From Lentinula raphanica (taxonomy: Eukaryota > Basidiomycota > Agaricomycetes > Agaricales > Omphalotaceae): DNA of 64,000 bases. Shown in pieces: positions 1 through 64,000 of this stretch. How positions within the stretch are numbered: position 1 is the first letter of the stretch; each line of letters opens with the position of its first letter. The notes below the pieces were generated by a model that saw nothing but the letters and a program-made list of their open reading frames with translations, did no database searches and was not told the origin of the DNA. The position numbers and the translations under genes are program-made. Location: the NCBI GenBank assembly GCA_027919835.1, contig JANVFP010000006.1, positions 310,001 through 374,000 of the forward strand, read 5' to 3'.

Positions 1-379
1 TAACGAGCCTCCCACAAAGAGCCGGCCCAGGGATTACCAGTTTCGAGACCTCTTCAAAATTGAACAAGGGGGCCTGATTGCTCGATGCTTTTCCTTGTGG
101 AGAACTGAAGTTACGAGAATTTGGTCTGAAGTCAATAGGAGACGCGGCTGCGGATAAGCTTGAGTTCCTTGAAGCCACAGCGAGTAGTGGAGAAAGAGAA
201 GCTGGAGTTGGGGTACACTCAGATAAAGGAGTGGGCGGAACGGATGGAAAGGTTGAGCTTGGAACAGGTTGAGGAACGGTGATGAGACCCTCTGGGACTT
301 GAAAGACGATTTTTGGACCTGCAACCTCATCAAAGCCAGCGTAAAAGACTGACTGTATGCGGGGAAGAAAAGTGCCCAT
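1..379 (-). CDS. NPR2: NPR2/NPRL2 homolog, N-terminal part (runs off left edge)
   Basis: Minus-strand start codon at 379-377; the frame stays open to the window edge, so only about the first 126 residues are present. The N-terminus reads MGTFLPRIQSVFYAGFDE then VAGPKIVFQVPEG, which matches the conserved start of Nitrogen permease regulator 2 (PRIxSIFYAxFxxxxGPKIxxQVPEG). Before the edge it continues FNFEEVSKLVIPGPALCGR, again typical (FDxxSxYxIPxxxLCxR). A Ser/Pro-rich insert of about 60 residues lies between the two blocks. Known role of the family: subunit of the SEACIT/GATOR1 complex that restrains TORC1 when amino acids are scarce, at the vacuole. It is head-to-head with OGG1, only 61 bp between start codons. 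Confidence 0.88.
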   Translation of the reverse strand, partial: MGTFLPRIQSVFYAGFDEVAGPKIVFQVPEGLITVPQPVPSSTFPSVPPTPLSECTPTPASLSPLLAVASRNSSLSAAASPIDFRPNSRNFSSPQGKASSNQAPLFNFEEVSKLVIPGPALCGRLV

Positions 380-440
380 GAGTTGCAGACAAAACAAGTA
401 TTATTGATTGTGGGAAAATGGCCCAGTGTTGTTTACGACC
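380..440. promoter_or_regulatory. 61-bp bidirectional promoter NPR2/OGG1
   Basis: The two start codons face away from each other with 61 bp between them. Both promoters must lie in this gap or reach into the neighbouring coding regions. I see no TATA box. Confidence 0.5.
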
Positions 441-1828
441 ATGACCAGCTTGGCCGCTGGATTTCACTCACTTCCTCTCCCAATCTTACAGCTTTCACTT
501 TCTGCTGTTCTCAAATGTGGACAGTCATTTCGCTGGTCTGCTTATCCTCTAAATCTTCCAGCTGGAGACGCATCTTCGCCCACTCATGAATATCGTTTTT
601 GTCTTCGCGACCGTGTTGTCTGCCTTAGACAGACAGCCACTCACATTCTTTACCGTACAGTATTGCCGGATCCTCAGCCAGGCGCTGATCAGCAGGAGCT
701 TCTTGAGGCCGAAACTTTGCTGTGGCTCAAAGATTATTTTCAATTGAATGTCGACCTTGCTTTACTCTATGGCGAATGGGGTTCTCGAGATAAAGTCTTC
801 CTGGGAATACAAGACAGGTTCAGCGGCATCAGGATGTTAAGACAGGACCCTTGGGAGAATCTCATCTCGTACGTTGTTGGCACGTCGCGCCGTCTTCGAA
901 GCTGAATGCAAAAGTCAGATTCATCTGCTCCTCAAATAATAATATTTCTAGAATCACAAAAATGGTTCAAAGCCTGTCTAAAGAATATTCTCCTCCGTTG
1001 CTCTCTCTTCCTGTTCCGGACGGGTCAGGTGTTGAGGAAACATATCATCCTTTTCCTCCTCCCTCGGCTTTAGCCCATCCGGACGTCAGCGCACGTCTTC
1101 GCTCCCTTGGGTTTGGATATCGTGCGGACTTCATTCACCGGACTGCAAAGATGCTTGTCGACACACATGGTGACTCTATGCATTCGCGGGAGTCGAGTGA
1201 GCCTTCTGAACGATGGCTGGTGACGCTCCGGGATATGAGTACGGAGGATGCTCGCGCGGAACTTCTTAAATTTGTCGGTGTCGGTCGTAAAGTTGCCGAC
1301 TGTGTGTTGCTCATGAGCCTTGACAAAGTGCATATGACCGCCGGCTTTTTCAACTGCTAACGCTGATCCTTGTATAGACAGACGTCGTACCGGTCGATAC
1401 TCATGTCCATCAAATTGCTATCAAGTACTATGGAATGAAGGGTTCTACAAAGGGTAAAACGAACATGACACCCAAGCTTTACGATGAGCTCTGTACAAAG
1501 TTTGTGAAAGTCTGGGGTGACTACGCAGGTTGGGCACATTCAGTGAGTTAAAATGAAAGTTACTATGGACGGGAAGCAAATGCAGAGCATCGCCAATTTT
1601 CTACAGGTACTCTTCACTTCAGATTTGAAATCCTTTGCGTCCCATGGACTACCTCAAACAATGTCCACTCCGCCTGCTTCCCCAGTAAAGAACCGGAAAA
1701 AGCGGAGCCGTGAGATGACGGATTTGGCTTCAACGAATTTGCTGTCTACGTCTTCGTCGTCGGAGTCTGCCACTGCGACGGGATTTGCGTGTAGTCCAAA
1801 TTTAGCAAAACGCGTCAAGAAAAGGTGA
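441..1828 (+). CDS. OGG1: 8-oxoguanine DNA glycosylase/AP lyase OGG1
   Basis: Four exons (441-868, 919-1327, 1378-1542, 1607-1828) give 407 residues. The enzyme removes 8-oxoguanine paired with C and nicks the abasic site (base excision repair). The start MTSLAAGFHSLP is followed by the OGG_N domain with LKCGQSFRW. The HhH-GPD core is clear: FVGVGRKVADCVLLMSLDK with catalytic Lys267, then VVPVDTHVHQIA with catalytic Asp286, split by the second intron. Exon 4 adds LFTSDLKSF and a basic Ser-rich tail (SPVKNRKKRSR, AKRVKKR) that may be a nuclear signal. The stop lies inside a perfect donor AG|GTGAGT at 1825 with a possible acceptor at 1868, so the C-terminus may be longer. An upstream in-frame ATG at 408 was not chosen because 441 fits the family start. 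Confidence 0.92.
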
Positions 1829-2439
1829 GTGACACCGGAACCGGAATCAATATTCGTTTATTCCTCAGTGCTGGGTATGTCTCACTCCGTTATGTGTATC
1901 CGTATATGGGTTGCGAATCCAATGCTTATTCGTTTGTCCGTTACTCAGGAAGTCGAACGTGAATGCTTCTGTCCTCGTTGCGTTCACATTTACTTTTTAG
2001 AAAAGTAACTTGTAACTTGGTTCACAAAATGTAACTGGATTTGCCAAGTTTCGCCTATGTCACGGCTATGACCTGTTTGGGCCCCTAGCCACAGGAACGG
2101 TCTGGCAACGTTCCTTATCTTATGATGTCGACAGGTCCATCAGTGGCTCGGATTGTGCTTCTTTCGGGCAGCAAGATGGAGTTGTACCTCTGAAAGGCGC
2201 GCGAGGGCAGCGGAAACTGGAGCTCTCCATATTTCGGGACGGCATGCAAGAACCCAGTTTTAGATGACCATTCGCTACTTCAGGAGCTACTAAGTTCAAC
2301 CTTGGAAAAATGATCGATGGTGTCTGACTGACAAATGCCGGAGGCCTTCAGTCTTGCCCGCTTTCTCATTTTGCTTAAAAGGCTCACCCCTTTCGAGTCT
2401 TGGATCATCATTCCCAATCGCACCCCTCTTCCTTTCGCA
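1829..2439. other. Intergenic, OGG1 3' side and precursor-gene promoter
   Basis: No convincing gene. A possible spliced OGG1 extension falls in 1869-2000 (acceptor at 1868, second donor near 1875). A TATA-like CTTAAAAGG lies at 2374-2382, about 60 bp before the start of the repeat precursor gene. Confidence 0.5.
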
Positions 2440-3115
2440 ATGCGTGCTCACTCACTCTTATACCTGATCGTCGTTGCCACTATCGGCGCTGCTAGTGCAC
2501 TGCCTGCGGTGGAGGTGGTGAGCTCATTCATTTAACGAAACTCTATCGTTTGCTTACTGTACTTTCAGGGGTCGTCGGACGTTTCAGATGTTCTATCTGC
2601 TCGCATAGCAGAGTCCGAGGTGGTTGAACGAGAGGTAACTTTGATCTTTCCGGTGTCTCTTCATCACCGGATACTGACGAGTTGCTTCACAGACATACAA
2701 TCCTCGATGGAGACGCGATCCTCAGCGCTCTAACGCACCAGATTGGAAACGCGAACCACAGCGTGGTAATGCTCCAGACTGGAAACGCGAACCCCAACAC
2801 GGCACCGCACCAGATTGGAAACGCGAACCTCAGCGGGGTAACGCGCCAGACTGGAAACGTGAGCCCGAGCCTCAACGAAAGAACCCACCGGATTGGAAAC
2901 GAGAGCCTCAGCACGGTACCGCACCGGATTGGAAACGTGAACCCGAGCCTCAGCATGGTACGGCACCCGATTGGAAACGTGAACCTGAGCCTCAGCATGG
3001 TACGGCACCCGATTGGAAACGTGAACCTGAGCCTCAGCATGGCACGGCACCCGATTGGAAGCGCGAACCTCAGCGCGGAACCGCTCCCGATTGGAAACGT
3101 AGTGCATTCGTATGA
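2440..3115 (+). CDS. Secreted Kex2-processed repeat peptide precursor (KEP-like), ten octapeptide cores
   Basis: Exons 2440-2517, 2569-2634 and 2693-3115 give 188 residues. Residues 1-20 are a signal peptide (MRAHSLLYLIVVATIGAASA). After a short pro-region, a repeat field starts with RWRR at about residue 53 and holds ten units: a dipeptide DP, EP or EPEP, an octapeptide, then Lys-Arg. The cores fit Q-[RH]-[SGK]-[NT]-[AP]-P-D-W: QRSNAPDW, QRGNAPDW twice, QHGTAPDW five times, QRKNPPDW, QRGTAPDW. The protein ends SAFV after the last KR. Lys-Arg is the Kex2 site, and X-Pro/X-Ala dipeptides after KR are what Ste13 trims in yeast alpha-factor (KR-EAEA-core). The likely product is therefore many copies of a secreted octapeptide starting with Gln. 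Alternatives: a RiPP precursor whose cores are further modified, or a repetitive cell-wall protein. No tailoring gene such as a UstY-type protein is seen nearby. Confidence 0.85.
2714..3100 (+). repeat. Ten in-frame 36/42-bp tandem repeats encoding the peptide cores
   Basis: Units are 36 bp (EP type) or 42 bp (EPEP type). Units 7-9 are nearly identical at DNA level; earlier units differ mostly at third codon positions, pointing to older copies under protein-level constraint plus recent unit amplification. Confidence 0.85.
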
Positions 3116-3660
3116 TTCGAAGGAAACGGCCTATTGATGTGGAATCTACGCCAACGAAGTACTGGGGATGGTTGGTTTGTTGTCTTGGTCAAGGTTCTTG
3201 GGGATTTGGAGCACGAATCATGAGGCGTACGATGCTCTTCTCGAGGGATTTTTCTACTCTACCCACACTTATTGGTCCACAAGTTGTACTCGGTATTCCC
3301 ACTTGAGTTTCAATTTTCTTGTTCTTCTCATACAGACGCAGTTAAATGTTCATTCTTTGGTCCACATTTTCAGTCGATTCTTTGTTGTGTTGCGAGGTGA
3401 GCGTACTTACTATCAGTTGACTCCTGTCATGTCACTGGACTCAGCCAGCAGACCTCGATATCCATTGAAATCGGATCCTCATGGACATGTCGAGTCCTTT
3501 TTGGGTGAAGTCGAGCATCATCATTTTCATTTTATTCAGGTGGTTTCTCAACGTGCAAACTTTTTATCAGTTTACATATCTAGTCTAGTGCCAGAAAATA
3601 TACATACTATACGTGCTTCGAATGCGATTGGAAAGAACAAGTTCGATGAATTCGCCTTCG
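3116..3660. other. Intergenic, nothing recognised
   Basis: Holds the 3' UTR of the precursor gene. I see no coding potential with splice support. Confidence 0.4.
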
Positions 3661-5769
3661 GGACTTGCGGAAGTGGGCCATCGCGCTGCGCGCGTGGCAT
3701 GTACTCGTCCGGAATGGTTACATGGAGGTACACTAAACAGTGAGGTAGTGATTTCTTGTCCGCTGCCAGCAGGACAAAAGATAATCTCCACCAGTTCAGC
3801 GATCAGACAAGCATTTCATATTCACAAGTCACCCATTTGCGATGTTTTCAATACCTCAATCGGCGATACTAGCTCGGTATTCGGCAATGACACAGTGATA
3901 TACTGACTTATCAGTTCAACAATCTCCTAACTCGAACAAGGGGTGGTTACTGAAGTAAGAGAAGAAGACCCGGAAGCTTGGGATGTGTGAGGTATAGGTG
4001 AAGAAGAACAATATGTTTCTGTGCCAACGATGAACTGGTAAGTGTATGCTCAGGAATAAGAGGATGAGAAATAAACGCATGCCAGCCATTGATGATCTTC
4101 ATGTTCTAATCTCTCTCGAAAGGTCCACTCCGTCATCCTCGTTGACTGGTGCCAAGGACAAGACTGGAGCGACCTGAGCCATTGAACGCGGTAGAGGCGT
4201 GTTCAATGTCAACAAGCTATCGCCTGCGCCCACGCCAGCATTGCCAGTCCCATTGTCAACTTCGACAATACTCTTTCTTGGTCCAATTGTTCCGAACAGA
4301 CGCGTCTTGACCTTTTCCTACCTCCTCCGCACGACCACACCTAGGCCTCTGTTTCTCAAAAAGATCAGTTCAAAAATGAATGTTTCTTCATTGAAGAACA
4401 ACGAGTGAACAAGATCAACCTTCAATGGTGAAGAATTTGGTCTGGTAGAAGGATCGAGGAGTCGGTTTTTGTAGGCTGGACCAAGAAACAAAAGCGCCGC
4501 GGTGGGTGCTCTGAGGAAGTTTTGGACTTGGACACCGGTTTCATGGGGAAGTGACCAGGTGGTGTTTCTGGGAGATAGAATTATCTTCGAGGTTGAATAT
4601 ATGAAAGGGCAAGGACTTACAATACTTTATTGAGGCTGACTAGTAACTACGGGCTCCTGTAAGATTTCTTGTTCTACAGGCCTAATCTGGACCTTGGTTG
4701 GTTGGAGAAAAGAGCTGTACGTCGAGTTTAGCAGTGATTGCCGAGAGTCATTGGATCCTGGATGCAGTGTTTCACGTGTCGTGCGTTGAGAGAGCATAGA
4801 TTGATAATGCTCTTCTGCTTCGCATCCATCTACAGAGTATCATCATTGATTTCAATTGCGCATAGACGGAAGCAAACAACTCACAATCATCAAAGTTTAC
4901 AGCACGCTCAGTCTGCAACTGATACCCTTCACTTTCACCATTCCTTGTCATTGTCAAGAACGTCTTCAGATATCTCATCACTTCTGACGTGTTCCTTGAT
5001 TCTTCATCGTATGGCTATAGAGCATTGAATGGGTAACTGCACAGAAGAGTTGTCTACGGTCGGAATAATGTGCAATGCTTCGGAGAGGAGCTGGAAAAGA
5101 CAAGTCGTTGTTTGGCTATGAAGGTGAGTCGAGGTGATACACATACTTCAGCGACTGCTTGCTCAGTAAGCTCACCATAGTTCGTGGTGAGATGCTTGTT
5201 GGCATAATCGTAGAGCAACCATCAGATATGAGCTTGTAGAGCTTGTTCCTCATGGCTTTCTTGAAATATGCCCATGCTCTGACTCACGCAAGATTGAGCT
5301 AGCAAGAGATGGAAGTGGAAGAGAAATGAAAGCAAAGAGAATAACTTTCAGAAGCTTGAGTCAGTGACATCCTCAGAAAGAAGGGTTGTGCATGAGTCAC
5401 GGTGCAATCACCCATGTATGCTTGAAATGTCTACTCAGTTATCACTGATCAGTATTCATTCATATATCTTGAGAGACGAATATGACACATACCTCTCCTT
5501 CCTTCCTTCCTTCCTCAAGCAACTGCTTTGAAAACGCTATACAATCCTATGAGCTGTACAATGAAATGGGGAAAATTTTAAAGAGGAAGACATCATGTGA
5601 GATAACGTGAACACATGGAACTCAGATAACGTGACTACATGAGATAACGTGACAATAGTCCAAATCGAGCGATAAAAACCCAAAAAGGCGATTTTTAATT
5701 TTACTTTGACAGATTTCCCACGCCAAACGGGCTATAGGACGATTCCTTCATTTCATTCCGGACTCGTAA
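3661..5769 (-). mobile_element. Helentron/Helitron-like non-autonomous element, copy A (2.1 kb)
   Basis: Defined by comparison with copy B at 28331-29529. Read on the minus strand it begins TTACGAGTCCGGAATG at 5769 and shares roughly the first 100 bp with copy B almost exactly. It ends with CATTCCGGACGAGTACATG, a GC-rich hairpin, and CACTTCCGCAAGTCC at 3661, also shared. The start motif recurs inverted just inside the terminal hairpin. Such subterminal inverted repeats plus a 3' hairpin are a known mark of Helentron-type rolling-circle elements. The interior (about 3730-5600) has no transposase-like reading frame and is mostly unlike copy B. Three copies of GATAACGTGA lie at 5601-5652. Confidence 0.6.
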
Positions 5770-6194
5770 CTTGCGATCAGACTTTTTGGGGAAGATGCCG
5801 AGAAGGACATGCTCGGCTCCGGCTTCTCCTCATCCTGTCCTCATCTTCCATCCTCCTCCAACAGCGTCCAACTCCCTTGAGCATTAGCACGACGATGAGG
5901 TTTTTTGAGCACGACGAAGTCACGAATCGTTGACCTATAATAAAAGGCTCATCGGTTAATCTATGCGGGGTCTCGGTGGCTTTTTCCACTCATGAGTGCG
6001 CACTGCGAAGTGGCATTGCCCTATACACTGCCTTCGCTATAATTCAAGAACGAATTACTAGACGACTAATCAGGCTATACCTTGGCGATATTCATATAAT
6101 TCTCAAACGCAACTTGGTGAAAACAACTTCTTTTTTCTCTGCTTTTCGACATCTTCAGAGCTGGTCTCATCCTTACTTCGATTTTTTCTTCGAA
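5770..6194. other. Promoter region of secreted-family copy 1
   Basis: The stretch from about 5930 (CTATAATAAAAGG, then GGTTAATCTATGCGGG) matches the upstream region of the intact paralog at 10160-10440, so the duplication included the promoter. Confidence 0.6.
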
Positions 6195-7380
6195 ATGTCA
6201 CTCCAAGTCCATTCTTCGAGCGCCAAAAGCTGAATCCTTGGCATCGTTCTTATCGCGACTCTTACCTTCACACTCGGGGGGTCCACCGTTGATGCTTCGC
6301 CTCTTCCTCCTGGCATCCCACCCGGACGAGAGTCATCTGGTCCCATCGTAGCTCTCGATATTCATGGTTCTGTCTCAACCATGAGACGCGAGTTCAATTC
6401 CACGATCCTGGCTTTGAGCCCACGACAACTTCCTGAAAAAGGTAGCATCTCCCAACAACCTGCTGGGGAAGATGTCAATTCTCCTGGATTTGTCGAAGTT
6501 ATGAAGAATAGCTTGAAGCTTTTCAAGAACTTTCCTCTAACGGCGGACAGACGCACCAAGATATTAGACAAGGCGTCCATGTTAGTAGAATATACGTTCA
6601 TTGGCTACACATACGCAGATCCCGTGAGTCGATCTTTCATTTCGAAGTTGGATTGGCTTGTAGTATTGAACTCATCCAACTCCGCTAGAGAGTTGCCAAA
6701 AACCGCGAAGGCGCCATGATCAATGTACAGTTATTGTCACTCCCGAATCGTGATAAAAATTTACTGTCTGGTGGAAAGTATGGGATATATCTCCTTCCGA
6801 AAGTCTGGCCAGAGCAGAACCCGAAGGTGAGTTACTCATCTATACTATGTATATCGTTATACTACCGCCATGACTTACTTGTCTCAATGTTTAGGACGAG
6901 TGGGGGGAGCAGTTGTGGACTGTAAGCCACAATCTCGTCGCACCAATTATCGATGCGCGGTTAAAACCAGTGACCGGCTCTTGAAATTGGGTGTTGTAGT
7001 GTACGGTATATGCTAAGAGCAGCAAGATACCAGAGAAGACCAACAAGAAAAAACAGGAGACTGGCCAGATTGGAACGGAAACCAACAAGAACTCACAAAA
7101 GAACGACAAAGGAAAACAAGTCGAAACCGATACCATAGGACAGGAAACGGATGAAACCATAGAACAGATGAGGTCTATGATGGTACGTGACTGGCAACAG
7201 CGCGCGAGCACTTTTTCATATGAGTCGCTATAGGAATATAATGCAGCGGAACAGTATTCAGCTGAAGACCCCACTGAACGATTACCCTTATACAGCCAGG
7301 TTCCTCCAGAACCAACTGATTCAATTCTTTTTTTCCAGAATCCATTTACTCCCGTTACTCGAGACATCGTTGTGATGCGC

Positions 7381-7837
7381 TCTTTGAACTGCTACCGTGA
7401 TGCATAAACAATGAAGACGGATGCTTCAAAAGCACAATAGATTGATAGATATTGAAGCTGAAGCCTCTTAGTTAGCAAGTGTTTGGGGAAAAGGCCGTGA
7501 GGCCTTTCGGGTCCCAGCACGGCGAAGTATCCACGGTCAGCTGCGATTGGGTGGGAGGGACCCAAATGCAGTCTGACCGTTGGGCCGCACTCGGACTGCA
7601 TCTTCTTAGCATATGCGAATTGAATATTTTATTCCAGATATGAGCATATGTAATAAACGGGTGGGTGGGTGTGGTTGAAATGAAAGAAGGAGAAGTTGAT
7701 GTGGAAAGGCTTCAACGCAAGCCTTTTCCACCAACCGGGCATGGATGATGTGGTTTGTAGCAGGAGCGGCAAGCATCACGTGCCGCGTTCGAAGACTCAA
7801 GTTTGCCGGCGCTCATTCTGAGCTAGTCAAACTGCCA
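7381..7837 (+). mobile_element. Short element of a two-element tandem insertion (457 bp)
   Basis: Left 167 bp (7381-7547) are essentially identical to 7838-8004, and right 160 bp (7678-7837) to 9381-9540. The 130 bp between differ from the second element. It starts TCTTTGAACTGC and ends GTCAAACTGCCA, directly abutting the next copy. No reading frame. It looks like an internally deleted derivative of the larger unit. Confidence 0.75.
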
Positions 7838-8226
7838 TCTTTGAACTGCTACCGTGATGCATAAACAATGAAGACGGATGCTTCAAAAGCACAATAGATT
7901 GATAGATATTGAAGCTGAAGCCTCTTAGTTAGCAAGTGTTTGGGGAAAAGGCCGTGAGGCCTTTCGGGTCCCAGCACGGCGAAGTATCCACGGTCAGCTG
8001 CGATACCCATTCAGTAGGAGTGCACGACGCATCCAGTGACCGTGGATACCCAAATAGAAGGAGTAGCACTCAAACAAGAATTGCAGAGCAAATGAAACTG
8101 ACAGAGTTTGATCAGGTAGGACATGCAATTGTTGATGAACACAAGTGGTAGGGAGGCAGTGGCAAAGACCTAAAATTGAGCATGCAGTGGTAGCAGCACC
8201 ATAAGCATTGGCAATTGGCACAAGCA

Positions 8227-8502
8227 TTATAGGGACATGAGCAGGAGCAGTATCATAAGCATAAGCAGGAGCATAAGCAGGAGGAGTAGCAGTAGCATGA
8301 GCATGAGCAGGAGCAGAAGCAGAAGATGGAGCAGTAGCATGAGCAGTAGCATGAGCAGTGGCAGTGGCAGTAGCATGAGCAGTAACATGAGCAGTAGCAG
8401 TGGCATGCACAGTAGCATAAGCAGCAGCAGCATGAGCATGAGCAGTAGCAGTAGCATGAGCAGTGGCATAGGCCTTTGCCTTAGCAGTAGCAGTAGCAGC
8501 CC
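8227..8502. repeat. Microsatellite of GAGCAG/TAGCAT-type hexamers
   Basis: Imperfect run of hexamers such as AGCAGT, AGCATG and AGCAGG. Open frames across it are an artefact of the repeat. Confidence 0.9.
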
Positions 8503-8624
8503 ATGTAGAAGGACGAATCCTAACTACATGCTCGGAGGCCGAAGCCAACCGAGAGTAAGGCCGAAGCCAAACAGACAGTAGCGGTAGCGTAGCGTAGCGG
8601 TAGCAGTAGCAGTAGCAGCACCAC

Positions 8625-8974
8625 ACCATGAACGCGCATTCGTGGTGGTAGCAGTAGCAGTAGCGTAGCGGTGGCAGTACCACGAATGCGCGTTCGTGGT
8701 AGCAGTAGCAGTAGCAGTAGCAGCACCACGAACGCGCATTCGTGGTGGTAGGAGTAGCAGTAGCGTAGCGGTGGCAGTACCACGAATGCGCGTTCGTGGT
8801 AGCAGTAGCAGTAGTGGTAGCAATACCACGAACGCGTGTTCGTGGTGGCAGTAGCGGTAGCGGTAGCAGTACCCGCGCGTTTGCGGTAGAGTTGGCGTGA
8901 GCGGTACCGCGAACGCGCGTTTGCGGTAGAATTAGCGTGAGCGGTACCACGAACGCTCATGTGTTGTTCGTGGT
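8625..8974. repeat. Palindromic minisatellite, about eight hairpin units
   Basis: About eight copies of a 22-bp near-perfect palindrome of the form ACCACGAACGCGCATTCGTGGT, separated by GTAGCAGTAGC-type spacers, near 8625, 8678, 8725, 8779, 8824, 8870, 8906 and 8945. In the 8906 unit both arms changed together (ACCGC with GCGGT instead of ACCAC with GTGGT). Confidence 0.8.
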
Positions 8975-9778
8975 AGCATTGGAATTGGCAGATGGTGGCA
9001 GCGGTGGTAGCGATAGCAGTGCAGGAAGTAGTGGAAGCGGAGTGCAGTAGCGGCAAGGAGAGGAGGTTGCAGTAGGGGTAGCAGCCATTATTTCATGGCG
9101 GTGGTAAGGCGGAAAGAAAATAATTGGGCAAAGGCAGGCCCACATTGATAGCAAAGCAGTAAGCATGTAATTGATGTTGGAAGACTAGAAATGGACCTTA
9201 TGTGTTTGAGAAGCCCTCTTTCTGATTCCTGAAGCCCTCCTTCTCTGAGACACAAAATTAGCAGTAGCAGCACCAGCTGTGGCTGTTGTGCAAGGTGATC
9301 ATTGATGTTGAGGCCTTGAGGTGTTATGTTTGAGTGAAGGACAGTCAATTCTGAGGTGAGTTTTGAGCGAGTAGAGGAGAAAATGAAAGAAGGAGAAGTT
9401 GATGTGGAAAGGCTTCAACGCAAGCCTTTTCCACCAACCGGGCATGGATGATGTGGTTTGTAGCAGGAGCGGCAAGCATCACGTGCCGCGTTCGAAGACT
9501 CAAGTTTGCCGGCGCTCATTCTGAGCTAGTCAAACTGCCACTTCCCAAAGTGAAAAAATATATCGATGCATGGGACTTGTTAGCGTGGTGTTATGAATGT
9601 GAGTACTTAGTCGTTCAATGATCAAGTTAAAAAACTGTCTTCGGTCATTCTCCTTGATTGATTCTGTTCCTCAGCCCCGGATGGCCTGACAATGAATGCT
9701 CCATGGGAGGACTGGAGACGCAGTATAAAAAATCTGCCTGAAGATGTGAAATTAATCCCCACACACCGCAAGAACTGA

Positions 9779-10442
9779 TTACCCTGGTGGTAAGTGAGCG
9801 AGTCCTTTTCTTAACCCACGCAGAAATCAACTTCCTGAATCCTGTTGCCCTTCTCCAGATCAAACCGGAAATGCAAAGTCATCACAAGGTTCCATATACC
9901 ACATATGAGTGAACTGTAGCCTAGTGTAGACCCTATAAGACAGGAAGAAAAATTAGAGGTAGTAGTACCCTCAGAACACAGACGAGTGTGAAATTTGGAA
10001 CTTCGAATATGTACGGCGGTATGCCGTGGGAAATAATTTGCGATCAGATCAGGAACATCATGATCGTGCTCAGCTTCTCTTCTTCCATCCTCCTCCAGCA
10101 GCCTCCAAACAGCTCCAAACTCCCTTAGTTGAATGTACAGCAAAGGCTTGAGCATGTCCGTTCGCGACCTATAAAATGGCTCACCGGTTAATCTGTGCGG
10201 GCTCTCGCAGGGTTCCCGGACATGAGTGGCATTCTGTGGCATCGCCCTCTACACTGCCTTGAACATTCTATTCTTCTCGAATTACTAGACAACAAGCCAG
10301 GCTATGCCTTCACGAAACAACCGTAAGTCGTAACCCTCAAAATCCAACTTGGTGAATTCAAGTCTCTTTTTCTTTGCACCGACATCCTGAGAGCTGGTCT
10401 CATCCCTACTTCAAGTTCGATTTATCAATTTCGTCGACTATC
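9779..10442. other. Spacer and promoter of the intact secreted paralog
   Basis: The 3' flank of copy 1 (CCGGAAATGCAAAGTCATCAC and GTACCCTCAGAACACA) is repeated after the intact copy, marking the tandem-duplication unit. The promoter region follows. Confidence 0.5.
10170..10176 (+). promoter_or_regulatory. TATA box of the secreted-family gene
   Basis: TATAAAA about 270 bp before the start codon; the corresponding position in copy 1 reads TATAATAAAA. Confidence 0.5.
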
Positions 10443-11852
10443 ATGTCACTCCAAGTCCGTTCTTTCAACGCCAAAAGCTGTATACTTGGCATTGTCCTAT
10501 TAGCGACACTCACCTTCACAGTCGGGGGGTCGACCGCCTATGCGTCGCCTCTTCCCCCTATCCCACCAGGACAATCTGGTTCCACGGTAGCTCTCGATGT
10601 TCATGGTTCTGTCTCAACCTTAAGTCGCGACTTCAATTTCACGAGCCTGGCTCAGTTGAGCCCACGACAACTTCACGAAAAAGGTAGCAGCCCTCGAGCG
10701 CCTATCGAAGGTGAGCTTTCAAGTACCTCCGCAGGCAGGTGGCAGCTCTCAAGCACTTATTTATTTGAGCAGGTAGCAGCTCCCAACAACCTACTGAGGA
10801 AGATGACCATTCTTCTAGTAGTAGAACAGTTGTGAAGAAAGGATCGAGGCTTTTTCAGGCTCTATCATCGGCAGATAGACTCAACAGGCGATTAGACACC
10901 GCGGAATACACATTCATTGGCTATGGATACGCACTTCCAGTAAGTCGACCTTGAATCCTCAAATTGGAGTGGCCCAGAGCTTTGAGCTGATTCTATTCCG
11001 CTAGAGCGTTGCCAAGCAATACAAAGGCAAGACGATGCCTACGGTTGCAGATTTGAAACTCGCGAATCCCGATTGGAGTCTGACATCAGGGGGAATATAT
11101 GGAATATATCTCCTTCCACAAATCATGCCAGAACAAAACCCGACTGTGAGTGGTACTCGAGATGGGACGGAACGCATCTGATGTATGTTTTGTTGATACT
11201 GCCTCGACTGGTCTCAACGTTTAGAAATTGTACTGGACTGTGAGTTGCAGTTTCATTGCGATGTCTACACTGATCATCGATGGGTAAAAACTGACCGGGT
11301 TTTGACATTGACCATTGCAGTGTCCGGTATACGCCAAGACCGACATGATAGAAGAGAGCAAGAAGAAACAAAAGACGAGTTTCAAAGGAAAATCAAAAAC
11401 AGATGATTCCGTAGTAGGTCCAATGAGGTCTACGATGGTACGTGATCAACAAATGCGCGAGCGTTTCCATCTAACCCACTAGTATAGAGATATAATGAAT
11501 TGGAACCGTACTATCCTGAGGACCCTAATTACTTACCCGAATATAGCCAGGAAGAGCCTGACCATCAGCATGTAATCGATTTCTTCAAAAGTCCGAACTT
11601 TCCCAACGTCGTTGCGATGCGCATTCCAAAAGACCAAGATCACAAGTACATCCAAGCCTGGGGCCTATTAGCGCGGTGTTATGATTGTGAGTACTGACAC
11701 AGCGGTTCGCTGCAGGATTGTCTTTGGGCATTCTCCTTTTTTGACTCCGTTTATCAGCCCCGGATGGCCTGACAATGAAAGCTCCATGGGAGGAATGGAG
11801 AGCCAGTATTAAAAATCTGCCTGAGGATGTGGCATTAGTCCCTGAACTCTGA
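10443..11852 (+). CDS. Secreted protein of unknown function, intact tandem copy 2
   Basis: Seven exons (10443-10710, 10773-10939, 11005-11145, 11225-11239, 11321-11437, 11488-11686, 11758-11852) give 333 residues in one closed frame. The N-terminus has a hydrophobic signal segment (SCILGIVLLATLTFTVGG) followed by a Pro/Gly-rich stretch. Recognisable blocks are EYTFIGYGYALP (134-145), GGIYGIYLLP (174-183), a 15-nt microexon KLYWT, a Lys-rich segment, NVVAMRIPKD, and APWEEW near the end. I do not recognise the family. The spacing of FIGY and GGIY blocks is loosely like secreted ADP-ribosyltransferase-type folds, but the usual HGT motif is absent, so this is speculation. It follows a pseudogene copy and precedes a 3' fragment. 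Confidence 0.75.
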
Positions 11853-12039
11853 TGGTGAGTGAGCGAGTCATTTTCTTGAACGAAGAATAAATCAACCTAT
11901 CGCTCTTCTCTAGGTCGACCCGGAAATGCAAAGTCATCACAAAATTCCCTATAGCCTATATGAGTAAACTGTACCCTACCTCGTGTTGGTGAAATACAAG
12001 TATAGGTTTTCACTGATAGGAAGAAAGATCAGAGGTACC

Positions 12040-12363
12040 CTCAGAACACACTGGAGAGTTTCGACTCAGAGGGAAGTTCGAACTATTCAACATGTAATTG
12101 CATTCTTCGGAAATTTAGCTTTTCCCGGCGTCGTTGCAATGCGCATTCCAAACGCAGCCGAGTACTACGAAGCCTGGGGCCTATGTGTGCGGTGTTATGA
12201 ATGTCAGTACTGACACAGCTGTTCGAAATTGTCTTTGGGTATTGTCCTTCACTGATTCTGTTCGTCAGCCTCGGATGGCCTGACAATGAAAGCTCCATGG
12301 GAGGAATGGAGAGCCAGTATCCAAAATTTGCCTGAAGATGTGAAATTAGTCCCTGAACTTTAG
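12040..12363 (+). pseudogene. Secreted protein family, copy 3: 3' fragment
   Basis: Only the last two coding exons remain: HVIAFFGNLAFPGVVAMRIP, AWGLCVRCYEC, then the final exon with APWEEW and LPEDVKLVPEL ending at 12361-12363. There is no start, signal peptide or upstream exon, so it is a truncated tandem duplicate. Confidence 0.75.
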
Positions 12364-12520
12364 GAATGACTACGCTAGTGGTGAGCGAGCGAGTCTTTTT
12401 CTTTACCGACGAAAAAATCAATCCTCAAAGTTAGGTCAAACCAGATTGCACAATTGATCAAACGTTGGCGCGCCTTTAACTAAATCCATTTTGTACAATC
12501 ATTGTGTTATAAATATTCTA

Positions 12521-12897
12521 TTACCGCCATTGCATCTCACCCATCTCCTGCTTCTTGCGGCCGGGCATACCATCATGATGCAACTCCTTTGAACTCATCC
12601 CAGACCCTGGCTTTCCGATAGAGTCATCGACGTCTGCAGAGCTTGCACCGTGCAACGTTTGAGAGGCAGATGTATGTGCAGCGGAGCTATGCTGAGCATC
12701 GGCTAGTGAAGCGTCTTTATCAACCACTGTATCGAGAGTGACGGGAGCGCGTTCTGGCTCTTGGCCTGGGCCGAGAGATATGTGAGCTTCTGGGAAAAGA
12801 TGAGCAAGGCCTTCATACCTTCTGGTCGACCGTCGACAATGCCCTGGTTGGTTTTCTCGACAGTTCGAGCAAAATTAGGTTGGTTTAGTCCAGACAT
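12521..12897 (-). CDS. Small hydrophilic protein of unknown function
   Basis: Two exons (12897-12819, 12765-12521; 53-nt intron) give 107 residues. The sequence begins MSGLNQPNFARTVEKTNQGI and has QHSSAAHTSASQTLHGASSA and a basic end GRKKQEMGEMQWR. It is Ala/Ser/His/Asp-rich with no membrane segment or signal peptide, probably soluble and largely disordered. I recognise no characterised family. Its 3' end faces the secreted-family fragment. Confidence 0.7.
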
Positions 12898-13137
12898 AGT
12901 TATGAAGAGTAAGTTTTTTTAGAGCTGTAAGAACTACTTAGGGGGTTCTTATACCAAGTCAAAAGAAGTATGACATCGTCCATTACTTCTCTATGACGCA
13001 GACAGCGCCACATAACAACTTCTCTGCTCCGTCGAACTTGCTACCTCAGTCTGATTTATGTTTCTATGTTTTTCTCGAAGAGTTATTCTGGTAAGATATA
13101 GTAGACAACGTCTTGTAGGTCTTCAACTCCAGGAAAC

Positions 13138-15254
13138 TCATACCATCACAACTCCAATACCTCGTCCCACAGGGACTCCATTCTCCTCCTTCATTCCAGC
13201 TAAGGGCGCAGTCCTCCAATTGTACAGGTAGAAATTCAAGAACCCATTACCAACAGCGAACTAGACGAGCACTGTGAGATCAACTCGAGGCGCAAAGAAC
13301 ATGAACAGCGACGTACACGTAGTTCCTTGAGGAACAAATCATTATCCATCATCGTCAGTGCGTTGAAGACGTCGAACTTCGCATTGTTGGCCACGATCAA
13401 CGCGTCACCTATCAATCCCTGTAACCGTTCCTTCAAGGTACCTTTCCCGACCAGGTTTTCATTGAAGGCCGCATCAGAGGCATAGTAATGGAGATAGGCC
13501 GCTTCGAGCACGCCGTGTTTGGGATTATTTATCACTGTCGAGGGCAAAGAGTAGAAGGACACAAAATCGGTGATCTTATGTGAATCATTATCCTAGTAGT
13601 GGACGTTAGCAGTAGAAGCCGACGATATGAGCAAGAAGAAGGTGGCTACCTCGACCACATAAGCCCATACAACTTGCCCGTTTCGTCTCCATTTATCTCC
13701 AGTCCCGGGTTTTCCGCTCCCACTCAAAAACTGGTGCTTGATCTCTTGCGCGTTCATGATAGGGACCATGTCGAACCGATCCATGTATTTTGCGTACAGC
13801 TCTGTAACCTGTGGGATATCTTTTTCGGTCATCTCGCGTATTCCAGGGAGATGTGGTTTATTTGAAAGTTGATTGAGACGAATCATTCGAGCCAAAGTCA
13901 TGCTTCGTGGAACGAACGAGAACTGTATGTCAATTAGCTTTGTGACGTTGAGATTTCGATGCTGATATCTATGGATAGGGTGTGAGATGTAAAGTAAGCA
14001 CAGGAAGACCATAGAAATTCACTGTGTTGTCGAGACCGGAGTAGGTACTACCACTCCAGCAGTATAGATGGCTTGAAAGATCCCCTTCAGATGAATTTGC
14101 CGCGTAACTTCTTTAATCAGGAGAGGCGCTAAGCGCTTGGATCGCAATTTCTTGTGAACACATAGATAGTTGATTTCTGCCGACATGAATTTACTATAGG
14201 ATCGAACGGACTATCAAGACACGCTTGTGGAAACCAATGGATGAGAATCGCGTACTTTTTCCGCACGCGAAGAAGCATGGGCACACCAGAAATGAATCCG
14301 ACTAGTTTTTTGTTGGATTTGACGCGTACGCCTACGTGCCATTCTTTGCAGTAGCCGGGAACTTGTAATGCCCTGGAAGCAAAGAGTCTATGAGACCCAT
14401 TGTCACGTCGAGCGGTGAGATATGCATACCATTGTAGGAATTCGGCACTGTATTTGAATCGGAACGTGGCGTCACCGTCTTCCACATAGTGAAGGGATAG
14501 TAGCTCATGCACTTCCGTAGCCTGAATCGAGGTTTGAGCATGTATGGAACTTGTCTAATGTTCGATATATACCTGATTAGGGTCAGTGATATCGATAATT
14601 GACCATTCGAAATCTTTCGGAAGAGGATACGGCTCCTGACGAACTTCTTCTGGAGGTTTGGAGGGCTCGATGTAACCATCTTCTTCTGGAGGTCCTTCGC
14701 CTAGTAGCTGGTTGTGAGAGGGTTTGGTAAAAGGAGGCTCATGATCAACCCACCCAGCTGAGGGACAGGTTGTGTTGACCAAAACTGGAAGATCGACAAC
14801 GAATTAGTATCTGTTTCGGGTACGATGTCCAGAGACGATGAATAACCTTATGTTCTCCCATATCCTTTCTATTCATACCCCCAATACCAGCCTTGCCCTT
14901 CACAACGTCCATAATCTTCATATGCTCCAGCACCTGCCTTACATTTTCCGCATTGGCCTGTTCGCTTCCTTCACCTCCTTCAGCTTTGACGGTGTCCAGC
15001 ACTTGATCTACAAGAGTCTGAGGTATCGATTTCCCAGTCAGAGCACTGAGAGCTTTCGCAGCTTTGGACTTTTTCTTCTTCTTCTTCTTCGATGAAGAAG
15101 CCTTGGAACTTGAGGAAGGCTCTTCCTGTCGGCTTTGCCCATCATCGTGCTCGTGCTCGTGCTCATCGATACCGTTGTCGTCAGAGTCGTCCTGAGCATC
15201 GGAGTCATGAGTTGTGTCTATTATCTCTTCAATCTTCGATGTAGGGCCTGCCAT
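13138..15254 (-). CDS. NMT1: Glycylpeptide N-tetradecanoyltransferase (N-myristoyltransferase)
   Basis: Nine exons closing in one frame give 554 residues: 15254-14847, 14784-14754, 14700-14573, 14521-14430, 14372-14256, 14193-14023, 13968-13650, 13592-13317, 13260-13138. The enzyme transfers myristate from myristoyl-CoA to N-terminal Gly of client proteins. The N-terminal 100 residues are acidic then Lys/Ser-rich (a ribosome-binding type region). Family blocks: [80 protein letters not shown]. The usual C-terminal Leu is Val here (GIGVVMV). Length is slightly above the usual 450-520 because of the N-terminal extension. Confidence 0.95.
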
Positions 15255-15444
15255 TTTACTGTTGGAGTAACAAGTTGAGTGTTTTATTGAAGGACGCACA
15301 TGTCGGCTTTTTCGGGCCATTGACACCGTGTGAGTGCATTGCGCAAGAAAGCTTTGAAGGTTGTCGAACTTCAAAGTTTCTGTGCTTTTGACGATGTAAC
15401 TCTTTGCACAATTTGATACATGTTCGTGGATTGTACTGAGAAGC

Positions 15445-17185
15445 TTAATCACTATCTATCATTATGACATCTTCATCATCATCCACACCCCAGTCAATAT
15501 CTGGCGACGGACTACGTTGCTTCTTCTTGCCTGTTTGCCCTCCAGAATTCCTCTGTTGAGAATAAGGTACCTGTGCTCCTCCAGCACCTACTTCTCTAGA
15601 AACGCTATTAGCCAAAGTCCGTCCAGTCCCAGTTGCAGTCCAAGCAGAAGATGATTGTGACGAAGATTCATCAGCCGCTTTTGACTTGCCTTTAGTCGAC
15701 GTCGATGAAGGTTGAGCTACAGAACGACCGTTGAGAGAACGACCCGAGCCAGAAAATGGTGCCGGTTCCTGTAAGGAGCATACGTTAGTAAGACTAAGGG
15801 GTAGATCGAGGGATGTAATCCTACTTGAGATACGGTAGGCGATGTCGGAGTGTCATCAGTGGAAGACGAAACATATGGCGTTATGTTGTATCCAAAGAAT
15901 AGTTGTCCAAAGGGTAGATTCAATGCTGCGGGAACCTTTACATCTTCTTCGAGTGTAGCATTTGAGACGATTCGTCGATTGCTGAGAATATTTGAGTAAG
16001 CTCAATAGTAGTTTCGATCCGCAAGACTCACTCGGTTCGAATAATCTTACTGCCTTCCGCCACCTGCTCTACTTTGCGATGGCTTATTCCTTTACCTTTA
16101 GTTTTACGTCCAGCCAGTGTCTCTCCCCTTCCTTTGAAACTCTCCCATGCGTCACCGTCTTTAGACACCGTGTTCTGCCCATTAGATGTGCCCACAAAGC
16201 CACCACTCAGGGAAGAACCCGGCCGTGACGAGCCTGGTGATGACGAGTTGAGATCGATTTTGAGCTTGGAAGCCATTGTAGGTATAGGGGCGGCTTTCGG
16301 TTTCTCCGGCTCGACGTATCCCACAGGAGGTGCAAAGTCAACTGACAGATCCGTGTCCAAAATATCTATACCGCCATTACCAGGAGAGGTCTCCATGACA
16401 AGCAGTCCAAACACGATGCCATTGTAGCATATTTCGATGAGATCCCCTTGTGTCAAGGTCGAGAAGTTACGCAGTTGGGTTTCAAGACTATGAGAAAGTT
16501 CATCATTGAGGGCGAGCAAGATGCAAGATGCTGAATTCTTACACGACTTTGTGATTCGAGATCTCCAAGAAATGTACCGATTGTGCTTGTAGCTTTACCA
16601 GCTTGCCTTTAGGAAGTTCAGCGCCAGTGATTCGAATCGGATCTCCTTCGTTGAGTCTAAGGGTCTTCATCATCCAGTAGGGCAGGTAAGCTACGCCTTC
16701 CTCAGCGATGAATTCGAGGACACCAGCATGAGTTTCGGCTGCAGGGTTCGAAGGATTGCGCAGATGGAATTGCCAAGGCGATTGCAGATCCAGAGAGGTT
16801 AGACGAGCCAAGGATGATGGGGGCATTATTACTACAACATAATGCATGTTACAAATCCTGCAATGGATAACAGAAAAGGTGACGCGTACTCTTGCCGCCG
16901 TATGAAACGTTGACTCGTTCTTTACCAGGCATCATAGCGACACTGTAGGCTTTGAGGTATTCATTGTATGCTCGAGGAGGTGCTCGACCGAGCTGTTGGC
17001 CAAAACCCTGTGCGAGTCCTCTGTAAGATAGTTAGTCGATGGGTGGTACCGATGGAGGATCGATCTGTATTTACCCTGCGAGCTGATTGAGCAATCCGCC
17101 AGGACCTTGTGGATTGAACTGGAAGATAAGAGCTTAGTAGATATGAAGAGAGAAGAGTTCTTCAGACACAACATACAAATGCCAT
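15445..17185 (-). CDS. UFD1: UFD1, Cdc48 cofactor of ubiquitin-dependent degradation
   Basis: Seven exons (17185-17177, 17118-17075, 17020-16890, 16831-16543, 16487-16032, 15981-15825, 15768-15445) give 469 residues. Exon 1 is only 9 nt (Met-Ala-Phe). UFD1 with NPL4 recruits polyubiquitinated substrates to Cdc48/p97 for ERAD and other degradation. The double-psi barrel region reads YGGKIIMPPSSLARL, PWQFHLRNP, GVLEFIAEEGVAYLP, WMMKTLRLNEGDPIRI and QSVHFLEISNHKVVLE, closely matching the family. The C-terminal half is Ser/Pro-rich with two further conserved-looking segments and an acidic end (DIDWGVDDDEDVIM). Head-to-head with CCT4 over 107 bp. Confidence 0.95.
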
Positions 17186-17292
17186 GGTGGTAGAGGATAG
17201 AGAATAAGATGCTGGAAGCGCTTACGCGTAATAATCCAGGATACAATCACGTTACTTCATCTCCTTTACCTTTCACTTTTCTGTCTTTTCCA
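17186..17292. promoter_or_regulatory. 107-bp bidirectional promoter UFD1/CCT4
   Basis: Both genes are protein-quality-control factors and start within 107 bp of each other on opposite strands. No TATA box is obvious. Confidence 0.5.
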
Positions 17293-19318
17293 ATGGCGTC
17301 CACCGCTCCAGCTCCAGCCCAGCAGGGCATAACAAAAAGCCTCTCTGGCTCCAATGCCACCTTTAATGACAAGGTAGGAAACGTTCGTGTTCGCCTATCA
17401 TTCATTTTGACGCGGTCAATAGGGAAAACCAATGGAACTCAGACTGTCGAATATGGTCGCTGCGAAGGGTATGGATCTGTCTTATCAGAATATCTACAGA
17501 CTCGATGAACTTTTGCAGCAATCAGCGATGCCGTGCGGACGTCTCTAGGGCCGAGGGGAATGGATAAAATGGTGTGTCGCGTTTCGATCATTGAAAATAT
17601 CTCTAATGTACATCCGCTCAGATCCAAACAGCCAAAGGCGAAACAATCATAACAAATGATGGTGCAACCATCCTCAAGAGCATACAAGCCCTACATCCTG
17701 CTGCCAAGATGGCAAGTCGTCGTCGTTAGCTCATCTCACCTATTATCTCATTATCTTCGTCCAGCTCGTGGATTTATCTGCAGCTCAAGATGTAGAGGCC
17801 GGGGATGGCACGACCTCCGTTGTTGTACTAGCAGGAAGTCTGCTTGGTGCTGCAGAGAAAATGCTCCAGAAAGGAATTCATCCTACTCTCGTAGCCGAAT
17901 CTTTCTTAAAAGCTTCCGCCAAAGCCACGGAGTATCTGACTGACATATCAACTCCTGTGGATTTGAATGACAAACCTGCTCTGCTGCGTGCGGCAAGCAC
18001 ATCACTCAATTCCAAGGTATGTATTGTCAGTTAGTATCGATTTCGTTGCCCTCAGCTTTCCACAGATCGTATCGCAGTACTCATCCACACTAGCGCCTAT
18101 CGCAGTTGCTGCTGTTACACGTCTGGTTACGCCGACCTCATCAAACGTTGACTTGCGAGATATTCGCGTCGTGAAGAAAGTTGGTGGTACCATCGAGGAC
18201 ACTGAGCTGGTAGAAGGAGTAGTCCTCAATCAAAATGTTGTCACAACAGCAGGTGGTCCAACACGGATGGAAAAGGCCAAAATAGCGATCGCACAATTCC
18301 AATTATCTGCACCGAAACCGGATGTCAGTTTTCTCGTCCTTCTGTCAGAATACATGCTCATAATTTTGGTCATTAGATGGACAACACCGTCGTTATCAAT
18401 GACTATCGTCAGATGGACAAAGTCATCAAGGAAGGCCGACAATATTTGCTCAACATGTGCAAAAAGATCAAGAAGGCCAACTGCAACGTTCTTCTACTTC
18501 AAAAATCTATCCTTCGCGACGCCGTTGACGACACTTCCCTCAACTTCCTGAAACGATTGAACATCTTGGTCGTGAAGGATGTAGAACGTGACGAAATAGA
18601 GTTCTTATCCAAAAGCTTGGGCTGCAAGCCGATCGCCGATATAGAAGCTTTCACCGAGGATAAATTGGGCTATGCAGATCTCGTCGAAGAGACTTCCGCA
18701 GATGACGTGAAGGTCGTGAAGATAACTGGAATTAAGAACCGAGGTCGGACTGTGAGCATTCTAGCAATGGGAGGCAACAATCTGGTGGTAGAGGAGTGCG
18801 AGCGGAGTCTACACGATGCTCTTTGTGTTGTCCGATGTCTCGTGAAGAAACGGTAGAGTTCCTGTGTTCCGCGTTCCAACGTCTTCTCACTCTTCTCCAG
18901 AGCGTTAATCGGCGGCGGCGGTGCGCCAGAAATCCACGTATCGAGAATGCTCTCACAATACGCTCAATCACTCAAGGGAATGGAAGCATATTGCTTCCAG
19001 GCCTATGCAGATGCCCTAGAGGTCATCCCAACCACACTCGCCGAGAATGCTGGGCTGAATCCTATCGCAATCGTGACCGAGTTGCGAAATCGACACGCTG
19101 TCGGTGACCGGACGGCGGGAATTAACGTTCGTAAGGTATGTGTGATTCTCATACGATGTATGGTATTCTCCTTTCTGACTCTTCTACAGGGTCTTATATC
19201 CAACATACTCGAAGAAGACGTTGTGCAACCTCTGCTCGTCTCTACTAGTGCGGTTGAACTTGCTACGGAGACAGTTTGTCTCTTGCTAAAAATCGACGAC
19301 TACGTGCAAACTCGATGA
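17293..19318 (+). CDS. CCT4: TCP-1 chaperonin (TRiC/CCT) subunit delta
   Basis: Nine exons (17293-17373, 17423-17468, 17519-17571, 17622-17711, 17765-18016, 18066-18323, 18377-18852, 18901-19135, 19190-19318) give 539 residues, the usual length for this subunit. CCT folds actin, tubulin and other proteins in the cytosol. Group II chaperonin signatures: [31 protein letters not shown] (103-114), [17 protein letters not shown]. Delta-specific context includes [21 protein letters not shown] N-terminus and KIDDYVQTR end. The fourth intron has a GC donor (ATG|GCAAGT at 17712). Confidence 0.96.
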
Positions 19319-19880
19319 TTATACTACCTAAGTACTTTTCAATATACACAATATACCTTGTAATACAGCAGGTCAAGGATGTGGGGCTAGCGAATCCAGA
19401 TCATGCAGATGGTCACTATGCTCGTCGTTGCTGACCGTTGCATTGGCAATGTACATATTCCAGAGTCCTTCATTGAGACCTTCACCGATGCTCATGCGAT
19501 TTCAAAGCTCTCCAACCGATAACAAAGATGCATAGATCGTTTTGAAGATGGACGTCGACGAATATGAACGGAATACCATTATAGTTGCAGGCACTGAGTA
19601 TGAGAGTGGCTTGGAAATTCCTCGACATGTAAGGCAACAGCGAAGGATAGATATAAGGCAAATGTGATGAGTATACACAAGCGGTCAAACTCCTCATGAT
19701 GAGATGCGATGTATTGGTCGGATGTGCGACGGTCATTGACATGAATAAGTACATAGAGCGAGCATATTGCGGGCTGTCTGTTTATAAGGTCGATGCTTGA
19801 TAATTACGCAAGACTGATATCTACAGTAAATGTGAACGCTGATACTACAGGGCTAGCAAACAAGAACTAGGCGAAGAAGT
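19319..19880. other. Convergent intergenic region, nothing recognised
   Basis: Lies between the 3' ends of CCT4 and the carrier gene. Open frames on the minus strand have no family motif or splice logic. Confidence 0.4.
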
Positions 19881-21371
19881 TCACTGATCTTCGACGGTTG
19901 GCAGATTGTCGATATAATTGGCGACGAGGTCGAAAAACGTCCAAAGGAGACCGTGAGTGGTGATACTGCGCACAGCACTCACACCTAAACCACGGTAAAT
20001 ACGAGCGACGCCAGCAAGGAAGGGTTTGGGATTGCTAGGATCCGGACCTAGGTTTGATTAGGGAGGACCAGATTGAATTCGCCGCATATGACACTTACCT
20101 CGAATGAGACGATAGAATGTTTCAAATGGACCTCTGTATCTTTCACCAGCAAGAGCACGCTGCTGAACTTTCGTTTTGACCCTGAAAACGCAAGTTTGAG
20201 AAGGATTCGTTCGGCGGCCAAGCCAGTGAAAGACAGTTACACGTCGAGTGGATATATCAAGGCCCAAGAAGTTACCTAGAGGGGGAGAAAAAAGTCACGC
20301 TAAGCTATGATGAACAAACAAGATACTGACCCCAGCAAAGGAACCACAAACGAAAGGAGCCAAGGAAACAGGGATGGGAATCCATGATGGAATAGGTCCT
20401 TGTTCACCAGATCGTTGTCGGCCTAATAAATACCTCATACCGTCATACTCCATGAAATAAAGCATAGTTCCAGTGGTATCGCGAGCTAAGACAGATGTGT
20501 TGGGTACCGAAACACAGCAAAATTTTCCAGTGACTCACTTAGATGCAGTTTGAACCCAGTGTAGAGACCTGCAATCCCACTTGTTCTGAAAATATCCCTC
20601 ACAGCTTCAAGAGTGCCCGGAGCTTTCGCTAGATGGATACCCTTGCTACTCGCGATAGAGTACTCCAGTTGTCGTCTGACCTTGACGAGTTCGAAAGCTA
20701 TAGTTGAAAAAATGAGCTCCTACAAGGTAAATGTACCGAATTCCTTACGAGTACTTCCAACAGAGATGAGCGCCCCGGACATTGCACCGCTAATGCCTAA
20801 TGAATACCTATAACTCTGTTCAACCTCCAAAAGATCACCCTTGGCTCACCTCCGATAACAGAAACGTCGATTATACTGTCACGCGCAAGCCATTCGCGTT
20901 TTTTGAAGTGGTCTTTCGTTGAATTATAGATTGTGAAACTTGCAGCACCTGTTTAGTTGTATCGGATACAAAGATAGGCAGACGAGTATTCGAGCACGCA
21001 CGGACAAATGATATCGTCAAAAGTGGAATAGCTAAACCACGGTAAAATCCTGAAATGCCTTCTTCGCGATAGACAATTAGAGCAAGTCGGGGTACAGAAA
21101 TGGGAGTTTTGGTTGTTTGCAGCCTTGATTTGAGTGAGTCCAGCTGAGAGGCAGCAAGTTGAATCATACATGGCACACGAGACAATAAATTCGTACTCAC
21201 TGGATAGCCCGCGAATGTGGAGATACAGCTAGCAGACAATGCAGTCACGACCGCCTTATTTCCTGCAATAAGAAAGCTACAGATTGAGTTCTTGAGAATA
21301 TCGAGGAGCCTACGCCTAAGGAAATCATTGAACGCCGTCGAGTACACTGGATCAGACGTTCTGAAGGACAT
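19881..21371 (-). CDS. Mitochondrial carrier family (SLC25) protein
   Basis: At least nine exons: 21371-21201, 21143-21002, 20948-20850, 20796-20737, 20697-20539, 20485-20331, 20275-20241, 20181-20099, 20047-19881. Total 356 residues, or 339 if a further 51-nt intron in exon 1 is removed (donor GTAGGC, acceptor TTGCAG). Three carrier repeats are visible: GYPLDSLKSRLQTTK with GISGFYRGL, a degenerate second signature FELVKVRRQLE with GIAGLYTGF, and IYPLDVVKTKVQQRA with RIYRGLGVSAVR. Two signatures keep the Pro and acid of PxDxxK; the second lacks Pro-x-Asp. Substrate cannot be assigned. Acts in the inner mitochondrial membrane. The fourth intron (39 nt) is unusually short. Confidence 0.85.
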
Positions 21372-21699
21372 GCGAGTTCATAAGCACAACGAAAAAATCC
21401 TGTTGAAACTAATGCTACATACCTTTTTCCATCCATATAGCGTGCTGGCTGGGCTGATGGTCAGCCCAGTATCATACCCTCTCGTGCAACGCGACTGTTT
21501 CAAGATCGAGAGCTGTGCCAGGTTATTGTATGATGGGATAAGTGAAAGGGCAGAAAAGACTCCAAAAGTTATTACGCTCCGACAAAAACCGTTCTTTCGG
21601 CATTTTCGCCCGGCCGTGTCCAAAACGCAGGAATTCAAGCATTCTTCCTTCCAACGCTAGGTTTACAGCAATATCGATAACTAAGTCAATTCTAACTAT

Positions 21700-24665
21700 T
21701 TAGAATCCCCCTAAACGTTTCTTCCCAGCTTTCTTTTTGCCAATCGCAGTTGGCCGACCTCCGAATGGTCCTGGTAGCACTTGCGTACTCATCATCACAT
21801 TCTGAGATTCCGCTTCTGCAAGCTCAGTCATTTGACTCTGACTTTCGACACCCAGAAGACGAGAAGGAAGAACTACTGGCTGAGCTACAGGCTTCGCAGC
21901 AATAGGTGGAGGAACCTGAGATTGGAGTAAGATTTTGGGAGGAGTTTCTTCAGTATAGCCACGATCTATCCTGTCTCGCGACCTTGCTTGTGTGTTGGAG
22001 TCCGCGCCAATATCCGATATGTCAGTAAAAATGTACTTGTCCGGGTCTGAACCGATGTCCCAGTCTTGTAGGAGTAACCCGACCCCAGACGGCAAAACTA
22101 GAACATCGTCCTGTTGTTCTTCCTTGGAGTAATATTGCCGTCTCGGTGATGGTTGGAGGAAGTGGAAATGGACGGAAGAATCTCCATCCGCATGACCACT
22201 TGTTACAGGTTGCGAAGATGGAATGAATTTCCTGGGAGAGAATATATTCTTGGATAACGTCAAGTCAAGAGCCAATTGTTCCCGGGCCTTATTCTGCCTT
22301 CTTGACGCTTGAACGGGATCATCAGGATGCCGATCCAGGTCGAAAGAGCGGAACCGTTCTGCAATCATGCCTATGTCTCCAGCAGTGCTCTCATCGAAGT
22401 GTTTCAGTATGGAAGCAATGTTGAAAGACCAGGAAGCGCCGTCTATCAAGGTTTGAATGGGTAAGCGGCCTTGCAACAACGTCCTATACCCCCGTGTTGA
22501 GTTGAAGACCGTTTCGGTCAAGATGTCGGCGCGAGAGGAAGTGCTTGGCTCTTCACCTGCTCGAAATATTATATCATATCTATTTTGACTTGAGAGCAAG
22601 TTCGTACTTTGCAGAGCGGAATACTCACGCCGTTAGAATTTCCTCAATCGGCGAATCCTGTTGTTGCCAAAAAGAGGGTAGATGGTCGATCAGATCATGG
22701 AAGGCTTCTGCGTTGGCTTCTTCCTGGACAACGTTGTCACTGACACTTGGAAAGATTTCTGTAGGGAGGTAGTAGTGAGTGATTAATTTGCAGGCTATGA
22801 TTAGACTCACGCTCGTATGCAGGCCGCAAGTTTGTCCGACTGAACTCTTGAGCTCCGACATGACCAAGATTTGGACGCATGTCCGGCGTATCGCGGGGTA
22901 GATATTCCAACGCAGCAACAGATGCGGCGGTCTCGTCACCATCGCTTTGCATCAGGTCAGCACAAACAATACTCCCTCTTTCAGTTAGTCGGAACAGCTT
23001 GTGGTGGTTCCTGACGCTCACGCAAGCATCCCCAGAGAAGCGGTTCTCTCGTGTATCGACCGAAAAAGAATAAGGAGGGTTATTTGCATGCAGGAGCTGT
23101 TCAGTTGATCGAGACACATCGTAGACAGTGACGAGTCTGTTTTTACGACTGGTCATGAGATAATGAGGATCTGCGGTATGATGAGTAGGCAAATCAGTAA
23201 GAATGGTTGTGGTCACTCACGACCTCGAATCGTCACACCATGTGCAGCCAACGTTCGATCATGATTGCGTCGATGTTTGATTCCAAGCAATGGTTTTCCT
23301 GGAAATCGACGGTCCAGCCACAGTATTCGCTCAGTGGAAGTGAGAGGAACAAGAAAATCGTCGCCCGAATCTCCGACCCAAGTCAACGTTTCGTTGGTGG
23401 TGCCGGCGATAGCCAGAAGATTGAGTGCTGAATTAGCGGCCTATCTTATCTGAGAATATGTTATCTAGACAGGAATCCGAAAACTCACCCTAAAGTCCAA
23501 TTCGTGAACCTCTGTACTTGAAGACAGTAAACAACCATCTTCACTTGCTCCAGCAATGGCTAACTGCCAGAACTTGTCCTCAACAACAGGATTTTTGATT
23601 CCAGAAAAAGCTAATTGACTGCAGGACGAAATGAGCAAAAAACACCCAATTGAGTATCATCACTTGCCTTTGTCCATCCTCAAAGCCGAGTTTATAGACA
23701 CAACCTTCATCATTGACGAAAAGTACCTTTGACTCCTTCGGGTGATACTTGACATCGACCGAAGGACGCTGTCCAGTATCTTCGCGTGTGATTGTGGCCG
23801 ATTCCGTGAGATCAACATATGCCGAATCCAAAACATAGCCCACACGAAAAAGTACCGTGGAACCGAAGGTTCGAACAGCCAAGGATGTATTCGTGTCAGT
23901 GGTTGAAGTTCGAGACGATGTTATTTGCAGTATAGGCGTTGCAAACGACGCCACCGGGTCGGCTGAAAACTCGAAATCCGAGTTGTCTTCCACAGCATAG
24001 GAGCAGATGTCTAGATTTTGGTCTCAATAACTAAAAGTGCCACCTCCAGTCGTGAATGAGCTTACTGAGGTCGGATCCAGTGATACCTATAGGAAACGCT
24101 AAAAACTGGCGTGTGAGAGGAGCATCTGGGATATGCAATGGTTCCAGCATGTTTCTTGAGGAATAATCATATTGATACCAGTCGCGAACGATTTGGGCAT
24201 CTGTAGAGAGCTCCTGTCGGACTAGTTCGGCGGTGACATCGATATCAGGAAAATAGGTTCGAAGGAAATTGGCCTGAATTGTTCGTGTAAGTCGATTGTA
24301 TATGAAGAATGAACTTATACCGCACGCCTTGTTCTGCACGACGAACAATAGGTGTCCGGGGAATATATGGTGCAGGTGGACGTGTTGGTCGAAGTAGCTC
24401 AACAGAGTCTCCCAAGGTCAGTCTTGGGCCTAATGGAAATGTGATTTATGAGAGCTTCAGTGAAAGCCTATACGAGCTTACCCTGTGAAACGTTGAAGGG
24501 CGTAGACCATTCGAAACGCGATCCATTCTCAACTAGTGTTACGGCTTCCAGGCGACCAGGTTCTAATGAGGATGTGCCAGAAAAGGTGGTATTTCCTTTG
24601 CTGTTTCCGCTACGTTTTAGTTTACTTGGTACATGTATCTGCTTATCTTCGGGCCAGAATTCCAT
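21700..24665 (-). CDS. RRN6: RNA polymerase I initiation factor RRN6-like (core factor/TAF1C family)
   Basis: Nine exons closing in frame give 852 residues: 24665-24482, 24429-24326, 24273-24066, 24010-23668, 23618-23489, 23440-23221, 23170-22811, 22758-22629, 22579-21700. The N-terminal part has WPEDKQIHVP and LAFPIGITGSDL; the middle looks like WD/beta-propeller blades (DVKYHPKESKVLFVNDEG, LTWVGDSGDDFLV); a helical region follows; the end STQVLPGPFGGRP with a Lys-rich GKKKAGKKRLGGF is the signature I associate with RRN6. Role in the family: Pol I core promoter binding for rDNA transcription. The fourth intron uses a GC donor (AG|GCAAGT at 23667). Assignment rests mainly on the C-terminal motif and architecture. 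Confidence 0.75.
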
Positions 24666-24802
24666 TCCATCGGTTTTGTGTGTAGATGTGGTAATGCAAA
24701 CAATTTTGAAAGCAAAGAACACGGTGAAGGTCGCTACTCGAAAATGCCGAATTACTCGAAGAACCCTAACCCTAAAAGTCTTCATCTGACACTGACCGTG
24801 AC
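24666..24802. promoter_or_regulatory. 137-bp bidirectional promoter RRN6/uL3m with double telobox
   Basis: AACCCTAACCCTAA at 24762-24775 is two overlapping teloboxes. Telobox-type sites drive ribosomal-protein and ribosome-biogenesis promoters in several fungi, so shared control of a Pol I factor and a mitoribosomal protein is plausible. Confidence 0.55.
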
Positions 24803-25946
24803 ATGCTCAGACTCTGGGCGTTGAAGTCAAAGGCACCCTTATTCTCTAAATGTCTTCATAACTCACCTTTCATCGAGGCAGCAGCTTCGTCTCCTTCAAG
24901 CGCTGCTTCATTGGTAAAATGGACACCGGATTCGATACGGACAGGACTTATTGCTCGAAAACGGGGAATGACTGCGCTATGGAATGACCAAGGTGTTCGA
25001 ATACCAGTCACCGTCCTTCAGGTTCGATATGTATCTGCGTGCTTGACTAACGTATCGCTCATTGATCTATCCCTAGCTGGAAAATTGCCAAGTGACTGCA
25101 AATATTGTGACCGTACGCCAGGACAAGTCTGAATATCATGCTGTTCAAGTTGCTGCCTCGGACAAACCGCTCAAAAGAACAACGAGACAAATGCAAGGTC
25201 ATTTCCGAAAAGCCAGTGTCCAACCGAAACGCATTGTGAAGGAGTTTCCAATCACACCAGATGCCCATGTCCCAGTTGGTACGTGTCAGAATACTCAAAC
25301 TAAGAGTCGTTCTTGAATCCAGTGTAGGAACTACTTTCTCAGCAATGCACTTCGTGCCCGGACAGTATGTTGATGTTATTGCCAAATCGTATGTGGGAAA
25401 TGATCACTGTTTCCTGCTGCTTACATATCGCAATCAGCATCGGAAAAGGGTTTCAAGGAGGCATGAAGCGCTGGAATTTCAAAGGACTGAGAGCTAGTCA
25501 TGGTGTCTCCATTTCACATCGTTCAGCTGGTGCTACTGGTGCTCATCAGGTAAGACCCATCAATTCGTTGCAAGATATAAACTGAACAATCCTCCTCCCA
25601 GGATCCTGGAAGAATTTGGCCCGGAAAGAAGATGGCTGCTCGCATGGGTGGGCAGCGCATCACAACACAAAACCTGGCAGTCGTTCGAGTGGATACCAGC
25701 CTTAACCTCATATATCTGCGAGGAGCCGTTCCAGGGGTTGACGATGCACAAGTCATGATTCGCGATGCCAAGAAGCTGACCGCCGTTGGTCGTCACAATC
25801 AGGCGAAAGGATTGTACGAGAAAGTGTTACCCAAAGGGGTGGATGATCTACCGTTCCCAGCTGGAACTTTGGAATGGGCCAAGAGTCTACCATCTATCAT
25901 CGAAGCTCCCGCATATAGAAGAAGTCCATTCATACCCCAGGAATGA
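24803..25946 (+). CDS. MRPL9: Mitochondrial large ribosomal subunit protein uL3m
   Basis: Five exons (24803-25021, 25077-25278, 25328-25388, 25438-25549, 25602-25946) give 312 residues. A basic N-terminus ([20 protein letters not shown]) fits a mitochondrial presequence. uL3 features follow: [87 protein letters not shown] and YLRGAVPG. uL3 is an early-assembly protein of the mitochondrial large subunit near the peptidyl-transferase centre. The bacterial counterpart is RplC; yeast name MRPL9, human MRPL3. Confidence 0.95.
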
Positions 25947-26063
25947 AAGTACAGTTACTTTTTGCCTTATAAGAGGCGTAATACGCATCCTTTTTTCAAT
26001 CCAGAATTTGGGCCAAAAGCGTGTATAACCCAGACGGAACACCTGTGACAAATAACAACCCTT

Positions 26064-27764
26064 TCACTCCATAGTAATGTAGGACTTCTTCGCCTCCTCT
26101 TCTTCTCCCTCAACCGAGTCACCGTATGGTTCCGAAATACTGTCAAGCTGTACCCCTTGGGCATGGGGCCTCGATCTCACTCGAGTATCATGTTTTGTGC
26201 CGGCGCTCCCTCTGGATAATCTGCGAGGAATCTGGGACGGTCCTACGTGCATACTGGACGTGGTTGTATCTGTTGTCTAGAAAAACGTCAACATCGATCG
26301 ACCGCGGCACAAACTTGTCACATGAAGCACACATACCTGTGCCATGTTTACTGTGAACGCAATTTCTGTCGCCGTTGTATGCGTCAGGACATTTGGCGGA
26401 ACAAAAACCCTGAAGGGACTAAAAGGACCCCTTCCGTTCAGGCTGCAGAAATATTCATATCATCTTCTATGGCAGATGAAGTGTAAGATCAACTCACGAT
26501 GCCAGGAGAGAGTTTGAATAAACTGGATGGTGGATTTGAGACCCGATACAGCGGCGGAGAGCATGATACGTGGCTGGCTACTTACATTTGGCATAGAAAC
26601 TTGTCATTGAGAGGTAAACAGCTGGTTTTCACGTTAGACTTTGTATAGCTGACATGATTCAAAAGTCACTTGCCTGTGTTCGGAGTGACAATACACTGTG
26701 AAAATTCAGATATAATGGATCCAACGGGACGACTTCAGCATCCTTACCGCGATCAACATTCCCAAGGCGGCAAGTCTGTTGGGAAAAGAAACGTGTATGA
26801 TTTTCCAATTCGCTATACACTGGTGTAAGCGTCTTACGCAGTTATCAGGCCAGTCTCTAGGAAAATTTCCCCTCAGAAAATTCGGATAGGGAATGCTTCA
26901 TTGCTCTCACCAACACTCCATTCAATGAGAGTGGACACCATCTGGTCCGTCCTACTATATCTGAGGCGTTAATCCCAGCGAGGCAAAGGAAACCACCAGG
27001 ATCAACACTCACGATCTGGTACCTGTTTTCATCTGATGTAGGTAGTAGCACAAAGTCGTGGTGTTCACCACACCGACATTGAGATCCACAGCAATATTCA
27101 AGGTGGGGAAGAGCTCCCATTTTGCGGCAAACTCGACTGGACCGACGAGATAGAGTACAACCGCGATTCCAACCGAGCCGCAGCCTTCAATGAGACACCC
27201 GATCCAGCAGATCATAGGGATGATCCGTTTTCCGGAAAGCATGTATACGCGGTAGGAATAGTACGACTGGCCACGGTTGGGAAACAAAAGTTATCAACAA
27301 GAGGCTTGTGCGAGAAATAGAATAGCAATCGTACCTGCACACATCCAGTAATAAGTCCATGAAAGACGATAGACATAGTGATAGACCAGTGCCGTTGATC
27401 CAACTCTTCAGGTATGCCATAGTATTTGACCATGATTGTGTATAGGTAGAACCAAAAACACAATGTATGTGTGGTTTCGAACAGCCTGACACACTGCCAT
27501 GAAATATCATCACCCTTCATGTGGGCCTTTAGTACGCACCATACTGCCCAGACCTTTGTACAAAATAATGATATCATTCGTTATTCACTGGTCGCTAGCT
27601 TGAAAAGGATGACTGCTTACCAGGACAAGGATACCCAAGCGGTCGTTGAATTTGCTGCGCCAATAAGAAAAGGCTTGAAAGCAGCTGATGGAATAGATAA
27701 ACGTCGCAATGAGCACAGACACCAGGAGCCCGCCTAGAGTAACCTGTAGAGAATCTGACGACAT
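26064..27764 (-). CDS. DUF6534-type multi-pass membrane protein
   Basis: Start MSSDSLQVTLGGLLVSVLIA at 27764; stop at 26064. About ten exons. Hydrophobic segments in order: GGLLVSVLIATFIYSISCFQ, THTLCFWFYLYTIMV, MSIVFHGLITGCVQ, PMICWIGCLIEGCGSVGIAVVLYLV, DLNVGVVNTTTLCYYL, LITALAALGMLIACIV, AVYLSMTSFYAKFYSNSLLASLNGR: about seven, with SYYSYRVYMLSGKR and RTDxMVxxLI-like loops typical of this fungal family. A Ser/Arg/Glu-rich cytosolic tail of about 85 residues follows. One intron uses a GC donor (ACAG|GCAAGT near 26676). The first intron may be 61 or 127 nt; both keep frame, the longer giving a better match. Function of the family is unknown. Confidence 0.75.
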
Positions 27765-28330
27765 CTTCGCGGTGTATCCTGGGTGTCCAAGCAATCAGCG
27801 AAAATATGAACATATCCCAAGGTGTTGAAAACCACTGTTAAATATATCATCAACTTCTAAATCATGATAATGCGTGTTGATTGTTTCAGACAAGGATTGT
27901 ATGGGTTGATGCGCACCTCATGATGAGAATGACAGTGAATCGGTGGAGTGAATGGGTGAAGTTGCCCAACCTTTTTCAATGGTAAGGAATGGCAGATGAC
28001 CTATCTGAAAACAATTTCGAGGGAAGAACACAGAATGAGGACTCCGAGTCGGAGTTTTTTCATGTGAACGAATTACAGACCGTCTCAGTGCTGCAAGTCA
28101 GAGGAGTCAAAGACTTGAAGCTTGAAGCTTTGAATTGAAGACTTAGCCTGAGGGCGATTCAAAGTTCAAACACTAGTGTGACTACTACTTACTAGCCATG
28201 TCACTCACACACTGTGCGACTGCCGACGACTCAAGAATTATACTGATAGCTAGTGACCGAAGTACTCTCAGGTACTACTACTATCTACAAGAAATACACC
28301 GTGGCACGGTGTGGTGCGAGCGAAGCCTAA
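27765..28330. other. Intergenic, nothing recognised
   Basis: Promoter side of the DUF6534 gene. No supported gene. Confidence 0.4.
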
Positions 28331-29529
28331 TTACGAGTCCGGAATGAAATGAAGGAATCGTCCTATAGCCCGTTTGGCGTGGGAAATCTGTCAAAGTAAA
28401 ATTAAAAATCGCCTTTTTGGGTTTTTATCGCTCGATTTGGGTTTTTGTCACGTTATCTCACATAGTCACGTTATCTCGCTTGCTCACGTGGTTACCTCTT
28501 TTACCTTCTTCCTCTTTTCGCCCACTTTCATTGTATCGTATCATCCAGCTTTTTTCTGCTTCTTCTTCCGCTATAATCTTCGATCTCCTCAATGAAACCT
28601 CTGACTCCCTCCATGGTTCGCACTATATCGACCGCTCGTGACTTCCACTATTCAGTCGACGATTTTCTTGATTATATTCGTGAATTATTGGAGGATTTGG
28701 ACTGTGATTTCGCCCCCCCCCTCTGTCTATTTCTGCTTTTCTTATCTTCTTTAGTTCGATAGTATGTCCTCTTGGGTTGCTGAAAATCTTTCACTGGACG
28801 TCCCTGTCTCTACATACCCTGACTGTGGCATTTTCTTGTCGTTTCTTTGCACTATCATGTCGCTTCTCTTTTCCAACAACATTCTTGATGCCGATTATCA
28901 CTTGCGCTGGTTTCACAGCATGTTCTCTGATCTCAGGGTAACTTTTTCTTCTCTCCTTCATTTGATCTTTTCTAATTTTTTCACCTGCGTTTCCTCTCGT
29001 TCTCTTTCTCTACAGTCTCAATTTTTCCCGGCCTCGCCTCAAAAAAGTTTGTTTCACATCCATGACTCTGTCGCCTCCACATTGAATTTCACCACATCTC
29101 GTTTGTGTCAATCCTCTCTCTCTGCGCCTCTTCCGTTGTCTTCCCATGCTGTTTATCTGTCATCCTCTTCTCCACTGTTTCCTGGTCGTTCCTCTCTTAA
29201 TTCTTTCACCCCTCCTCTGTGATTATCCTCATATATAACTGTAACTATTCAGAATAATGTTGTTCATTACAAGCTCTCTGGGATTTCTTACTTTAGCATT
29301 GAACAAGCACACTTCAAGAATCTTTTCTCAATCCGGTGATGTTTTTGTACATGATGGTATGCTGAATGGGGGTGCTATGGTGAAGGAATCTGGTTCTTTG
29401 GAACATGTGGACCTAACAACAAACTGGGATTATAAACCTTCCGCTTTGTTATACATGCGCTGTTAAACAGTAACATTCCGGACGAGTACATGCCACGCGC
29501 GCAGCGCGGTGGCCCACTTCCGCAAGTCC
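28331..29529 (+). mobile_element. Helentron/Helitron-like non-autonomous element, copy B (1.2 kb)
   Basis: Opposite orientation to copy A at 3661-5769. The left end TTACGAGTCCGGAATG and about 100 bp after it match copy A. Near the right end CATTCCGGACGAGTA (29474-29488) is an imperfect inverted copy of the left end, followed by a hairpin at 29492-29513 (arms GCCAC/GTGGC and CGCG/CGCG) and CACTTCCGCAAGTCC. The interior is C/T-rich, includes a run of nine C near 28710, and has only short open frames, none resembling a Rep/helicase. Confidence 0.6.
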
Positions 29530-29912
29530 TAGTTGAGAAGCAATACTATATCATGTATGAAGCACAAAACTCACAGTGTGTGTTATGAGCGCGTCCAGGT
29601 GCGTCCAAATGATATTTAATCCTGATCCTTGGAGTTTGGTCTCATTACACTGCGTAAAAACCAGATAACTTAATCTCGAGATTTGAGGTGAGCATGTTCT
29701 GAGAGAATCAGCCAAAAAGACCAAACAAGTACAAACCCAGACCACATTCTACGTAGTACGGACCTCACATGAAACCACTTGCTTCGCTTCGCTCGCAGCT
29801 CGCAATCAATGGCCCGCAGGACCCTGACTCGATATCTGATAACCGCTATCGGAAGTACATATTCGTTATTCCTCCCTTCGACACCCATTCTTGTCACTCC
29901 AAACACTCATGT
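29530..29912. other. Intergenic, nothing recognised
   Basis: Lies between element B and the 3' end of the next minus-strand gene. No supported gene. Confidence 0.4.
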
Positions 29913-30597
29913 CTATTTTGATCCCCCCTTCCCTCGTCCAACAAAAGGCGGCTTCTCCAAGATGGAATCATATAGCTCCTTTTCGCTGCCCACAACTTCG
30001 GAGCCCACACCATCACCGTATGCGTGCAACATCTGATCGACGAGTGACAACACCCTCTCGGACTTGATGCGTAGTTTACGAAGGTCTTTCAAAGTTCCGT
30101 CCATGAAAAGTTTCATGACTTCGTAGAACCAGAGCGTATTGACCGTGGGAGGGGTTTCCTTGATTTTGGTACGAACTTCCTCCGTCAAGGACTCGGAGTC
30201 CTGCTCGAATGAACCAAGTTCAACCCTATGGCCCTTGTACCCTTTGTTCATCTCCTTTGTGACAACGCCGTCCAGAATCTGCCACTTGTGTTCGGTACTA
30301 TGATCATCATCGACCCGGGTTAAGAAATACCACCCGCAGATATCCAAGAGTATTGTTTGATCAGATGCACCTTCGTTTCCAAAACGGACAGGAGTGGAGA
30401 TGACGTCTATTTCGACATAACGGAGGACATAAATTTTACATGCTAGTGAGTTCTCAGTGCTTTGTAGGTGGGTGGCAAAACTCCAATGAGGACTCACAGC
30501 TTGGGGATGTTGGAGCAGCCATGGCACTCAGTGCTGAAAGTAGAGTTGGAAGCAAAACTGATACAGAGATCAAAGAATGCATTGTCGCGAGGCGCAT
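29913..30597 (-). CDS. Secreted protein of unknown function
   Basis: Two exons (30597-30498, 30442-29913; 55-nt intron) give 209 residues. The N-terminus MRLATMHSLISVSVLLPTLL continues SALSAMAAPTSPS, a clear signal peptide; an alternative start is the second Met at 30582. The mature part has LLDICGWYFLTRVDD, KWQILDG, NTLWFYEVMKLFMDGTL and a Gly/Lys-rich end. No known domain recognised. It sits among other orphan secreted genes and beside a mobile element. Confidence 0.7.
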
Positions 30598-32743
30598 CGT
30601 TCAACTGGGAGTCTTGTGAGGCTTAGCGCTAGATAGCAATAACGACGCCAGACGGTAAAGACAAAAGTCAGCATTACTTCTTGAGCGGGCCAGTCTATCT
30701 GACGACTCACTAATTCGAGAGGCTTCTTTTGATGGAAAAGGTTTGACCAGCAAGTCCTTTTCAGATTTTCGATCGATGGAAAGGTTCAGAAATGAGATGT
30801 AGCTTGAGCGGCTCGAGTGGGTGCTGCTTGTAGTGACAAAGAAAAAATTTCTTGCTTTTTATGTAAATCAAATAAACACTCGCTTGTTCAAAAACAACCT
30901 AGAAAAAAATTTCACCAATGGCTACCGATGGCAATTCCTGGCCGGAGTCGGTCTGCGTAGGTCTGCGTCAGAAGTTAGAACGTAGTGCCTCCGATAGGAC
31001 CTGATTTTTGACTATTTTTGAACTATTGTACATGTGCTGCGGTGCAGCCTGTGCGCTCCTGTAGGCTCCTGTGCGGCAGCCGAGGGCAGCCGCCAGCAAT
31101 AATGTATGGCTTATGCTGTGCCAGCCAGTGGTCGTTGTGCGACGTTGTCAAAGGCACTGCCTGGCAAGTACTGCCAGAGGCTGGGAGGTAGGGGTGCACC
31201 ATGCTAGACCGTGCTACGGCCCTTCTAAGCCTCATAAGCTCTATCACTGGCATTTATCAGCCTCATCAACATGAAGCAATGTTGGTTCAGTAAATACTAC
31301 AGAGTTCACTAGGGAGGACGCACTTCAGACAGTGGCCACTGGCCAGTGAGATTCCAGTGAGAACTTCGATATGAAACGAGGACGATGGGCCGGTCCTCCT
31401 TCACATGTTCAGGCTTGGAGTTCGTTTCAAGTTGAGGAGGATCGATCACCCCACTGAGGCCCACTCCCAACGGAGCCCAACGGAGCCCAACGGCTCCAAG
31501 TCGACCATTTCATCGGCACTTGCAGACACCCTCGGACTCTCTACAATTCAAGACTGGCTATAGAGTAGTAGCCCTGCTGAATGAAGTTCAGAACCCCCCT
31601 CACAGCTGTCTCGAGTGCAGCCCAGTGCCCACTCTCATACTCAGGTGTACCGTGTTTGCTAAGATAACCTCTTCTGCTTCATTGCACTTTGGATCTGCGG
31701 TTGGGCAAGGGTACGTTTTTTTGACAGTACTCCATATGTAATTGCGAAGGGTTTCAAACTTGAAACAACTCAGAAGATGCATCCGAATCGTCATACTTAC
31801 ATAAGATGCTGTGTTGAAACTTTACAGAATGGCTGTGTATCGTATCGATACGCTACTTGCTGAAAGCCTTCATCCCCCTTCATCCCCCTTCGGAGCCCTA
31901 CAGCTACAGACGGAATTCACAATCTATTTTCAGATTTTGAAACCCCCTCAGTGTCAATGATATCCGATATTCGATCTTCAAGCTTCAAAGCTTCAAGTTT
32001 CAACTGAGCTTCTGAGGCAGTGCCATCGTCGGCCATAGCAGTCTCGACTTTCCGAAATTCCGAATTGCTCCAACCTCCTCCAACAGATACTAGAAAACCA
32101 AATATGATAGCCAGAGTGAGTACTACGCACGTTGACGTAGTACTAGATAGTATAGGATATAGGTCAGACGTTGTTACATATCCCCTCACATCGCTTGGAT
32201 CTCGAGTCTGAGCCATGCTGCTGTGGTGTTACTGATAGTAGAAACCAGTGGGCAGGCCGAAAAGTCAGTGCGGGAAGTCAAAGAACGGCTAAAAAGGTGC
32301 GTGATATGTGAAATCCATCTGAGTCTGAAGGTTTGAAGGCTATTCAAACGTTCAGAACTTCGTTCAAACTTCAAAGGCTCCAATGCCAGCCAACACAGCA
32401 ACGCCCTCCGACACCGGGCCCACGAGGGCCCACGTTGAAACTCACTGGGTTACCCATCATCTGAACCATCATCGATGCATACTTTGCGATCGCCTGTTTT
32501 GCCAAAACGCTTGCAACGAGTCACAGCCAGTGCACGAACTTCATCAAAAACCTCGGAGATCATCTCTCCCTCGTCAGCCTGCTCACTTTTACCACAACGA
32601 AGATTTGCTGGACAAAGCTTTGAAACCTGTCTATTCGTGTCTCGTCGTAAGTGATGATTCTGAGCCTGATTTTTGAAATGTGATGTTCACTGCTCGATTA
32701 CTGATGTCCTTCTTGAATTAGAAAAATCACCTGTGAAGACATC
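30598..32743. other. 2.1-kb gene-poor region
   Basis: Contains a triple CGGAGCCCAA direct repeat near 31467-31494, a doubled CTTCATCCCC near 31869-31890 and one weak minus-strand frame (31917-32216, listed separately). A plus-strand frame at 32383-32676 has CILCDRLFC but no splice or family support. Confidence 0.4.
31917..32216 (-). CDS. Possible small single-pass membrane protein
   Basis: A 99-residue frame starting at ATG, MAQTRDPSDVRGYVTTSDLY, with one hydrophobic segment (TCVVLTLAIIFGFLVSVGGG) and an acidic helical end. No paralog or family is recognised and no intron is needed. It may be a real short gene or chance; kept only because the frame has a membrane segment and balanced composition. 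Confidence 0.25.
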   Translation of the reverse strand: MAQTRDPSDVRGYVTTSDLYPILSSTTSTCVVLTLAIIFGFLVSVGGGWSNSEFRKVETAMADDGTASEAQLKLEALKLEDRISDIIDTEGVSKSENRL

Positions 32744-33925
32744 ATGTATATCCTATCATCTCGCCCCGGGACCGTGTTTCTGAAAACACTCGCTCTCCTG
32801 ATGATCGTCAGTGTGATCGCAGCTCCTATTTCGGATTCTTCTGGAGTTGAGCATCCAAGTGAAGGAACTCAAGCACTGGTGAAAGGCCGCAAGAGAGCCA
32901 AGGTAAAGTCGATGATGGAGCCCGCTCTCCTTTTTCCTACCTATCATATTCAATCAACACTCTTACTAACGTTTTTTCCACTTTTTCTAGAACTCAAATC
33001 CAACGCGTGAGTGTTTGTGAACCAAGGGTCCGATTTGCCGTCAGAATTACACCTTCGACTGACTGCTATCATGATGTTACAGTTGCGGAAATGATATTCA
33101 TCCTGAAACGGGAACAAAGGTCAGATCCAGAGGGCGCCTCAAAGATGACTCTTATATCTGCGAACACTGTCCCAGTTCAACCAGAGGAATATCTTACAGC
33201 GGCCTTCCTGCCAAAGACCACGGTTCAGGATAACAGAGTCCGAAGCGGCCTACGCACCATTCGAGAAAAGGCGGAAAACGGACGTTACAAATGGAAAAAC
33301 GATGTTTTCCCGAAAGAGCAATCAAAAACGCAGGTTGTATTACCATATGTCTACCTGAATCACGAGTACGAAGTATTAGGGACAGTAGAGTTGTCGATGT
33401 CGGCGAGGTTGGTACTCACCGGGGCGCTTAAAAGGGTGGACGCTTCGGTAACTCTCCTCTACATCAATGCCATAGTCAGAATGGTGCCCAACATACTAGA
33501 AGAAATCAAAGAGAAGCTTGGATCAGAGCATGTTTCCGGTATCCCCATCGACCTCGAGATGTGGAATTCGAAATTCTATGCTCCAATGCTGAACAAAGGA
33601 GGCTCAGGCGCGGGTTTCGTGATCACGAAAGAGAAGTATCCTGACGAGTGGGAACTCTACGTGGAAGCTGTGAAAGAGCTGACGAAAGGGGGCAAGGAAT
33701 ATGGCTTGGTATGAGAAATTACAAGCGTTTCTCGAAATTCAGAGAAGTTACTAACTGACAGCGACGCAGGACTGGACACGTTGGCAAAAGGATGCAGGAA
33801 CCCCACTGCCAGACTCGCCGACACTTTTGGCAATGGAAGCAGCGCTCTTTCCAAACGGCAGCGCCTCTTCTTTGAGCGCTGACGAGCTGAACAATGCTAC
33901 GCCATACCAGCCTTCGGAGGCTTGA
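32744..33925 (+). CDS. Secreted protein of unknown function (pseudogene paralog at right edge)
   Basis: Four exons (32744-32902, 32991-33006, 33083-33708, 33770-33925) give 318 residues; exon 2 is only 16 nt. The start MYILSSRPGTVFLKTLALLM leads into IVSVIAAP, a signal peptide; a dibasic GRKRAK follows. Mature blocks: RSGLRTIREKAENGRYKWK, PYVYLNHEYEVLGTVELSMS, EKYPDEWELYVEAVKEL, DWTRWQKDAGTPLP. No known domain. A decayed relative lies at 63690-64000 on the other strand, so the family has moved or duplicated within this locus. Confidence 0.72.
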
Positions 33926-34770
33926 GATGGCACCTTGAGCCTCGATCTAGATTCAGTCGTGAGTCGTTTCTGGTTGACCGAATCGGCTTCAATGACCAGT
34001 CATTCTTCTCTTCAGGTTCTTCATCTCTTCCTACTATGCATCCGAGAAGTCACGGTCACGGTCGAGTCTTTAACCCGTTTGGCGGAAGAGGGCGAAAGTA
34101 TCGATGCCTGTGTTCGCATGCTCTTCGCTACATTTGTTGAATCTTCGCCACGAGTCCCTTCTAGTTTCAAGTTTCACCTCTCGCTGATTTTACTAGTTGT
34201 AGCTTTCCTCTGCTCCTTAGTCGATCTGTTCGTGGTCGCCTGAGAGGTGTATCAATCTCTTGTCCTGTTTTTGTATTCTAAGTATTGGCATAGAAATCAT
34301 ATTTATAACAGCATTCGCTACGAATCGCTCGATGGTTTTAGCTTAATCTTCACTACTACTACGAGTCCCTCATCAAATTTCTGCACTCTTAGAGATTTCA
34401 ACCTGTCATCTAGTCTCCCCTAGGCCGGCTCTCGCAAGACAAGCTTGCGTTCTCCCAGTGCATACTACAAACCAACGTTGGACTATCAACGACTCTACAA
34501 CTTGTCATCGGGAAAAGTAGCGCTAAGCTATGTCAATATCCAGCTTGGTGACTTGACCCTATTTCACACATTCGAGAGCCATCGACAGCGGACGGACGAG
34601 CGACAGTCACACTTGGAAGGAGGAAGATGAGTGAATAATAACTGATATTGGTATCAACGTGTATACGACAAAAAGCAAATTGACTGGGTATAGTTTCGAT
34701 GCAAACATTCGGTTGAGCAACATGCAAGAAGGATGATCAAAGTCCAATGCAAAGAGTCCAATGACATGAA
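33926..34770. other. Intergenic, nothing recognised
   Basis: Long open frames here begin at non-ATG codons and show no family motif. Confidence 0.35.
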
Positions 34771-35501
34771 TCATTCGTGTATAGAGTCGTTAGAGTTGAT
34801 GGTATGCTTCTTGTGAGTGACGAGCTTCTTCGTAGCCTTGACACTCTGGCGAGTAAAGGAGACAACTTTGTTGACGGTTTTTTGAGACGAAGCTTTCGAC
34901 ACAGGAAGAATTTGATGCGTTAATTTAGATGTGGGGATGACGATGGATTCTTTGAAGCCGTGAGCGACGACGTGCGACGATGAAGATAAGCGTCGGGTAA
35001 AAGGTTTGATTGGGCGTGTGATACTCTTCGAGTTAGGTAGGACAACATTGGTATTGAGAAAGGAGATGCTACGGCGGCGAGTATCTTTGGGTCTGTTCGC
35101 TGGAGAGATAAACGAGAGATTAGAACATGAAGTGAACGAAGGAGAAGATCCCACTTACACATAGGAATTTCCTCCTTTGGGGTATCAGGTGTGTTGGTTT
35201 CTTCTGTTGTGGTTGAAGATATTGACTCGACAGACATATTGCTGATCAATGAGCTCTGCGAGCGAGTAGAGCATGATCGGCGAGAAAGAGCGTGTTGACG
35301 CTCGGGCATAGATGGAGCAGCGGCAGGATGGATCATGATGAGCATTGTGGAGAGAAGGCTCTAAGATACGAACATAGATGTTAGGCTACGTGATAAAGCG
35401 CAAGGCTAAAGAGTACTCACGGCTAAGAAGCCCATGTTCACGTAGATCATGCACCAAATGTAAGCAAAGTAGGTGCGATTCGTGGAGTTGAATGAAGACA
35501 T
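34771..35501 (-). CDS. Small N-terminally membrane-anchored basic protein, unknown
   Basis: Three exons (35501-35421, 35360-35159, 35099-34771) give 203 residues. The first exon starts MSSFNSTNRTYFAYIWCMIY and continues VNMGFLASLLSTMLIM, one transmembrane segment or signal anchor. The rest is Ser/Thr/Lys-rich and probably disordered (RRRSISFLNTNVVLPNSKS; VVSFTRQSVKATKKLVTHKK). No family recognised. Frame closes at both introns, and a TATA box sits 80 bp upstream. Confidence 0.6.
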
Positions 35502-35968
35502 CGTTATCGAAGGAGGGGAAATGCTTGTTGCGTTGTTGAGTTGGATTTGATTGAGCAAGTAAGGGCAGAGCATAAGAGCATTTATATGGTCAGCCTTGTC
35601 TAAGACAGATTCTGAGGGGGAGGGGGGATGAAGGGGGTAAGTTGACTCGTCTCATCCCCCTCAAATGAGCGTACAAATCTTCAAAGGCCAAAAATGCAGA
35701 CTCAGCATCAGAATCAGTCTATGTTATCGCTGTAGAGCATCGTTGATGCAAAATTCTCCAGTCTTGATGGCAGCATTGAGGCGGTAAGTTGTAGGAGAGG
35801 AGTCAGAAAATGAGTGCAGCCGCCCAATCAGTCAAGCGCTAAGGCTCGCTTACGTCATGAGCCTAGGCCCTTAGAGGCCCTCCCCTGTTTTTACATTACG
35901 CACTTGTTCACTCCCGTCTTAGTTGCTGTATGCACAACGATGGTGGCAACACTTCACTACGAAGAAAC
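35502..35968. other. Divergent promoter region with a G-rich tract
   Basis: TATA-like TATAAAT (minus strand, 35580-35586) serves the upstream neighbour. A G-rich run with three G5-G6 blocks lies near 35612-35640. Confidence 0.45.
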
Positions 35969-37080
35969 ATGACGTACCAACAAAAGCGCTCGCAGCATTC
36001 AGGAGGAAGAGTCAGTGAAATGCTTCACACATTGAGGTAAGTCTCAATAACTCTGACTTATCATTATCTGACTCTCTACACAGAGGAGAACACTTTCGTC
36101 ATTCTCAGAACGTCTCTCGCTCAGCTGCATCGCTGAACACTCTCAACGCGCAAAGCTCTTCCACTGCTCGATTGCTTAATCTCGAGTATTCGACTTCAGA
36201 GGTCTCTACTCCCACCACCACTTTGTCAACGCAGAGGGATCCTTTGACGAATTTCGATAGTGCTTCAGGACCTCCTCCTCCCACGAGCTGGCGAAACCTG
36301 TACCTATCCGGAGACCAAAACTCCCGATCCTCTGCCACTTGGCGGGCAGAAGCGCTGTCTCTCATATTTCACGAACGACCCTCGACGCAGAATTTCCTCC
36401 TTTCTGGTGTCCCGTCTCTGACTCAGCTATGTTTCACGAAACTACTCTCAGAGTGTACTTCTCCGGAATCCATCCAAAACATTGCTACTTGTCTTCCGGA
36501 ACACTTACGGTGGGAATTCTTACGCTACGCATCTATACATCATCCTTTGTCTAAATCCGAGCTCCTGGGTTTGCTTGGATCGGACTCTTGTCTGAATGGG
36601 GAGCTCATCGTCTGTGGTCTGTCTACATCTCTGTATCTGGGTCAGCTTCTTCGGCCTACGGCTCAGATTCAAGAGCGCGAAGACTGGGATAGTGAAGATC
36701 AGTCAACTTACTATCCTCTTAAGAGTCTAATTGTACTTTCTACCCGATTATCTATGTCGACAATCTCTGCTCTACCACCAACACTTACTCATCTAGCCTT
36801 GATCAATCTCGAGTATCCAATCTCTCTGCACCGACTACCGGTTCTTTGCCCGTCCCTCGTTGTACTAGACCTTTCCTACAATCTGTGGCTCGCACACATG
36901 TCAGTTGATACTCTGAAAAGTATCAGAAGGATTGAATGGGGACGTTGGACACAACTTCGGACTTTGGGTTGGAGAGAATGTTTCATTCCGGATGACATGC
37001 TAATCAGAGTGAACGAAGGGAGATGGGATGATGTGGAAGTTGTGTTAGATAGATATGTAGAATACGTACAGTCAATGTGA
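35969..37080 (+). CDS. Leucine-rich-repeat-like protein, function unknown
   Basis: Two exons (35969-36036, 36084-37080) give 354 residues starting MTYQQKRSQHSGGRVSEML. The N-terminal 120 residues are Ser/Thr-rich. From about residue 210 there are LRR-like strands: LKSLIVLSTRLSMSTISALP, LTHLALINLEYPISLHRLP, SLVVLDLSYNLWL, LRTLGWRECFIPDDML. No F-box or NACHT motif seen. The fold is likely a short solenoid for protein binding; the partner is unknown. Confidence 0.7.
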
Positions 37081-37235
37081 ATGAATAATATACAAAGTGG
37101 GCAATGCAATGGGAAATGGTACATCCGCTAATAATTCAGAGTTCACAGCACAGAAATTCAACTTGAGTTTACAAAATCGCGGAAATTGAACGAAGGGCTT
37201 ATCTATGCGCAGTATGAGCCCCGATAGAAACGATT

Positions 37236-38379
37236 TCATGAACGGGAATGACTCCATACCTCATGTCCTTGTAATTCTTGAGCTCCTTTGATATGTGATG
37301 TGGTTTTCGCAGTGGGAGGAGAAACGACCAAACTGGAAGGAGGTTTTACGCCAAGATTGTTGAGTATATCCCATACCGTAGATGTATATCTGACGTATAG
37401 TTCCAGATATGAGATAACTGGTCGCTTTGTATGATCTTCCAACAGGAATTCAATAGCTGTACGTTTGGTACGGTCTCTCCAAGGACTTACAAAGTATAGC
37501 ATGGTCAAGCTGATTCGCAACTGCATCTCTCCTCTCTTGAGCAAGATATTCGGACACTGGAGACTCTTCCGGGACGTGATATGCGAGCAAACCAGTGACG
37601 GATTCCAATTCCTTCATGTACCGCGAGCTGTCTTCCTCTGATGGCAACAGTTTCACCAGTGCATATAGCTTCTGTGCGCTGTTGAGTAAAGCTGTTTGGT
37701 CATCGATTGGGTCAGAATTCTCTGTTGACGTTGGTGAAGAGGTTGAAGAGGAGGGAGGATCATGGATGGTACAATCAGGAGGACATGGCAAGGGCGTGGT
37801 TCGGCAGGCTTCTATAAAGCTTTGGATTCGCAGATTGAGCACAAGATGTGAGGGTAGGACACTAGTCAGAGGCAGATAATCCATCTTGCTCGAAGAAACT
37901 AGCGTGTCTTCAGAGCGCAACGGGTTCGATAAGGAGAAAACATCGGGAAAAGACTGGTTAATGAGAGCTGTAGCTTGATCAATACGACCGTGCCGGAGTT
38001 CTGCGCGGATTTCTAAAGAGCAAGAGGATCAGGAATCGACATTACTGCACAGAGACGAGTTCCTCCATCTTGCTCACGGTTTCGTAATTCTGCCTGCTTC
38101 AAGGTCGTATCTAGTCGCGAGTCTGACTCGGAGTTTGAGCCTAGTCCTGAGGCAGCTTCAGGCTGTATTACTTCGTCCCCGTCAATATCAATCTGGCGAA
38201 CGGCACTGTCCCGCGTAAAAGCTCGAGCAGTTCTTGAGTATCCATTGTGGGCGAGGTAATTGAGTACTATCGCATGCTAATGAGATGGGTGTTAACACAT
38301 TCCGCCGAGAGTATTATGGACGACAACTAACCAGTTTGACTGGCGTGGCTTGCAGCGTGTCGGACTCGACGGATGACAT
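37236..38379 (-). CDS. LisH-CTLH-CRA protein (RanBPM/GID-complex type, no SPRY)
   Basis: Start MSSVESDTLQATPVKL at 38379 (exon 1: 38379-38332). LisH: IVLNYLAHNGYSRTARAFTR. CTLH: IRAELRHGRIDQATALINQ, then LRIQSFIEACR. CRA: NSAQKLYALVKLLPSEE, ELESVTGLLAYHVP, ISYLELYVRYTSTVWDILN. A Pro/Ser/Thr linker interrupts the CRA region as in RanBPM. The architecture matches subunits of the GID/CTLH E3 ligase, but the SPRY domain of Gid1/RanBPM is absent, so it may be a Gid8-like paralog. The last intron is 34 or 73 nt; both keep frame. Confidence 0.7.
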
Positions 38380-39236
38380 TGGTCGACGCGGTGGAGAATT
38401 GAAGAGAGAAAGAGGCGCTCGTGACCAAATGACTTTCTGCACTGAACTAACATCATCGATGGTCCATGAATGTTCAAAATTGCGTTGAATGCTTGTCTGT
38501 TAGCTGTTATGACTTTACGTGGCCCTGTCCGTCTACGTGTCCACTAGTTAGTACTACCGGGGATGTTTCAAAAACGGTATGCAGGATTTTCATTCATTCA
38601 TCGTGAACATTCATGAAATACTCTATCATTTATGCAGCAGTTATCAGAAGTTAGAACTCGAATGGACGGCTTCCGGAACGTCCATATCCTTCTGCAGCGT
38701 TTTACCCGTTGGGAAATATGAATCTATGCCTAAAGATTGCCTAAGGTGCATACATCGTGCTGCGTGCTGCCTCCTGCTGCCTCATGCAGCTTTGTGCGAC
38801 ATATGTAGCCGACATTTTTCCATTCCGGGATTTCTTTTGACATATCATCTATTCAGTAAGTTCGACACTGGTCCAACGTCATATTGACCATGGTGTGCCG
38901 CTATCGCCTTTTCATTTGCTTTTTTACATTCATCATTTCATGTTCTACTTTCTAGAACACGAGGAGGCACGACGCTTTGCATAACCAATCAAGATTTGAC
39001 TAGATGCGACCTGGATTTCGATTTTCGGATATTGCGAACCCTTTGACGAAAGATTGCAATACAATCCATCCGTCAGCCAACGTATCATCATGAAATCCCG
39101 AGTCCTGGCGGGACATGAATTTTGCATGTATGCAGATGATTTTCTCGTTAAATACGAAGACAGAGTCGTTTCGTGGATTCGCAGAACGACCGGCCCATCC
39201 CAAGTACTCTGAAAAACATAGCTTCCTGTCGCTGCA
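38380..39236. other. Intergenic between two divergent genes, nothing recognised
   Basis: About 850 bp without a supported gene; minus-strand frames antisense to the next gene are shadows. Confidence 0.4.
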
Positions 39237-41103
39237 ATGCCGTCTCCCTTGCGCAGCCTTTTGACCATCATCCAAAAGTCTGTGGACGACATTGAAGCCG
39301 CGTTCGAGAAACGTGGTCATGACTTTCCCTCTATCGATGAACCGCCCAGCGAACGAGACTCTATCCGGCTGGAACCTGGAGTTCAGGCAGCAACTGCGTT
39401 GTTGACATCTGCAGCCTATCAACTGATTGCAAATGTGCAGCTTCCGCCGTCGTACATCTTTAACAGTCTCTTTGGGGTAATTTATCTTGTCTCAAGCGTT
39501 CCAATGCTCTCTAATCTCCGTCGTACTAGTATTATCTACCTTCTGCTCTCAGAGCAGCAATGGAGACCAACGTTGTTGAGATTTTGCGCCAGGCAGGTCC
39601 TCAGGTTAATCATAGCTTTTTTCGTTTGAATTTCTTGCATGTTCATGTTGTTGCAGGGAATGCATGTCAAAGACATCGCAGAAAAAGCCCAAGTTGATCC
39701 TACCAAACTCTGTATCTACGTTTCCATTTTCTGTGTGTTTGAACCCATACTAATGTCTTGTATTCCCTAGCTAGTATCCTGTGCTATCTGGCCACTCATC
39801 ATATCTTCCGTGAAATATCGCCTGATGTCTACGTGAACAATCGCCTTTCTTCTGTTTGGGATACAGAAAAATCCTTCGAGGAGATTAAACAAAAGTAAGT
39901 GCATTCGCGTATGGAAATGTCCCAATTTGTGACAGTTATTGATAGTCCCACCGCAAAATTCGACGGTACCAATGGTATTGCAGCTCTCATAGGTCACTGG
40001 TAAGCAAACCAATGATGGTTGTGCCCAACTCTGTCCAGCGATTGATACTTTACATAGTGCCGACGAAGATTACAAAGGGGCAGGCCAAATTTCCGACCAC
40101 TTCATGGCTCCCGAAACAGCTTTCGAAGATACCCCTGAGCGGTCCCCTCTGATGGTTGCCCTTGGGTACGACAAGGGAAGTATGTGGTCTTGGTTCGAGG
40201 AACCTTCGAACGAGATGCGCCTGCGCCGGTTCGGCATTGCAATGAACGGAGTCAACAGTCTGCAACCACCTGATGCTATACTTAAAGGTGAGATACCGCG
40301 AGTGTGATTCTTTGGTGATGTGTTCACTGACGTAAATCTTAGGATTCGATTGGGCATCACTGCCAGAGGGTAGTCTGGTTGTCGATGTCGGAGGTGGTAT
40401 TGGTGTTTCTTCTATCAGCATTGCGCGAGCATTTCCCCACCTGAAGTGTATCGTACAGGATCGATCGAAGGTTATCGAGATTGGGACTGAGGTATGTGCC
40501 CTCGATCGACTTTCATTTCCAAAAGAGTTTGAAGATAGGCATAAGCACTGTCAGAAGTTACTTCCAGACGCCTTGAGCTCTGGGAAGATCGAATATCACG
40601 GTAAGTTGAACAGAGAAGAACGTTATCACTCGTGGTCTAATAATGTTTGTGTTTTCGAAGAGCATGACTTTTTCGATGCCCAACCTCAAACTTCTGCCAC
40701 CGTGTTCTTGCTAAAACAAATCACACATGACTGGTCCGATCGTTATGTTATCCGTATACTGAAGAGACTCCGTGACGCGGCTACTCCAACGACCACACTG
40801 GTCATCGTGGACACTATCATCAACCATCCATGTCCCTCCCCTCCCTCCGAAATACCTGGCGCGAACCTTGCCCTTCCGCCATCACCTCTACTTGCTAACC
40901 TAGGAGTCGCCAATGCTTCTACTCATTTCGCTGATCTGTCCATGTTCGTTCATTTCAATGCCTGTGAGAGAACACTGGCCCACATGGTGGAGCTTCTGGC
41001 TGGCACTGGGTGGGAGGTAACTCGGGTATATCGATCTGATGATTCGGGAGGCTACCTTCCACAGATTGTTGCAAGAACAGTTCCCATCCCTGTCGAGGAA
41101 TGA
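39237..41103 (+). CDS. SAM-dependent O-methyltransferase, COMT-type
   Basis: Start MPSPLRSLLTIIQKSVDDIE. The chain then has a dimerisation/winged-helix part (NVVEILRQAGPQ, GMHVKDIAEKAQVDP, ILCYLATHHIFREISPDVY), FDGTNGIAALIGH, and the Rossmann part with SAM motif LVVDVGGGIGVSS, VQDRSKVIE and the catalytic-base region LKQITHDWSD. The end has ADLSMFVHFNACERTL and TGWEVTRVYR. This fits the large basidiomycete O-methyltransferase family acting on small phenolic or other hydroxylated metabolites; the substrate is unknown. Most junctions close cleanly (e.g. 39898, 40000, 40288, 40492, 40600), but the join between exon 1 (ends near 39476) and the AAMETN exon could not be resolved with a canonical donor. 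No biosynthetic cluster surrounds it. Confidence 0.82.
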
Positions 41104-41799
41104 ATAAATTCAATTCAACAATGTTATTTTACAGCACACAAATTATTACCTGTCATTTATCGAATGCATGAAATCACCTAGTATCGATATACAGCATCCA
41201 TTTTCGCGTCACACTCAGTTGCCGCAAGCCTGAGGATTGTATTATCTGTTTGGGATATTTCTGAAGGAGCTTCTTCAACGATCGGAATATCTGAGAACTC
41301 CTGGTCATACCACCTGGATGGATGTACATATCACGATTCACCAAACGTTTGTTGTTTCTATCTGCTGAGATAGATAGCTATTGCACTGAGCGAGCATGGA
41401 TGAGCACTGGGAATTTGGCAACAAAGACGAAAATATAATCTGGCTTAGAGGTAGAGAGATTGTTTGAGAAACGATGATATAGAGGAGAGTCGATGAACAT
41501 TGAAGGTCTCGCAAGAAAAAGACAGAAAAAGTTCCTAGTATAGCCTATGGGTACAACGGCTGAATACAGTCTGTGTCCGAGTCAGTCCTGAGAAGGAAAC
41601 TTGGTTATCCATAGTCAGCGGTCAAGAGAAAAGAGAAGCCCTACAGGAACAAAGAAAGGAGCGAAAACAAACTCGAACAAACGATGGATCAACCAAATGA
41701 CAGTCACGCAAGTCATGTCAATATACAAGAAAGTTTGTAATCGTGTGTATCCTTGGGAAAGACAGAAGATCTAGAGTGAAAGCTAAAGTTGACAAAGCA
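41104..41799. other. Convergent intergenic region, nothing recognised
   Basis: 3' flanks of the O-methyltransferase and the disordered protein. Confidence 0.4.
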
Positions 41800-43321
41800 C
41801 TAGTGCCCAGACACAGGATCAGCTGAATGTGTTCCCGTGGAATGGCGTCTTCGTAGCGATCCCTTGGATGACCCAGATGACGAAAATCGTTCGGCGAAAC
41901 CACCGAGTAGCCGTTGCAGGAACGGTTTTTTAATACTTCCTGAGGGCGAAATGGGTGTTGTGGGAGATTGTGTCGTCGTGGTTGCTGTGTAAAGCGTCTC
42001 TGGTGACCGCTGAATGATTCGAACGCGTTATGGTTCATTAATTACCAGGTGGCGGCGGGAAGAATAGACGAGGACGTACCAAAACATGAACCTTTTGCCT
42101 CGCAGTTGGCAGAACGTAATACGTACTCCCCGAGCCTTGACTGTCTGCTGGTGAAGGAGGTCGTCGATGATGATGATGACGGTGGTGATGGTGATGATGC
42201 TCTGTAGGCGATGGCGGATACTCTTGTTCGAGGGGTAGAGAATGAGTTCGATCCCGACCGGATCTCCGCGAAGTAGTATCTTTACTCTTGCTGCTTTTGC
42301 CACTTTTGCCACTTTTTGCGCTGCCGACACTTTTGTCTCTATGCCTAGAAGAGGAATGTCGCGATTCTGAGGAATGCTTGTGATGATGACTGCGACGTGG
42401 TTCTTCCTGTGGGACGAAGGTACCGTGTACAGATGGGTAACCTGCGTGCGCTATCTGTGCTTGAGCTGGAGGAACAGAGTGGCTGTAGAAAATCCGATTC
42501 GGGCCTGTGACAGGACGGTATGAGAGAATGGCTGGGGGGTGATAATTCGTACGAGAATTGTTGGAAGGTGCATAAATGATAGAGGGCGGATTATGCTTGA
42601 AATGCTCGCGAGTGGGCGGCATCATGGGTCCTGTCCTGACGGCGTTCGTATATGGATTCCATGGAGTAAGTGGAGGAGGTTGAGTACGAGCTAACCCGGC
42701 GTAGGGACCGGGTGATGGCAACATAGGTATTACAGGAGGCGACATTTCCGTCTGCATCGGTATGGCGGTTGGCCCATAGGGAGAGACAGGCGGCATTGGA
42801 TCATGGTTTCGTGAAGGAGAAAAAGCATCTCTGGGAAGAGAACGTGAACGAGAGTGATGCGAGCCAGACGGTACAGGCGGAATTTCGTCTGATGCGGAGG
42901 GTAAAATTTGTATTTCCTCAGGGGAATGGGACCTCAACTTCTCCCTTTCTCTCCGGGAATCAGAAATGAGCACGGGAGAGTAGGGAGGCGTGTTGCCTAC
43001 CCTCGATCGTTCGTGGGACGGATTTGAGAGTTGATTAGACTTGGAACGAGATTTTCGTCCCAAGCTTGATTTTGGAGACTTTGTTGTGTAAGGAGCGAGA
43101 GGTTCTCTGCCGTCTATATTTTCAAGGACCGGGGGAACAGAATGAGAGCTCTCCACGTCTGACGGTGGCGAAGATAAACCTTCTTCGTTGTCGAGCTCCG
43201 AAGGAGGAAGATTAGGCGAGGTAAAGACGTGGTCTGCGTGCGTAGTGATCCAATTTCGGACTCTGTCCTGAGAGCTATAGAACTGCGCCACGTCTTGCGG
43301 ACTGATATACGACTCGGTCAT
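41800..43321 (-). CDS. Large disordered Pro/Ser/His-rich protein
   Basis: Two exons (43321-42080, 42009-41800; 70-nt intron) give 483 residues. The only ordered-looking part is the N-terminus, MTESYISPQDVAQFYSSQDR plus VRNWITTHADHVF. The rest is rich in Pro, Ser and His, with SR-like stretches (SGSHHSRSRSLPRD), a Ser/Lys stretch and a His/Arg tract HHHHHHRHHHHRRP near residue 390. The C-terminal exon has KKPFLQRLLGGFAERFSSSG and RRRHS. No catalytic domain. Possibly a scaffold or RNA-associated protein; not assigned. Confidence 0.65.
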
Positions 43322-43902
43322 CGTCAAAGCGGCTGTTCAACAAAAAAGAGAGAGAGAGCGGACAGAGCGATAAAAAACCGACAGCAGCGCAGCCTGGGGA
43401 GATTTTATACTGTGAAGATGAACGTCAGTCAGAAGAGAACCAGACGGTAACTTTCTTTTCAAGGTAGAAGCCGGAAAGCCCTTCATCCCAGCTAATCACG
43501 ATTTCAGCTATCATAGGATCAGAACGTGTGTACCTCGAGGCTTTTTCCCTTTTTTGACAATGGGTAAGTGAACATGGCCCGAGGCGTTTCAGGAAATCTC
43601 CGTCAATGTTATTGTAGGAGCTGAAGTGGAGCAAACGAAGAGATTAGATTGAGAACGAAGGAGTTTGGACATAATCGAGTACGGTAGACTCTCAAAAACT
43701 CATGTAAGCGCTCGAGAAGCGCTCACTCAAGAAATGAGCCGGACATGTAAGTAGATGCAGGGCGCAAATAATAACGCCGAAGTGCACTTTGATTATTCGC
43801 TCAACTTTATCCTTACAATTGCAGGTTTAGGCAGCAACGGTGGAAACCAATGAATCAGATGAGATAATACGACCGCAAGATACCCGAAACGTCCAAAAGC
43901 AC
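43322..43902. other. Intergenic, nothing recognised
   Basis: No supported gene; contains the promoter of the disordered protein and the 3' flank of the GPI-type gene. Confidence 0.4.
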
Positions 43903-44590
43903 TCATAGCAAGAACAACACGAGGCCTACAACACCGAGCAGAGAACCAGAGGTAGCGGCGACCTGTCTCAAGGAGGAGTTCGAACTGCCAGTCTGAGCCG
44001 GCGCCGCGGAGCCTGATTCAGAACCAGACGCTTGTGAAGAGCTGCTGCCTGTGCTAGTGGGACTCGAGGCTCCTGCCGCTGTTGCGGTACCCAACGCCAC
44101 AGCAAAGGACGAGATGGTTTCGGTTTCGGTGAATGTGATACCTTCATCGACACCACTGCAGATAGCCTGACCAGATGAAAAGGTGCAGTCGTAGCCCAAC
44201 GTCAGAGAAAGAGCGGCGTCGACCAGGGTCACATGTGCACCATCGGAACCTTCAACAAGAGTGGCTAGCATGTTCATCAGCACCTACCCACGGAGAAAAA
44301 CCAGATATTTGCGATAGGAGATTTACCTGTTCCAGCAAAGCCGACCTCCGAGTCATCTGTGGCTTGAAGTGGCGTAAGATCCCAGGTAGTATGACCGCTC
44401 GAATCAACGCCAACGATATCAGCACTTATCGGCTGAGGATCAAATCCAGGAATGTAGAGTGATGTCGACTGGGCGGTTACAACTGTCATTTTTCTGAGTG
44501 TCAGAAAGAACAGCGACCCAGTAGACAATGAATGAGAACAAACTTACACTGCAAGCCAGCGGCGATGCCAATCACTATGCTTCCACGCAT
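43903..44590 (-). CDS. Secreted Ser/Thr-rich protein, probably GPI-anchored
   Basis: Three exons (44590-44550, 44493-44327, 44249-43903) give 184 residues. The signal peptide is MRGSIVIGIAAGLQKMTVVT. The mature part has an Ig-like-looking pattern (ISADIVGVDSSGHTTWDLTP, CTFSSGQAICSG), a Ser/Thr/Gly-rich stalk, and a C-terminal hydrophobic tail SLLGVVGLVLFLL after small residues, the layout of a GPI signal. This is a common type of fungal cell-surface protein of unknown role. A TATA box lies about 90 bp upstream. Confidence 0.75.
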
Positions 44591-45104
44591 TTGACAAAAA
44601 CGAATGTGAGTTGTGAGTGAGGTTAAGATTTGAGGTCAACGAACGGGGGGAGAATGTAAAGATTTTTGGAAGTGATGCACTTTATATATTGTATGTACGG
44701 GGATCTTTCGCCTCCCCTTGGCATCAGGTTTCAGCGGCGTTGCGCCAAGAACCGTACCTGTAAGCTTGAGATTGTTGTCCTAGACAAAACAATTTCTATC
44801 TCAGTCTGTCTTCGATTGCCATCCGGAAGAGAAAACAGCGGTAATTTGAGCTTGAGATTTTTTGGATCGCGCGCAACGATTTGAGGATTCGAGAAAACCT
44901 GGTCCATATTCACGCTCTTGGTAGAGAATTGTGAGGAATTTTCGTGCACATGGAAGACAGACGGAACCATGGTAACTGTGGGAAAATAACATATGAAGAT
45001 TGACTCATCCACGCGGCCAAACGCGGGCACGTGGTTGAATAAACTACTCTTGCCAGGTGACTCATCGCGACTTGCTTCGACCCTTCACGGTTTCGTCTTC
45101 CAAT
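44591..45104. other. Divergent promoter region, GPI-type gene and RAD54
   Basis: About 510 bp with a TATA box on the minus side only. No gene. Confidence 0.4.
44681..44688 (-). promoter_or_regulatory. TATA box of the GPI-type gene
   Basis: TATATAAA on the minus strand, 91-98 bp before the start codon. Confidence 0.5.
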
Positions 45105-48100
45105 ATGCTTAGAAGAGCTCCAACTACAGCAGACGGAAGAGTAGTCGATAGACTCCAAGAGAGCACTCGTATCAACAAGCCTTTTCGGCCACCTAGTTTC
45201 ACCACTAACAACGAACGCGTTCAACCCCAACGGAAGCGGAAACGAGTCTCCTACAAGGAGCAGGGCGACGGATCCGACTCAGAAAATGATGGACCTAGTA
45301 AGAAGAAGAAACAAAAGAAAGATGATAGAGATTACATGAATGAGGACGAGTTATTGGCGGCGGTCAAGCAGTATCCTGTGTTTAAACCCAAGCCATTCGA
45401 CCAGGTTCGACGGTTCTCGATGCCTTCGATGCGGAACAAAGATGGTCAGACAGTCGTGCTGGTGCCATCGAATGTCTCTCTCGGCATTCGTCCTCAGGCA
45501 AAACTCATCCCAAGGCCTCTTCACGATCCCATGGAAGATCATGCTATAGTGCTTTATGACCCTACCATCGACGATAGAGAGACAGAGGAAGAGAAAATGG
45601 AAAGAGAGAAGCTGGAGGCTAAGGAAAAAGCTATGAAAGAGGCTGAGGCGAAAGTTGCGGGAATGTACAATCCACATAAGAGTTTGAAGGTGTTGTTAGG
45701 TGAAGGAAAGGACAAGAAAGAGAAAGCGAAGAAAGTTCCGGTCGTCATCGACCCTCGACTTTCAAAGGTTCTGCGACCTCATCAGGTCGAAGGTGTCAAG
45801 GTGCATCGTTTGTCTTCCTTGAGTTGGTTGCCCTCTCATCTCCTCCTCAGTTCTTGTACAAATGCACAACAGGCATGATGGTCGACAACCAATATGGCTG
45901 TATCATGGCCGATGAAATGGGTCTTGGGAAGACTCTGCAGTGTATCGCTCTCTTGTGGACTCTGATCAAGCAATCACCCCACGCGGGTAAACCCTCGATC
46001 GAGAAATGTATCATCGCTTGTCCATCGAGTCTTGTGAAGAACTGGGCGAACGAACTTGGTGGGCGCGGTTTTTCCCTTGACGAAAGATCGTATATCTCAG
46101 CGATATCCAGTCAAATGGTTAGGCGCAGACGCTATCAATGCGTTAGCCGTAGATGGTAAAGGCGGCAAAGCGGAGCTCCTGCCCAAGGTAGCTCAATGGG
46201 TAGCTGCCGGTGGGCGAAATGTTATCCAACCTGGTACGCATTCGAAATTCCTTCCAAGAAAATGGCTTTAAATACCAGAGACCAGTGATGATCGTCTCCT
46301 ACGAAACGTTACGGACGCTGACGGCTTATCTCACAAATTGCAAGATTGGTCTCCTGCTCTGCGACGAAGGTCATAGACTGAAAAATTCTGGTCAGTGTTA
46401 CAATTGGAAACCTTCATGCATATAACTAATAACAATGGTAGAATCATTGACCTTCCAAGCACTTAACAGTCTAGACGTCAAACGGCGCGTAATTCTGACA
46501 GGAACCCCTATCCAGGTGAGTCATCTTTGCCCGCAACTTCGATAAATGTTGACGAACGCGTCTATCAGAACGATCTTTCCGAGTACTTTTCGCTCCTGAA
46601 CTTCGCAAATCCCAATTATCTTGGTTCCAAGAACGATTTCAAGAAGAATTTCGAGAATCTCATCATTCGTGGAAGAGATGCATCCGCAAGCGATTCTGTG
46701 AAGGCCGAGAGTGAAAAGAAGTTGAAGGAACTTGGCGGTCTAGTAACGAAATTCATCATTCGTCGAACAAATGATCTTCTCTCCAAGTATCGTGAGTGGT
46801 ACTTTTGTTCATGCATGATTATGCTAAACTGATCAAACCAAGTCCCCGTGAAATACGAGCAAGTTGTCTTCTGCGGCTTATCTGACTTCCAACTCTCGCT
46901 CTATCGTCTCTTCATTTCCTCACCAGAAATCAAAGCCCTTCTTCGCGGAACCGAGTCCCAGCCTTTGAAAGCGATCAACATCCTGAAGAAGCTTTGCAAT
47001 CACCCAGAACTTCTGAACTTGCCCCAAGATCTAAAGGGTTCCGACCATTTGATTCCAGAAGGTTTCTGTGGTGCAGGCCAAGCTGCTAATTCTAGAGGGA
47101 GGAACAGTCAGACTGTCCGTTGTGACTGGAGCGGCAAGTTCCTGGTGCTAGAGAGGTTTTTAATTTTCTATCTCTGTCTTTGTGGACGTTGACGTCTTTT
47201 GAACAGATTCTTGCACCAGCTTCGAACACAGACAAATGATAAGATTGTCTTGATCAGCAATTATACACAAACGCTAGATTTGTTTGAGAAACTGTGTCGG
47301 AGCAAGAAGTACGTTTACACACTCTCCCTCAGCTATCCTCGGTGACCAAGTACGCTTGTTCAGATATGGGTTCTTCAGACTCGATGGCACCATGTCCATT
47401 ACCAAACGACAGAAACTAGTTGATCAGTTCAACAATCCCGAAGGGAAGGAGTTCATTTTCCTCCTCAGTAGTAAAGCTGGAGGATGTGGTATCAACCTCA
47501 TTGGAGCGAACCGACTTATCCTTTTCGATCCAGGTAAGGCACGGAAGATTCACTTCTGGAGGGGCTCTCTAATGTGAGCTACGAATAGATTGGAATCCAG
47601 CTGCCGATCAGCAAGCACTAGCTCGAGTATGGCGTGATGGGCAAAAGAAAGAATGTACGTTGCATATGTCATCTCCTTGCTCCTTGCTGCCATTTGAGTG
47701 ACCACTTTCTGTATAGGTTTCGTTTATCGCTTTATTTCGACTGGAACAATAGAGGAGAAGATATTCCAGCGTCAAGCGAACAAGCAAGCACTTTCCTCCG
47801 CCGTCGTCGACGAAAAGGAGGATACGGAGCGACATTTTACATTAGACGCGTTGCGACAGCTATTCTTGTTCAATGAGAAGACCTTGTGTGAGACGCATGA
47901 GACGTTCAAGTGCAAACGCTGCAAGAATGGAAGGCAGTTGATTAAGGCTCCGGCCTTACTCTATGGAGACGCTAGCACGTATGGATACTTCCCGATGAAT
48001 CGGTTTGCATGCTCTGATCGTTCGTCGCTTTGACCAGATGGAATCATTTCACGAACGAGGAGTTGAAGGGCAACCACGATGATCTACTTCGAGCGGAAGT

Positions 48101-48146
48101 CGGTCTTCCGGAGGTTTCTTTCGTGTTCCAGTACATCAGTCATTAA
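45105..48146 (+). CDS. RAD54: RAD54, Swi2/Snf2-family recombination ATPase
   Basis: Twelve exons closing in frame give 816 residues: 45105-45800, 45851-46058, 46111-46233, 46286-46390, 46442-46515, 46569-46791, 46843-47155, 47207-47308, 47364-47533, 47589-47654, 47717-47978, 48038-48146. RAD54 acts with Rad51 in homologous recombination as a dsDNA translocase. Motifs: Walker A DEMGLGKT (253-260), [24 protein letters not shown] box in [75 protein letters not shown], and [21 protein letters not shown]. The N-terminus is basic ([18 protein letters not shown]) and ends with the conserved [12 protein letters not shown]. Converges with LIN1. Confidence 0.97.
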
Positions 48147-48316
48147 CTTAAGGGTTTGTTTCTACTTTCGGGGGGATTTGACTTATTATCATTGTACAAC
48201 ACTACGCATACTTAGCTTGATCGATCACGATAACACAACTTGCAGTATTACGAACCGTGTCGACGAGATGGACTGTAGAAATACAAACAGCAATAAAGAT
48301 ACAACTAGCCAAAACT

Positions 48317-49531
48317 TCATGACAGTAAATCGTCCCAATCCATCCATTCCCCGCCCACTTGTCTTACCTTCACTTTTTCGCCCGAGGGTCCGAAATAAGA
48401 GGCTTTGAACCAAGACTGCATCTCCTCTTCTTCGAACGGACCAAATATCTGGTCCGACTGAGCTGATCCGGGCATGTCCCATTTGTACTCGTATGTTTTG
48501 TTCGCTGACGGAGGCACCCAATTCGCGTCAACTGTCCCGGACGACCTGACGGAGCGTACTAGCTCCTCATAAGTTTTTGAATATATATCTGTGTCTCCTA
48601 GTGACATGATGGTCGAAGCCAAGTGGGTAATGTGTTCGATGTCAGTGGGACCTTTCGCTCCCGTCGTAGTGTCGGCATGAGCATTTTTCTCCCTTCGTAC
48701 AAACTGTCTGAATGTATGATTCCAGAGCATTTTGAGATAGACTTACGATTTTCGTTTTGTTCTCTTGGCCTCAGCCCCTAGTCGCTGAAGTGACTCTAGC
48801 ACAGTCTCGCCTTTCTTGAGCATTCCCAATAGTTCCTTCTCCAAAGTAGGCTTCCCACCGCTTTCCTCAAGTTCCCTTTCTTCAGTCCGCATTTTCTCTT
48901 TCTGTATCTGCTCTTGCTGTCGTTTCCGCTTCCGTGCTTGCTTGATCTCCTTCTCATCTAAGCCTTCCATCCAACGATCATGGATCCCATGAGGATCAAA
49001 TGAACGGACATAAGATCCATCCTCTGTGAACTTTCCTTCCTCCATCTCCTCCCTCATGTTGAACGAGGACAATTCGTATCCCATTCCGGCTTTCTTCCTA
49101 CGTTCAGCATCATCTTCGTCTTCTGGTTCATCCTCCGAACCATCATCCTCCGAACCAGATTCTCCAAACTCTTGCCCTTCGATGTCACCCAGACGCATAT
49201 AGCTCTCCTTCTTTTTCGCGCCTGTTTCTTGCACGTTCTCCTCTTTCTCCGCTGCCGCAAACATATCGTCATCTTCATCACCCTCTGCGTCCTTCTTCCT
49301 GCTGTAGACTACACCCTCTCCGTCATCGGTGGAGTCTGAATCGTATCCCTCGTTCTTCACGCGCCCTTTACGATGGGCGGACGGATTTTCGAGCGCAGAG
49401 TCGACTTCTTCAGCAAAAGTGGCTGAATCTTCACCTGGTTCGACGAACCGTGTCTTTTTGGCTGGTGGAGCTCGCTTGGTGGACGAAGAGAGATCGTCTG
49501 TGGAATCTGTTGGTCGTTTATGTCGTTGCAT
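48317..49531 (-). CDS. LIN1: GYF-domain U5 snRNP protein, LIN1/CD2BP2 homolog
   Basis: Two exons (49531-48747, 48707-48317; 39-nt intron) give 391 residues. The protein starts with a charged disordered region (MQRHKRPTDSTDDLSSSTKR) and acidic stretches, then GYELSSFNMREEMEEGKFTE and DRWMEGLDEKEI, conserved in CD2BP2. A C-terminal GYF domain reads YEYKWDMPGS, then IFGPFEEEEMQSWFK, YFGPSGEKVKVRQVGGEW. Yeast Lin1 and human CD2BP2 associate with the U5 snRNP via Prp6/PRPF6 and Dib1; a splicing role is expected. Confidence 0.88.
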
Positions 49532-49756
49532 GAAAGTGAGAGATGATTGCCAGTTTTGTGAATCTATGAGAAAGAAAAAGGGTGATGAATGAATGGAGCT
49601 AAGAATAAAACTTTACTTACTACTATATATGAAGGCAAGAAAGATAAGAGAATGAGAAAAGTCCGGTAAACAAGTACACAGTCTCTGTAGGAGTTTAGCT
49701 TGGATTATGTTATACGCTAAGCATTCGTCCTGCACTTCCACCTTTAGGCCTCTCTC

Positions 49757-51636
49757 ATGGTCTCCCTCACCGACTTCAGCATCCTTCTTGGTTATCTCTC
49801 TATTTTCTGTTGGCTTGGTGCTCAATTTCCGTTCAGTACCTTTCTCTTAAAAACAACCTTTTTAATCTCACAAGATTGCAGCCAGGTCCTCGAGAACATT
49901 CGCAGGCGCTCGTGTGAGGGACTCGCCTTGCCTTTCCTTGCTAATTGGCTGCTTGGTGCGCTCTTGTCTGGTACTATCGTGCTGTCAACTTGATCACTGA
50001 CCTTCATCTCAGGCGATATATCTAATCTAATTGGTTGTATCCTCACTAACCAGCTACCTTTCCAAGTGCGCACTTTGTTTCCGATCATTGCAGAATTCCA
50101 AACTATCTGAACAATCTTATCGTGCAGACATGGCTTGCTGCATATTTCGTTTCGGTCGACCTCACACTTGTCGGTCAGTATCTCTATTATCAACACGTCA
50201 ACCCTCCTCGGGCGAGATCGCGAATACGGCCCATGTCAGCTGGTGATAGACCGCCATCGCGTTACCGCAGGTTATCCGCTGTCGCATCCAATGTAGCCGC
50301 TGCTGCTACACTAGCAGCACAGCATGGCGAACACAATGTCCCTCGTCAAGCATCCCGCTGGCCACAATCAAGCCGAGATACCGGAAGTCGGGTCCCAAGG
50401 GACATCGATAGAGACGGTGATGACGTGGAAGAAGGCGCTCTGTCTGCATTGGCAGATAGTTTCCATTCGGAGGGAGGCCGTACTTTGAATAACAAACAGG
50501 TACCGTGGAATACGGAGTGGCCAAGGAGAGGGAATAGTGTTGGTCGATATCCTGCCTTGACACGGTCTGCGTATTTTCAGCCTCCTTCTCACCCTACGTT
50601 CGATCCTACCCCAACGGATCATTCAGCTCGTGGAAGGACATTACAACGAGAAGCTGGTCAAGGTCGTCCGGATCGCGTGCTACCGTCTACTTCATTAGGA
50701 CGTGGCTCGCGAGTTAGCAGGCAAAGCACTGGCATGGTTTTCCTCGGAGTATTTGCTCTGATAGGCTTAGGCTCTTTCCCAAGTACAAGGCACGTTACAT
50801 CGTTATCAGACGCGACAAGGACCGGACGGGTCTTGTTCCCTCGAACAATCCATTCGACGAATATGTCTTCTCTGGACAAAGCTTCTACTGCATCATCTCT
50901 AATTGACGAACACATTACCACCAACGATACTTATACCATAATCAATATACCTCCTACCACCGGTATACCTGCCTTCGAACCCAAAATCGTAGATGCTTCT
51001 AATGAACGTATCATCGGGCGTATCTTTTCATGGGTATGCACCACACTCTATTTGACATCTCGTTTACCCCAAATATGGAAGAACGTATGTACTCTTGTTC
51101 AGATTTGTATCGTTCGCGCTCACGTTCCTCCTCAATGGGCGTTTTTCATAGTATGTTAGGAAATCCGTCGAGGCAAGTATCTCTTCTGCGATGTGTACCT
51201 TGTTTCTCACTGTTTTATTCCAGGGGTTGTCCATGTATCTCTTCATCTTTGCGTTCATGGGAAATACCTTCTACGTTGCTTCCATCCTCACTGCGCCAGA
51301 AGTATACGAGCCTGCGCCACGTTCTTCGGATTTTATCAAAGAATGCATACCGTAAGTAGTCGCGTGCCAATAGTCTCATCAGATGTTTTACTCATTTGCT
51401 GTACCGTCTTCAGCTATTTGCTAGGGAGCGGTGGTACCCTCGTGTTCGACCTCACAATCGTAACTCAATCTTTCATCTATCGTTCAAAACCTCGTCGGCA
51501 TAGATCAAGGAGTAGAACGACGGCAGAGGAAGAGAGTGGATTACTTGCTGGGGACGTATTAGGACATGCTCCCCAAGATGAAGTAGATGTTCATTCGAGG
51601 ACACGGACCGCTAGTAGCAGTCGTGCAGTCGCGTAA
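49757..51636 (+). CDS. PQ-loop repeat vacuolar/lysosomal transporter (YPQ/SLC66A1 type)
   Basis: Seven exons (49757-49830, 49882-49955, 50013-50065, 50128-51084, 51152-51172, 51224-51351, 51414-51636) give 509 residues. First PQ-loop: CWLGAQFPQVLENIRRRSC, followed by LALPFLANWLLGD. Second: SRLPQIWKNYVRKSVEGLSM. Further membrane segments: WLAAYFVSVDLTLVGQYLYY, MVFLGVFALIGLGSF, LFIFAFMGNTFYVASIL, YLLGSGGTLVFDLTIVTQSF. A long Ser/Arg-rich cytosolic loop separates the repeats, as in fungal homologs. The family exports cationic amino acids from vacuole or lysosome. Exon 5 is 21 nt, and the intron after it has a GC donor (GAG|GCAAGT at 51173). Confidence 0.9.
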
Positions 51637-51711
51637 TGTATTACTATCGTGCTTGTGCATCACAGTCATGTAGAGTCCCGAACACACCACACAATCATCT
51701 GTAATAATCTA

Positions 51712-52960
51712 TCACTTCTCTGAACTCCAATCATCCACACATTCCTTCTTGGATTGACTCGCGAGTGCTGCGTATTCATTCGCGATGATTCGATCCTGCT
51801 TGAGCCATTTTGAAAGACGTTCAATTGGTTTAGGGTCTAGGTCGATTAGAAAGATTCGTGAAGGGGTAGTAGAGGATTTGTGCTGTAGACTATCCAGCAT
51901 GATCATTATTGAGCAATCTTTGAATGTAGTAGAAAGGAGATAGGATAAGATGTGGTATCGAAGACGAGCTTCGTCAGCTTCTACTTCTGATGATGCTGGG
52001 GTGTCTTGAAGCTTCAAGTACTCCTTGACGAAGGAAGACCACTCATCGAGTGAGGGTTGGACGTTCCCTTCTCCAAACGGTTTTTGTTTCAAATGAACCT
52101 GATCCCACAAAGACGCCAAGTTCTCTATTCCTCCATCATCCAGTGTCCTCTGTAGTCTGTTCAGCGTCTGCAATAGTGATAGAGACTCAGGCTGTACAAG
52201 GGAAGCATGCAACGTCTCGACGACGAGCTCACGAGTTTCCCTATCCTGTGACATAGCCTCTGGTTGCAGCATTCCTAGCCTTTGTAGTGTAGATGTCACT
52301 TGCGCTGGAGTCGCCCTCTCGCCTTGTATGAAGATACGGAAGTTGTTTTGGGTAGCAGTGCCCTCTGTCTGCGAATTATACAGATGATATAAAGCATCTT
52401 TCATGCGCGTGGGATTTTGAGAGAAAAGATCGAGTGGGCAATAAGATGTCGTCCAACCACGAATGGAAGAGTGCATGCAAAATCTACAAGTATGCATTCC
52501 TGGTCTGAGGAATGACCATTTTGGCTAGTCAAAAAGTGAATACATAGTATTCCAGATTATATACGATAATACTCACCTTGATCTCAACGGTGATCAGACT
52601 AGATGTGAGATTAGGAGCCAGAAATCCGCTTGGAGAGGCACAATCGATATAATCAGTCCTCCATGTGGGCCTCAAACTGGTAGAGAGCGCAGAGAGCGCC
52701 TCCAGCCAAGACGTCGACAGTGTTACAGCTTCCATTTCCACTAGATGCTTTCGTGGCACCAGACGAGGTATGATTTCTGTTTGGAAGGTTTCATCGCCTT
52801 CGAGCCCTCCAATATCGATAGTTTGCTTTTTGAGTCTCAAGACTCTTTCATCAAAACGTTCGTCTGGTGGTCCACAGTACGAAAAGACTATCGTCGCGCC
52901 GCCTTCAGAGATGTATTTCCAGTCATTTGGAGAAGTAAGAGTGACATCAAGAAGAGGCAT
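51712..52960 (-). CDS. IPK1: Inositol-pentakisphosphate 2-kinase
   Basis: Two exons (52960-52577, 52524-51712) give 398 residues. The enzyme makes InsP6 from InsP5. Start MPLLDVTLTSPNDWKYISEG carries the ATP-site glycine region (SEGGATIVFSY). Then come LRLKK, ITVEIKPKWSFLRPGMHTCR with FCMHSS (the zinc-finger/substrate region), YCPLDLFS, RMKDALYHLY, NNFRIFIQG, DCSIMIML and IFLIDLDPKPIERLSKW, the conserved C-terminal block. The Met at 52960 fits the family start better than one 13 codons upstream. Its 3' end is 75 bp from the PQ-loop gene; its 5' end is 123 bp from the PWWP-like gene. Confidence 0.9.
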
Positions 52961-53083
52961 TCTTAGAGAAAATTGACGCCCGTGCCAAGCAATTCTCAAT
53001 GATCCGATCAGTTTATAACCGCCAGCATCATCTCCCCAACGTTCAACGCCAGAACGTCGGCTAATTCGTGCTACGCAGCTGCC

Positions 53084-55632
53084 ATGAAGGGCCAGCGTCC
53101 TCTACAAGCAGAATACTTAGGCTCTGCCTCGGCTACGACTGCCAGGGATACGGCGTCGAAGGATTTGTTTGGAGGAGCAGGAGTGAGGAAGGGCTCGTCT
53201 CCTGGGAAGTATGGCACCAAGAAGAAGGCAGCGTTGGACTCTACGCCCTCAAGAAGCACCTTGTATCGATCACGGAACTTGAAGGCGATCCAGATTGAGA
53301 CACCTGACGCGTCGATTGGAACGTCTTCGCGTAAGAGACCTCTGACGCCCTCGGACGACGATAGCGACATTGAAATTATATCGCCGCTCACTCCTCTTAC
53401 TCCAACGACAAGATCAAAACCAAATGTGTCTAAAGCCAGAGACGGAGAGCATTGGAGCATCGAGAACTTGGGAGGTTTTGTCTGGGTACACGTTGACCGT
53501 GCAGGTCAAGTGTTCGACGCGAAAGATGATCCTGAGGATGGAGATGTGTATATGTGGTGGCCCGCTAAAGTGTTGGTACGCTTCTGTTCTTGCTCTTGTT
53601 TTGGCCTCTCTGACCTGAAGTAGAGCTTGAGATTGGCCAAAGGTGAAATAACTGTGCGCCTCTATGGAACCTTTCCCGCATCTTCTACGGCAATAATTTG
53701 CATCAACAACCCATCTGTCAACAATATCCGCTCCCTCGCTGACTCCTTTGGCCGTCCGCGCTTTGATTCCCCTTCGGCTTCTCGAAGAATCACGTCTGTT
53801 CATGAATCTCCCAAGAAGAAACAGAAGCATGATCTATCAACTGCCAATGCTGACTGGCAAGCTGCGGTCTGTGAAATACTCAGGGATAAAGAAGACGAGG
53901 ACGACGGTCTTCCACCGATTGAATTTGCACTAAGTGCAGCGAGTCGCTTTGCATCAGCCAGTGCATCGCAGAGCACTGTGCCCTCTCCTAAGAAAATTGC
54001 AAAAATGCCAGGGAAACCGAAGACGAAGTCGTTTAGTGACGACAACGGCGAATTTGGAGAAAGTGGCGCATTAGTAGGTAATGACAGCGACTGGGATCCT
54101 TCGGAAGCAGATGATATGCTCGACATACCAGGTGAACTGGTCCTTGCACGCGACAGGCCAGACAAGAAGGTCGCTCACTGGCCAGCTAAATTGTTGGCAT
54201 ATATTCCTCCAGCAAAAGCTCACGGGAAAGCGCGACGAAAGGAGCCTCGATACAGGATACTGTTTCTGGATGACACCCAACAGGATGTGCCCAGAAGCTG
54301 GTTCTACGCTTGCTATGAGCGGGAATTTGGTACTTGTGAAGTTAGTTGGACTGATTGAACAGTGATTGACAAGGCTGAATCTTGTTTTTTTTTTCCAAAT
54401 TTTGATAGATGGGCAAGTTTTTGAGTGGCCATGTCGACAATCCAGAAGACAGTGCTGAAGATTCGAAGCATGTCACCAAATCATCCACCACGACTTTTCC
54501 TTCTCGGGGCCGTGATCCAAACCGTAGTCCCAGTCGCAGCCCCATCCCACTTTCTTCTCTGTCTGGTGCCTTCAATGATCTTTCAATCCACTCGCAGCTA
54601 TCTTATCTCAAACCTGTTCTTCGAGCGATTCTAGACGACAATTATGCACCGGCTAAAGAGAGGCACGACAAGTTTATGAAAGGAGGCCAAGCCCGTGCAG
54701 GACTTGGTGCATCAGCTGGGCTGCGTGGAACCATACCTCCGAGTGATGTCGACGCGCTGCAGCATCACTTGTCTGACTGGTGTTTCCGAAACGAGGCCAG
54801 AAGTTTCGATCCTGCAGGTCATGCTGTATCGTCCCATACTTTCCACAAACAGGATGCCCGTCGTCCTCTGAAAAACACCGAGAACACTGACGCGACATCC
54901 GATCCTATGCCTGTTCGTCCCTCATTTCTGAATGCATGCTCTCCGACAGAAGATATTCAGCGTGACGGCGAGGGAGTTGGTATGACTACAATGAAGGTAA
55001 TTTTCTCTAGCAAACTGTCCAACCTCATACCGATCTAATGTAAATGCAGGATTCAATCTCGGAGTCTCGAAATTCACCTGCTCTGACTGACGAAGACTCT
55101 CGCGCCTCGCCTCCCGCTTTCCCTCCGACCTCGTCCACTGTATCATTGTTATCGGAAGACGATGTCCAAGCTTCAAGGACTGACAGTCTCACTACCAAGA
55201 CAACAGATGTATCAGTGATTCCAAAGAGGCAGAAGGGTTGCTCATCGTATGAGAACCTCACCGAGCTTCAAAAAATTAACGTCAGTGGCCAAAAGATTGT
55301 TTCTTTCTTAACCTGAATCATGTATGTTTTTGCAACAGTATTGTCTCAACGTCCTCCTTCCTGAAGCCGTTTTACAACTATTACTTTGGCGAAACGGGCA
55401 CCGTACCTCTATCGAGCTACTTTCTGACGTCGAAGAAGCCCAACTCCACGAAAAGGCAGAGAAACTCGCACAAGAAACTGACTGGGTGTTTGACGTTGTG
55501 CGGTTGCGGGAGATGAAAGCGCGGCAGGCGAAGAAGCAGGCTGCTACAGTAGTGACTGCGAAAGGTCAAGACAATACACCGACTCGAACTTCATCTAGGG
55601 GTAGACGCCTCCCCGCGAGATATCAGAACTGA
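53084..55632 (+). CDS. PWWP-like chromatin protein with two PWWP/Tudor-type modules
   Basis: Five exons (53084-53575, 53624-54340, 54409-54996, 55050-55280, 55339-55632) give 773 residues. Module one: LGGFVWVHVDRAGQVFDAKD, then MWWPAKVLSLRL and ITVRLYGTF (about 128-185). Module two: PGELVLARDRPDKKVAHWPA, KLLAYIPPA, RYRILFLDDTQQDVPRSWFY (about 335-400). Both follow the PWWP order (G-x-V/L-V-x-A, WPAKV/L, then a beta-strand with F-x-D). Downstream are Ser-rich linkers, a helical segment LSYLKPVLRAILDDNYAPAK, and a C-terminal LPEAVLQLLLWRNGHR with a basic end. Likely reads histone marks or binds DNA in the nucleus; exact family not identified. Confidence 0.7.
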
Positions 55633-56051
55633 TTGCAAAACTCGGAGTGTATGTCGTTCGATCTATGTACATATCTCGTCTGGCATAAGTAGGACATGTA
55701 GCTCCAGAAATAACAAGCGTATATACGTAGCGGTTCATCTTGCTAACGATAATAACAGAACCTGGAAGCATTCATACAGCCCAGGAATAACAAGCGTATA
55801 TACGTAGAGGTCGATCCGCCCCAAGTAAGACCCAGAACTGGAAGAAAATGAACCCTGGAGGATTCAAACGTTCAATCATCAGTCTGCAGAACTGCATTGG
55901 CATAAGCTGAATGATTCGAGATAGTCACTCGTTCAACTAGGAGCTGTCCTGGTTCACTGAGAAGTGAAGGACGAATATTCAGTCTTTGAGTTATCAGGCT
56001 GGCGCTTGATGAACAAAACACCAAGAGATCGAAATCCACCATGAGGACGAA
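55633..56051. other. Convergent intergenic region with a 22-bp direct repeat
   Basis: AATAACAAGCGTATATACGTAG occurs at 55709-55730 and again at about 55786-55807. Each copy contains the palindrome CGTATATACG. No gene. Confidence 0.6.
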
Positions 56052-58167
56052 CTAGAGGTTTTTTCGTCGTAACAAAGACTCGAGAATTCCAAAAAAAAGA
56101 GAACGAACCAATTCGTTTCTACTGAGTCTTTCATTCAACTTTTCAAACTCTTGCGTTTCAGACTCGGTAGCATTGGGCGATAGAATGACTTTGGCGGATG
56201 CACCGCCTGTGTGAAGGGTATCCAGTATGGTGAGAGCAGATTTATCAGAGTAGAATTTGCCTGGTGGCCCCTTTGAGGCATTGTGAACAATTTTGTCTAG
56301 GACTGGAGCGTCTTCTGGCGAAAGGTCCGTGAGCATTACGGGAAGCTTTTTGGACACATCGAGAGTAACTGAGAATGGCTGAGTTTGGACACTAGATAGA
56401 AAGTTAGACATGAAATGATGCAACACGAGGTAGATTGAGATTCATTACACTCGAGTAGAGTTTTCAGCGTTGATAGTTTTTATTGCTTGGGAATCAGACC
56501 CAGAACCACTGAAGGGGAAACTTCAGCGACAAGTCTACAAAGCGGAAACTTGATAGCTCACAGTGGACCAAATATTGTCGGGCGTTTAGTGAAAGCAGGA
56601 TGAGGGAATGAGATTCCGGACCACGAAGGGAACAGACTCTCTTTAGCAAGGGAAAAACTGCGAGGAAAAAGGAAGTGAGAACTAGATCAGATATGGGGGC
56701 TCAAAGGAAGTAGCATACATCGAACCGGTCGTGTTTGAAGGCCCAGCAGTTGGAATATCTTTTGCATTATTTTGAGATTGCTCGATGTCCTCTGAGAAAG
56801 CAGCAGATTGGAGTAGGTCTTCAATGGTTAGAAGCTCTGCAGGAGGAAGCGGCGAGTCATCCGTCATCAGAGCATCTCCTTGAGTCTCTGTTACCTCTTC
56901 GCGCTGTACCGCGATCTCAGTGGAGACAGAGGTCCTCATCACAGTCTTGGATTTACTTTTGTCAGTGGTTGACATGGAATTAGTGTTCTTGCCCTTCGCA
57001 AATCCTTCAGACGAGCGACCCGGTCCAGGTTTCCGCCTGCGCCCGGAGGCTGGTTTGGTGGAGGATTTGGGAGTAGGATTGACGACGACTTTGCTCGGGG
57101 TTTGAGCTTCAACACTGATTGTCCCATCCACACCAGCGAGATTATCGAGCATATGGACTTCAGAGTGATCGGTACGCGCCTGAGGCGCAGGGGCAGGCGA
57201 ATCTACTATAGTGGAAATTTCTTCTGCTTCCGGTAAGCTTCCAACAATGTCTTCCACTAAACCAGTGTTGTCAGCCGAGTGCCGCCTAAAGCGTGGAGGT
57301 GCTTCGGAGGTAATCAAGTTCTCAACAAACTCGACTTCACCATCCTCTTCACCCTCGGATGCGGGTACGACCGAAGGTTCTCTCTGAGGCTTTCTTGCTG
57401 AGCGACGAGGAGAGTTGGAGGTCAGAGCCCTATTTGCTCTATGTCCAGAGGGTGATTCGAGACTAGGATTAACCGATTGACGCGCTCGTTTAGCTGAAGG
57501 CTCGTTTGGCGGAGTAGGGGTTGGAGTCCGTCGCCTTTTGTTGTTGTTCACTGGGGTTTGGTTTGCTTTGGATCCACTGGCGACAGGAGACGTAGATTTG
57601 AGTGCAGGCTGAGATTTTGATTTTCTCAAGGCTATTGATGTAACCAAAGGTCAACCAAAGCCTCAATAGACGGTATGTCACGTACGAGGACCGACTGGAA
57701 AGAATTCTTCTCCAACTTTGAACGTGCTCAAGTTCTTGATATCTCTCCCATTTAACGACTTTGATGCCCTTTTCCAAAAGTTCTCCACGAAATGTTCTGA
57801 ATCTGCAAAAGACTGTATCGGTTCCCAACTAATGTGTGCACAAATCAGTCGGGACGAAACAAAGTATGTTCAGATTGTTGGACTCACGTATCATCTTCCT
57901 CTTTGTAGCCTTTCCACTAAAGCTGCCTCGGTCAATAGATAATCATAACGAAAGTTTGGTATATCCGTACGCACTCTAACGCGATATTCCTAGGATATTT
58001 CATTCAATAGAAGCTCTGAACACCAGCGCTTGAAACTCACCCATGCTCTACTTCTACCTTTTCTCTTTACACGAGCAGCGACGATAGATTCTGAAGATTG
58101 TTTATAAGGCAGTCTATTATAAAGAAGATAGAGGCTTACCGACAACATACTCTTCCTCGTCGCTCAT
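56052..58167 (-). CDS. Chromodomain protein
   Basis: Nine exons give 557 residues; exon 3 is only 15 nt (EYRVR). The chromodomain is at residues 6-60: EEYVVESIVAARVKRKGRSR, AWEYRVRWKGYKEEDDTWEP, IQSFADSEHFVENFWKR. The aromatic-cage positions (Tyr, Trp, Trp) are present, so methyl-lysine binding is plausible. The middle is disordered and basic (KRRRTPTPTPPNEPSAKRAR), with acidic SEGEEDGEVEFVENL, and GRRRKPGPGRSS (AT-hook-like). The C-terminus has a folded part, PFSVTLDVSKKLPVMLTDLS and RNELVRSLFFGILESLL, that is not an obvious chromoshadow domain. So it is HP1-like only at its N-terminus; heterochromatin role inferred. Confidence 0.85.
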
Positions 58168-58677
58168 GTTCACGCTGTGGTCGTGGTAGTTTTTCGAACA
58201 GAGACGTGCCACGGCGTATTACGGCAGCCGGCGCGTCAGGACAGGCCAGGACCTGGACCGTTGAATGAACTTCAGTCTTCAACGTTGCAACTTGGCTCCA
58301 TCCGTCATCTTTTCGTTCACTGCTCTCTGCTCTATCTCTTTATCTCTAGGCCATCCTCTCAACGTCAAAACGACTCCACAACGCAAATGAATGGACCTGG
58401 TTGAAGGAGGAAAATTTCATTGACCGTTACTGCTTTTTTGCATACTAGTCAAACAATCAAACCTTCAAGTTCACTCCTCAATTGCTCCATGTATTTGGCA
58501 GGAAGATGTCGATCAACCTATGATATCGCCTATATACGTATAACGCATTGTTCCTCCTATGAGACCCGATAGGTTACAGTGTCATATCTGTTCGTAGCTC
58601 CATTTTTCAACCAGGTTCGGGAAGCGCTCTATACTACTTAAGTAAAGTACAAGTGGCAAACTGAAGACGTTCCTCCT
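58168..58677. other. Intergenic, nothing recognised
   Basis: Promoter side of the chromodomain gene and the first BRI3-like gene. Confidence 0.4.
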
Positions 58678-59305
58678 ATGTCAACTCCCTTGGCAACTTC
58701 TAACATGTCAGATCCACCCCCATACTCATCAATCATGAACGGATACCCAGTGACCCGAAAGATACGACGTACGCCTTCTATGCTGCGGTCTCAACCTTTC
58801 CGTGGACAATATCCTTTGCAACCTCTTCGTCCGGCCATGACACAGTCCAATGGAACGCTACAACTACAGGGCATCAATCCACAGCAGACAGGGGAACAAT
58901 ACAGTGCTCAATGTACGTCTGGAGTATATATTATATTTTGCGCAATGGATGAACATCTGCTTGCCAGTATTTGCGCTGTGCGCTCAGGGTATTCATGATC
59001 CCCACACGGAATACGGTAAGTTGAAAGGTTACCGCATATGTATGAGATTCTGGATTCACTGACTCAATGAAACAATAGGTATGCGCGGTATCATAACTGC
59101 AGTCGTGTGTCAGTCCTTCAAAATATCCCTCCTGGGTCATTGATGCTCATTCCAACATCAAGGTTTTCCATGTGGCCTCATGTGTCTATCGTACGTTTGA
59201 TCCATAATAAGTACTTACCTGTGACTGTCAATAACTGGTATCTTTCACAGCAATGATGCAGAGCAACGATGCCATCGGTGTGGAATACGCTTGGATGGCA
59301 AATGA
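58678..59305 (+). CDS. BRI3-like small membrane protein, tandem copy 1
   Basis: Five exons with the same intron positions as copy 2. A Pro/Gln-rich cytosolic N-terminus (MSTPLATSNMSDPPPYSS; the second Met at 58705 may be used) is followed by FALCAQGIHDPHTEYG, MRGIITAVVCFPCGLMCL and a Cys-rich end EQRCHRCGIRLDGK. The last block, a membrane segment followed by CxxC, is typical of Brain protein I3-type proteins. Versus copy 2 it has FALC for FAQC and FPCG for FPIG, so it is diverging. Confidence 0.72.
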
Positions 59306-60225
59306 ACGTTGTGATCATCACCTTCATCCGTGGCGTTAAAGGCCCGGGCCCTATCGTCATACCCACCGGAGTTCACTGGCAGCCATTTCGCCCTCTCTAT
59401 GTCTTTCCCATCGATGTATCCGGCTGGCTTGTATTATCTCGATTGGATGCTAGTGCACAGGGCAATTTCGAGATTTGAGCAATGATCATAGTAAAAGTTC
59501 AAGTTAACCCTTTGTTCAAGAGTGGTCACTGTACTAAGCTTTTCGTTCTGTCTGGGGTCACTCCCCTATGCCTAACTCTCACTTAGACTATGTATGTAGG
59601 CTCGCCACAATCAAGAGTGGAGCGTGAGGCTAAGCTATACAGTCAAGCATTTCTGACATATATTTCACTTGCATAGGTTTAGTCTGCGGGAGGCTACTAT
59701 ATACTGTGGCTGGTTGCAGCTTAAACACCTAGCATTTTTGTTTGGTGTGTGTAGATTACTGTTATGGTTGGGGTGAAGTTCATTTGACGAGGAAGAGAGG
59801 GAGAAGAAAACATAGAATCGGACCTTGTTGGGACGGCAGCAATGGTTCAAAGAGTCACGGTGAGGTTGAGGAGGGTTGAGGAAATGGATGAATCATGGAT
59901 GAACCTGATGATTCTGGGTAAGTAAACTGAATCCTCGCCCAAGTTATCAGCGTAGTCAACGTTCTGTGCTCTCCAATTGATCAAGATGTATCTGGCAGAT
60001 TGAAGATGTTTGATTATCCTATGGTTCCGCTTGCATATAGGCTACGTACAACGCATCGTTCGTTGCCGCTCCTCAAGCTGGACCCGACGGGCCAGCCGCC
60101 ACAGCACTGGAGCCGGCTTCCAAATCTAATATTTGGCAGTGCAAAATCCCCTTTAAATACGAGGAGCCTGGAGCAAGTTCTTGAGACATTGCTCTAACCT
60201 CGACTGTCAACTCCCAACTCAAAAC
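59306..60225. other. Spacer between the two BRI3-like genes
   Basis: No supported gene. Contains the promoter of copy 2. Confidence 0.4.
60152..60159 (+). promoter_or_regulatory. TATA-like box of BRI3-like copy 2
   Basis: TTTAAATA, 67-74 bp before the start codon. Confidence 0.4.
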
Positions 60226-60902
60226 ATGTCACTTCCACCCGCGTACTCATCGACCGCCATGGCAGACGGAATCCCAGCATCCGAACAGAAGATTCATATG
60301 CAGCCTCCTCCGCTACAGTCTCAACCTTCTGATGGACAATATCCTCCTCGTGCGGCCATGGTACAACCTGGAATGCCACAACCTGCCATGCCATACCAGC
60401 CTGCTGGTCCGGGAACGTTCATGTCACAACCACAGAGCATCCCGGGTCCACAGCCGCAGGTCGTAGGGGATCAATATAGAGCTCAATGTACGTCCAGGGT
60501 ACTGAATATTTTACCCATCGAATGAACATTTTCTTGCCAGTATTTGCGCAGTGCGCTCAGGGCATTCATGACCCTCACACGAAATACGGTAAATCGAAAG
60601 ACACCAGTTATGACAATCCAGAATCGCTGACTTGAATGAACAATTCTTGACCTAGGGGTCTGCGGTATCATAACTGCAGTCGTTTGTAAGTTCTTTGAAT
60701 TATGTTTCTTCATCGCTGCCACATTCCTTGGGCAACTGAAACTTTTTGCCCAACTCAAAAGGTTTTCCGATTGGCCTTATATGTCTATTGTACGTTCCGT
60801 TCACAATACACACCTTCTATGAGTGTTACTCATTGGAATCTTTGCAGCACTGATAGAGAACAACGTTGCCATCGGTGTGGAATACGCTTGGATGGCAAAT
60901 GA
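60226..60902 (+). CDS. BRI3-like small membrane protein, tandem copy 2
   Basis: Exons 60226-60487, 60541-60588, 60656-60685, 60762-60789 and 60848-60902 give 140 residues. The N-terminal 90 residues are Pro/Gln-rich (MSLPPAYSSTAMADG, MPQPAMPYQPAGPG). Then FAQCAQGIHDPHTKYG, VCGIITAVVCFPIGLICLF and DREQRCHRCGIRLDGK. The hydrophobic CGII-AVVCFPIGLICLF segment plus CxxC fits the BRI3 (Brain protein I3) family, a small endolysosomal/Golgi membrane protein group with PPxY-like N-termini (here PPAY). Last exons of the two copies are nearly identical. Confidence 0.78.
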
Positions 60903-61333
60903 ATGTAATAACCATCTCTGACTTCATCATCATTCGTTTTATGACGGTGTAGCGAAAGTGTCATCGTACCCACCGCAGCTCACTGACCTGAGGCAGCCCG
61001 CTTTTTTACGAGGCTGTCTGCCTCAACGATGTGGTATCGAGCTAGTTTTCATTTTGAGGCTTCGCTGGCAAGCACAACTTCGGAAGCCCGGGTCTAGAAT
61101 CACCGTTAATGGCACTTTGATATCCTCATCTAAGTCAACACAAGATTATGATAGTTTGATGCGAATAGCAGAGCCTTTGTTTCAAGAGATAAGTGGCATG
61201 AGTTAGTCTCCTGAGTCAGACTAGTAGAATGAAAATGTGCAAGAAAGTCGTTGCACTCAAAGTTCTATAGGCATGAGTAGACATAGACAAGCTGTGAAAT
61301 TCAGGTTTGCCCACTCAGTGGGGGGACCTTCAT
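60903..61333. other. Intergenic, nothing recognised
   Basis: No supported gene between BRI3-like copy 2 and the convergent secreted-protein gene. Confidence 0.4.
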
Positions 61334-62198
61334 TCATCCTTCCTTCTCAGGCTTCGCTCCCTGACTTTCTCCCTTCCTCCCTTCGTTCCCTCCCTGTCCT
61401 CCCCTACTAACTACTCGGTGCTCGATGAATTGCCCTGCTCCGATATCGATCAAACCCTCACACGGCTCCTCTAACGTGCAACCCAAATCGACTTTCAGAT
61501 ACTCTCGTTTTGGGTCATTTCTTGGGTGCACATCTGTCCAGTACCTGATGCGAAATGACTTATCAGTTGCGGGACCCTGGCACCATATGAAGCAGCCAAG
61601 AAGTTTCCTCGTCCTTCCTCCGGCCTTGTACGAGTTCTCGAAATGGATCGGTAAGCTTTCCAGGTTGGCCTTTTCAAATTGCTCGAATGCCGGCTTCCTG
61701 TCATTCTCCTTCCAAATGGCGAAGAAGACGCTAGAGAATACAGCAGATGGGATACTAGCCTTGTGGCCTCTCGTAGTAGGTTCGCCCGCATGATCACCAA
61801 TGAACTCGACACGGATGACTGCCACTTGCTTCTTCTTTAAGGAAGGGTCGTAATTAGGAAAGACGGGAAACTTTCCGTCTGATCTGAGTTTATACGAGAA
61901 ACTCTGAATGACAATACTGCGGGTCAGCAAGTGTCTATCCATAGCATTGCGGCCGGATTAACTCACCGTGGACCCATCGTCCATAGAATCTGATTTCGAG
62001 GTATATTGCTCTGAGTTTGACTCAGGTTTCTGGATGTTATGAAGCCCATTCAGATTCATAGCATGTATGCATACTGGGACCAATGAACTCACAGTCTGAG
62101 AGGGAGTAAACAGTAGGTTACCCGGAGTTGGGACCGAATACACAGTAGCGAATACAGCAAACAAAACGTAGATACGATTCAAGCGCATGTGTATCATT
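61334..62198 (-). CDS. Secreted protein of unknown function
   Basis: Start MIHMRLNRIYVLFAVFATVY with signal peptide ending near SVPTPGN (second Met at 62189 also possible). A probable 66-nt intron (GTGAGT near 62093 to CATCCAG) and a second from GTGAGT near 61965 to CATTCAG near 61907 give about 250 residues. Mature blocks: YKLRSDGKFPVFPNYDPS, VAVIRVEFIGDHAGEP, FFAIWKENDRKPAFEQFE, LGCFIWCQGP, FRIRYWTDVHPRNDPKREYL, VDLGCTLEEPCEG. Four Cys in the C-terminal half could form disulphides. The end is Gly/Glu/Lys-rich. Family not recognised. Confidence 0.65.
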
Positions 62199-62624
62199 GA
62201 TTCTGAAAAACAAGAGTTATCAGCTTGAGTTGCTATACAAAAGATTGAAGGCCTTCTGCAAGGCTGAGCTTCGATGTCCACTGACCAATGTTGACCTATA
62301 GACGTCAACTTGCAAAGAGTCAGTCCAAGACTGTGATTCAAATGAGGAGAGAAATATTTACTTTTTAGCGAAGAGGCAAGAGTTTGATTGAAATGATGTC
62401 GGCGATGACAACGTTGACCAATAAGAGAAGTGGGATATGACCAGCAGAATTCCTGGGGAAATCGTCTCTAGATTGAGCCTATAAGTATCTGGATTGTCAG
62501 TGCGCAAAATGCATCGATTGACGATAATAAGCGGGCAGGTAACCAATGGATACATGAGGCTGTGTCCCACATGTGGTTGTACACTGCCGGGCCACTGGCA
62601 GCCATGCGGACTCGGAGCGCAAAG

Positions 62625-63480
62625 CCATAAACATCAAAAGGCGCACTGTTCTAACCGTAGTGAGCCGTAGCGCAGTGCTGTTATCGAAGATAATCGCGAT
62701 GATACTGCATAGTGCAGGATCAGTCGTCATATGTTTTGAGCGAGTTTTCACAGCTTTTCACCTGATGTCCATGGAGCGAGGTCCCCCTTCCATTGAAAGA
62801 CTCGATAAGGTCGCGAAGAAAGCATCAAAAGACGCACCGTTGCGATCATAACGCAGTGCTTTTATCGGTTCATGCGATGATACTGCAGGATTAATTATCA
62901 TACTATACATTTGAGCTTGAACTTTGAGCCTGATATGTGAGATTCCCTTTCTCCAAAGGAGTTCGGACGTAGTGGCGTGGAGTCTTTGTCGGTTTCCAAA
63001 CCTTGAAAGACTCGAAAAGATTGCTGAGAAAGAACGCCGTTGCGATCATAGTGCAGTCCAGCTATTGAAGATCACATGCAATGATACTGCAAGACCAGTT
63101 ATCATATCTGAAGAGCGAGTTTCAAGTATGCAGCAAGATTCCATCAAAAGGCGCACCTTGACGATCATAGAGCGATGCTGAATTGATTGGAGATCATACG
63201 ATTACTATAGGATCAGTTATCATATCTCTTGAGCAAGTTTCATCCTGTTTCATCTTGATATGTATGCAGCAAGGTTCCCTTTCCATCAGTCGAAAAGATC
63301 ACGGAAAAAGCATCAAAAGGCGCACCAGGGCGCACCATTGTGATCACAGTGCAGTGCTGTTATCGAAGATCAAATGCAGAATCAGTCGTTGTATCTGTTG
63401 ACTCATGAGTTTCCATATGTCTGCAGCAAAGGTACCATTCCCTTCCATTGAGAAACTCGAGAAGATTATGGAAGTGAGTA
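62625..63480. repeat. Degenerate tandem repeat, about five units of 110-220 bp
   Basis: Units share, in order, GCATCAAAAGGCGCACC, GATCATAGTGCAGTGCTGTTAT, GATACTGCAGGATCAGTTAT, CATATCTTTTGAGC and CCCTTTCCATTGAAAGACTC. Copies begin near 62630, 62820, 63025, 63130 and 63305; the third is shortened. Open frames over them carry stop codons and are not coding. Confidence 0.75.
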
Positions 63481-63689
63481 TGCGAGTACAAGTATTGTAT
63501 ATTGACTGAACGTAGAGACTCGACGATCTATAGGAAGAAGTAGAAACTTGAAAAAGTAAGGAATGGTCAAAATCGATTCAAGAGTCGCGTCACAAATTAC
63601 AACAGAAACAACTCACCAGTAACTCCCGAGCGTTCGAGCTTTTTCACTATCTCGAGTCTCCGGAATCTAGTGTGGTGCGGCGTTATTGG

Positions 63690-64000
63690 TTATTGTGTGT
63701 TGCACTGACTTTTGGAGACAATGGTTTCTCTTTTGTAAAGCTGAGCGCTGTTTCCATTGCCCAGTCCTGTGAGGGAATTCCTGCGTCCTTTGCCCAGAGC
63801 GTCCAGTCCTATGTGACTATCAATAAAATTCAAAGAAGGGTTCGAATATCTCATACCAAGCCTTAATGCTCGCCTCTTTTCATCAGGTCTTTCACGGCTT
63901 GAACATAGAGTTCCCATTCGTCAAGCCGATACTTCTCTTTCATGAATCGTTATCACAAAACCTTGCGCCTGAATCGGCCTGATCCTCTCTTGTCCAGCAT
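63690..64000 (-). pseudogene. Decayed paralog of the secreted gene at 32.7 kb (runs off right edge)
   Basis: Read on the minus strand, the DNA aligns with 33580-33840: CTGGACAAGAGAGG then a segment encoding EYRLDEWELYVQAVKDLM (cf. KYPDEWELYVEAVKEL), the intron GTATGAGA..., and GGACTGGAC followed by an AAAGGACGCAGGAA-like stretch. It has TAA just before the intron where the intact gene has TAT, and frame changes upstream. Homology covers intron as well as exon, so it is a DNA-level copy, not a retrocopy. Confidence 0.75.

Follow-up and report, generated by a model that had tools for sequence, protein, structure and literature searches.

The gene at positions 2440–3115 (forward strand) of the 64,000-nucleotide stretch of Lentinula raphanica DNA analyzed here (the window) encodes, with a probability of about 0.85, an alpha-pheromone-like KEX2-processed repeat protein (KEP) with a Ste13 signature, from which linear octapeptides would be cut and secreted. 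Both the cleavage and the function are predicted from sequence. The KEP class, its processing and related peptides are published; what is new here is a member with a PDW ending. The locus adds a clear ten-copy member to this class, with defined peptide masses.

Gene structure and relatives in other fungi

Translation of the locus, with introns inferred from splice signals and reading frame, gave three exons and a precursor of 188 amino acids, with a start codon (ATG) at 2440 and a stop codon (TGA) at 3113–3115. Exon 1 (2440–2517) contains the start codon, a predicted signal peptide, MRAHSLLYLIVVATIGAASA (2440–2499), and the residues LPAVEV. The signal peptide was predicted from a hydrophobic N-terminus (mean Kyte-Doolittle value up to 2.56 over 11 residues) and from an AxA site preceding LP that was judged by eye. 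Exon 2 (2569–2634) encodes a pro-region, GSSDVSDVLSARIAESEVVERE, that can be aligned to the leader of a Lentinula protein. Exon 3 (2693–3115) lies in an open reading frame that extends from stop to stop over 2678–3115, and codes first for a degenerate unit (TYNPRW-RR), then for ten octapeptides of the form QxxxxPDW, all ended by KR, and finally for the tail SAFV. Intron 1 (2518–2568, 51 bp, GTGAGC..TTTCAG) and intron 2 (2635–2692, 58 bp, GTAACT..TCACAG) are both of the GT..AG type, stand in phase 0 and link the exon for the signal peptide with the one for the repeats.

The repeat array (2717–3100, tandem repeats with a period of 36/42) extends from a first core at 2723–2746 to a last core at 3071–3094. 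Each core is preceded by EP (five units), EPEP (four units) or DP (one unit). QHGTAPDW occurs five times and QRGNAPDW twice, while QRSNAPDW, QRKNPPDW and QRGTAPDW occur once each. The coordinates, the signal peptide and the ten cores with their dipeptides and KR sites had been described in a previous sequence-only reading of this DNA, and re-translation reproduced all of them. Core positions 1, 6, 7 and 8 (Q, P, D, W), which the same reading had called constant, are indeed invariant in 10 of 10 units, as is the trailing KR. The precursor thus displays the features by which KEPs are recognized, namely a (predicted) N-terminal signal peptide and similar repeats divided by KR, together with the XA/XP-type dipeptides after the Kex2 site that constitute a Ste13 signature. 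The calculated [M+H]+ of QHGTAPDW is 911.4006, and that of its pyroglutamyl form is 894.3740; for QRGNAPDW the corresponding values are 943.4380 and 926.4115. The protein has no Pfam match above the gathering score (two matches fall below this threshold), and Rfam gave no match within the window at gathering thresholds.

The best match in protein databases is a hypothetical protein from Lentinula aff. lateritia (F5876DRAFT_72472, E = 5e-31). Its leader and that of the window precursor have 26 of 50 aligned residues in common, ALPAVE among them, and its units follow the same scheme of EP, core and KR with an identical core, QRGNAPDW. This protein differs from the window precursor in that it contains four cores (QRANSPDW and three copies of QRGNAPDW) instead of ten, lacks the EPEP spacer and the QHGT variant, and ends in EAEGNPV. 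It has no Pfam match either. This closest named relative supports the earlier proposal that such a precursor exists in a mushroom-type basidiomycete.

Three protein searches with permissive limits (E ≤ 1 for two, E ≤ 10 for the third) returned 39 distinct matches in total. At E ≤ 1e-3 we found at least 25 proteins among the 7993 candidates sharing most words that were scored; six of these had been part of the query alignment, so that their match is expected by design, and 19 had not. The alignment rows include proteins from Lentinula, from Phellopilus and Sanghuangporus weigelae (these two with GGSGKDW), and from Leucocoprinus (QADW) and Pleurotus djamor (GSPDW); on its own, the P. djamor protein reached only E = 0.94. 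The 19 other matches listed include proteins from Termitomyces (PGW), Fomitiporia (GGSSKDW), Pleurotus eryngii (WRADW) and Elasticomyces (GSPDW), as well as from Amanita thiersii, Hebeloma, Ramaria and Lyophyllum.

To describe the products encoded by these relatives we counted pieces of 3–30 amino acids bounded by dibasic sites. Among the 19 non-query matches listed, 92 of 96 pieces end in Trp, 58 of 96 end in Asp-Trp, and 82 of 96 start with X-Pro or X-Ala. For the window precursor and all 39 matches, weak ones included (40 sequences), the corresponding counts are 162, 117 and 154 of 182. The fraction of Trp ends in this larger set (0.890) compares with a mean of 0.049 and a maximum of 0.25 in 200 residue shuffles, but this statistic is biased and describes the collected set only, because the matches were picked via shared five-residue words, among them Trp-Lys-Arg words such as DWKRE. 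Two of the matches are unlikely to be KEPs of the type seen here, namely P0006 (cores ending in YY, E = 6e-3) and P0038 (E = 2.3, carrying a Pfam domain); both were kept in the 182-piece counts but not in the per-protein residue tally, which covers 38 sequences. As a separate observation, the protein from the ascomycete Elasticomyces elasticus (P0016) combines a signal-like N-terminus with LAGGSPDW-KR repeats and resembles the mushroom -PDW precursors, a likeness that may be due to convergence, transfer or contamination.

Within the L. raphanica genome we found no paralogue with the same spacing in two pattern searches, from which copies with different spacings could escape. The first pattern returned 21 matches, 10 of them at the window locus (reversed control pattern: 9 matches); the second returned 43, with 10 at the window locus and the other 33 scattered (reversed control: 20). 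In both searches the window locus was the only place with repeated units.

Proposed maturation and function

Judged by analogy, the precursor is likely to be cleaved into linear peptides that are secreted. The precursor would enter the secretory pathway, a Kex2-type protease would cleave after every Lys-Arg, a Kex1-type carboxypeptidase would take off both basic residues, and an enzyme of the DPP-IV/Ste13 type would trim the Glu-Pro and Asp-Pro dipeptides in successive two-residue steps. Each precursor would then give rise to about ten linear octapeptides with a free C-terminal Trp, chiefly QHGTAPDW and QRGNAPDW, in which the N-terminal Gln is perhaps cyclized to pyroglutamate.

We searched the 49.06-Mb assembly (75 contigs, with the window gene on contig C6) for candidate enzymes. 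One Kex2-like frame of 856 amino acids comprises S8 and P domains and a C-terminal transmembrane segment, and a second Kex2-like locus has S8 and P-domain matches; this count of at least two P-domain loci, in which split genes may be missed, compares with three KEX2 paralogues in Coprinopsis cinerea. A single DPPIV_N locus has an N-terminal transmembrane segment, the motif GWSYGG across a splice junction and the motif HGSGDDNVHF. In the PDB this locus matches a bacterial DPP4 best, and its predicted features suit the role of Ste13. The genome also contains 25 S10 carboxypeptidase segments, and the KEX1 orthologue may be among them. With two Kex2-like loci, one membrane-anchored locus of the DPP-IV type and S10 carboxypeptidases, a Kex2/Kex1/Ste13 route is credible. 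The sequence-only reading had proposed an alpha-factor-like plan of Kex2 plus dipeptidyl aminopeptidase, and had suggested looking for Kex2 and Ste13 homologs; the anatomy of the precursor and the candidate loci in the genome both support this proposal.

The same reading had suggested that the N-terminal Gln could form pyroglutamate. By analogy this modification is possible, since Pichia stripped the XA/XP dipeptides from Coprinopsis KEP 490115 to yield QYKAPSW as well as its pyroglutamyl form (PMC9769878). In the genome we recognized no glutaminyl cyclase among eight of the nine M28 matches (all except one on C3). For two of these eight, a PDB comparison using the strand of the match gave leucyl aminopeptidases in one case and no match in the other, and six were judged by eye as frames. 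A glutaminyl cyclase motif occurred at two places in the genome, both in short frames and neither recognizable as this enzyme.

The peptides would most likely act outside the cell, serving either as a signal unrelated to mating or in interactions with other organisms. The second option, which falls within the KEP reading and overlaps with it, is that of a secreted factor directed toward bacteria, animals, plants or other fungi, with no function as a self-signal. We give it less than even odds. Knockouts of six C. cinerea KEPs are reported to be normal in axenic culture and without phenotype, which leaves a signaling role unproven for the KEP class, and the authors of that study favor biotic interaction (PMC9769878). 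On the other hand, the synthetic KEP peptides described in the same report had no antibacterial activity (PMC9769878), and the core is kept between L. raphanica and the Lentinula aff. lateritia precursor, an observation that speaks, though not decisively, against an outward-directed factor. It is also conceivable, if rather unlikely, that peptides in -PDW, -ADW and -KDW with a free C-terminal Asp-Trp form one widespread family of agaricomycete peptide hormones with a dedicated non-STE2 receptor, for which the Trp end would be conserved for recognition and the N-terminal half would vary between lineages. Because the masses are defined and the pattern searches used revealed no second copy, a single knockout combined with a synthetic-peptide test is practical for the KEP encoded in the window.

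Other readings of the locus

The mating pheromones of basidiomycetes are lipidated a-type peptides. Since basidiomycetes mate via such peptides, the presence of alpha-factor-like precursors in mushrooms points to a second peptide system, one not used for mating. That the window gene instead encodes a mating pheromone acting via a receptor in the ascomycete fashion is very improbable. The plan of the precursor is that of ascomycete alpha-pheromones, but the genome contains 24 STE3 segments on contigs C36, C1, C8 and C23 and none on C6, as fits an ordinary basidiomycete a-type system. This distribution agrees with the earlier view that a conventional mating role is unlikely. The STE2 profile (PF02116) had no match in the genome, and the control genomes were likewise silent in the same search. 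To our knowledge, the window core resembles no alpha-pheromone. Several of the STE3 receptor segments lie within about 87 kb on C36 (85240–172227), and this group is probably a pheromone-receptor mating-type locus.

Equally little speaks for a precursor of a dikaritin-type (ustiloxin-like) RiPP, cyclic and oxidized, in which the repeats would serve as cores for UstYa-type oxidases. The layout of signal peptide, repeats and KR sites is common to both kinds of precursor, the genome holds UstYa matches (on C12, C17 and C19), and a DUF3328 gene has been reported near 17 of 76 homologues of basidiomycete pheromone-like KEPs (Umemura, PMC7329392). However, none of the 13 UstYa (DUF3328) matches lies on C6, and Tyr, a feature of dikaritin cyclization (PMC7329392), occurs in none of the ten cores, so that an oxidized cyclic product is unlikely. 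Furthermore, the Ste13 signature is reported to be missing from the precursors of ascomycete toxic cyclic peptides and of epichloecyclins (PMC6339444). With no UstYa match on C6 and no Tyr in any core, we rejected a dikaritin identity, and with it the RiPP alternative, in this sense, of the sequence-only reading. Elsewhere in the genome, UstYa-domain segments are clustered within about 6 kb on C17 (1065188–1071366), possibly as part of a cyclic-peptide (dikaritin) gene cluster.

Among 25 frames compared with Pfam, 21 within the window and four up to 10 kb upstream, no biosynthetic cluster is evident and the surroundings are of the housekeeping type. Twelve frames had a match, a count from which small or intron-split genes may be missing. 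The matches within the window are an HhH-GPD repair protein, N-myristoyltransferase (three frames), UFD1, TCP-1 chaperonin, Rrn6, an O-methyltransferase at 40.3 kb, Rad54 and inositol-pentakisphosphate 2-kinase; those upstream are sirohaem synthase and a DUF6691 protein. Two further observations concern the window. A long low-complexity array at 7994–9092, with units of the GAGCAG/GTAGCA type and of 40–100 bp and with several frames open, looks like a microsatellite-derived tract and not like a gene. The reading frames at 6234–6719 and 10356–10835, neither with a Pfam match, share an opening of the form ILGIVL(I/L)ATLTFT(L/V)GGST..ASPLPP and are alike in the stretch that follows, which suggests a duplicated gene for a small secreted protein with copies about 4 kb apart.

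Finally, it is extremely improbable that the locus is no gene at all but a tandem repeat open by chance in several frames: other frames are indeed open across the array (147 and 152 amino acids in antisense, 169 in a second sense frame), but the signal peptide, the in-phase introns, the third-position variation and the annotated relatives in the same frame in other species all oppose this explanation. Frame openness is no evidence of coding, because tandem duplication alone keeps several frames open, and an array free of stops and with a period divisible by three stays open in several frames, as seen here. More informative is the distribution of variable sites across the ten unit copies of 30 bases, where variation is seen at 9 of 10 third codon positions as compared to 5 of 20 first and second positions (Fisher one-sided p = 0.0011, which is only a guide since the unit copies are not independent). 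The sole invariant third position is that of the single-codon Trp. Of the pairwise changes, a share of 0.54 is synonymous in the coding frame, as compared to 0.01 and 0.18 in the remaining sense frames; the three antisense frames give 0.05, 0.51 and 0.04. The antisense value of 0.51 comes close to that of the coding frame, as a chance-open repeat would allow, and the synonymous test alone cannot exclude this frame because the wobble positions are common to both. What decides for the sense frame is the signal peptide, together with the annotated relatives in other fungi that use the same frame, and the antisense reading was rejected since these relatives are annotated in the sense frame. We conclude that the gene is well formed and real, and that this alpha-factor-like KEP with its -PDW core is probably functional.

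Comparison with known systems

KEPs occur throughout fungi, and those of basidiomycetes bear Ste13 signatures according to reports from 2019 to 2022 (PMC6339444, PMC7329392, PMC9769878). In view of these reports the window locus belongs to a published class. The novelty implied by the sequence-only reading does not hold, since basidiomycete KEPs with Ste13 signatures and with -AADW and -APSW cores are in print (PMC6339444, PMC7329392, PMC9769878), and since the Lentinula database protein already encodes the core QRGNAPDW. The main texts of PMC9769878, PMC6339444 and PMC7329392 do not contain the string PDW, and the available text of these three papers reports no role for related basidiomycete peptides. 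Among titles and abstracts, in a coverage outside of which most subscription journals lie, we found none that gives such a peptide a function.

The precursors of the dikaritins ustiloxin, phomopsin and asperipin resemble the window precursor in their signal peptide and in repeats separated by dibasic sites, whereas the window gene has no UstYa match on its contig, no Tyr in the cores, and Ste13 dipeptides. The precursors of yeast alpha-factor and of ascomycete alpha-pheromones share the Kex2, Kex1 and Ste13 plan (PMC9769878, PMC6339444) but contain a core other than QxxxxPDW. KEP 490115 of C. cinerea is similar in its N-terminal Gln, Ste13 dipeptides and C-terminal Trp (QYKAPSW, QMRPPSW), but differs by an RR site and by -PSW in place of -PDW (PMC9769878). 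By mass spectrometry, peptides of the MSGVAADW type were detected in Pleurotus fruiting bodies and SGTGEASAADW in shiitake (Vogt et al. 2022, PMC9769878). The corresponding precursors, Pleurotus KEP 1091723 / 1439342 and Lentinula edodes KEP 2599, contain repeats at dibasic sites and give peptides that end in Asp-Trp like the window cores, and the Pleurotus precursors also share the XA/XP dipeptides (PMC9769878). The detected peptides (MSGVAADW, LSGVAADW, SGVAADW and SGTGEASAADW) end in -AADW instead of the -APDW found here, and they do not start with the Gln that opens every core of the window precursor (PMC9769878).
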